Positions 1-36,785 of a stretch of 36,785 bases of DNA are shown in pieces (positions within the stretch are counted from its first letter, which is position 1; each line of letters opens with the position of its first letter). Origin of the DNA: an uncultured Porphyromonadaceae bacterium (GTDB lineage Bacteria > Bacteroidota > Bacteroidia > Bacteroidales > Muribaculaceae). The position numbers were made by a program, and so were the translations under genes. The notes below the pieces were generated by a model. The model made no database searches. It was not told the DNA's origin and saw only the letters and a list, made by a program, of their open reading frames with translations. Location: NCBI GenBank assembly GCA_945231345.1, contig CALYOL010000003.1:1-36785 (forward strand), written 5' to 3'.

Positions 1-76
1 AACATTGTAGTCTTTTACAGCGACAACAGTTTTGAAGCATTCTCTCCGTCACAAGTCTGACAATATTACAACTGAC

Positions 77-119
77 ACAAAACAAAGCGGCAGAGTTTCT
101 CATTAAATCTCTGCCGCTT
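77..119 (-). terminator. Rho-independent terminator of the B12 operon
   Basis: An 11-bp perfect inverted repeat (AAGCGGCAGAG / CTCTGCCGCTT, arms 85-95 and 109-119) lies just past the stop codon of the last minus-strand gene. On the minus strand it is followed by a T-rich run (TTTGTTTTG). This fits an intrinsic terminator ending the five-gene operon. The remaining bases 1-76 show no supported gene. Confidence 0.8.
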
Positions 120-145
120 GATATTTTATAGGTAATAGCTAATAA

Positions 146-1849
146 CTAATTGACAATCACTTTAGCCCTGTCATTTCCTACGACAACAATATATGCTCCA
201 GGCAATAGTTGGGGTGCAACAATTTCTTCATTTGAGTATATTAATACTTTATATACAACATCTCCACAAAGACTATATATCCTACACTCTTCACTTGCGT
301 GCCCTATTACATTAATTACTCCATGCCCCACAGAAATATGCTTGTTCCGACTCATTTCCATACTTTCCGATGAAGCATCTTCAAATGCCAACTTAATAGT
401 TGCGTCTACCACATGACCATTTGAATTTACACTCAAATAAACTTCTCGGTCTCCTACTACAGATTCAATGGGAGCAACTACAAGATTTCCATTTACTATT
501 TCCGCCGTAAAATCGTCAGAAGAAACGCCGATGACGCTTTTTATGATTGCCGAGTCAAGATTGTCCTTATCTGTAGCCCAACCATGTAATAATATTTCCG
601 ACTCCGAACTTCCGCTAACTCTCTGTACACCCAAGTCTGAAACCTCTGGATATTCATTATCAGGAAAGACAGGTACTGACGGGAACCAGTAATTAGTAAT
701 CATGTCATATTCTGCAAGTATTTTGCCGTCTTTATCATATCGACGAAGTATATATGTAGGTGTCTGAAAATTATGAAACAGAGAAACAAACATTTCACCT
801 GTAACAGGATGCGGACGCATTGAACAACCATATATTTGCCATTTAGAATTATCATCAACTCCCTGTTCTTCCGCTTCATCATCTAAATCTATGATTTTAC
901 TGAACTCACCATTGTCTAGATTGTATTTGAAAATCATAGAGCCAGAAAACCAAGAATTATACCCTCCATTCCAGTACAGCGCATTTTCTACTGTTGATGA
1001 ACAAAATCCGTCAGGTGTCCACGCATACCAAGAATTTGCAGGAGGATAATAACCATCTGGCACATCAATCACTCTCACTGAAAGATTTGCCGGATTAACT
1101 TTTAGTAGATACGGCAGTGTAGCACCTGTGCCATTTACATCTGCAGACACACTTACATACACATATCCATCACCTCCAAGGACTACCGAGCCGACCCCTG
1201 CATCGTCGTTTATTATACTCATGGATAATATTTCAGTCACCTCATCATTATCCGGGTCTATTACCAATACACCGGCAGACTGGTGAGCAACGAAAACGCG
1301 ATTATTCACTCTAACCATTGAGCCACATTGCCCTAAGTACAATGAACCGCTACTGTTTCCGCTGCCTTTCACCTGTCCGATTACCTGATATTTGTCCGTA
1401 TCAAACACCCATACACCATTACTTGAAGATATATAGCCTTTATGCTCATTAATTCCGAGATAGCCTCTACCATCACACGAAGCTCCTGACGGATCTATGA
1501 GAGGGGATTGAAATAATACTTTCATAGTCTTTGCATCAGCAACAGTAATGCGCCCTCCCTCAATACTTGCTCCAGGGTCTTTTTCTTGCTTGGCTATAAG
1601 ATAAAACCTGTCACCATATATTTGACCATATTGATTGGTGCAACCCAGTTCCACTCCGGGATTAACAGTTTGGATAACTCGGTACAACCATTGCTCACCT
1701 TCATCATTTTGATAATCTAAATAGTTTATTGTAGAATTTTGGTGACCATACCAATCCTCATTAACAATAAACACGCCTCTGCTGAAATCCAAGTTTCCGG
1801 CAGAAATATACAATGAAGTAATAAAAAGAAGTGTAAAATATTTTCTCAT
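146..1849 (-). CDS. Secreted DUF5074/YncE-like beta-propeller protein with T9SS sorting domain
   Basis: 567 aa. Residues 1-17 form a signal peptide. Residues about 18-400 form a BtuG/DUF5074-type propeller that begins with 'GVFIVNEDWYGHQNSTINYL', the same opening as the propeller inside the 972-aa protein two genes upstream, so the two are paralogues. Residues about 495-567 look like a type A type IX secretion sorting domain (short beta strands, 'LLPGAYIVVV', ending 'KVIVN'). BtuG propellers bind cobalamin very tightly at the cell surface; a B12-binding role here is inferred from homology and from being the last gene of a cobalamin-riboswitch operon. It has no lipobox, so it would reach the surface through T9SS rather than as a lipoprotein. 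The gap to the upstream gene is 13 nt. The propeller call is firm; ligand and exact role are not. Confidence 0.82.
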   Translation of the reverse strand: MRKYFTLLFITSLYISAGNLDFSRGVFIVNEDWYGHQNSTINYLDYQNDEGEQWLYRVIQTVNPGVELGCTNQYGQIYGDRFYLIAKQEKDPGASIEGGRITVADAKTMKVLFQSPLIDPSGASCDGRGYLGINEHKGYISSSNGVWVFDTDKYQVIGQVKGSGNSSGSLYLGQCGSMVRVNNRVFVAHQSAGVLVIDPDNDEVTEILSMSIINDDAGVGSVVLGGDGYVYVSVSADVNGTGATLPYLLKVNPANLSVRVIDVPDGYYPPANSWYAWTPDGFCSSTVENALYWNGGYNSWFSGSMIFKYNLDNGEFSKIIDLDDEAEEQGVDDNSKWQIYGCSMRPHPVTGEMFVSLFHNFQTPTYILRRYDKDGKILAEYDMITNYWFPSVPVFPDNEYPEVSDLGVQRVSGSSESEILLHGWATDKDNLDSAIIKSVIGVSSDDFTAEIVNGNLVVAPIESVVGDREVYLSVNSNGHVVDATIKLAFEDASSESMEMSRNKHISVGHGVINVIGHASEECRIYSLCGDVVYKVLIYSNEEIVAPQLLPGAYIVVVGNDRAKVIVN

Positions 1850-1862
1850 TTTTTTAATCTAT

Positions 1863-3068
1863 TTAGTCAGGTAATTTTGTTTCTGGAATATGCAGGTCTC
1901 TTGCCCCGGAAATCTCCGTAGAGGTTTCACCAATCCACCCACAATACTGATTAATTCCTGTCATAACCCTTACATAATCAATAGCTGGAAGATTTACATA
2001 ATTTCCGTCTTCATCTACAGCCCATGAAATGTCAAACGAATTTAACTCTTCGTATTCATTAGGATGGTTGTCTACATATCCCCAGTCATATGAATACAGT
2101 ACATAGTAGCGTCCTATGCCACTTGTGTCTTCTGCATTTTGAGCGAGACAGGTGCCACAAAAAGACACACTTTCGCCCGAATACCATTTAGGATAATAAT
2201 CCTGCGTGTGAAAACTATTTTTTGCCACATATCCTGTTTTACCCAAACTATCTATCCATGGGATATAGGTAGCGTCTGTAAGGAATCCATCAGGTGACGG
2301 TTTTTTGTCAATGTCCGGACGGTAATATGTAATGGAATAGCCATGTAGCGTCTCCGGCTTATAATATTCACTACCGGCAAGTTCATACCATTTATCATCG
2401 GCAATACCATTGCAATTTTCGTCATACGAAACAAAGACAATCCCTGGCTCTGCTGAGCCTCCTTTCTTTTCCGGATTATTCAGTTCATAAAAGGCATTCC
2501 CGGTAATTAAAAAATCATATCCCGGCAAATTCATCACAGTATGGTCAAATCTGAACGTAACATAACCACCATATGCACCAAGTGAAATCATCACATTATT
2601 CTGTCCACCGATACATTCTTGAGCTTTCCTCACCATGTCGGCATTAGTGTCACCATCCTCATATTGCGGCATTTCATTTATAAATTGCCCCGGAGCAGGA
2701 TTATACTCTATCACTTCTGAAATGTAAGGACTATATTCCACTTCCTCATGCATTACCGTCACCCTGAAATCATGATGATATGGAGTGAAATCATCTATAA
2801 TGTCAAATGAAATGTCATAAGTTCCCTCCTCCGCAGCTATAAATAACAGCCTATCAGACGTAGACATCAACGAATCTATTTCATTTTTGCAATGTAAAGT
2901 CCAGCGATATTCACATCCTGTAAAAGAAGACTTAAGTTCAAGTTTTGTCATACGAGATAGATAGTATTCGCTCTCAATTCCGAGATTTACCATCTGTATA
3001 TCTTCACAACATGACGTAAAACCTAACACCGTCAAAACTATAACAAACAGTATTAAAGAATATTTCAT
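1863..3068 (-). CDS. Surface lipoprotein of the B12 operon (PKD/Ig-like, unknown function)
   Basis: 401 aa from ATG at 3068; a longer in-frame start at 3092 would place 8 extra residues before a good lipoprotein signal, so the inner start is chosen. The signal peptide is 'MKYSLILFVIVLTVLGFTSC', with lipidation expected at the first Cys of TSCCED. Residues about 25-100 look like a PKD/Ig-type beta domain. The rest is a mostly beta domain with several Tyr, Trp and Gly motifs (for example 'WYELAGSEYY', 'YDWGYVDNHPNEYE', 'NQYCGWIGE'). Similar 'cell surface proteins' occur beside BtuB-BtuG in Bacteroides B12 loci, which also encode the cobalamin-binding lipoprotein BtuH; whether this is a BtuH homologue cannot be settled by eye. 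A terminator-like hairpin lies just upstream and may tune its level. Confidence 0.78.
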   Translation of the reverse strand: MKYSLILFVIVLTVLGFTSCCEDIQMVNLGIESEYYLSRMTKLELKSSFTGCEYRWTLHCKNEIDSLMSTSDRLLFIAAEEGTYDISFDIIDDFTPYHHDFRVTVMHEEVEYSPYISEVIEYNPAPGQFINEMPQYEDGDTNADMVRKAQECIGGQNNVMISLGAYGGYVTFRFDHTVMNLPGYDFLITGNAFYELNNPEKKGGSAEPGIVFVSYDENCNGIADDKWYELAGSEYYKPETLHGYSITYYRPDIDKKPSPDGFLTDATYIPWIDSLGKTGYVAKNSFHTQDYYPKWYSGESVSFCGTCLAQNAEDTSGIGRYYVLYSYDWGYVDNHPNEYEELNSFDISWAVDEDGNYVNLPAIDYVRVMTGINQYCGWIGETSTEISGARDLHIPETKLPD

Positions 3069-3078
3069 AATAAAAGAA

Positions 3079-3114
3079 ATCGTCGGGAGCATGACTAAGC
3101 ATTCTCCTGACGAT
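3079..3114 (-). terminator. Intercistronic terminator-like hairpin
   Basis: Arms 3079-3089 and 3104-3114 (ATCGTCGGGAG / CTCCTGACGAT) pair over 11 positions with one mismatch in the RNA. On the minus strand the stem is followed by TTTCTTTTATT and then, within about 12 nt, by the start of the lipoprotein gene. It lies inside the operon, so it could be a leaky attenuator or an RNA-processing and stability element that separates the first three genes from the last two. Confidence 0.5.
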
Positions 3115-3132
3115 TTTCTGTTTTTACAATGA

Positions 3133-6051
3133 TTAGAGAATTATTTTTTTAATTATGTTTGATGTCTTAACAAGATAAACACCTTTTGGAAGATTTAAGC
3201 AAGTAGAGAATCTTTCCGAAGTGATTGCCACTGTATCAACATTGCGCCCTGTCATGTCATATACATAGACAATATCTCCAAAAAGTCCTTCTGCCTTAAG
3301 TATGTTACCTTCAACGTAGATTTTTGCGACAGACGTTACACCATCTATTGCATTAGCTTTATCTATCACTACATTGACTGTATGCTCTACCACCACACCT
3401 CGTGATTCCGCATAGATAGTAATATTTGCACTACTTTCAATATCTTTAGATGTCACTATGAGATTCTTGCCATCAATCCTCACATCCGCAATAGCAGACG
3501 CATTTTTAGCATCCACTGAATATTTGATATTGTAGTTAACATCATCCTTATCATTTACAAAATCACTGAGGTCGTAAGTATTCGTTTCACTTGGTTTCAC
3601 ATAGACACAATCAAATCCAGTAAACTCCGGTTCAAATCTATCTACCATAACCGGCATAGCTGGGAAGAAATATCCAGGACGGAGTTTTGTAGTATAATTT
3701 AATTCGCCTGTAGTTCCGTCAATGAAATAATACCATACATTTCGATAATTTGAAGACGATCCACTTGTACATGACACAAGTATCTGATTTGTCGCCACAT
3801 CATAACCGATTGAGCCATAACCACTTGTTGATGCTCCTTCTAATTTTCCTTCCAGTCCTTCTATTGTAAAAAATGGTTCTGTAGGCATCTCATCATCAAC
3901 ATTCCACTTATACACATTACTGAAAGAACCCCATGATGCTCCATTAAAGAAGATTACATTTTCTTTCTTTGAGCCTACAAAGTTTGCTGAGCGCCATGAC
4001 CCCCATCCTGCATCAACACTTACTGGAGCAACTATAGGTTCACTCACTTCTAGTGTTTCAGCATCAATACAATAAATATTATTACCTGCAGCAAACCACA
4101 CTCTACCATCTGCTGTCTGAGTGACTCCTGCTGACTTTGTATCTGAAATGGTTGTTACTAACTCATCGGTTTCACCATCTACTATATGCAGACCGGTAGA
4201 TTGTTGACAAATGAACACATATTTTCCTGCACATACCATATCACCAATCTGACCGCTATATGCGTTCTTGCCAGCAATACCTTCAATGTTTGTTTCTGAG
4301 AGAACAAACTCATCACCCTCAACCGTAAGCACACGCACACCTGTTGCACTTCCGATGTAGTACTTATTAGGATTGACACCAACACAAGAGCGACCATCCG
4401 CACCAATTTCATCAAATGAAGCAAGACGTTTCAGCGTTTTGGCATCTGCTATCACAAGTCTGCCACCACCATCACGCAGGTCACCACCGTCTTTTGCCTG
4501 CTTAGACATTACCACAAGGCGATTTCCATAAACTGCAGCATACTGTGAAGTAGCACCAAAGCTCTGCCATGGATTTTCGCGCTCGTATGCCTTATATGTG
4601 ATATTGTACTCATCATCAACAAAATTAATAGAGCCATTATTATGACCAAACCATTCCTCGTTGAGCCAGAATTGTCCCTTAGTGTAGTCTATTTCCGCAT
4701 TGCGTTCACGGTCTTCCACTACAACTTTGAATCTTGCAGTTTTCCCGCTACCGTCTTTAGATTTATATGTAACGTATGTTTCACCCACATTGAAGGTGGT
4801 AAGTTCATAGAAGTTTCGAGTAGGATTAAATGCTTTCGCTGCATAGATAGTGAACAGTGTCGGGTCTTCAATTTCAATATCAAGAGTTTGCAACGATGCG
4901 TCTTCCGGTTCTACCGTATAGTTTACGGAAATCATTTCTTGATAGCCAATGTGGAGTTCACCGTTTTCATCAAGATTTTCAACTGTAATATTCTTGATAG
5001 GTGTTTCCACAGAAGTGTTTATAGTGAGAGAACAAGTTATAGTAGGGTCACTGTCGCTGACCGCTGTCAGAACTGTAGTACCAACGCCTGTAATAGAGAG
5101 TTTTCCGGTGCGTGAAGCATAAGAAGCAACAGAACCGTCGGAATTTGTGATAGTGAATGTGCCATAGTCTGCATCTTCCGGATATGTGACAATGCTTACT
5201 ATTGCAGTGTCCTTGTACTTCATATCTTTTACGTCGCCTAACACTTCCACATCGTCAAAAGCAAAGCGAATACCTGTGTAAGAAAGTGCACTATGTTCAT
5301 AGTCAAGCTCTCCCCATTTTATTGAAGAGCCCCACGGAGCATTGATATCCATATATCCCCAGCCATTCACGTCTCCATTTTTCAGTTTTACGGAACTCAT
5401 ACCAAGTCCTGAATATGAAAGAGCTGTCAAATCGCTGTCACCCACCCAATAGCTCCAGTAACCGAGGTACCAACCGGACTGCCAGAGAGAAGTGTAAGAA
5501 AGACTGTTGCATTTCCAGTGGTCGTAGTCGTAAGCAGGATAGCCGTATGCGTTCTTATCTATTGGGTGGTCTATCACATGCGACGTTTTGGCTTCATTGA
5601 TAGCATTTTCGCACAGCGTGGGCGTATCACCTGCCGGTGCAGACGTTTGCCCCATAAAAGAATTTACGGAAAAATAGTCAAAACTGATTTTTGGGTCATT
5701 TTGAGCGGTATCAAAGTCAAAATATACTCCGTCTATCATTTTTGAAGACTTGTCACAACCAATTCCGCAAAGAGTATTGCCCATAGAACCTGTATATTGC
5801 GTGAGAATATACAAATCGCCACAATCTTTTGCTACTGCACGAATCATATCCTCGCCTGTAGCTTCACCGCTCCAACGGTATCCCCAAACATAAGTCACGT
5901 CCTTGCCCATATTGTTAAAATGAACAAGTAGTGCGGCAATATTTTCACCACCAGCGTCTCCCGCCCAATACATAATGTCTCTAAACGACACTTCCTGTGC
6001 CTTTAGCAGTGAGGGCATCAAACAAATCAATAACAGTAATTTTTTGAACAT
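3133..6051 (-). CDS. Multidomain secreted protein: N-terminal surface domain, Ig-like domains, BtuG-like propeller, T9SS sorting domain
   Basis: 972 aa. A signal peptide ends near residue 18 (LLKA/QEV). Residues about 19-272 form a domain rich in Trp, Tyr and Gly ('DIMYWAGDAGGENIAALLVH', 'VTYVWGYRWSGEATGEDMIR', 'GYWSYWVGDSD', 'GDVNGWGYMDI'); similar unnamed domains occur in exported Bacteroidetes proteins. Residues about 273-450 are two Ig-like (Big-type) domains. Residues about 455-800 are a DUF5074/BtuG-like propeller, paralogous to the 567-aa protein. A further beta domain follows, then residues about 905-972 are a type A T9SS sorting domain ('YVYDMTGRNVDT', 'LPKGVYLVKTS'). The gene is third in a cobalamin-riboswitch operon, so capture of cobalamin or a related corrinoid is inferred; the N-terminal domain could be a second ligand- or surface-binding module. 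There is no lipobox. Confidence 0.85.
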   Translation of the reverse strand: MFKKLLLLICLMPSLLKAQEVSFRDIMYWAGDAGGENIAALLVHFNNMGKDVTYVWGYRWSGEATGEDMIRAVAKDCGDLYILTQYTGSMGNTLCGIGCDKSSKMIDGVYFDFDTAQNDPKISFDYFSVNSFMGQTSAPAGDTPTLCENAINEAKTSHVIDHPIDKNAYGYPAYDYDHWKCNSLSYTSLWQSGWYLGYWSYWVGDSDLTALSYSGLGMSSVKLKNGDVNGWGYMDINAPWGSSIKWGELDYEHSALSYTGIRFAFDDVEVLGDVKDMKYKDTAIVSIVTYPEDADYGTFTITNSDGSVASYASRTGKLSITGVGTTVLTAVSDSDPTITCSLTINTSVETPIKNITVENLDENGELHIGYQEMISVNYTVEPEDASLQTLDIEIEDPTLFTIYAAKAFNPTRNFYELTTFNVGETYVTYKSKDGSGKTARFKVVVEDRERNAEIDYTKGQFWLNEEWFGHNNGSINFVDDEYNITYKAYERENPWQSFGATSQYAAVYGNRLVVMSKQAKDGGDLRDGGGRLVIADAKTLKRLASFDEIGADGRSCVGVNPNKYYIGSATGVRVLTVEGDEFVLSETNIEGIAGKNAYSGQIGDMVCAGKYVFICQQSTGLHIVDGETDELVTTISDTKSAGVTQTADGRVWFAAGNNIYCIDAETLEVSEPIVAPVSVDAGWGSWRSANFVGSKKENVIFFNGASWGSFSNVYKWNVDDEMPTEPFFTIEGLEGKLEGASTSGYGSIGYDVATNQILVSCTSGSSSNYRNVWYYFIDGTTGELNYTTKLRPGYFFPAMPVMVDRFEPEFTGFDCVYVKPSETNTYDLSDFVNDKDDVNYNIKYSVDAKNASAIADVRIDGKNLIVTSKDIESSANITIYAESRGVVVEHTVNVVIDKANAIDGVTSVAKIYVEGNILKAEGLFGDIVYVYDMTGRNVDTVAITSERFSTCLNLPKGVYLVKTSNIIKKIIL

Positions 6052-6092
6052 AATAAAAATAAATTTTGTGGTTGATAAATATGAGAATTAAT

Positions 6093-7250
6093 TCAATTTC
6101 TAATTGGTAAAAACACTATGTGTGCCGGGATATCTCCTGTTCGCACACTCCATTTCTTTTTTCCTGACTTGTCAAAACAGTAAAGTGTCCCGCTGGAAAC
6201 GTAGTTTTTTGCATCAGTCACAAAAATATCGCCTGTTTCCGGATGGATGGCTATGCCGTATGGAATCGTGATGTCTTTTTCAGTTCCGTCTGTGATGAAA
6301 TTTTGAGACACAACTTCTTTTGTTGTTACATCAATAATTCCGTAAGTGATAGTGTTGGAAGACGTATAGTTGTTCCACTCCGTGGCGTAATAATACAGCG
6401 AATCACCATAAAATGCCATATTGGAACAAGCCACGGGAATGGTATCGGTAACAGTCATCTGATTGTACCCTCTTTTTTTCTCCATCACATATAGCCGTGA
6501 CGGAATATTCTCGTAATTGCCTCGCGATGTCACCCACAGCTTGCCATATTTGTCTTTTTTCAAGCGATGAAGGTTTATACCAACCGGTATTTGCCGAACC
6601 TGCTTGAAATCTACCATCTGAATCACTGAAACAGTATTATCATAGTTCGGTGCACGATAGCCGCCGGAGTTGGCAACATACATATAGTCGCCAATGATTT
6701 CCATTTCCTCCGGCTGATACCCTACTGATACTTTTCCTGTTATTTCAAGAGAAAGTGTATCCACACGATATACTGCCCCCTTTGGAGCATCAGGGTCTAT
6801 GCGGACTGGTCCTACGTATGAACTCACGTATGCTGAGCCACGATAGAAACGAACATAACGGCAATTGGGAATATCGACCTGCCCTAACCTAATTCCTGTT
6901 TTAGCATCCATAACCTCAACCTTATGACTACAGTTAACAACCACATACATTTTACTTCCATATATACCAATGTCATTACCCACGTCACCTAATTCCTTGA
7001 CCACGTTAGGATTTCGTTCTGCATATATGTTCCTCGCATATAGTCCCGTAAAATAGTCAAGATAGTCAATAGTGCATTTATTAGACCCCATATTGCCCTC
7101 GTTCACAAGATAGAAACCACGGATATTTGTGTTCTCTCCAGGAAAATCCGAAATAATATCATACTCTGTAGGCACCACAAGTTCGTCTTCTCGACAACCT
7201 GTGATGCTAAAGAGTATTGACAGAAATAGAAAGTAATATGTATTTTTCAT
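6093..7250 (-). CDS. btuG: BtuG-like surface cobalamin-binding lipoprotein (YncE-type beta-propeller)
   Basis: 385 aa. The N-terminus is a lipoprotein signal with lipobox 'SITGC', and lipidation is expected at the Cys. The body is a YncE-like seven-bladed propeller ('GFYLVNEGNMGSNKCTIDYL', 'YVANSGGY', 'PYGIAIHPETGDIFVTDAKN'). In Bacteroides, BtuG caps the TonB-dependent receptor BtuB on the outer surface and passes captured vitamin B12 to it. Here the gene lies 4 nt downstream of a btuB-like gene in the same riboswitch-controlled transcript, exactly the known arrangement. Of the three propellers in the operon, this short lipidated one best matches BtuG in length and architecture. The start codon follows directly from the signal peptide. 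Family and role are well supported by sequence plus context. Confidence 0.9.
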   Translation of the reverse strand: MKNTYYFLFLSILFSITGCREDELVVPTEYDIISDFPGENTNIRGFYLVNEGNMGSNKCTIDYLDYFTGLYARNIYAERNPNVVKELGDVGNDIGIYGSKMYVVVNCSHKVEVMDAKTGIRLGQVDIPNCRYVRFYRGSAYVSSYVGPVRIDPDAPKGAVYRVDTLSLEITGKVSVGYQPEEMEIIGDYMYVANSGGYRAPNYDNTVSVIQMVDFKQVRQIPVGINLHRLKKDKYGKLWVTSRGNYENIPSRLYVMEKKRGYNQMTVTDTIPVACSNMAFYGDSLYYYATEWNNYTSSNTITYGIIDVTTKEVVSQNFITDGTEKDITIPYGIAIHPETGDIFVTDAKNYVSSGTLYCFDKSGKKKWSVRTGDIPAHIVFLPIRN

Positions 7251-7254
7251 ATCG

Positions 7255-9252
7255 TTATATGTCTAACTGTAAGGTAAAACGATAATTTCTCTTAGGCATT
7301 GGATAATTTATTATCACATCATAATCCTGTGAAAATAGATTATTTATCTCCACACGAGCTTTGATTTTAAGGTTAGAGACAATAAATTCATGACACAATG
7401 CTATATCACTCGTATACCATGGCTGAGTATAATTGTAACGGATATTCTCCTGCTGATTATAGCGTTCACCCACATACATAAATGAATAATCCACAAACCA
7501 ATGCTTCCACCTCGCATTAAAAATTGCAGAGCCCGAATGGTGTGGAATATATGGAATCTGGTCTCGATAATAATTATCTGCCGGATTTGTAATATCTATT
7601 GCTCGCTGATATGTGTACTGTCCCCTGACAGTTAGGTCTATATCTGATGTAGGCGACATTGTTGCCTGCATGGTAGCATCTATGCCACGAATATCCACTA
7701 CTCCAAGATTCAGCATAGTCCATCTAAATTGTTGTCCTTTTGGATAAGCAACAATTTTGTCTTTAACCTTGTTATAGTACACATCAAGCATAAAACTAAA
7801 CCTTGAAAGCAACCTGCGACGGTTTCTGTCAAACGCAACCCCCATGTTATACTGCGTTACCCGCTCAGGATTTAACTTGGCGTTTCCCATATCTGCATAA
7901 TACAGGTCGTTAAACGTAGGCATTCTGAATGAACGTTTTGTGAATGCTCGGACTGTAAAATCTTTTGTATTAAATGGGTAGGTACCTACATATATAGCCG
8001 GTGTAAAACTACTTTTATCTGCGGGAGACTCCTTGCCTTTTACTTTATCATTCACAATTGTAGCGACAATAGAACCTCTCACTTTGACCCTGGCTAAATT
8101 GAGCGCTCCCGCTACAGATGTATAGTGGGTGAATCTTATAGGCTCTGCAAAGTCATACATATCTGCCTTAAGCCCATTCCACTGCAAATCATAACCCACA
8201 GAAGCCGAGAAACATCTTGTAACAGGCATCATTATTGCTATTGAACCATAAGCCTCTCTCTGCCTATACATATTGTCCACCTTTACAAGTTTGTCATCAT
8301 TGTTTATGTAATGAGTTCGATAAAAAGCATATTTTAAGTTTGTCAAAAGCGAAAACTTATTCAACTGTCTTTCTAACCGTACTTGTACAAAACTGTTTGT
8401 ATCCCAAATTCTTTCACCTCTACGCCACACATTATTTACAATAGCACCAGGGACTCCACGCTCTGAATTATAATTATAGCCCTTTATGCTCCACAGTCCA
8501 TGGGATATTTCACCATTTAGGTTAAATTCAAGTCTTGTTGCATTTATGTCTCCGTTTTGGCGTACTGCCGTTGTATCATAGGCAAGTTCTCCCGCAGGAT
8601 TTACTCTTCTATACCTGAATTTATATTTGCCTGATGAGTTCAACCATTCAACACTCATCTGTGCACTCACTTTTTCAGATAATTTCAGTTCTACCATTGC
8701 AGAAGGATTGAGTAAGTCAAAAGACCCTGTCTTAAATGTCGCTTTGGCATGATATGTTTCTCCATAGTTAAATTCCGGAACTCGTGTTTTAATATATACA
8801 GCCGCTGCACTGCCATAGTCACGTGCCGGCTGCAATATATCTGCCTTATTTCCATTGTATAACGATATAACTTCTACATTATCCAATGAAAACTGTCCTA
8901 AGTCTATCTGACCATTTTGGGCGTTCCCAAGCATGACACCATCGTAACTTACTGCTGTATGGTTTGTTCCCATAGAACGAACATTGATGGTCTTAATGCC
9001 TCCAACACCTCCATAATCTTTTACCTGTACACCGGAAAAGTATCTCATCGCATCAGCCACAGACAGGCTGTTCATGCGACGTAAGTCCTCACCCACAAGA
9101 CGTTGAACGGTGACGACCTCCTCAATGGGTCGCCTCCTTCCTATTACGTTTATTTCAGACAGAAACACGCTGTCTTTCATTTCCTGACCATAGCTTGGCA
9201 CAACGTAAAGCGCCGCAATTGCCATGGCGCAAAAGCGATTTCTAAAACTCAT
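7255..9252 (-). CDS. btuB: BtuB-like TonB-dependent outer-membrane cobalamin receptor
   Basis: 665 aa from ATG at 9252; a TTG codon just before it is an unlikely start. The signal peptide ends at 'SYGQ'. The plug domain covers residues about 25-150 ('MKDSVFLSEINVIGRRRPIE', 'INVRSMGTNHTAVSYDGVML', 'VEVISLYNG'). The rest is a 22-strand-type beta barrel ending in 'YRFTLQLDI', with a terminal aromatic/hydrophobic pattern suited to BAM insertion. There is no N-terminal carboxypeptidase-like extension, so it is a compact BtuB-type rather than SusC-type receptor. It would import B12 into the periplasm using TonB energy, partnered by the BtuG-like lipoprotein immediately downstream. It is the first gene after the cobalamin riboswitch, which would repress it when B12 is plentiful. 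No btuCDF genes lie in the window. Confidence 0.92.
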   Translation of the reverse strand: MSFRNRFCAMAIAALYVVPSYGQEMKDSVFLSEINVIGRRRPIEEVVTVQRLVGEDLRRMNSLSVADAMRYFSGVQVKDYGGVGGIKTINVRSMGTNHTAVSYDGVMLGNAQNGQIDLGQFSLDNVEVISLYNGNKADILQPARDYGSAAAVYIKTRVPEFNYGETYHAKATFKTGSFDLLNPSAMVELKLSEKVSAQMSVEWLNSSGKYKFRYRRVNPAGELAYDTTAVRQNGDINATRLEFNLNGEISHGLWSIKGYNYNSERGVPGAIVNNVWRRGERIWDTNSFVQVRLERQLNKFSLLTNLKYAFYRTHYINNDDKLVKVDNMYRQREAYGSIAIMMPVTRCFSASVGYDLQWNGLKADMYDFAEPIRFTHYTSVAGALNLARVKVRGSIVATIVNDKVKGKESPADKSSFTPAIYVGTYPFNTKDFTVRAFTKRSFRMPTFNDLYYADMGNAKLNPERVTQYNMGVAFDRNRRRLLSRFSFMLDVYYNKVKDKIVAYPKGQQFRWTMLNLGVVDIRGIDATMQATMSPTSDIDLTVRGQYTYQRAIDITNPADNYYRDQIPYIPHHSGSAIFNARWKHWFVDYSFMYVGERYNQQENIRYNYTQPWYTSDIALCHEFIVSNLKIKARVEINNLFSQDYDVIINYPMPKRNYRFTLQLDI

Positions 9253-9265
9253 CAATTATCACTCG

Positions 9266-9404
9266 TTTGACAGTTAATATTTAAATATATTCTGCCAAAC
9301 TGCGATTATTGATGCGATTAATTATCATGGGATACACAAGAAATACACGCACAAGCTCTCATATTCCATGAGCTAATAATGCGTACCGGTGAGATACTCT
9401 CACC
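9266..9404 (-). promoter_or_regulatory. Structured leader between riboswitch and btuB
   Basis: This 5'-UTR stretch contains no gene. In the transcript it holds a perfect 7-bp hairpin with a 3-nt loop (9388-9404, GGUGAGA-GUA-UCUCACC), a weaker stem around 9355-9380 (CUCAU/AUGAG core), and an 8-bp stem including one G-U pair (UUUGGCAG / CUGUCAAA, arms 9266-9273 and 9292-9299) enclosing the palindrome AUAUUUAAAUAU. The last stem ends 13 nt before the btuB start codon. No poly-U tract follows any of them, so they look more like a translational or alternative-folding expression platform than a terminator. Confidence 0.5.
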
Positions 9405-9460
9405 TTTGTAAAAATCATGCTACTCGTCCTCGCAAGTTTCTGACAGAAAATATTAAAAAT

Positions 9461-9638
9461 GGCAGGTCTTCTGACTTGTCCTCCTCTTTGGCGTCTTCCC
9501 AAACACCTTGCCGGTATTCAGTGACATTATGCCAAAAAGAACTATTTGGACTTACAGCAGCGGGACTGTTCAGGACTCTCACCTGATTCCCTATTAAGCA
9601 GCATCCCCTCTATTGGGTAGCCCTGGTAAGCACCATTT
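9461..9638 (-). promoter_or_regulatory. Cobalamin riboswitch (class I-like)
   Basis: Read on the minus strand, this leader holds the conserved cobalamin aptamer elements in order: GGUGCUUACC near the 5' end, GGGAAUCAGGUGAGAGUCCUG, ACAGUCCCGCUGCUGUAA, the UCACUG element (9519-9524, usually CCACUG), and the B12 box AAGUCAGAAGACCUGCC at 9461-9477. A promoter -7 element lies directly upstream. It would sense adenosylcobalamin or a related corrinoid and reduce expression of the five downstream genes. The length of about 180 nt and near-perfect B12 box make the call very secure. Confidence 0.95.
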
Positions 9639-9644
9639 TCGACG

Positions 9645-9652
9645 CAAATTTA
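9645..9652 (-). promoter_or_regulatory. Bacteroidetes promoter -7 element for the B12 operon
   Basis: TAAATTTG on the minus strand matches the TAnnTTTG consensus of Bacteroidetes sigma-ABfr promoters. Transcription would start around 9638-9640, just at the 5' edge of the riboswitch aptamer. I see no good TTTG at -33. Confidence 0.65.
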
Positions 9653-9715
9653 CGCATTTATTTTCAATTAATCTACATGTTGCTTAAAAAATCTACAAAA
9701 AATCTCAAAATTTTT

Positions 9716-10834
9716 CTATATAACAACTCTTGAAAGCCATTTTCTCAATGGCACATCAAGTACTTTAAAACATAACGTTGCCATTACTACAGATGACATT
9801 ATAACAAGCAATGCCATCCACCATGAGTCTGAAATATGCATTTTTCCGGTCTTTATCATCCATTGATAAAACGCATACATGATTGGATAATGGACTATAT
9901 ACAATGGATATGACATATTTCCAAGCATTTTACATACCGATACTCCGTTTCTTCCAATCTTTGCGCAAGGTGCATATCGTATTATCATGGGAAAAACAAA
10001 CAAAATAACGAATATTTCAAAAACGCCATTATACGGAGAAACCATATACGGCACAGCAAGAACCAATACCAACAACAAGGCAAACAAATAAAGTGGCACT
10101 TGAATCTTTAATCTGTCTTTATGTGTACGCCATAAAAGCAAACCAATCGTGAAAGGAAGAGACATCCTTAATAATCCGCCAAATAAGTTTGTTGCATCAA
10201 GAGTCCACCCTACACCTATCATACCATATCCTGAAATATCCAAAATAGAGAATGCTGCCATTGCAATGGCCAACATGGACACAACTGTGGCAAGTGCCCT
10301 CACACTTAACTTTCTTATCGCAATGCCATAAAGGAAATTACCTATATATTCAAAAAACAACGACCAGGATGGACCATTGAGTGGAAACATCTCACCATTA
10401 CCGCGTACATCTCGAAATGAACCCTGAGTAGCAGGCAAAAGCAACATTCCACATACAGTAGCCGCTATGATTGGAAATATAGTCATATGTTCTCCATTCC
10501 ACTTGACAGCCCCACACACCATATATGAAACAAGCCCAATAATAGTACCCACAACAAGCATTGGATGAAGTCTCACAAGCCTCCGTTTGAAAAAAGACCA
10601 TATTGACATTCCTCCTGAAAGTCTGTCATCATAAGCATAGCCTATCACAAAGCCCGAAAGCATAAAAAAGAAATCTACCGCAAGGTAGCCATGATTCATG
10701 AACTCAATGTATGGCTTGTCACCTACAAACTGGTACCCTTCAAACACATGATAAATGACCACTACAATAGCAGCTACACCTCTCAATCCATCGAGAGAGT
10801 GAAAATGAACTTTCTCTTTTACAGAATTTTCCAC
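9716..10834 (-). CDS. Membrane acyltransferase, acyltransferase-3 (OafA/YrhL-like) family
   Basis: About 372 aa. The protein is a polytopic inner-membrane acyltransferase with the family's R-X10-H motif ('RGVAAIVVVIYH') in the first helix and the typical 'DFFMLSGFVIGYAY' second motif; about ten hydrophobic segments follow. Relatives transfer acetyl or other acyl groups to surface sugars; the substrate here is unknown. No ATG start exists: candidates are GTG at 10834 (chosen, just before the conserved region) or TTG at 10861 or 10858, which would add 8-9 residues and leave only 8 nt after the Hsp70 stop codon. It is the last gene of the minus-strand run from clpP, with no clear terminator between its stop and the next promoter. 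A functional link with the chaperone genes is not evident. Confidence 0.85.
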   Translation of the reverse strand: MENSVKEKVHFHSLDGLRGVAAIVVVIYHVFEGYQFVGDKPYIEFMNHGYLAVDFFFMLSGFVIGYAYDDRLSGGMSIWSFFKRRLVRLHPMLVVGTIIGLVSYMVCGAVKWNGEHMTIFPIIAATVCGMLLLPATQGSFRDVRGNGEMFPLNGPSWSLFFEYIGNFLYGIAIRKLSVRALATVVSMLAIAMAAFSILDISGYGMIGVGWTLDATNLFGGLLRMSLPFTIGLLLWRTHKDRLKIQVPLYLFALLLVLVLAVPYMVSPYNGVFEIFVILFVFPMIIRYAPCAKIGRNGVSVCKMLGNMSYPLYIVHYPIMYAFYQWMIKTGKMHISDSWWMALLVIMSSVVMATLCFKVLDVPLRKWLSRVVI

Positions 10835-10869
10835 ATTACTTTTGTATGCAGTTAACAACAAACGCTTGT

Positions 10870-13377
10870 TTAACCCTGAAGAGTATCTTTATTCGGACGT
10901 TCATAAACAGGAAGAAGGTCACATATTCTGTCTACCATCTTAGCGATGACGTTCACATCAGGTATTGTGTTTTCATCACCAAGCATAGCTATCCCTTCGT
11001 CAACAAGACGCTTCGCAAGCGAAGCATCTGTCCAGGAATGTTCATTAAATTGTTTTTTCCAAGAATACAGCCATGCTGTGTAATAATTTAATCGTGCAAG
11101 TTTAAAATCGAGAAGCCAAATCTGGTCATATAACATTCGTGCATGAGCTACATTCTTCACACTTATAACCTTCTCATAAGACTCCTTGACCTGACGGAAA
11201 GTCGCTTTATCAGACTCATTACCATATCTCAACACGTCACTTTGGTAGGTATCAAAAATGCCTTTAACAAGCTCATGCGCACGTTGCCATTCGCCTTTTC
11301 GATAATAATCATCTACCTTCTCACTAAGTTCTACAAGGCGAGAAAATAATTTGTCATGAATTTCACGATTTCCCTCATTTAACTTATATTGCTTACCGAT
11401 AAACTTCAATTCATTTTCAATATCCTTCAATCCCGGAATATAACGGATTTTGGCAAGTGCTGATGATATTTCCTGATTTACGATAGACAAGGGCATTACG
11501 TGTTGCTTTGTCTCCGTAATCCTCTCTGTAACGTCAATTTCAAAATCAAGATATGGGATGTCAACTATAAAAGAGTCAATACGGCCAGACTTATCTGCGT
11601 GAAGACGCAAATTCACTTCACATCCTGCAGGTACATCAGATGGTACATCTTTACCATTAATCACCACATCATAAAGATGAGTACATAGGATTGAACGCGT
11701 CTTCATTGCATCATATTCTTCCTTCTGATATAGCGACATGCGTACCTGGTCGTTTGCATTACCTACACGAATATCACGACGCGTAAGCAAGCCTCGTAAT
11801 ACACCTGTAGCCGGCAGTTTTACACCTTTAAGAAAACCTTCAATAGGCTTGAATACTTCTTCATCATTTTCGCTATTCACACCAAGACCTAACGTAAGCG
11901 GCATAATCGCATCCCCTATTCCATCAATTCCTTGAAGAATCGTGATTGTTGACGGTTCGCATTTGTATGAGCGACCGAGTTCATCATAGCATTTAATATC
12001 AAAAATATTGGCAAAATCAGGCTTTAGCGGTAACTTCACAACCTCCCCGTCTTGGTCAATTTTTATGGCACCCGAAGAGCTGATGCCATCTTGCCTTACA
12101 AATTCCACAAGCACCCAATGCGCATCCACAAAATCGCATTTTGAGCGGAGCAACTTAACCGCTGCATACTCTTCAAGTTCAAGAGATGAACTTTTTACCT
12201 GAATGTCAAGTTGAATCCTGCTTCTATCCCTTGTCTTATCCAACACCTCCTGTGGAATAGACACAGTAGAACCATAAATAGCCGCACCCTGCGATACACA
12301 TGTCATCGGGTCAAGCGACGTGTTTACCGGTGCACCTAATTGTTCGGCAATCATTTTACGCAACGTAGGAGAATATGTAGGACCTCCCACAAGGATAATT
12401 GACGACAGTTGATTACCAGGAATATTATTACGCTCAAGCAGTCGCTTTGCCATTTCTATAGCCTTCTGAAATACCGGTTTCTGAAATGTATCCAGTTGGG
12501 CACGTGAAATTGGCAGCCTCAGTTCTATCTTTGAGCCATAGTCATCAACTCCATAGTCCTCTCCGAGGTCTGTCTCAATTATTATTTTCTCAATTTTTGA
12601 GAGCTTAATTTTAGCCTCCTCCACTTTTGCTTTCCACATAGAGCGGAACTGCTGTGGATTTTTCTTTAATATATTGTCAATTTTATATACCGATGCTAGA
12701 TATGGAATTATCAGCCCGTCAATTATTGCAGTATCAATATCTTTACCGCCGAGCGAATTGCACCCGGTGGTATCAAGCGGAATAAAAACACCATCTTTCT
12801 TTTGCATCAATGCTGCGTCAAAAGTACCGCCACCAAGGTCAAATACCATCCACTTGGCATCTTTAGGTGCGTTTATTCCATACGCAATTGATGCGGCTAC
12901 AGGCTCCTGAATTAGCTCTACGTAGTCGAAGCCGGCAAGTTTCGCCGCCCTCATTGTAGCATCTTTCTGATTATTGTCAAAGATAGCCGGTACGGTGATA
13001 ATTGCAGTTCTAACATCTTTCTTTGCCTCTGTTTGTCGCAGTGCCTTCAACACTTCAGCAGAAAGTTGCTCTGGTGTAAAAAACCTATTCACAATACTTG
13101 AATAATATTCCACATCCTTACCCATTTGACGCTTAAATTCAATAAATGAATTAAACGAATGTTGTGGATTATTATATGAGCGGATATAGTCCTTTTCAAG
13201 ATTTGCTCGAGCTTTATCTCCCACAAGGATATACCCATCATCAGAATATGCCACACACGAAGGTAGCGTCTGATTTAGGGTTTTACTAAGTAAAACGGTG
13301 GCACATCCTCCATCAAACCTCGAAATTGAAGAATTTGTTGTACCAAGGTCTATTCCGTATATGATTTTATTTTCCAT
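10870..13377 (-). CDS. Divergent enlarged Hsp70 family chaperone
   Basis: 835 aa from ATG at 13377, which places 'GIDLGTTNSS' at residue 8 as in DnaK; an ATG at 13392 overlapping the upstream stop would add five residues. The ATPase domain (1 to about 385) keeps phosphate-1 'GIDLGTTNS', phosphate-2 'VFDLGGGTFDAAL' (178-190), 'IQEPVAASIAYG' and the adenosine motif 'ILVGGPTYSPTLRKM', so ATP binding and hydrolysis look intact. Residues about 385-485 are an extra beta-rich segment not found in DnaK. A substrate-binding-like beta domain follows (about 490-615, 'PLTLGLGVN'). Residues about 620-835 are a long helical region in place of the usual lid, with no EEVD-type tail. DnaK is normally near 640 aa. 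The gene follows a GrpE-like and a J-like gene, suggesting a dedicated chaperone set. It is not the housekeeping dnaK. Confidence 0.88.
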   Translation of the reverse strand: MENKIIYGIDLGTTNSSISRFDGGCATVLLSKTLNQTLPSCVAYSDDGYILVGDKARANLEKDYIRSYNNPQHSFNSFIEFKRQMGKDVEYYSSIVNRFFTPEQLSAEVLKALRQTEAKKDVRTAIITVPAIFDNNQKDATMRAAKLAGFDYVELIQEPVAASIAYGINAPKDAKWMVFDLGGGTFDAALMQKKDGVFIPLDTTGCNSLGGKDIDTAIIDGLIIPYLASVYKIDNILKKNPQQFRSMWKAKVEEAKIKLSKIEKIIIETDLGEDYGVDDYGSKIELRLPISRAQLDTFQKPVFQKAIEMAKRLLERNNIPGNQLSSIILVGGPTYSPTLRKMIAEQLGAPVNTSLDPMTCVSQGAAIYGSTVSIPQEVLDKTRDRSRIQLDIQVKSSSLELEEYAAVKLLRSKCDFVDAHWVLVEFVRQDGISSSGAIKIDQDGEVVKLPLKPDFANIFDIKCYDELGRSYKCEPSTITILQGIDGIGDAIMPLTLGLGVNSENDEEVFKPIEGFLKGVKLPATGVLRGLLTRRDIRVGNANDQVRMSLYQKEEYDAMKTRSILCTHLYDVVINGKDVPSDVPAGCEVNLRLHADKSGRIDSFIVDIPYLDFEIDVTERITETKQHVMPLSIVNQEISSALAKIRYIPGLKDIENELKFIGKQYKLNEGNREIHDKLFSRLVELSEKVDDYYRKGEWQRAHELVKGIFDTYQSDVLRYGNESDKATFRQVKESYEKVISVKNVAHARMLYDQIWLLDFKLARLNYYTAWLYSWKKQFNEHSWTDASLAKRLVDEGIAMLGDENTIPDVNVIAKMVDRICDLLPVYERPNKDTLQG

Positions 13378-13384
13378 AACATAA

Positions 13385-13714
13385 TTATTCATTAAAAGCG
13401 ACTACAACCATTGCAGCCTGTATCATTTCTCCATTAAGACTAATTTCTGGACGAATAACCCTACGAATTATGTTTGCACCCTTGGGCAGATTTTCATCTC
13501 GCTCAAACGACACTTCCATATTGGCTGTCTGTATATACTCCTTGCCTAAGAGCTCTGGAATTTCATAGCCCCTGGATTCAAAAATGGCTCGCAAAGAGTC
13601 TGAACGACTTTTAAGGTTTGCCACACCTTTTACATCGTCATTTATAAAACGCAGATTTTGCTCTATTCTGACCAATTCATTTATCACATCTATTGCAAAG
13701 CCCTGTATTTCCAT
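13385..13714 (-). CDS. Short GrpE-like protein, putative nucleotide exchange factor
   Basis: 109 aa. The C-terminal half resembles the GrpE beta head: 'LPKGANIIRRVIRPEISLNG' followed by 'EMIQAAMVVVAFNE' lines up with the GrpE pattern of P-x-G, a strand, G-x-x-LNG, and R-P-A-x-V-x-V. The first 50 residues form two predicted helices like GrpE's short bundle ('INELVRIEQNLRFI', 'RSDSLRAIFESRGYEIPELL'). The long N-terminal coiled coil of normal GrpE (about 190-200 aa in total) is absent. The gene lies between the J-like gene (10 nt gap) and the Hsp70 gene (7 nt gap, or overlapping if the upstream Hsp70 start is used), so translation is probably coupled. A role as nucleotide exchange factor for the neighbouring Hsp70 is inferred from fold resemblance and context. 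I compared by memory of the family, not by a search. Confidence 0.7.
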   Translation of the reverse strand: MEIQGFAIDVINELVRIEQNLRFINDDVKGVANLKSRSDSLRAIFESRGYEIPELLGKEYIQTANMEVSFERDENLPKGANIIRRVIRPEISLNGEMIQAAMVVVAFNE

Positions 13715-13724
13715 ATCGCTATGA

Positions 13725-14660
13725 TTATAGATTATTTAATAACAAATCGTAATTATGCTTACACTGCAACTTTACAACACTACTTGCTGCAGTGTTTGTC
13801 GCAAATCGAAGTGAACTTATTGCATTTTTTGCCGGGATAAATCCGGCATTATATCCATTTACTGACAATTTCAGCACTGTTTGCGCAATAATATCGCGCA
13901 TATATCCAGTTTTATTGCTGTCAACCATTACATTTGAAGCCTTTTCCAATAGCGCCTTACTACGGTTTATAAATGGTAATAATACGTCACCGGATAATTG
14001 CGGAGAAACATTTCTTGCAATGCCTATTTCCTTATCCAGTTCTGTCTGTATTTTCCCATACTCATAATCTATCAGCACCGATAACACATTATTGCTTATA
14101 CTTTTTGCCGCACTATATGCAGGAGCAAGCATGTCAAAAGTATAATGTGAAGCAAGAACACTGGTCAATTTCATTGAAAGGTGTTCAGGAGATGTATTTA
14201 TATCTAAATCATAAACAGACGAGAGAAAATCTAACCTAAGGCTATTATCGTAAAACAATTTCACGTAATAATCTATGGCAACACCAATTTTCCCTTTTAT
14301 AAGACTCGACACAGCACTGTTCAATACCGATGAATAGCACGTCAAATCAGAGCAAATACGGCTTGTCCCTCTATTGAAATCATCAATAAATTTCACATCA
14401 CGCTCTGAAGTTATTGCAAACCATGTCATTGCCGCTTTCAGCCTTTCGTCAGGCGACTGCAACGCCGTTTCAGCACGGTTCACACTATTTACAGACCGAA
14501 TGGGTGGAGCAAGGACATTTTCAGCATCTGTAGAAAATCTTTTATATTTTTTTACGAATGTAAAAGCCTTAAGCATGCCAATATTTGCCAAAACCTCACG
14601 CCGGCTCGCATTTATAGGCAATCCGATTATTCGATAAGGGTTTGTCAATATGGCACGCAT
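13725..14660 (-). CDS. J-like protein without HPD motif, helical
   Basis: 311 aa, with no signal peptide or membrane segment. The start of the protein ('NPYRIIGLPINASRREV', residues 7-23) reads like helix I of a J domain ('YxxLGVxxxAsxxEI'), and residues 57-80 ('SVNSVNRAETALQSPDERLK') resemble helices III-IV ('INEAYEVLSDPEKR'). The HPD tripeptide that stimulates Hsp70 ATPase is not present between them. Residues 80-311 are predicted mostly helical, possibly TPR-like, with no recognised motif. The gene is 36 nt after recQ and 10 nt before the GrpE-like gene. It is probably the targeting or cofactor subunit of the adjacent Hsp70. The J-like assignment is a pattern match and needs structure-based confirmation; otherwise it is a hypothetical helical protein. 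Confidence 0.72.
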   Translation of the reverse strand: MRAILTNPYRIIGLPINASRREVLANIGMLKAFTFVKKYKRFSTDAENVLAPPIRSVNSVNRAETALQSPDERLKAAMTWFAITSERDVKFIDDFNRGTSRICSDLTCYSSVLNSAVSSLIKGKIGVAIDYYVKLFYDNSLRLDFLSSVYDLDINTSPEHLSMKLTSVLASHYTFDMLAPAYSAAKSISNNVLSVLIDYEYGKIQTELDKEIGIARNVSPQLSGDVLLPFINRSKALLEKASNVMVDSNKTGYMRDIIAQTVLKLSVNGYNAGFIPAKNAISSLRFATNTAASSVVKLQCKHNYDLLLNNL

Positions 14661-14696
14661 AGCTTTACATACTTAAAATAATATTTTATTATTTAG

Positions 14697-16883
14697 TTAA
14701 TTTGCCAATTCAGAAAGGAATTTTATGCGCACAAGACGTATTTCCTCCTCAGTGCAATCCATTCCGAGCTCTTCAATAGCGGCCTCAAGGTCATCACTTT
14801 CGCTTTCTTTGAAATAGTCGTATATATCGGCTTGCTTATCTTCATCAATCACCTCGTCTACGAAATAATTAATGTTTATCTTAGAGCCTGAATACACTAT
14901 AGCCTCTATCTGGTCAAGGAGTTCGTCAAATTCAAGCCCTTTAGACTCAGCCAGCTCGTCAAGCGCAATTCGCCTGTCAATAGCCTGGATGATGGCTATG
15001 CGCATCTTCTGTTTGCTCTTGCTTGGCACAGTTCTCACCCTTAAGTCTTCAGGGCGTTCAATCTCGTTTTCCTCAACATGCATTTTTATCACGTCAAGGA
15101 ATACTTTTCCATATCTCTTTGCCTTTCCTTGCCCTACTCCCGGGATTGTAGCCAATTCTTCCATCGTAATGGGATACGTTGTGGCCATAGCCTCAAGGGA
15201 TGGGTCTTGGAATATTACGTAAGGCGGGAGTCCAAGCTTTTTTGCCTCTTTTCTTCTCAAGTCCTTGAGTATGGAATACAATTCTGGGTCCACTGCGCAT
15301 GCAGCACCGGATTTCATTATCATCGGCTCTTCATCTTCTGTAAAATCATTGTCCTCCACTATCTTGAAAGACTCCGGTTTTTTGAGAAATTTCTGTCCTT
15401 TGGCCGTAATCTTTATCAGACCATAATTTTCAATATCTTTGTTTAGGTACCCGGCTATTATCGCCTGGCGAATGACTGCATTTAAGAATTTATCATCAGA
15501 TTTTTCTTCACAGCCAAACACATCAAGGTCCTCGTGATGATAAAACTTAACATCGGCTGTAGCTTTGCCAAGCATTACATCAATTATATGATTAGCCTTA
15601 AATTTTTCTTTAAGTGCGGTTACCGTTTCCATCACCGCGCAGAGTTCATCTTTTGCTTCCACTTGTTTCTTTGGGTTTAGACAGTTGTCACAGTTCCCAC
15701 AGTTATCTTCAGTGTATTCTTCTCCAAAATAATGTAACAGCGTTCGCCTGCGGCAAACTGAGGATTCTGCATAGCTTGCAGTTTCTATAAGCAACTGCTT
15801 TCCTATTTCCTGCTCTGCTATGGGCTTGCTCTGCATGAATTTTTCTAATTTTTGCAAATCCTTTGCCGAGTAATACGTTATACAAAGCCCTTCTCCTCCA
15901 TCACGCCCTGCACGACCCGTCTCTTGATAGTATCCTTCAAGCGACTTGGGAATATCATAGTGGATTACAAACCTAACATCCGGCTTATCGATACCCATAC
16001 CGAAAGCAATAGTAGCGACAATCACGTCAACCTTCTCCAACAGAAACGCATCCTGATTTTCAGTACGCGTCACGCCATCCATTCCGGCATGATACGGCAG
16101 TGCTTTAATGTTATTTATTTGGAGTAATTCTGCAAGTTCTTCTACCTTTTTTCTACTTAGACAGTAAATGATGCCTGATTTCCCTTCCTGGCTCTTCACG
16201 AAACGGATAATATCCTTATCCACATTCGCCGTCTTCGGACGCACCTCGTAATATAAGTTTGGTCTATTAAAAGAAGACTTATACACGCAGGCCTCCTGCA
16301 TACCGAGGTTTTTCTGTATATCATGCTGAACCTTAGGCGTAGCTGTAGCCGTCAGTGCAATTACAGGTCGAACACCTATTTCATTTATTATTGGACGGAT
16401 GCGCCTGTATTCCGGTCTGAAATCATGTCCCCATTCAGAGATACAGTGTGCTTCATCTACCGCGTAGAACGAAATTGGGACTGTTTTAAGAAATTCAATA
16501 TTTTCCTCCTTGGTGAGTGACTCCGGTGCCACATATAGCAATTTTGTCTTCCCGGATGCTATATCGCTTTTAACCTGGTCTATTGCAGACTTGCTAAGAC
16601 TTGAGTTCAGAAAGTGAGCCACAACATCGTCCTCTGAAAAATTGCGCATTGCATCTACCTGATTCTTCATCAGAGCAATAAGCGGAGATATGACGATTGC
16701 AGTGCCTTCCATCAAAAGTGCCGGCAACTGGTAACACAGCGATTTGCCCCCACCTGTGGGCATGAGTACAAAGGTGTCGTGACCTTCAAGCAGCGACATC
16801 ATAATTACTTCTTGATTGCCTTTGAACGTGTCAAATCCAAAGTGAAGTTTCAGTGCTTCTAATAAGTCTTTCTTTGTAATCAT
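14697..16883 (-). CDS. recQ: ATP-dependent DNA helicase RecQ
   Basis: 728 aa. Helicase motifs: Walker A 'MPTGGGKSLCYQLPA' (about residues 41-55), DEAH box 'DEAHCISEWGHDFRPEYRRI', 'ALTATATPKV', 'YHAGMDGVTR', 'VATIAFGMGIDKPDVRFVIH' and 'QETGRAGRDG'. The RQC domain has the four-Cys zinc site ('CRRRTLLHYFGE' then 'NCGNCDNC'). An HRDC domain follows at about 535-605 ('PGVGQGKAKRYG'). An additional helical C-terminal extension of about 110 residues follows the HRDC. It unwinds recombination intermediates and stalled forks 3' to 5'. The gene lies 35 nt after clpX, the usual Bacteroidales order clpP-clpX-recQ. All catalytic residues appear present. Confidence 0.97.
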   Translation of the reverse strand: MITKKDLLEALKLHFGFDTFKGNQEVIMMSLLEGHDTFVLMPTGGGKSLCYQLPALLMEGTAIVISPLIALMKNQVDAMRNFSEDDVVAHFLNSSLSKSAIDQVKSDIASGKTKLLYVAPESLTKEENIEFLKTVPISFYAVDEAHCISEWGHDFRPEYRRIRPIINEIGVRPVIALTATATPKVQHDIQKNLGMQEACVYKSSFNRPNLYYEVRPKTANVDKDIIRFVKSQEGKSGIIYCLSRKKVEELAELLQINNIKALPYHAGMDGVTRTENQDAFLLEKVDVIVATIAFGMGIDKPDVRFVIHYDIPKSLEGYYQETGRAGRDGGEGLCITYYSAKDLQKLEKFMQSKPIAEQEIGKQLLIETASYAESSVCRRRTLLHYFGEEYTEDNCGNCDNCLNPKKQVEAKDELCAVMETVTALKEKFKANHIIDVMLGKATADVKFYHHEDLDVFGCEEKSDDKFLNAVIRQAIIAGYLNKDIENYGLIKITAKGQKFLKKPESFKIVEDNDFTEDEEPMIMKSGAACAVDPELYSILKDLRRKEAKKLGLPPYVIFQDPSLEAMATTYPITMEELATIPGVGQGKAKRYGKVFLDVIKMHVEENEIERPEDLRVRTVPSKSKQKMRIAIIQAIDRRIALDELAESKGLEFDELLDQIEAIVYSGSKININYFVDEVIDEDKQADIYDYFKESESDDLEAAIEELGMDCTEEEIRLVRIKFLSELAN

Positions 16884-16918
16884 AGCGAGAGGGAGGAATT
16901 AATTTCTATAAAATGTTG

Positions 16919-18178
16919 TTAATCGTTATTTGCTGATATATTTTCAAAATTTGCTTTTTTTAGTTGACTCAACACATAATCCTTGTCAATTACGAGCTTC
17001 TTCAACTTAGACGATGGAGCATCATACATTGCATCTATCATCACAGTTTCTACTATTGAGCGTAGACCTCGCGCACCAAGTTTATATTCAATTGCTTTAT
17101 CCACAATCATATCAAGAGCATCATCAGTAAACTCAAGTGCAACTTTGTCCATCTTAAACAACTTAACATATTGACGCACAATGGCATTCTTAGGCTCCGT
17201 CAGGATTCTGCGTAGTGCATCTCTGTCAAGAGGATTAAGGTTTGTCAGAATAGGAAGACGTCCTATTATTTCTGGAATAAGACCAAACGCTCGTAGGTCT
17301 TGCGGTGCAACGTGATGAAGCAGATTTTCACGCTCCTGCTTTGTCATCTTATTTGCAGACGAATAGCCCACAGCGTGCGTATTAAGTCGTTGAGCAATAC
17401 GGCGTTCAATTCCTTCAAACGCTCCACCACATATAAACAATATGTTTTTGGTGTCAACCGGTATCATGTGCTGCTCAGGATGCTTTCGCCCGCCTTGAGG
17501 TGGTACATTCACGATAGAACCTTCAAGAAGCTTAAGAAGGCCCTGCTGCACACCCTCGCCGCTCACGTCTCGCGTAATTGACGGATTATCTCCTTTTCGG
17601 GCAATTTTGTCTATCTCATCAATAAATACAATACCGCGCTCAGCAGCTTTCACATCATAGTCAGCAGCCTGTAGAAGGCGTGTAAGAAGAGACTCTATAT
17701 CCTCGCCAACATATCCGGCTTGAGTGAGGACTGTGGCGTCTACTATCGTAAAAGGCACGTCAAGCAACTTTGCAATGCTCCTTGCAAGGAGAGTCTTTCC
17801 CGTTCCCGTAGGACCTACAAGAATAATATTGCTTTTTTCTATTTCAGTTCCATCTTCAGAATCAGCTTGTGAAAGCCTCTTATAGTGGTTATAGACCGCT
17901 ACAGAAAGATACTTCTTCGCCTCCTCCTGTCCAATTACATAATTATCCAGAAACGCACATATTTCCTTTGGCTTCGGTATTTTTTTTGACGCGGGCGCTT
18001 TTGGTTTTGCTTCATCAGCCTTCAGCTTCTCCCTATACTCGTCGAAAACGATTTGCACTTGCTTGGCACAGTCTGCACAAATATTTATCCCTTCAAATAT
18101 GGGGGAAGGAAGCAGTGGAAGGTCGCCGTGAGCAGAACTACCGCAAAAGCAACATATTTCACGTTCTTTTTTTGCCAT
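16919..18178 (-). CDS. clpX: ATP-dependent protease unfoldase subunit ClpX
   Basis: 419 aa, the usual length. The N-terminal zinc-binding domain has two Cys pairs ('CFC' near residue 10 and 'CADC' near 36). The AAA+ domain has Walker A 'GPTGTGKT', pore loop 'GYVGED', Walker B 'FIDEIDKIA', the ClpP-contacting 'IGRLPI' region in place of the IGF loop, and sensor 2 'GARGLRSI'. ClpX unfolds tagged substrates and feeds them into ClpP, whose gene ends 5 nt upstream, so the two subunits are co-translated from one mRNA. The IGR variation of the IGF loop is common outside Proteobacteria. The start at ATG 18178 gives a standard '[13 protein letters not shown]' N-terminus. Confidence 0.97.
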
Positions 18179-18183
18179 TACCC

Positions 18184-18882
18184 TTACTTAGCTTTGAGAA
18201 GAACGTTGTCAATCATACCATAATCCTTAGCCTCCTGAGCCGTCATCCAGTAATCACGGTCAGAATCACGGTAAACTTCCTCGTAGGGTTTGCCTGAGTG
18301 CTCGGAAATGATATCATAAAGTTCTTTTTTCAAAATCTGTATCTGCTTGGCTGTAATTTCAATATCACTCGCCTGCCCCTGAGCCCCGCCCATCGGCTGA
18401 TGAATCATCACTCGAGAATGCTTGAGAGCAAATCGCTTTCCCTTTTCGCCTGCTACGAGGAGAACAGCAGCCATTGACGCAGCCATACCGGTGCATATTG
18501 TCGCCACATCGCTTGAAATGTATTGCATAGTGTCGTATATTCCAAGTCCTGCATACACAGAGCCACCAGGTGAATTAATATATATTGAAACGTCCTTACC
18601 CGGGTCGCAAGAGTCAAGGTAAAGAAGTTGTGCTTGAATTACGTTAGCAGTGTAGTCATTGACGTCTGTGCCAAGGAAGATGATGCGATCCATCATAAGG
18701 CGAGAGAAGACATCCATTTGAGCTACGTTTAGTTGGCGTTCTTCGATAATAGTAGGATTAATGTAACTTGAGACTATACCAGAAGCTGATGCCTGAGAAT
18801 TAAGGGCAGCTGCGGCCTGGTCAAATGCTAAGCCATTGTTACCTAAATGCTTTACAGCGTAATTTCTAAAATCTTTATTCAT
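18184..18882 (-). CDS. clpP: ATP-dependent Clp protease proteolytic subunit
   Basis: 232 aa from ATG at 18882; an in-frame ATG at 18966 would lie upstream of the promoter found at 18913-18943 and add a non-conserved basic stretch, so it is rejected. The Ser-His-Asp triad sits in 'GMAASMAAVLL', 'RVMIHQPMGG' and 'DSDRDYWM'; 'YINSPGGSVYAGL' lines the oxyanion region. An N-terminal extension of about 40 residues ('LNSQASASGIVSSYINPTII') precedes the core, consistent with a processed propeptide. ClpP forms the double-heptamer chamber used by ClpX. In many bacteria, including Bacteroides, tig (trigger factor) precedes clpP; here a divergent unrelated gene does. Confidence 0.97.
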   Translation of the reverse strand: MNKDFRNYAVKHLGNNGLAFDQAAAALNSQASASGIVSSYINPTIIEERQLNVAQMDVFSRLMMDRIIFLGTDVNDYTANVIQAQLLYLDSCDPGKDVSIYINSPGGSVYAGLGIYDTMQYISSDVATICTGMAASMAAVLLVAGEKGKRFALKHSRVMIHQPMGGAQGQASDIEITAKQIQILKKELYDIISEHSGKPYEEVYRDSDRDYWMTAQEAKDYGMIDNVLLKAK

Positions 18883-18912
18883 ACTTATTGTTTTGTTTTC
18901 GTTATGGTAATT

Positions 18913-18943
18913 CAAAGTTAATACTTTTTTTTGACATATCAAA
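18913..18943 (-). promoter_or_regulatory. Promoter of clpP-clpX-recQ operon
   Basis: On the minus strand TTTG (18940-18943), 19 nt, TAACTTTG (18913-18920) is an exact match to the Bacteroidetes vegetative promoter. The transcript would begin about 18905, giving a leader of roughly 25 nt before the clpP ATG at 18882. This fixes the clpP start. Confidence 0.85.
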
Positions 18944-19214
18944 GATTTTTTCAAATAATGATGCAAAACAAATCTATTTTAATTCGCATAATCGTTTGAA
19001 TGGCTTGTTTGGGGAATTTATTACCAGACATTAAAACACAATTATTCAACGGATAGTCTCCGCATATACAACACTCGATTATGTAATCACACTATTCAAA
19101 ATAACAATCATCCAAAATTCGCCATAAAAATACCCTCATTTTGTAACAGAATTGGGATAAAACGGCACAAAGTTCGCAAATATGGCGAAACCGTGAAAAT
19201 ATTCCTGAAAATAT
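18944..19214. other. Intergenic region between divergent genes, no gene seen
   Basis: This AT-rich stretch separates clpP (minus) from the exported-protein gene (plus). I found no credible ORF, RNA gene or long inverted repeat. It is flanked by two back-to-back consensus promoters. Confidence 0.6.
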
Positions 19215-19245
19215 TTTGAAAATTAGAAAATATAAAATATCTTTG
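19215..19245 (+). promoter_or_regulatory. Promoter of the aromatic/His-rich secreted protein gene
   Basis: TTTG (19215-19218), 19 nt, TATCTTTG (19238-19245) matches the Bacteroidetes promoter exactly. It predicts a start near 19252 and a leader of about 75 nt before the ATG at 19327. Confidence 0.85.
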
Positions 19246-19326
19246 CAAAAATGAATAAGTGTAGGGTTAAAATTTCAATAGGTTTTTGTTCTATACTTCA
19301 GTGTTAAACAACTAAATTAATGTATT

Positions 19327-20337
19327 ATGAAATCTTACAGAAAAGCTGCTTGTTTCTTTGTAGGCATGACACTCGCAATTTCAGCCGTTGCACAGTCATA
19401 CTATGATGACGACATCTACTACAATGCAGACAAAGCAAGAAAGGAAAAGGCTGACAATGCAAGACAAGAGTCTTTAGTTTCAAACCAAGGTGGTGTGAAA
19501 ACTTATGGTCAGCCCCTCCCGGGTTCTGATACATACACAGTTTACACAGACAACAACCGCGACGTTGATGAATATAATCGTCGATATTCTAACTCTCAGG
19601 CTGCAGACACTTCAAGCTACTCTTCACAAAACGAAGAATTTGCTAATACCCGAAACATTGAGCGTTTCTACAACGACCGCATCGTGTTAGACAGCGGAGA
19701 TGAAATTCTCATTGAGTATTACAGTGACGCACAGAGAAATCATGAGTCCTTTAGATTTGACATTAACGTAATTAATGCATTCGATATTTGGGCTCCATAT
19801 TACTGGCATGTTTATCGTCCTTATTGGGGATACACTCCATGGTATTATTCAGCATACGACCCATGGGTGCTCAGCCACTACTACGGATGTTACGTTTGGT
19901 GTTATCCATGGGCAGGAATGGCACATTGGCACTCTTATTTCCACTACAATCCTCGTCCATATTACTACCACTCATATTACTATGACCCCGTGTTTTACAG
20001 ACATGGCGCATATACACATGGTGGCGATTACCGACGCCAAGTTTCTAATAATGTAAACTTTAGAAACTCCGGCAGAAGTTATGGAAATTCATCAAGTAAT
20101 AGACGTGGATATTCTAATAGTGGCAATAGAACGATAAACAACCGCAACTCAGTACGCGGAAATTCCTATAATCGCGACAGCAGCTCAGGCTCCAACAGAG
20201 ACCGCAGCACATTTACCGGAAATTCTAACTCAGGAAGATCTTTTAACTCCGGCAGTTCATTCAGCGGAGGTTCTCGCAGTGGCTCACATAGCGGAGGTTC
20301 ACACAGCAGTGGGGGCGGTCGTGGCGGAAGACACTAA
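19327..20337 (+). CDS. Exported Tyr/Trp/His-rich protein with Ser/Gly/Asn/Arg-rich tail
   Basis: 336 aa of unknown function. A signal peptide ends near residue 23 ('AISAVAQ/SYYDDD'). The next 120 residues are polar and carry one folded-looking segment ('RIVLDSGDEILIEYYSDAQR'). Residues about 150-235 are extraordinarily rich in Tyr, Trp, His and Pro ('YWHVYRPYWGYTPWYYSAYD', 'HYYGCYVWCYPW', 'YYYHSYYYDPVFY'). The last 100 residues are low-complexity Ser, Gly, Asn and Arg ('GRSFNSGSSFSGGSRSGSHS'). Such composition suits a surface or periplasmic matrix, adhesive or metal-binding protein, but this is inference. It has a strong promoter and a following hairpin, so it is probably monocistronic. Codon use looks like that of neighbours and the long open frame argues for a real gene. 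Confidence 0.85.
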   Translation: MKSYRKAACFFVGMTLAISAVAQSYYDDDIYYNADKARKEKADNARQESLVSNQGGVKTYGQPLPGSDTYTVYTDNNRDVDEYNRRYSNSQAADTSSYSSQNEEFANTRNIERFYNDRIVLDSGDEILIEYYSDAQRNHESFRFDINVINAFDIWAPYYWHVYRPYWGYTPWYYSAYDPWVLSHYYGCYVWCYPWAGMAHWHSYFHYNPRPYYYHSYYYDPVFYRHGAYTHGGDYRRQVSNNVNFRNSGRSYGNSSSNRRGYSNSGNRTINNRNSVRGNSYNRDSSSGSNRDRSTFTGNSNSGRSFNSGSSFSGGSRSGSHSGGSHSSGGGRGGRH

Positions 20338-20380
20338 GCTAACACTATACATCTGATATTCAAATAATTAATTAGACACA

Positions 20381-20409
20381 TAAATCCCGGTGTATCACAT
20401 CGGGATTTA
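20381..20409 (+). terminator. Hairpin after the aromatic-rich gene
   Basis: TAAATCCCG / CGGGATTTA extend to a stem of about 13 bp (with one G-U) around a 3-nt loop. No real T-tract follows, so termination may be inefficient or the hairpin may protect the 3' end of the upstream mRNA. Confidence 0.55.
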
Positions 20410-20482
20410 TATTAAAAAGAATATCTACTAAACTTTTTCATTCATTTTGCGTCTTATAATTAAGAACTAATAAATCACACTC

Positions 20483-22072
20483 ATGAAGAAATTATACGTA
20501 ACAGCATTTGCACTGGCTTTGACTGCCACTTGCTCTGCAGAATCAGCAGTTGATGCATATCAACTGTCACAATCAGACCTAAGAGGCTCAGCAAGATTTG
20601 TATCTATGGGCGGAGCGTTCACTGCATTAGGCGGTGATATATCCACACTAAACCAAAATCCGGCAGGCATAGGTATATATAGAAAGAGCGAAATCGGATT
20701 TACACTTGACATTAATATGACAAGTTCAGACGTCAGCTCTAACGTAGGGCATTTCAAAGAAGACAAGACACACACGTTCTGTAACAACTTCGGCTATATA
20801 GGTTCTGTAAGCCTGGACAGTGACGTCATGAAGACTTTCAACTGGGGCGTTTCGTACTCAAGAGTCGCAAGTTTTAATCGTTCTTATCGCATGGGCGGTG
20901 GTGACCGATACCCTATTCTGAGCAATTCCATCACTAACTATATTGCATCATTCACAAACTGCGACGTGTCCGACCTGGAATTTGGTGGAGGCGACTATCC
21001 AGACTACAACCCATATTTTGGTGATGCAGATTGGCTAAGCGTACTCGCTCATCAGAGCTATCTCATTTCAAACGACGGCAAGAATAGCTATAATGGACTT
21101 TGGCAACAGGGCTCAACGTCTGGCGATATGCAAGCGTTGATTAAAGAGCGAGGATATGTTGATGAGTATTCTATTGATTTTGGTGGAAACATCTGCGATG
21201 TAGTTTACTGGGGATTAGGCTTCGGCATCACTGATATCAGTTATAATGAATTTACAATCTATGACGAAGAATTGCAGAACGCTTGCGTACCTAATACTAA
21301 TGCCGGTTGGAAAAATGGAAATGGCGGCTTTACGATGGAAAACCATAAACTAATCACAGGTTCCGGCTTCAACTTTAAGACAGGACTTATCTTTAAGCCT
21401 ATCAATGAGTTTCGTTTAGGTATAGCAGTTCATACCCCAACCTACTACAAACTAACACAGGACTTCAAAGCATATTCCGACTATTCTTTTGACGTAAACG
21501 GAGAGTCCGTAAAAGGAAGCGTTGAGACAGAACTTGGATATTTTGATTGGAAACTGCAGACGCCATGGAAGCTAATGTTTGGAGCTGCCGCAGTAATTGG
21601 CGGACGTGGTATAATCAGTATGGACTATGAGTATGCCGCATACGACAAAATGGACGTAAGCGACCGATATGATATATACGACTACAGCCTCATTAACGAG
21701 GATATATCTACATACTATAAGCCTCAGCATACAGTACGTATTGGTGGCGAATTTCGCGTAACTCCAGACTTTTCTCTCCGCGCAGGTTATAATTATCAGA
21801 AATCCGGTGTGGAAAAGGATGCACAGGATGGAAATATCGAAGTATATACCACCGGGACTAATCCGGCTTACAGCATGGACAAAAAGACGGAATATATCAC
21901 TTTCGGTTTAGGATACAAATATCAGGCTTTTTATGCAGACCTCGCGTATGTATATAAGCATCGCTCTTCATACTATTACACACACCGTATGTTCAACGGT
22001 TACAAGCCTTACAAACACATTCTTGACACCGAAGAAAACAATATTGTAATTTCACTCGGTTTTAAGTTCTAA
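20483..22072 (+). CDS. OmpP1/FadL-type outer-membrane protein
   Basis: 529 aa. A signal peptide ends near residue 19 ('TATCSA/ES'). The opening 'SARFVSMGGAFTALGGDIST' followed by 'LNQNPAGIGIYRKSEI' is the typical FadL/TodX N-terminal signature, and the rest alternates as beta-barrel strands to a final aromatic residue ('NNIVISLGFKF'). Relatives in Bacteroidales are often labelled 'hemin receptor', without strong evidence; FadL proteins let hydrophobic compounds across the outer membrane. The substrate is unknown. The gene is followed by a strong terminator. I see no clear -7/-33 pair in the 145-nt gap upstream, so it may partly be read through from the preceding gene. Confidence 0.88.
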   Translation: MKKLYVTAFALALTATCSAESAVDAYQLSQSDLRGSARFVSMGGAFTALGGDISTLNQNPAGIGIYRKSEIGFTLDINMTSSDVSSNVGHFKEDKTHTFCNNFGYIGSVSLDSDVMKTFNWGVSYSRVASFNRSYRMGGGDRYPILSNSITNYIASFTNCDVSDLEFGGGDYPDYNPYFGDADWLSVLAHQSYLISNDGKNSYNGLWQQGSTSGDMQALIKERGYVDEYSIDFGGNICDVVYWGLGFGITDISYNEFTIYDEELQNACVPNTNAGWKNGNGGFTMENHKLITGSGFNFKTGLIFKPINEFRLGIAVHTPTYYKLTQDFKAYSDYSFDVNGESVKGSVETELGYFDWKLQTPWKLMFGAAAVIGGRGIISMDYEYAAYDKMDVSDRYDIYDYSLINEDISTYYKPQHTVRIGGEFRVTPDFSLRAGYNYQKSGVEKDAQDGNIEVYTTGTNPAYSMDKKTEYITFGLGYKYQAFYADLAYVYKHRSSYYYTHRMFNGYKPYKHILDTEENNIVISLGFKF

Positions 22073-22094
22073 AATCCTATATTTCAAATATATA

Positions 22095-22129
22095 AGTTCC
22101 CGCAAGTTGATACTTGTGGGAACTTTTTT
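22095..22129 (+). terminator. Rho-independent terminator after the FadL-type gene
   Basis: AGTTCCCGCAAGT / ACTTGTGGGAACT form a 13-bp stem (one G-U) with a TGAT loop, followed by six Ts. This is a textbook intrinsic terminator. Confidence 0.93.
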
Positions 22130-22138
22130 AATTATTAT

Positions 22139-22169
22139 TTTGAGAACTCATCAAAAGTGAGTAACTTTG
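22139..22169 (+). promoter_or_regulatory. Promoter of rfbD-prfC-mutL
   Basis: TTTG (22139-22142), 19 nt, TAACTTTG (22162-22169), an exact Bacteroidetes promoter directly after a terminator. The expected leader to the rfbD ATG is about 35 nt. Confidence 0.88.
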
Positions 22170-22209
22170 TAGACATAAAAAGGTAACCAGAGATTATAAT
22201 CAATAGAAT

Positions 22210-23070
22210 ATGAGAATACTCGTAACCGGTGCTAACGGACAGCTGGGCAATGAATTGAGGATAGTACTCGCACAGGCTATCTCCGATGAAGTGTTTTATA
22301 CCGACAAGGAAGAATTAGACCTCACCAATGCTAAGGCCGTTGCTGATTTTGTGGTAAATAACGATATCACACATATCATCAACTGCGCAGCGTACACAAA
22401 TGTAGACCTCGCAGAGACCGAAAAGCTGGAATGCAACGCCATAAATGTGACTGCCGTAAAAAACATCGCTATGGCAGCAGACGGCAACGGTGCAAAAGTG
22501 ATACACATCTCCACAGACTATGTATTTGATGGCACTGCTCACCGTCCGTATCGTGAATCAGACAAAGTAAACCCTATCTCACAATACGGCACTACAAAAC
22601 GCTCCGGCGAAACTGCACTTATTGCTCTCGCTCCTGATAGTATTATCATCCGCACAGCATGGTTGTATTCTCCGTTTGGCAAAAATTTTGTCAAAACTAT
22701 TCTCCGCCTGAGTAAAGAACAAAATGAAATTGGTGTGGTTTGCGACCAGATTGGCACTCCCACTTACGCTCACGACCTTGCACTGGCAATCCTTGCTATC
22801 CTAAAATGCCACCAATGGGTAAGCGGAATTTATCATTTCACAGACGAGGGAGCTTGCTCTTGGTATGATTTTGCAAAGACAATTGTAAAACTTACCGAAA
22901 ACACCGACTGCAAAGTAAAGCCTATTCTTTCAGATGATTTTCCTCGCCCTGCAGCACGTCCATATTACAGCGTACTTGACCGCACCCGCATAAAAGCCAC
23001 TTACGGTGTTACTATTCCCCATTGGGAAGACAGCCTTGAAGATTGCCTAAAAAGATTAAAAGAATTATAA
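22210..23070 (+). CDS. rfbD: dTDP-4-dehydrorhamnose reductase
   Basis: 286 aa. The short-chain dehydrogenase fold begins with '[14 protein letters not shown]' (NAD(P)-binding GxxGxxG), then '[13 protein letters not shown]', 'ISTDYVFDG' and the catalytic Tyr126/Lys130 in 'YGTTK'. It reduces dTDP-4-dehydro-L-rhamnose to dTDP-L-rhamnose, the last step of rhamnose donor synthesis for surface polysaccharide. rfbA, rfbB and rfbC are not in this window. Its stop lies 23 nt before the prfC start, an order seen in other Bacteroidales, so the three genes to mutL are probably one transcript although they have unrelated jobs. Confidence 0.95.
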
Positions 23071-23093
23071 TAACAATTAGAAATACGATAAAC

Positions 23094-24674
23094 GTGTCAC
23101 AGCTCACAGACGAAATAAGCCGCAGGCGAACATTCGCCATTATCTCTCACCCTGACGCCGGTAAGACCACACTTACTGAGAAACTACTCCTTTTCGGAGG
23201 AGCTATACATATAGCCGGCGCAGTAAAATCAAACAAAATTAAGAAAACAGCCACATCAGACTGGATGGAAATTGAAAAGCAGCGCGGTATTTCCGTTGCC
23301 ACATCTGTAATGGGCTTTAATTATGGCGATTATAAAATAAACATTCTCGACACCCCAGGTCACCAAGACTTTGCCGAGGACACATACCGAACACTTACCG
23401 CTGTAGACAGTGTAATCATTGTAGTGGACGTGGCAAAAGGTGTAGAACAACAGACACGCAAACTAATGGAAGTGTGCCGAATGCGAAATACGCCTGTAAT
23501 AATCTTTGTAAACAAACTTGACCGCGAAGGACGTGACCCATTTGACATCCTTGACGAACTCGAATCTGAACTAAAAATAAATGTACGCCCCTTAAGCTGG
23601 CCTATAAACATAGGCGCAAAATTTAAGGGCGTGTACAACATTTATGAACATTCACTGGACCTTTTTACGCCAAACAAGCAAAAAGTGTCTGAACGCGTTG
23701 AAATAAGCGACATCAACGATGTACGCATTGATGAAAACGTAGGAGAAGCCGATGCTTCAAAACTACGTGAAGACCTTGAGCTGATAGAAGGTGTATACCC
23801 GGATTTCGATGTAAATCGATATCTTGAAGGGAAATTAGCCCCGGTATTTTTCGGTTCAGCTCTAAACACGTTTGGTGTAAAGGAACTCCTTGACTGTTTT
23901 GTACAAATAGCTCCTTCTCCACGACCCACAAAAGCAGAAGAACGTGAGATAAGACCTGAAGAAGAGTCTTTTACCGGTTTTGTATTCAAAATCCACGCCA
24001 ACATGGATCCAAACCACCGAAGTTGTATTGCTTTTGTCAAAGTGTGCTCCGGCAAATTTGAGCGAAACGCGAACTACAAACATATACGCACAGGCAAACA
24101 GATGCGCTTCGCTGCTCCAACTGCCTTTATGGCGCAAAAAAAGAGTATTGTAGACGAAGCATACCCAGGGGATATTGTAGGTATTCCGGACACAGGCAAC
24201 TTCAAAATAGGCGACACACTGACAGAAGGCGAAGAACTCCATTTCAAGGGAATACCGAGTTTCTCACCAGAAATGTTTAAGTATATTGAAAACAGTGACC
24301 CAATGAAAGCTAAGCAGTTGGACAAAGGGGTGCAACAACTTATGGACGAAGGTGTTGCACAGCTGTTTATCAACCAATTTAATGGACGTAAAATTATCGG
24401 AACAGTAGGACAGCTACAGTTTGAGGTAATACAATACCGCCTGCTGCACGAATATGGTGCACAATGTCGTTGGGAACCTATTTCACTATATAAAGCATGC
24501 TGGATAGAAAGCGACGACGCACAGGCTCTTGAAGCATTTAAGAAGCGTAAACACCAGTTTATGGCCGTTGACAGAGATGGGAGGGACGTATTCCTCGCCG
24601 ATTCAGGATATGTCTTGCAAATGGCGCAGACAGACTTCCCCAAAATAAAGTTCCATTTCACCAGCGAATTTTAA
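23094..24674 (+). CDS. prfC: Peptide chain release factor 3 (RF3)
   Basis: 526 aa from GTG at 23094. The open frame extends upstream into rfbD, but only a TTG lies there and the GTG start gives '[20 protein letters not shown]', which aligns with the N-terminus of E. coli RF3 (529 aa); there is no ATG. GTPase motifs are G1 '[11 protein letters not shown]', G2/switch region '[11 protein letters not shown]', G3 '[11 protein letters not shown]' and G4 '[10 protein letters not shown]'. Domains II and III follow ('FKIHANMDP', '[20 protein letters not shown]'). RF3 recycles RF1/RF2 from the ribosome after termination and contributes to post-peptidyl-transfer quality control. It lies 6 nt before mutL. 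Confidence 0.96.
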
Positions 24675-24680
24675 AACCTC

Positions 24681-26558
24681 ATGAGCGACGTAATTAAATT
24701 GCTGCCAGACTCTGTCGCAAACCAAATTGCGGCAGGAGAAGTGATACAGCGCCCAGCTTCAGTAATAAAGGAGCTGGTGGAAAATGCCGTTGATGCCGGT
24801 GGCACTAACATACAGATTATAATTAAAGATGCCGGGCGTACACTCATTCAGGTCATAGATAATGGTTGCGGAATGTCCGCCACTGACGCACGCCTTGCCT
24901 TTGAACGTCACTCTACATCTAAAATCACTGAGGCTGCAGACCTCTTTACGCTCCACACAATGGGCTTCCGCGGTGAGGCACTGGCTTCTATCTGCGCTGT
25001 CGCTCAGGTTGAGCTCGTCACTATGCGAAAAGGAGAATCTATAGGAACACGTATATGCATTTCAGGCTCAAAACTTGAAAGCCAAGAGGCATACGCCACT
25101 ATTCCGGGCTCTAATTTTAAGGTAAAGAACCTGTTTTTCAACGTTCCGGCACGCCGTAAATTCCTAAAAAAGGATTCTGTAGAACTTAGCAACATTGTAA
25201 GAGAATTTGAGAGGCTTGCACTTGTAAATCCGGGCATTGGACTGGAGCTAATCCATAATGACACTATGGTGCATCAGCTTCTCCCGGGCTCATTAAAGTA
25301 CCGAATAACATCGCTGTTTGGCAAAAGCCTCGACAAGCAGCTCATTTCAATTGATGTTGAAACACCTGTAGTAAAAATTGATGGTTTTGTCGGACTTCCG
25401 GCTAATGCCAGACGTCGTGGAGCATTGCAATATCTTTTTGTAAACGGTAGAAACATGCGTCACCCCTACTTTGCTAAAGCGGTGTTGACATGCTACGAAA
25501 AGCTTATTGCAAATGACGTACAGCCAAACTATTTCCTCAACTTTACAGTTGACCCATCAACCATTGACGTCAATATCCACCCTACGAAAAACGAGATAAA
25601 GTTTGAAAATGAGCAAGCCATCTGGCAAATACTCATGGCGGCAGTCAGAGAAGCGCTCGGAAAATCAAACGCTGTGCCATCAATAGACTTTGATGTAGAT
25701 GATAGCCCTGAAATTCCCGTTTTCAATCCTAATGCAAATGCAAAGGTTACAGAGGAGATTTCAGGTGGATACAATCCTTTTGACTCCGCTCCAAAATATA
25801 ATGGAGGCAATTCAAATTATACTTCACGTCCGAGTTCTATAAATAATGGATTGCGCCGTGCTACTGCAAACTGGGAAAGTCTTTACGACAATTTTAACAA
25901 TGCAACAACACCGTCCTCATTAAATACAGCCATTGACACTGCAGATACGGGCAGCCTACCACAAATGCACGTTGATGCTGAGGACAGCACTGCAGAAGAC
26001 AGCATTTTCCAACTAAAAAATAAATATATCATCTCGCCTGCAGCCTCCGGACTTATGATTATTGACCAGCACCGCGCACATATTCTGATACTATACAATA
26101 AGTATATGGAAGCGCAAAAACATGGCGGTTTTTCTACTCAACAAGTCATTTTCCCCGAAATAATCACGCTGTCTCCGTCACAAAACGTGATAATGGAAAG
26201 CATTGAGCCAAACCTTAAGGAAATTGGGTTTGACATTTCTTTTCTCGGGGACAATTCCTGGACTGTAAATGGATATCCATCAGTATTAGATGGCGTAAGT
26301 CCTAATGAGGTTTTATTGAAGATGATAGACAACGTGTCTGACGGAGGTGACGTGACAGACGAAGACATAAAAATGCAAACCGCCCTTGCTATGGCAAAGG
26401 CTGCCGCAATACCTTCCGGCAAAGCGATGTCTGTTCAAGAAATGAAGCACTTAATGACCGAACTTCTCACTCTCCCTTCACCTGGATTTACTCCCACAGG
26501 ACTACCAATAATTCAGATTATCTCCACCGACGAGATTTCAGACAGGTTTACTCGATAA
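24681..26558 (+). CDS. mutL: DNA mismatch repair protein MutL
   Basis: 625 aa. The GHKL ATPase domain is complete: 'IKELVENAVDAG', 'DNGCGM', 'RHSTSKI', 'TMGFRGEALASI' and 'NVHPTKNEIKFENE' type motif ('VNIHPTKNEIKF'). The linker (about 345-430) is low-complexity, Asn/Ser-rich. In the C-terminal domain the beta-clamp contact motif is recognisable ('QQVIFP'). The metal-binding endonuclease motifs look degenerate: 'DQHRAHILILYN' at about 462 lacks the acidic residues of DQHA-x2-E-x4-E, 'AMAKAAAIPSGK' replaces ACHxAIR and 'FTPTGLP' replaces CPHGRP. MutL links MutS recognition to strand removal. It is the last gene of the rfbD-prfC-mutL group, and a bidirectional terminator follows. Confidence 0.96.
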   Translation: MSDVIKLLPDSVANQIAAGEVIQRPASVIKELVENAVDAGGTNIQIIIKDAGRTLIQVIDNGCGMSATDARLAFERHSTSKITEAADLFTLHTMGFRGEALASICAVAQVELVTMRKGESIGTRICISGSKLESQEAYATIPGSNFKVKNLFFNVPARRKFLKKDSVELSNIVREFERLALVNPGIGLELIHNDTMVHQLLPGSLKYRITSLFGKSLDKQLISIDVETPVVKIDGFVGLPANARRRGALQYLFVNGRNMRHPYFAKAVLTCYEKLIANDVQPNYFLNFTVDPSTIDVNIHPTKNEIKFENEQAIWQILMAAVREALGKSNAVPSIDFDVDDSPEIPVFNPNANAKVTEEISGGYNPFDSAPKYNGGNSNYTSRPSSINNGLRRATANWESLYDNFNNATTPSSLNTAIDTADTGSLPQMHVDAEDSTAEDSIFQLKNKYIISPAASGLMIIDQHRAHILILYNKYMEAQKHGGFSTQQVIFPEIITLSPSQNVIMESIEPNLKEIGFDISFLGDNSWTVNGYPSVLDGVSPNEVLLKMIDNVSDGGDVTDEDIKMQTALAMAKAAAIPSGKAMSVQEMKHLMTELLTLPSPGFTPTGLPIIQIISTDEISDRFTR

Positions 26559-26562
26559 AACA

Positions 26563-26601
26563 CTATCCTGATAAAACCGTTTTTCGATTTTATCAGGATA
26601 G
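26563..26601. terminator. Bidirectional terminator between mutL and the cupin gene
   Basis: A perfect 14-bp inverted repeat (CTATCCTGATAAAA / TTTTATCAGGATAG) with an 11-nt loop lies between convergent genes. Minus-strand reading is followed by TGTTTTATC; plus-strand reading has Ts inside the stem end. It probably ends both transcripts. Confidence 0.75.
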
Positions 26602-26660
26602 AATAATCAATTATAGATGGCTATAGTTTCTTAAAATGCGAATGGGCAAATAATTTTCTC

Positions 26661-27056
26661 CTATTCAAGAATTACACCATCCGTCATTGTGTATTGCTCC
26701 AAGGAGCCTGCTTTAGCCTGAATGCAAACGTAAGTAAGTGGTTCACTACCAGTATTTCTGTTTCCACGAGACACTTCCGGCTCAACACGAATAACATCTC
26801 CAGCCTTCACTGGATAATCATTGCCATCAAGGCTGAATATCCCCTCACCTCTGAGTATTATATAGACTTCCTCGTTTTGTTTATGCTTGTGGAGAAATGG
26901 CACAGCTTCCCCCTCTCCAAGTGTACCAAAAGATATTTCCATACCGGTAGTTCCCAATATGTCTTTTACAAATGCCTTACCTGCAAAATTCTGAAAATTT
27001 TCAACTGAGGCTATGCCAAAGCCATTTCCTTCGCTAATCAACTTTAATGAATTCAT
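26661..27056 (-). CDS. Small single-domain cupin protein
   Basis: 131 aa. Cupin motif 1 is clear: 'GEGEAVPFLHKHKQNEEVYI' with the two His and one Glu metal ligands, followed by 'LRGEG'. Motif 2 ('GDVIRVEPEVSRGNRN') has the Gly and Pro but lacks the usual fourth ligand His, so metal binding is uncertain. Small cupins include sugar isomerases, dioxygenases and sensors; no specific function can be assigned. The gene has its own promoter (27092) and no co-directional neighbour, and it faces mutL across a shared terminator. Confidence 0.85.
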   Translation of the reverse strand: MNSLKLISEGNGFGIASVENFQNFAGKAFVKDILGTTGMEISFGTLGEGEAVPFLHKHKQNEEVYIILRGEGIFSLDGNDYPVKAGDVIRVEPEVSRGNRNTGSEPLTYVCIQAKAGSLEQYTMTDGVILE

Positions 27057-27091
27057 AATTAATTTCTGTTTTTTAGGTTATTAATTAAGTG

Positions 27092-27123
27092 CAAAATTAC
27101 ACTATTTCTTATGTATAAACAAG
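27092..27123 (-). promoter_or_regulatory. Promoter of the cupin gene
   Basis: Minus strand: CTTG (27120-27123), 20 nt, TAATTTTG (27092-27099). The -7 element matches the consensus; the -33 element has one mismatch and spacing one nt longer. The expected leader is about 30 nt. Confidence 0.65.
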
Positions 27124-27244
27124 GACGCACAAAAATAGCACATAGTTACATTTTCGTTAGTAATATTGATATTCAGTACGTTACAAAAGTTTCATTTAAC
27201 TATGATTAACAATAACAGCCGCATTTTATTTAGTTCCATATTAT

Positions 27245-27275
27245 TTTGCTATCTTAACGAAATTTCATAACTTTG
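27245..27275 (+). promoter_or_regulatory. Promoter abutting the start codon of the Pif1-like helicase gene
   Basis: TTTG (27245-27248), 19 nt, TAACTTTG (27268-27275) is an exact consensus. The ATG lies at 27280, only 4 nt after the -7 element, so the transcript would begin on or within a few nt of the start codon. That implies a leaderless or nearly leaderless mRNA. Confidence 0.8.
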
Positions 27276-27279
27276 TGAT

Positions 27280-29274
27280 ATGGAAAAGATAGACCTGAAC
27301 AATCCGGAATTTCAGAATGCACTAAAAGTGATAAACTATACCAGCAACAGCCTTTTCCTCACTGGCAAGGCCGGAGCTGGCAAGTCCACTTTCCTAAAAT
27401 ATATCACTGAACACACAAAGAAAAAACACGTTGTGCTCGCCCCTACCGGTATTGCAGCAATCAATGCCGGCGGCGTCACTTTACACTCCTTTTTTAGAAT
27501 ACCACATCAGCCAATAATACCTGACGATGTCGACTTTTCATTTTCTCGGCTTAGAGAACGAATGAAATATCCAAAATCACATATCAAACTCATCAAAGAG
27601 CTTGAGCTGGTGATTATTGACGAAATCTCAATGGTAAGGTGCGATATCATTGACTTTATTGACAAGTTGCTTAGATTCTATTCCGGCAAGCGATATCTCC
27701 CTTTTGGAGGGAAACAGTTACTACTTGTAGGAGACATATTCCAATTAGAGCCCGTAGCAAAATCTGACGAAAAAGAGATACTCCGAAAATATTATAAATC
27801 AATGCATTTTTTCTCCGCAAACGTATTTAAGGAGTTCCCTATCGTATCCATTGAGCTGAAAAAAGTATATCGCCAAAAAGACATACGCTTTATATCCATT
27901 TTGGACCGAATACGCGCAGGAAAGCCCACTGTGGGCGATGTAAGCGAACTTAACAAACACGTCCAGGAAGGGAAAATAGCAGATAACAGCGACTTCACCA
28001 TCACCCTCACCTCGCTCCGCAGAATAGCAGACAACATAAACGATATACAATTAGACAAAATCCCATACCCGGAAATTACCTATATTGGTGAAATTGAAAA
28101 AGATTATCCTGTAGAGTCTTTGCCAACTGATATGGAACTAAAACTGAAAGTTGGAGCACAGGTGGTTTTTATCAAAAACGACAGAGACGGCAGGTGGGTA
28201 AACGGCACTATAGGTAAGGTCTATACAGCAACGGAAGATATTCTGGAAATTGAGCTTGAAAACGGCGACAGACACATCATAGAACCGGAAAGATGGCGTA
28301 ACATAAAATACGTTTTCGACGAAGAGACAAACCATATAGAGGAACAGGAACTTGGTGCCTTCATCCAATTTCCACTAAAACTTGCTTGGGCTATTACAAT
28401 ACATAAAAGCCAAGGTCTGACATTTAACAAAGTGATAATAGACTTAGGCGCCGGTGCGTTCAGTAGTGGACAGACATACGTTGCTCTCAGCCGTTGTACT
28501 ACTATCGATGGGGTTATACTACGCACACCCGTTAATATGAGAGATATCTTTGTCAATAATGATATTATAAGCTTCAGCCATAGCTACAACAATCCTCTCC
28601 TCCTGGCAAAAGCCCTTGAAAACGCTCGGGCAGATGACCTATACGCCGAGGCCGCTCGCCATTGGGATGACCTTGAAATCAATGAGAGTATAAAATGCTT
28701 TGCAGAGGCTGTTTCCTTGCGAAACGAGCTTGGCAATAAAAGAATAGTGAGACTCCTTTGCAGAAAGGCATCCATCGTAAACAAGCTTCTGAAAAAAAAT
28801 GCAGAACTATTCTTGGAGCTAAGAGAACGGAACGAAAAACTCGCCGGTATTGCAGACGAGTTTGTAACACTGGGCAACATGTGCGCCGAACGCGAAGACT
28901 CACAAGACTCAGCACTTGCCAATTATGATAAAGCGCTCACATTAGTCCCTTTTTATAACAAGGCTATTGTTGGCAAGGCTAAAATTCTTAAATCACGCAG
29001 ACAATATGAGGATGCCTTAAGTCTGCTCCGACAGCTTGTAATAAAGAATGAAGCTGACTGTGATGCGTTTACAATTATGGGAGACATCTATCTGCAAATT
29101 GGCGAGAATGAAGATGCATACGACTGCTATTTACATGCATCTCAACTTGACTCCAGCCAACCGGAGCCACTTGAAGGCATTGCCGCAATTCTGACAGATA
29201 TTGGAAAAGTTCACGCCGCACAAGACTACCTCAGAAAAGCAAATACACTGCGCAAGAAAAGAAAAAACAAGTAA
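27280..29274 (+). CDS. Pif1/RecD-like superfamily 1B helicase with C-terminal TPR domain
   Basis: 664 aa. Helicase motifs in order: I 'FLTGKAGAGKSTF' (residues about 27-39), Ia 'VLAPTGIAAINAGGVTLHSFF', II 'LVIIDEISMVR', III 'LLLVGDIFQLEPV', then 'IFVNND' preceded by V 'ITIHKSQGLTFNKVIIDLG' and VI 'QTYVALSRCTTIDG'. These are the Pif1/UvrD_C_2 arrangement, a 5'-to-3' helicase. Residues about 450-660 hold TPR-like repeats ('ALANYDKALTLVPFYNKAIV', 'AFTIMGDIYLQIGENEDAYD', 'PEPLEGIAAILTDIG'), a combination seen in Bacteroidetes and absent from yeast Pif1. The TPRs probably bind a partner. Its own promoter directly abuts the start; the next gene follows after 103 nt with its own -7 element. Confidence 0.93.
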   Translation: MEKIDLNNPEFQNALKVINYTSNSLFLTGKAGAGKSTFLKYITEHTKKKHVVLAPTGIAAINAGGVTLHSFFRIPHQPIIPDDVDFSFSRLRERMKYPKSHIKLIKELELVIIDEISMVRCDIIDFIDKLLRFYSGKRYLPFGGKQLLLVGDIFQLEPVAKSDEKEILRKYYKSMHFFSANVFKEFPIVSIELKKVYRQKDIRFISILDRIRAGKPTVGDVSELNKHVQEGKIADNSDFTITLTSLRRIADNINDIQLDKIPYPEITYIGEIEKDYPVESLPTDMELKLKVGAQVVFIKNDRDGRWVNGTIGKVYTATEDILEIELENGDRHIIEPERWRNIKYVFDEETNHIEEQELGAFIQFPLKLAWAITIHKSQGLTFNKVIIDLGAGAFSSGQTYVALSRCTTIDGVILRTPVNMRDIFVNNDIISFSHSYNNPLLLAKALENARADDLYAEAARHWDDLEINESIKCFAEAVSLRNELGNKRIVRLLCRKASIVNKLLKKNAELFLELRERNEKLAGIADEFVTLGNMCAEREDSQDSALANYDKALTLVPFYNKAIVGKAKILKSRRQYEDALSLLRQLVIKNEADCDAFTIMGDIYLQIGENEDAYDCYLHASQLDSSQPEPLEGIAAILTDIGKVHAAQDYLRKANTLRKKRKNK

Positions 29275-29331
29275 ATACACTTTTTCAACCACTTTCCACT
29301 CAAAATGTTAGATTATTTGTAAAAAAATAAT

Positions 29332-29339
29332 TAACTTTG
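29332..29339 (+). promoter_or_regulatory. -7 element before the coiled-coil gene
   Basis: TAACTTTG matches the Bacteroidetes -7 consensus. The nearest TTTG (29316) is only 12 nt away, so the -33 element is not convincing. Leader to the ATG would be about 32 nt. Confidence 0.55.
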
Positions 29340-29377
29340 AACATTAAATTTATTCAACAAAATAAAATCAGGATATT

Positions 29378-31135
29378 ATGTCATTTTTTGAGAATATAAA
29401 GCGTGTTTTAGGGCTGAGCGATGAATATGAGGAAGAAGAGTTCGGCATTGATGCAACTGTGAAGCCTCTCAACGATAATAGCAGCACATCAGAAAATAAC
29501 GATAAGATTTCAGTCATTTCAGTGACTGAACAACCTATCGTAATTCAGCCTGTAGATTTTACCGAAAAAGTACCTATTGATGTGATTTTTAATCATGTCC
29601 TTGAAATTTTCAATAAAGCTCTGCCGGATTTTTTGTCATCCACAGTTGACCCGGAGGCACAGAAAAAATATCTATTTGACACGCTTGACGCTTCTGTAAA
29701 AGAATATATCACAAACCTCTCTAAATCCGTAGCCGAAGAAACTCGCAGGCAATGGAAGGCAGACCGAGAAAAAATACAAGCACAACTTCTTGAACTCACT
29801 GAGCTCGCAAAGAAAAGTGAAGAAAAAATTAACGAAGCAAAAAGCCTTCAGCTGAGCGCAGAGAGACAAAAACGCGCTTTTGCAGAACGTGTTCACGACC
29901 TGGAAAACCAAATTGGGAAACTTGAAGCAGACCGTGAACAACTCCAGCTTGAAAACCGCAGCTTAATAAACAAAGTCAAAGTAAACTCTGTTCAAGAGGG
30001 AGACATGGAATCTTTGCGAAACGAAATAGCAACTCTTCAACAGCAGCTCAGGCTTGTCAACGCAAAGGTGCAAAGCAACGATAACACTGACAGCAATTCA
30101 GCATTAGACGATGTCGAAAAAAGGATTGCAGAACTTCAGGCAGAAAATGATGCATTAAGAGCAAATAATGAGAAGCTACGTGCTGAGAATGAGGCATCAA
30201 AGGCTGATAATGACAAGTTAATAGCAGAAATTGATGCAATCAAGATGCAGGGCGAAGCTCTTGTCGCAGAGAATGAGACACTTAAGGCTCAAAATGCTAC
30301 ACTCGTTGCTGACAACGAAGCGCTCAAAGCTGAAATTGAGACACATACCGCAAATGCTTCTCAATACAATAACACTGATGAAATAACTATAAACTCTGAC
30401 AAAATTGAGGAGACAACGCAGCAACTCAAGCAAAAACAACAAGAATGTGAGGAACTCAAGGTGCAAATTGAAGTATTGACCACTAATACACAAGGTCAAG
30501 AACAAATCATCGCACAACACAACGCCACTATTCAAGATTTACAAACAAAACTTGATGTTGCTTCAGAACAAGCACAGGCAGCGCAAAAGAAACTTGACGA
30601 AGCTCAACAAAACCTTGCAATGCTCGATGAGATTCAGACAATGATTGAGCAATTTGAAGTCATTAAAGAGAAAAAAGACCGCAAAATTGCAGAGCTTACG
30701 GCTTTGAATGATGAATCGGCAGCAAAAATTGATTCACTTCAGCGAACTATTACGCAAAACCTCAGCACTGATGCAAATGAAAAAGATGCTCTGGTAAAGG
30801 AGAAAGAAGCTTTAGCAAAGGAAAAGAATGAATTGCTTTCAGAACTAAGCAATCTCAGAGCGGAATTAGAAAGAACTCAACAACAAGCCGCAGTGCAAGC
30901 GCAAGATGCTGTGGACAGTCAGGTTGCAAATAAAGACAGCGATACTCCACCAGATATTCCTGATAGCAATATAAACTCACTTATCGACACCGATTGGCTA
31001 TATTACCCATCCGGGCAAGGTGTGGAAGAAACACAGGAGAAATATGTACCGAAGCGCACCGGTGGAAGACTTAAGTCTAAGAAAAATAATCCTAAGGATG
31101 ATAACCGACAGTTGAGTTTTGAGGATTTTGGTTGA
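29378..31135 (+). CDS. Long coiled-coil protein of unknown function
   Basis: 585 aa, with no signal peptide or membrane segment. Residues 1-60 are acidic and partly disordered ('MSFFENIKRVLGLSDEYEEE'). Residues about 65-135 look like a small helical domain ('VPIDVIFNHVLEIFNKALPD'). From about 120 to 515 the sequence is almost continuous coiled coil, with near-repeats of the unit A-x-N-x-x-L-x-A ('LRANNEKLRAENEA', 'LVAENETLKAQNATLVADNE'). The C-terminus is disordered and ends with a basic patch then 'LSFEDFG'. The opening 'FFENIKRVLG' with a short acidic tail is reminiscent of cytoskeletal or scaffold proteins, but no family is recognised. It stands between the helicase and DPP IV genes with its own -7 element and a terminator-like hairpin. 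Confidence 0.82.
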   Translation: MSFFENIKRVLGLSDEYEEEEFGIDATVKPLNDNSSTSENNDKISVISVTEQPIVIQPVDFTEKVPIDVIFNHVLEIFNKALPDFLSSTVDPEAQKKYLFDTLDASVKEYITNLSKSVAEETRRQWKADREKIQAQLLELTELAKKSEEKINEAKSLQLSAERQKRAFAERVHDLENQIGKLEADREQLQLENRSLINKVKVNSVQEGDMESLRNEIATLQQQLRLVNAKVQSNDNTDSNSALDDVEKRIAELQAENDALRANNEKLRAENEASKADNDKLIAEIDAIKMQGEALVAENETLKAQNATLVADNEALKAEIETHTANASQYNNTDEITINSDKIEETTQQLKQKQQECEELKVQIEVLTTNTQGQEQIIAQHNATIQDLQTKLDVASEQAQAAQKKLDEAQQNLAMLDEIQTMIEQFEVIKEKKDRKIAELTALNDESAAKIDSLQRTITQNLSTDANEKDALVKEKEALAKEKNELLSELSNLRAELERTQQQAAVQAQDAVDSQVANKDSDTPPDIPDSNINSLIDTDWLYYPSGQGVEETQEKYVPKRTGGRLKSKKNNPKDDNRQLSFEDFG

Positions 31136-31136
31136 C

Positions 31137-31169
31137 AAATCATTAAAATCAACAAATTTTAATGATTTT
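31137..31169 (+). terminator. AT-rich hairpin after the coiled-coil gene
   Basis: AAATCATTAAAAT / ATTTTAATGATTT, a perfect 13-bp stem with a 6-nt loop starting two nt after the stop codon, ending in TTTT. The stem is nearly all A-T pairs, so efficiency is uncertain. Confidence 0.6.
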
Positions 31170-31291
31170 AACTTATAGTAGTGAACAAATACCCCGGAAT
31201 TTACATTATATCGGAGTAGACGATTATCGATACATTTTTACGCACTCTTTTTCCAGTCAAAAGAGACGCCTCAAACAAATATTTTTTTGAA

Positions 31292-33493
31292 ATGAACCTG
31301 AACAAAATTCTTTTTTCAGCCGCCATTGCGGCAATTTCATTGACATCTTTTGCTGCAAAATCAGATAAAACCATAATACAAGCCATATCTCCCTATGTAC
31401 GCCCACAGAATTTCACTCATAATCCTGTGGATTACACTTATTTACCTGACGGAAAATCTTATCTTCAACTTGGCAAAGATTCAAAGACGATAAACAAATA
31501 CGACACAGCCACCGGAGAACTGATTGAGACTGTGTTTGACATAAACAAGACTCGCGAAACGAGAATTTCTGACATCTCCGGCTTTATTCTCAGCGACAAT
31601 GCAACACGAATACTCGTTTACAGAAATTCAGAACCGATTTATCGGCGCTCTTTTACAGCAGAATACTACGTTTACGAAATAAAACGTAATATTCTTTTGC
31701 CTCTTTCAACAGAGCACCCTCGCCAGCAATCACCCGTCATTTCGCCTGACGGACAGATGGTAGCTTTTGTGGCAGACAATAATATCTACCTGAAAAAACT
31801 CGTATACAACACAGAGGTTGCTGTGACTACTGATGGTGAAAAAAATAGAATCATAAACGGAGTTCCTGACTGGGTATATGAAGAAGAATTTTCAACAAGC
31901 TGCTCTATGGCATGGTCTCCAGACAATACCACACTGGCATATCTGAAATATGACGAGGGCAATGTAAAAACATACTCCCTGCCACTATATTCCGGTCATT
32001 GCAGCCCCATGGATGAGTATAAATATTATCCCGGAGCATTGAAATATAAATATCCCGTAGCCGGTGAACAAAACTCTATTGTCAGTCTTCACAGCTATGA
32101 CATTGATACTCGCAAAAACAAGACAATAGACCTCGGAGACAGCGACCTTGAATATATTCCTCGCATCAAATATGCTCCTGGGAGCAACCACCTTATCGTT
32201 TCAACACTAAACCGCGAGCAAAACCGTCTCACCATTTACAGTGTCAATCCAAAATCAACAGTGGTAAAAACAATCCTTAAGGAGGAAGATACGGCTTGGA
32301 TACCTGAGAACTCATATACAGGCATTTTTTATGGCAATGAGAGTTTTGTGATAAACTTGCCGCGCAACGGATATCATCACTTGTATAAATACTCATATGC
32401 CGGTGCTTTGATTGCACAGCTTACGTCAGGTGATTATAACGTAACGGACTATTATGGAGAAGACAGACTCGGAAATATATATTTCCAATCTACTGCAACA
32501 GGTTCAATAAACCGCGTGGTGAGCATGAAAGAGAAAAAGACAGGAAAAATCGTTCATATCAGTCCGGAAAATGGCACAAGTGCCGCAAAATTCAGTGCTG
32601 ATATGGACTTTTACCTGCTTTCGCACAGCAATGTCACTACGCCTCCATCTTTCACTTTGTATGCGACATCAAAAAACAAAAAGCTTAGAGTGATTGAAGA
32701 CAACAGCGACATCGCAGCAAAATATCGCGATATTCCTCAAATGGAATTTACCACAATCAAAGCAAATGGCTACGACCTTAATGCATACGTCGTAAAGCCA
32801 CAAGACTTTGACAAAAACAAGAAATATCCCGTAATAATGTATCAATATAGCGGACCTTCTTCACAGCAAGTGCTAAACAAATGGACTATTGATTGGCATA
32901 TATACGCAGCACAAGCCGGATACATCGTTGTGTGTGTAGATGGTCGTGGCACTGGAGGGCGCGAGCGTAGCTTTGAGACGTGTGTCTATAAGCAGTTAGG
33001 TAAATATGAGACTGAAGACCAGATTGCAGCCGCTAACTACATTGCAAGTCTGCCATATATAGATAGTGAACGAATTGGCATTACCGGTTGGAGTTATGGC
33101 GGATATGAAACACTTATGGCTATTTCTTCAAAAAACAGCCCTTACAAAGCTGCTGTAGCTATAGCACCGGTCACCGACTGGCGTCTGTATGATTCTGTTT
33201 ATGCCGAGCGTTTCATGTCTACCCCGCAGCAAAATGCAGAAGGATATGAAGCCTCAGCACCGCTTAATCTCACGAAAAACATAGACAATACCGAGCTTCT
33301 TATAATGTATGGTACAGCTGACGACAATGTTCACCCGGCAAACACCATAGAGTATCTATCTGCACTTCAAGCAGAAGACCAACTGTGCAGTGTTCTAATG
33401 TTTCCTAACATGAACCATTCTATATATGGGTGTAATTCTCGTGCTCAGGTTTATGCTGCAATGATGAAATTTTTTGACATGCACCTAAAATAG
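31292..33493 (+). CDS. Dipeptidyl peptidase IV, S9B family
   Basis: 733 aa with a signal peptide ('MNLNKILFSAAIAAISLTSFA'). The N-terminal half is a beta-propeller (DPPIV_N) that contains 'GVPDWVYEEEF', the double-Glu motif that grips the substrate N-terminus. The C-terminal alpha/beta hydrolase has the nucleophile Ser in 'GWSYGGYET' (about residue 601), Asp in 'GTADDNVHP' (about 676) and His in 'MNHSIYG' (about 709). It cleaves X-Pro or X-Ala dipeptides from peptide N-termini in the periplasm, supplying amino acids; Porphyromonas and Bacteroides homologues do this. The start follows from the signal peptide. I see no perfect promoter in the 120 nt before it. Confidence 0.95.
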   Translation: MNLNKILFSAAIAAISLTSFAAKSDKTIIQAISPYVRPQNFTHNPVDYTYLPDGKSYLQLGKDSKTINKYDTATGELIETVFDINKTRETRISDISGFILSDNATRILVYRNSEPIYRRSFTAEYYVYEIKRNILLPLSTEHPRQQSPVISPDGQMVAFVADNNIYLKKLVYNTEVAVTTDGEKNRIINGVPDWVYEEEFSTSCSMAWSPDNTTLAYLKYDEGNVKTYSLPLYSGHCSPMDEYKYYPGALKYKYPVAGEQNSIVSLHSYDIDTRKNKTIDLGDSDLEYIPRIKYAPGSNHLIVSTLNREQNRLTIYSVNPKSTVVKTILKEEDTAWIPENSYTGIFYGNESFVINLPRNGYHHLYKYSYAGALIAQLTSGDYNVTDYYGEDRLGNIYFQSTATGSINRVVSMKEKKTGKIVHISPENGTSAAKFSADMDFYLLSHSNVTTPPSFTLYATSKNKKLRVIEDNSDIAAKYRDIPQMEFTTIKANGYDLNAYVVKPQDFDKNKKYPVIMYQYSGPSSQQVLNKWTIDWHIYAAQAGYIVVCVDGRGTGGRERSFETCVYKQLGKYETEDQIAAANYIASLPYIDSERIGITGWSYGGYETLMAISSKNSPYKAAVAIAPVTDWRLYDSVYAERFMSTPQQNAEGYEASAPLNLTKNIDNTELLIMYGTADDNVHPANTIEYLSALQAEDQLCSVLMFPNMNHSIYGCNSRAQVYAAMMKFFDMHLK

Positions 33494-33559
33494 AAGCTCA
33501 TTCAGGCTGTAAATACTGCAGCTTTCTATACTGACCATTAGCAAATACCCATCTTAATC

Positions 33560-34840
33560 ATGGCAAACGATACTCAACGAAACGCCCTAACTCGAGGTGC
33601 CTGGAGTCTATGGATAAACTGGGCATACCCATTTGCGTCTGCCATGATTGTGGTTATTACCGGACCAATAATCAGCAATGCAGCCACTTGCATCCTATCT
33701 TTAATATTGGTAGCCATTAGCCATGCCCTGATATTGACAAACCGCTATAGGGAAAATCCGTATTGTTTCCTCACTCCATACATCGTAAATATATCTCTAT
33801 TCTGGCAAACTGTAATCATTCTGATTTTTGACATATTAAGTGACAGTATCGTCACTGAAATCAGCGGTCAGCCATACAACAAGGAACAGATGATAATGCC
33901 CATAATGTTTTTTGCGCCAATTTCCGCAATAGTGACACTGTGGATAAAAAAGAGACAGTTGAAAAATTCTTTCTGCCTTGACTGTATAAGTCGCCTTGGA
34001 ACTACCGCAGAGCGAAGCCTTCTTGGTAAGGTTTATTCTCAGGAAGGGAAACTACAGGCGAATACAACTTTTTATATATCCGTAGTATTGACTGCCATTA
34101 CATGGGCTTATTATTTTACTGAATATATAAACACTGATTACAATAGTCAAGACTTGATAATTTTTATCTGGTTGCCAGTAGCTATTTATGGAATCTCGTT
34201 AATAGTATTTGGTTTTCGCTATTACTCAATGAAGAAATATCTATGCGAAAACATGAGCCAAACTACCACGAAAATACGCTTTCTGATTTTTTGTGGCGAA
34301 AAGATGTGTGTAGTCAATAAAGCAGACCTTGTTGACACCCCTACAACAATTGAAATACCTTTTAAAAGTAGTGTTTCCGAAATTGAATATTTGGATTTAT
34401 TCAGAAAAATCTCAGGAATTAATGTCACAAATATACGTTTCCTATATCAAAGCTCAGACCTCAGAAGAGTATCAAACGTTTTTCACTATGCCGTTTTCCT
34501 TACGGAAGAGAGCCTTGTGACCGAAAAGGGGCTTGGACAATGGATTGATATGGAACAATACCATATCTTATCAAACTGTGGCATGATTACAACGGCACTT
34601 TCTCTTGAAATCGGGAAAATATACACAATCGCAATGACCTGGAAAACATACGATGAAAAAGGTCTGAGAAAATATAAGATTAAATATTATCAGCCTACAT
34701 TTCGCCTTAGCGATATGCCAAATTGGGATGTTGACTACAACGACCCCATCTGGCTTTTCATCTCAAAAGTAAATCAAGACAAACCGTTTTATCGCATCCG
34801 TTCTCTATGGCACAAATATATTTCCGGGATAATGAAATAA
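33560..34840 (+). CDS. Membrane protein of unknown function, five predicted TM segments
   Basis: 426 aa, no recognised family. About five hydrophobic segments occupy residues 15-50, 70-95, 108-128, 168-190 and 198-222. Between the third and fourth is a soluble stretch with a 'CLDC' pair. Residues 225-426 are soluble and probably cytoplasmic or periplasmic, with 'IRFLIFCGEKMCVVNKADLV', 'IRFLYQSSDLRRVSNVFHYA' and 'LGQWIDMEQYHILSNCGMIT'. The start at 33560 lies 66 nt after the DPP IV stop and could be co-transcribed with it. Convergent gene 34856 begins only 15 nt away. Codon use resembles neighbours, so it is a genuine native gene, not an import. Confidence 0.8.
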   Translation: MANDTQRNALTRGAWSLWINWAYPFASAMIVVITGPIISNAATCILSLILVAISHALILTNRYRENPYCFLTPYIVNISLFWQTVIILIFDILSDSIVTEISGQPYNKEQMIMPIMFFAPISAIVTLWIKKRQLKNSFCLDCISRLGTTAERSLLGKVYSQEGKLQANTTFYISVVLTAITWAYYFTEYINTDYNSQDLIIFIWLPVAIYGISLIVFGFRYYSMKKYLCENMSQTTTKIRFLIFCGEKMCVVNKADLVDTPTTIEIPFKSSVSEIEYLDLFRKISGINVTNIRFLYQSSDLRRVSNVFHYAVFLTEESLVTEKGLGQWIDMEQYHILSNCGMITTALSLEIGKIYTIAMTWKTYDEKGLRKYKIKYYQPTFRLSDMPNWDVDYNDPIWLFISKVNQDKPFYRIRSLWHKYISGIMK

Positions 34841-34855
34841 AATAATGATGGTAGG

Positions 34856-35296
34856 TTAGTCCTCGTCATCAAAATCATCTTCGTCAAAATCGAAGTCCCA
34901 ACCATAATCACTTACTTCCTCATTAAATTTGGCAAGTTCACGTCCCTCGCGCTTAGTGGGACGACCAAGCCCTTTGCGACGGTCAATAAAACCACTTATT
35001 TTGACAATTTCAAGAAGGTCGAGTTGAGATTGCGGGGTGATGTTTTCCATATATTCCGGCACGAGCTTAGCACCAAGGCGATTTTCTGTAAGAGCAAGCA
35101 CACGGAACGAATATGTCACAGGTGATTTGCGGACATTAATCACGTCACCAACTTTAATGGTCCTGGAAGGCTTAACAACAGTCCCATTCTCCATTGTTAC
35201 CCTCCCCTTCTTGCATGCTTCTGTGGCAATAGTACGAGTCTTGAAAACACGGACAGCCCATAGCCATTTGTCAATTCTTATTTCGCCTTTTGCCAT
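34856..35296 (-). CDS. S4-domain RNA-binding protein (HslR/Hsp15-like)
   Basis: 146 aa. The S4 fold covers residues about 6-70 ('IRIDKWLWAVRVFKTRTIAT', 'ACKKGRVTMENGTVVKPS', 'KVGDVINV'). HslR/Hsp15 binds free 50S subunits that still carry a peptidyl-tRNA. The chain ends in a strongly acidic tail ('WDFDFDEDDFDDED'), which is unusual beside the basic RNA-binding face. The gene follows pth by 4 nt, an apt neighbour because both act on peptidyl-tRNA and stalled 50S. It is the last gene of the rplY-pth-S4 operon. Confidence 0.9.
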   Translation of the reverse strand: MAKGEIRIDKWLWAVRVFKTRTIATEACKKGRVTMENGTVVKPSRTIKVGDVINVRKSPVTYSFRVLALTENRLGAKLVPEYMENITPQSQLDLLEIVKISGFIDRRKGLGRPTKREGRELAKFNEEVSDYGWDFDFDEDDFDDED

Positions 35297-35300
35297 TATT

Positions 35301-35864
35301 CTATTTGTTATTATAAGTATTCATTGCATTGTTTATACCTGCAAGGCAAAATTCCTTTATTGCGTCCACCGCGACACCAATGCGAGTAGGCAGACATTGA
35401 CGCTGGTCAAGAGTAAAATTGCCAAGAACATAGTCTATCTGACCGCCTCGCTGAAAATCATTGCCAATACCGAAACGCAGACGAGGGTAAGCGTCTGTCT
35501 TAAGCATTTCTGCAATGTTTTTCAATCCATTGTGTCCTGCATCGCTTCCGCGTGCCTTAATTCGTATAGCACCGAATGGCAGAGCAATATCATCAACTAT
35601 AATAAGGATATTTTCAAGCTCAATCCCCTCTTTATCTTTCCAATATCTAACAGCATTACCGGACAGGTTCATGTATGTAGAAGGCTTAAGGAGAAGGAGT
35701 TGCTGATTTTTAAGTCTGAGTCTTGCAATATCGCCGTAACGCTCTGTACTAAAAGCAGTATTGGACGCCTCAGCGAAGGCATCCAATACTTTAAAGCCTA
35801 TGTTGTGTCGAGTGTTACGGTATTCGTCTCCGATGTTACCCAGACCAACAATAAGAAATTTCAT
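35301..35864 (-). CDS. pth: Peptidyl-tRNA hydrolase
   Basis: 187 aa, the usual length. The start '[20 protein letters not shown]' holds Asn10 and catalytic His20; further active-site motifs are 'TYMNLSG', 'DDIALPFG' and 'GHNGLKNI'. It releases tRNA from prematurely ended peptidyl-tRNAs. The gene lies 24 nt after rplY and 4 nt before the S4 gene, a standard translation-quality cluster in Bacteroidales. Confidence 0.97.
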
Positions 35865-35888
35865 TGTTGTGGCTGAATGTGTTTTTTA

Positions 35889-36539
35889 TTACTTACCAGC
35901 AGTAGCCTGTGCACCACGAGCGGCACGAGTGAGCTGAACAGCGCAAACAACAGCGTTCTTAGCATTAACGAGTTCGAGACCCTCAAAGTGAAGTTCACCA
36001 ACCTGAAGTGATTTGCCAAGACCGAGATTATCAACATTGATAACAACACGCTCCGGAATGTTTGTATATATAGCTTTCACTTTGAGTTTCTTCATAGAGA
36101 GTGAAAGTTTACCACCGGCTTTAACACCTTCAGCGTGACCTTCGAGTTTTACAGGAACTTCTACAACCACCGGCTTGTCTTCGTAAACTTCAAGGAGGTC
36201 AATGTGAAGAATAGCGTCTGTAACAGGGTGGAATTGTATTTCACGGAGTACAGCCATTTTCTTTTGACCGTTGATGTTAAGTTCAATGGCGAATACGTCC
36301 GGGGTATAGATGAGTTTACGAACGTCTTCAACTGCTACTACAAGGTCAGTTGAGATAATGGCGCGTTTGTTTGCGATTGGCACAAGCTTTTCACCTGGAT
36401 TGAGCTGACCGTCGAATGGAAGGTCAACGATTTTGCCACCATTAAGAACTACTGGGATTTTACCCTCGCTGCGAAGAGCTTTTGTGGCTTTCTTGCCAAG
36501 GTCAACGCGTGCTTCTGCGTTAAGATTAAATGTCTTCAT
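35889..36539 (-). CDS. rplY: 50S ribosomal protein L25 (Ctc-type)
   Basis: 216 aa, the long Ctc form with L25 domain plus TL5-like C-terminal beta domain. The start 'MKTFNLNAEARVDLGKKATK' and 'LRSEGKIPVVLNGGK' are characteristic; the middle has 'HPVTDAILHIDLLEV'. It binds 5S rRNA. It heads a three-gene operon with pth and the S4 gene, from a promoter at 36628. The C-terminus is Ala/Gly-rich ('RAARGAQATAGK'). Confidence 0.96.
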   Translation of the reverse strand: MKTFNLNAEARVDLGKKATKALRSEGKIPVVLNGGKIVDLPFDGQLNPGEKLVPIANKRAIISTDLVVAVEDVRKLIYTPDVFAIELNINGQKKMAVLREIQFHPVTDAILHIDLLEVYEDKPVVVEVPVKLEGHAEGVKAGGKLSLSMKKLKVKAIYTNIPERVVINVDNLGLGKSLQVGELHFEGLELVNAKNAVVCAVQLTRAARGAQATAGK

Positions 36540-36627
36540 TTGTTTTGTTTTTTGTGTTACTCAGAATTAAGTTAATTTTGCTCCTTAATTCCCCATCACA
36601 CGTAGCGTGGAGTGCTAAAAAGCGGCG

Positions 36628-36635
36628 CAAAGGTA
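36628..36635 (-). promoter_or_regulatory. -7 element of the rplY-pth-S4 operon
   Basis: TACCTTTG on the minus strand matches TAnnTTTG. No clear -33 TTTG. The transcript would start about 36620, giving a leader of about 80 nt with a small CACG-CUA-CGUG hairpin near 36597-36607, possibly a ribosomal-protein leader. Confidence 0.6.
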
Positions 36636-36735
36636 CGAATTTTTCGTGTAATTTCCTAATTTTTCATCAACTATTTTTAAAGTATTTGAATTTTGCAGCC
36701 TTTTGCTGTCTAATATTCCGAAATTTACATAAAAA

Positions 36736-36767
36736 ATTGTAAATATAAAAAAATAGCATTATCTTTG
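36736..36767 (+). promoter_or_regulatory. Outward promoter at right edge
   Basis: ATTG (36736-36739), 20 nt, TATCTTTG (36760-36767) on the plus strand matches the Bacteroidetes promoter with one -33 mismatch. It would drive a gene beyond the window, divergent from rplY. Confidence 0.65.
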
Positions 36768-36785
36768 TAACAGAAAAACATATTA

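Follow-up and report, generated by a model that had tools for sequence, protein, structure and literature searches.

A cobalamin riboswitch operon of a Muribaculaceae bacterium encoding two BtuK-type propeller proteins with T9SS sorting domains and a predicted transcobalamin-beta-like domain

The closest described systems are the btu loci of Bacteroides thetaiotaomicron (BtuB-BtuG-BtuH-BtuJ-BtuK; PMC12751083, PMC10404256, PMC8941943). They comprise a riboswitch, the receptor BtuB with its BtuG lid, the lipoprotein BtuH and a BtuK-type propeller, the extra binders being lipoproteins. The BtuG2 loop Asn54-Thr64 clamps B12 in simulations (PMC10404256). BtuK1 is a measured B12 binder, with a Kd of 0.09 nM by SPR, whereas BtuK2, a paralogue resembling it, does not bind B12; capture of B12 by a secreted form has been demonstrated for BtuJ-carrying vesicles (PMC12751083). 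Surface-sorted B12 binders are also found in the DUF4465/BtuJ family, with C-terminal extracellular sorting regions in 38% and with about 40% of the larger cluster near PF16819 (PMC13398666, PMC12751083); the fold of this family is a jelly roll, unlike the proteins described below. A bacterial fusion of a transcobalamin-like domain with a beta-propeller was noted in Clostridium in 2007, in an account of the SLBB superfamily that does not list Bacteroidota in its transcobalamin-like clade (PMC1796856).

In this work we analysed a window of 36,785 nucleotides (contig CALYOL010000003.1, assembly GCA_945231345.1) from an uncultured Muribaculaceae bacterium. A cobalamin riboswitch, already proposed in a preliminary description to precede btuB and btuG, was confirmed as the leader of five genes in the order btuB, btuG, a gene for a 972-aa protein, one for a 409-aa protein and one for a 567-aa protein, followed by a strong terminator-like hairpin (Table 1). 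The hairpin (-26 kcal/mol over positions 60-145, z -4.8, 0/200 shuffles) lies just before the contig edge, and the operon is therefore probably complete. As in B. thetaiotaomicron, a DUF4465/BtuJ-family lipoprotein is also encoded in the genome, behind a second riboswitch; none is present in this operon. Enzymes with a B12-binding domain, similar in size to MetH and to mutases, are encoded in the genome (85% complete) and CbiC was not found in it, as is expected of a B12 scavenger.

Table 1. Positions of the operon features in the window
Feature	Position	Strand	Basis or remark
Cobalamin riboswitch aptamer (RF00174)	9444..9652	-	Operon leader; full-length model match, 102 bits vs gathering score 31.5
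btuB-like TonB-dependent receptor gene	7255..9252	-	ATG at 9252; listed ORF has a TTG start at 9255
btuG-like beta-propeller surface lipoprotein gene	6093..7250	-	PDB matches and NEGNM motif
972-aa fusion protein gene	3133..6051	-	Signal peptide, P3N, Ig-like linker, BtuK-type propeller, T9SS tail; translation and domain matches
P3N domain, aa 19-270 of the 972-aa protein	5242..5997	-	Predicted transcobalamin-beta-domain-like; alignments, AlphaFold, Foldseek
BtuK-type (DUF5074) propeller of the 972-aa protein	3652..4686	-	PF16819, 340 bits; NEEWFGHNNGS loop
T9SS type A C-terminal sorting domain, 972-aa protein	3133..3339	-	TIGR04183 27.8 bits (genome scan); own-genome profile 31.6 bits
btuH-like lipoprotein gene, 409 aa	1863..3092	-	PDB matches and contact residues
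567-aa protein gene	146..1849	-	Signal peptide, BtuK-type propeller (aa 22-396), Ig-like domain, T9SS tail
T9SS type A sorting domain, 567-aa protein	146..367	-	TIGR04183 19.6-22.2 bits; own-genome profile 21.3 bits
Terminator-like hairpin, operon end	84..120	-	G+C-rich 11-bp stem, T-rich downstream

The BtuB-like receptor contains Plug and TonB_dep_Rec domains, and its best NCBIfam match is TIGR01779 TonB-B12 (E 2.4e-26), below the equivalog cut-off of that model. Its gene adjoins the btuG lipoprotein gene, as in the BtuBG cobamide-uptake operons of Bacteroidota. The BtuG-like protein matched BtuG1 best in the PDB (8ptf/8blw, E about 2e-36; BtuG2, E 5e-17) and carries a lipobox (...SITGC) followed by acidic residues, together with the NEGNM motif of the BtuG class. 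The 409-aa protein, encoded in the middle of the operon and unmentioned in the preliminary description, matched the H-domain of BtuGH (8blw, E 6e-68) and BtuH2 (7biz, E 7e-50). Five of the six B12-contact residues of BtuH2 are identical in it (Q136, N199, H295, Y329 and W386) and the sixth, W511, is replaced by a tyrosine (Y330). Judged by homology and contact residues, it is a BtuH-type lipoprotein.

The 972-aa and 567-aa proteins had been described as each carrying another BtuG-like propeller. Propellers were indeed found in both, as DUF5074 (PF16819) matches, with 356 bits for the 567-aa protein; their assignment to the BtuG type was rejected in favour of the BtuK type. No BtuG chain was present among the phmmer PDB matches of either protein at E 0.1, and both matched BtuK1 (9s6c), with E 1e-5 for the 972-aa and 5e-8 for the 567-aa protein. 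BtuK1 was also the best Foldseek match of the latter (E 2.7e-13), and both propellers are closer to BtuK1 than to BtuK2. The loop motif also differs between the two classes, being NE[DE]W[YF]GH in the extra propellers and NEGN[MF] in the BtuG class, and a W[YFLQ]GH motif occurred in 107/118 DUF5074-class proteins versus 0/91 of the BtuG class. The stretch that varies least among the BtuK-type propellers (NEDWYGHQNST in this operon) is the one aligned with the BtuG2 clamping loop. Compared with BtuK1, a lipoprotein about 20% identical, the propeller here shares the DUF5074 fold and the NExW[YF]GH loop, and differs in having an Ig-like domain and a T9SS tail after it. By analogy with BtuK1, the propellers of both proteins most likely bind cobamides.

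Both proteins combine a signal peptide without lipobox with a C-terminal sorting domain, as T9SS type A cargo does. With the generic model TIGR04183 (cut-off 23) both tails are weak, scoring 21.6 and 19.6 bits by hmmscan and 27.8 and 22.2 bits in the genome scan for the 972-aa and 567-aa proteins, respectively, the latter just under the cut-off. With a profile made from 19 tails found in this genome, the two obtained the scores listed in Table 1, compared with maxima of 11.7 and 9.3 bits in 500 shuffles each and with at most 1.6 bits for the four other proteins tested. The sorting domains reported in the preliminary description are thus upheld, and the T9SS genes whose presence it had named as a check are found elsewhere in the genome, namely SprA, PorV (in two contig pieces) and two PorU-type sortases, along with 32 sorting-domain matches. 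Among relatives, T9SS-like tails were present in 0/91 BtuG, 64/73 P3N-DUF5074 and 31/45 DUF5074 proteins; this split of sorting signals is, at the level of sequence, conserved.

It is very unlikely that the tails are not functional T9SS signals and that the proteins are carriers in the periplasm, comparable to BtuF. Such a location would fit the generic TIGR04183 scores, at or below the curated cut-off, but the own-genome profile places both tails far above shuffles and neighbouring proteins, orthologues of T9SS lineages keep them while BtuG lacks them, and the predicted structure of the 567-aa protein has a distinct C-terminal segment rich in strands.

Proteins with a type A sorting domain normally become attached to the cell surface, via PorU. 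With two PorU-type sortases in the genome and no sign of release in the sequence, we consider it improbable that both leave the cell and act in the medium as soluble, corrinophore-like B12 traps, although both lack a lipobox and have a secretion tail. A further point for release is that the comparable trap of B. thetaiotaomicron consists of vesicles carrying BtuJ (PMC12751083). Surface display of both proteins appears the better reading.

The 972-aa protein also carries an N-terminal domain of about 250 aa, referred to here as P3N, for which no sequence match was found in Pfam or the PDB; its assignment to DUF4465 or any other Pfam domain was rejected on this ground. Its AlphaFold model (pLDDT 90.6, pTM 0.89) has the order E19-26, E34-42, H48-58 and a hairpin at 62-81. 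Searched with Foldseek, the model retrieved animal B12 carriers at all of ranks 1 to 13, but with a best E of 0.054 and no match at E < 0.001; the isolated transcobalamin beta-domain (5no0) matched it with a TM of 0.67. P3N is therefore predicted, from models, to be a previously unrecognised domain folding like the transcobalamin beta-domain. It would resemble the beta-domain of transcobalamin and intrinsic factor (SLBB superfamily, transcobalamin-like clade; PMC1796856) in its beta-grasp-like fold, where the helix is followed by a hairpin, and in its secreted, B12-linked context. Unlike that clade, it has no detectable DUF4430 sequence match, and the form in this operon contains a long insertion; its partner is a propeller, while that of the transcobalamin beta-domain is an alpha/alpha barrel. 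Assignment to DUF4430 by sequence is unsupported, as no member of the P3N alignment matched PF14478, and a profile comparison (hhalign) of P3N with a DUF4430 protein was not significant. DUF4430 was present in 1/396 sampled Bacteroidota genomes, and the search for its homologues on plasmids gave just two chance-like matches. Weak matches to NF040672 (SCO2322 family), on which we found no literature, were obtained for 18/40 P3N members, the best (5.6e-6) being far below the family cut-off. The viral contigs searched contained no relatives, and no mention of P3N was found in the available text of the B. thetaiotaomicron btu literature (PMC12751083, PMC10404256, PMC8941943).

The arrangement is conserved, btuB/G/H lying near P3N in 76/80 loci examined, and in relatives P3N also occurs as a separate gene. 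It is also present behind B12 riboswitches in two distant phyla, Planctomycetota and Fibrobacterota. The T9SS propellers and P3N might, without binding B12 themselves, have a structural or adhesive role on the surface and be produced under B12 starvation, for example holding BtuB-G-H assemblies together, binding host B12 carriers or mucin, or promoting vesicle release as reported for BtuL. BtuK2 and BtuL of B. thetaiotaomicron do not bind B12 (PMC12751083), and, as BtuK2 illustrates, propellers of the BtuK type may serve some other function. Muribaculaceae forms of about 1800 aa with long stretches outside the propeller, and a B. salyersiae fusion in which P3N is joined to leucine-rich repeats of the BspA type, point the same way. 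Such a non-binding role is nevertheless unlikely in view of the riboswitch context, of propellers that match BtuK1 better than BtuK2, and of B12 carriers as all the nearest solved folds of the P3N model.

We favour capture of cobamides by these proteins. The operon would be riboswitch-repressed and serve cobamide scavenging, with import by BtuB, the lipoprotein BtuG on top as a lid handing over B12, and BtuH as a second B12 binder, likewise anchored by lipid. T9SS would export the 972-aa and 567-aa proteins and place them on the outside of the cell, where each would most likely capture cobamides by its BtuK-type propeller; P3N most likely also contacts the cobamide, and the captured B12 may pass to BtuG/BtuB. 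We give this model as a whole a probability of about 0.7. Layered B12 capture, as put forward in the preliminary description, is retained in the form of a receptor-bound lipoprotein and two T9SS-sorted putative scavengers; its released corrinophore is not favoured over attached proteins, and BtuH and P3N had been overlooked. More tentatively, and with considerable doubt, P3N domains may form a new family in bacteria, transcobalamin-beta-like and binding cobamides; in the fused protein P3N would close over a cobamide held by the BtuK-type propeller as the transcobalamin beta-domain closes over B12 in the helical barrel. This would make it part of a T9SS-displayed two-domain B12 clamp of gut and environmental Bacteroidota.

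Gut communities are shaped by competition for B12. In B. thetaiotaomicron the extra binders are lipoproteins, unlike the BtuK-type propellers described here, which are T9SS cargo, one of them fused to P3N; the operon suggests that T9SS lineages display part of their B12 binders by T9SS instead of lipid anchors. In at least three phyla P3N is linked to B12 control, and this as yet unnamed domain has a predicted likeness to the B12-binding beta-domain of animal carriers. If it binds B12, this would be directly relevant to the idea, put forward in 2007, that the transcobalamin-like proteins of animals were acquired from bacteria, and P3N would provide a new class of binder that could be tested against the host proteins intrinsic factor and transcobalamin.

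The cobalamin riboswitch that the preliminary description placed ahead of btuB and btuG was borne out, and it heads a five-gene operon (see table). Besides the BtuB, BtuG, 972-aa and 567-aa products already described, the operon encodes a 409-aa BtuH homologue that had been overlooked (E 7e-50 to BtuH2, 6e-68 to the BtuH domain of BtuGH). PMC8941943 reports six BtuH2 residues that contact B12 through hydrogen bonds or polar interactions; upon alignment to BtuH2, five are identical in the 409-aa protein (Q136, N199, H295, Y329, W386), and the sixth is changed from W to Y. Its N-terminus carries a lipobox (...GFTSC), which makes it a surface-lipoprotein candidate. Downstream of the last stop codon lies a hairpin (11-bp stem, T-rich tail), which makes a complete operon probable even though the contig ends about 80 bases beyond. 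The window, 36,785 bp long, is one complete contig from a genome of 1.93 Mb and 85% completeness.

Features of the operon, its genome and related loci
Feature	Location	Strand
Cobalamin riboswitch	window:9652-9444	minus
btuB (666 aa), operon gene 1	window	minus
btuG (385 aa), operon gene 2	window	minus
972-aa gene, operon gene 3	window	minus
409-aa gene, operon gene 4	window	minus
567-aa gene, operon gene 5	window	minus
FadL/TodX-type protein	window:20483-22072	
BtuG-type lipoprotein (352 aa)	L169:1879-2937 (own genome, contig 14)	
Second cobalamin riboswitch with DUF4465/BtuJ-family lipoprotein gene (261 aa)	L170:9491-10741 (own genome, contig 47)	
1412-aa P3N fusion with its cobalamin riboswitch	L066:9311-14062 (Bacteroides salyersiae)	
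Apparently broken operon	L101:5402-12029 (Chryseobacterium sp. E1)	
P3N gene with preceding c-di-GMP-I riboswitch	L137:3786-4698 (Desulfobacterium)	
Second, weak P3N gene	L137:852-1472	

The propellers of the 972-aa and 567-aa proteins, previously regarded as BtuG-like, proved to be of the BtuK type. Both are strong DUF5074 (PF16819) matches, a family in which the operon BtuG scores just 72 bits, and their sole meaningful phmmer match in the PDB was 9s6c, identified as BtuK1 by fold search. For the 567-aa protein, a fold search with its model likewise put BtuK1 first (E 2.7e-13, TM 0.79 by target), followed by BtuK2 (4r5o) and BtuG. The loop reads NEGN[MF] in 83/91 members of the BtuG class, whereas W[YFLQ]GH is present in 107/118 members of the DUF5074 class and in none of the 91 BtuG proteins. 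This class-separating motif aligns with the BtuG2 loop Asn54-Thr64, which keeps hold of B12 in simulations (PMC10404256). PMC12751083 reports sub-nanomolar cobalamin binding by BtuK1 and none by BtuK2; the two propellers are therefore putative, though likely, cobalamin binders. A lone BtuG-type propeller lipoprotein is encoded elsewhere in the genome, with both btuB and a riboswitch absent from the fetched stretch.

The type IX secretion (T9SS) sorting domains earlier assigned to these two proteins were confirmed using a profile built from 19 other sorting tails of the same genome: the 972-aa and 567-aa tails scored 31.6 and 21.3 bits against maxima of 11.7 and 9.3 in 500 shuffles per tail. 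Four further proteins from this region scored 1.6 bits or less. The secretion genes, whose presence had been proposed as a check, were found elsewhere in the genome: SprA (643 bits), PorV (split by a contig break) and not one but two full-length PorU-type sortases (contigs 46 and 117; 901 and 556 bits), along with 32 sorting-domain matches, 25 of them above the family cut-off. The window also encodes a FadL/TodX-type outer-membrane protein weakly resembling PorV/PorQ near its C-terminus. Among 209 BtuG- and DUF5074-class proteins of related loci, with signal peptides typed by a crude rule, T9SS-like tails were present in 0/91 BtuG proteins, 64/73 P3N-DUF5074 fusions (P3N being residues 19-270 of the 972-aa protein) and 31/45 other DUF5074 proteins, counts which are not independent events, since many proteins come from closely related Chryseobacterium. 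The split between the two classes was consistent across these loci; 9/95 BtuH proteins scored for such a tail.

P3N had no Pfam match, and a profile search found no PDB sequence match. P3N is encoded by a gene of its own, adjoining the DUF5074 gene, in a same-genus relative that carries the operon (L040) and in several other Muribaculaceae; the window protein is therefore a natural fusion of both. Its AlphaFold model (40 sequences; pLDDT 90.6, pTM 0.89) was searched against 350,542 PDB chains. Ranks 1-13 and 15-18 were transcobalamin, intrinsic factor and haptocorrin, rank 14 being the bacterial protein 3u7z; against the isolated transcobalamin beta-domain 5no0 the TM was 0.67 by target. As every E-value was at least 0.05, the case for a transcobalamin-like fold rests on how consistent the matches are and on a B12 context that is independent of them. 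The order strand-strand-helix-hairpin is consistent with the transcobalamin-like clade of Burroughs et al. (PMC1796856), who do not list Bacteroidota for this clade and describe a Clostridium fusion of such a domain with a beta-propeller. No sequence homology between P3N and DUF4430 was found. The P3N alignment has a C-terminal YWSYW...DGxxxxW motif, and 18 of its 40 members show a weak match to NF040672 (actinobacterial SCO2322 family), a possible distant link.

P3N is uncommon (7/396 sampled Bacteroidota genomes, own genome not counted). A P3N-only scan of 84,980 species genomes gave 130 relatives, 80 of which were fetched; within the stretches fetched, 76 of these loci contain one or more of btuB, btuG and btuH, and 68 contain the full set. 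The Chryseobacterium order is riboswitch-btuB-btuG-btuH-[P3N-DUF5074-T9SS tail], with riboswitches called by simple motif matching; of 12 named loci scanned with Rfam, 9 had a confirmed B12 riboswitch. Four loci lack the core btu genes: L069, a fragment of 3.8 kb; L117 (Planctomycetota), with RF00174; L121 (Fibrimonadaceae), with an AdoCbl-II riboswitch immediately upstream of P3N; and L137, where a c-di-GMP-I riboswitch precedes P3N in place of a B12 riboswitch. PEP-CTERM-like C-terminal tails are present on the protein of L137 and, judged by eye, on that of L117, so surface sorting recurs via a different system. L137 also has PEP-CTERM neighbours. The L066 protein combines P3N with Ig and BspA-type leucine-rich repeats; its gene has its own cobalamin riboswitch and adjoins a second riboswitch-btuB-btuG-btuH operon. 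In the complete genome of L101, all operon genes appear to be split into short frames, reflecting either operon decay or sequencing errors.

Two proteins with a B12-binding domain, similar in size to MetH and methylmalonyl-CoA mutase, are encoded in the genome, and no CbiC was found in the 85% recovered, the gene pattern expected of a scavenger. The only other cobalamin riboswitch found precedes the DUF4465 lipoprotein, which adds a jelly-roll candidate for B12 binding to the repertoire of this genome.

The operon belongs to the known Bacteroidota type of cobamide-uptake system. It differs from known systems in that the putative BtuK-type binders have predicted T9SS display in place of lipid anchors, and in that one of the two is fused to a new domain predicted to be transcobalamin-beta-like. 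Since DUF4465 surveys (PMC13398666, PMC12751083) already imply that some B12 binders carry T9SS tags, such display is not new in kind; what is new is the P3N family, together with the fold predicted for it.
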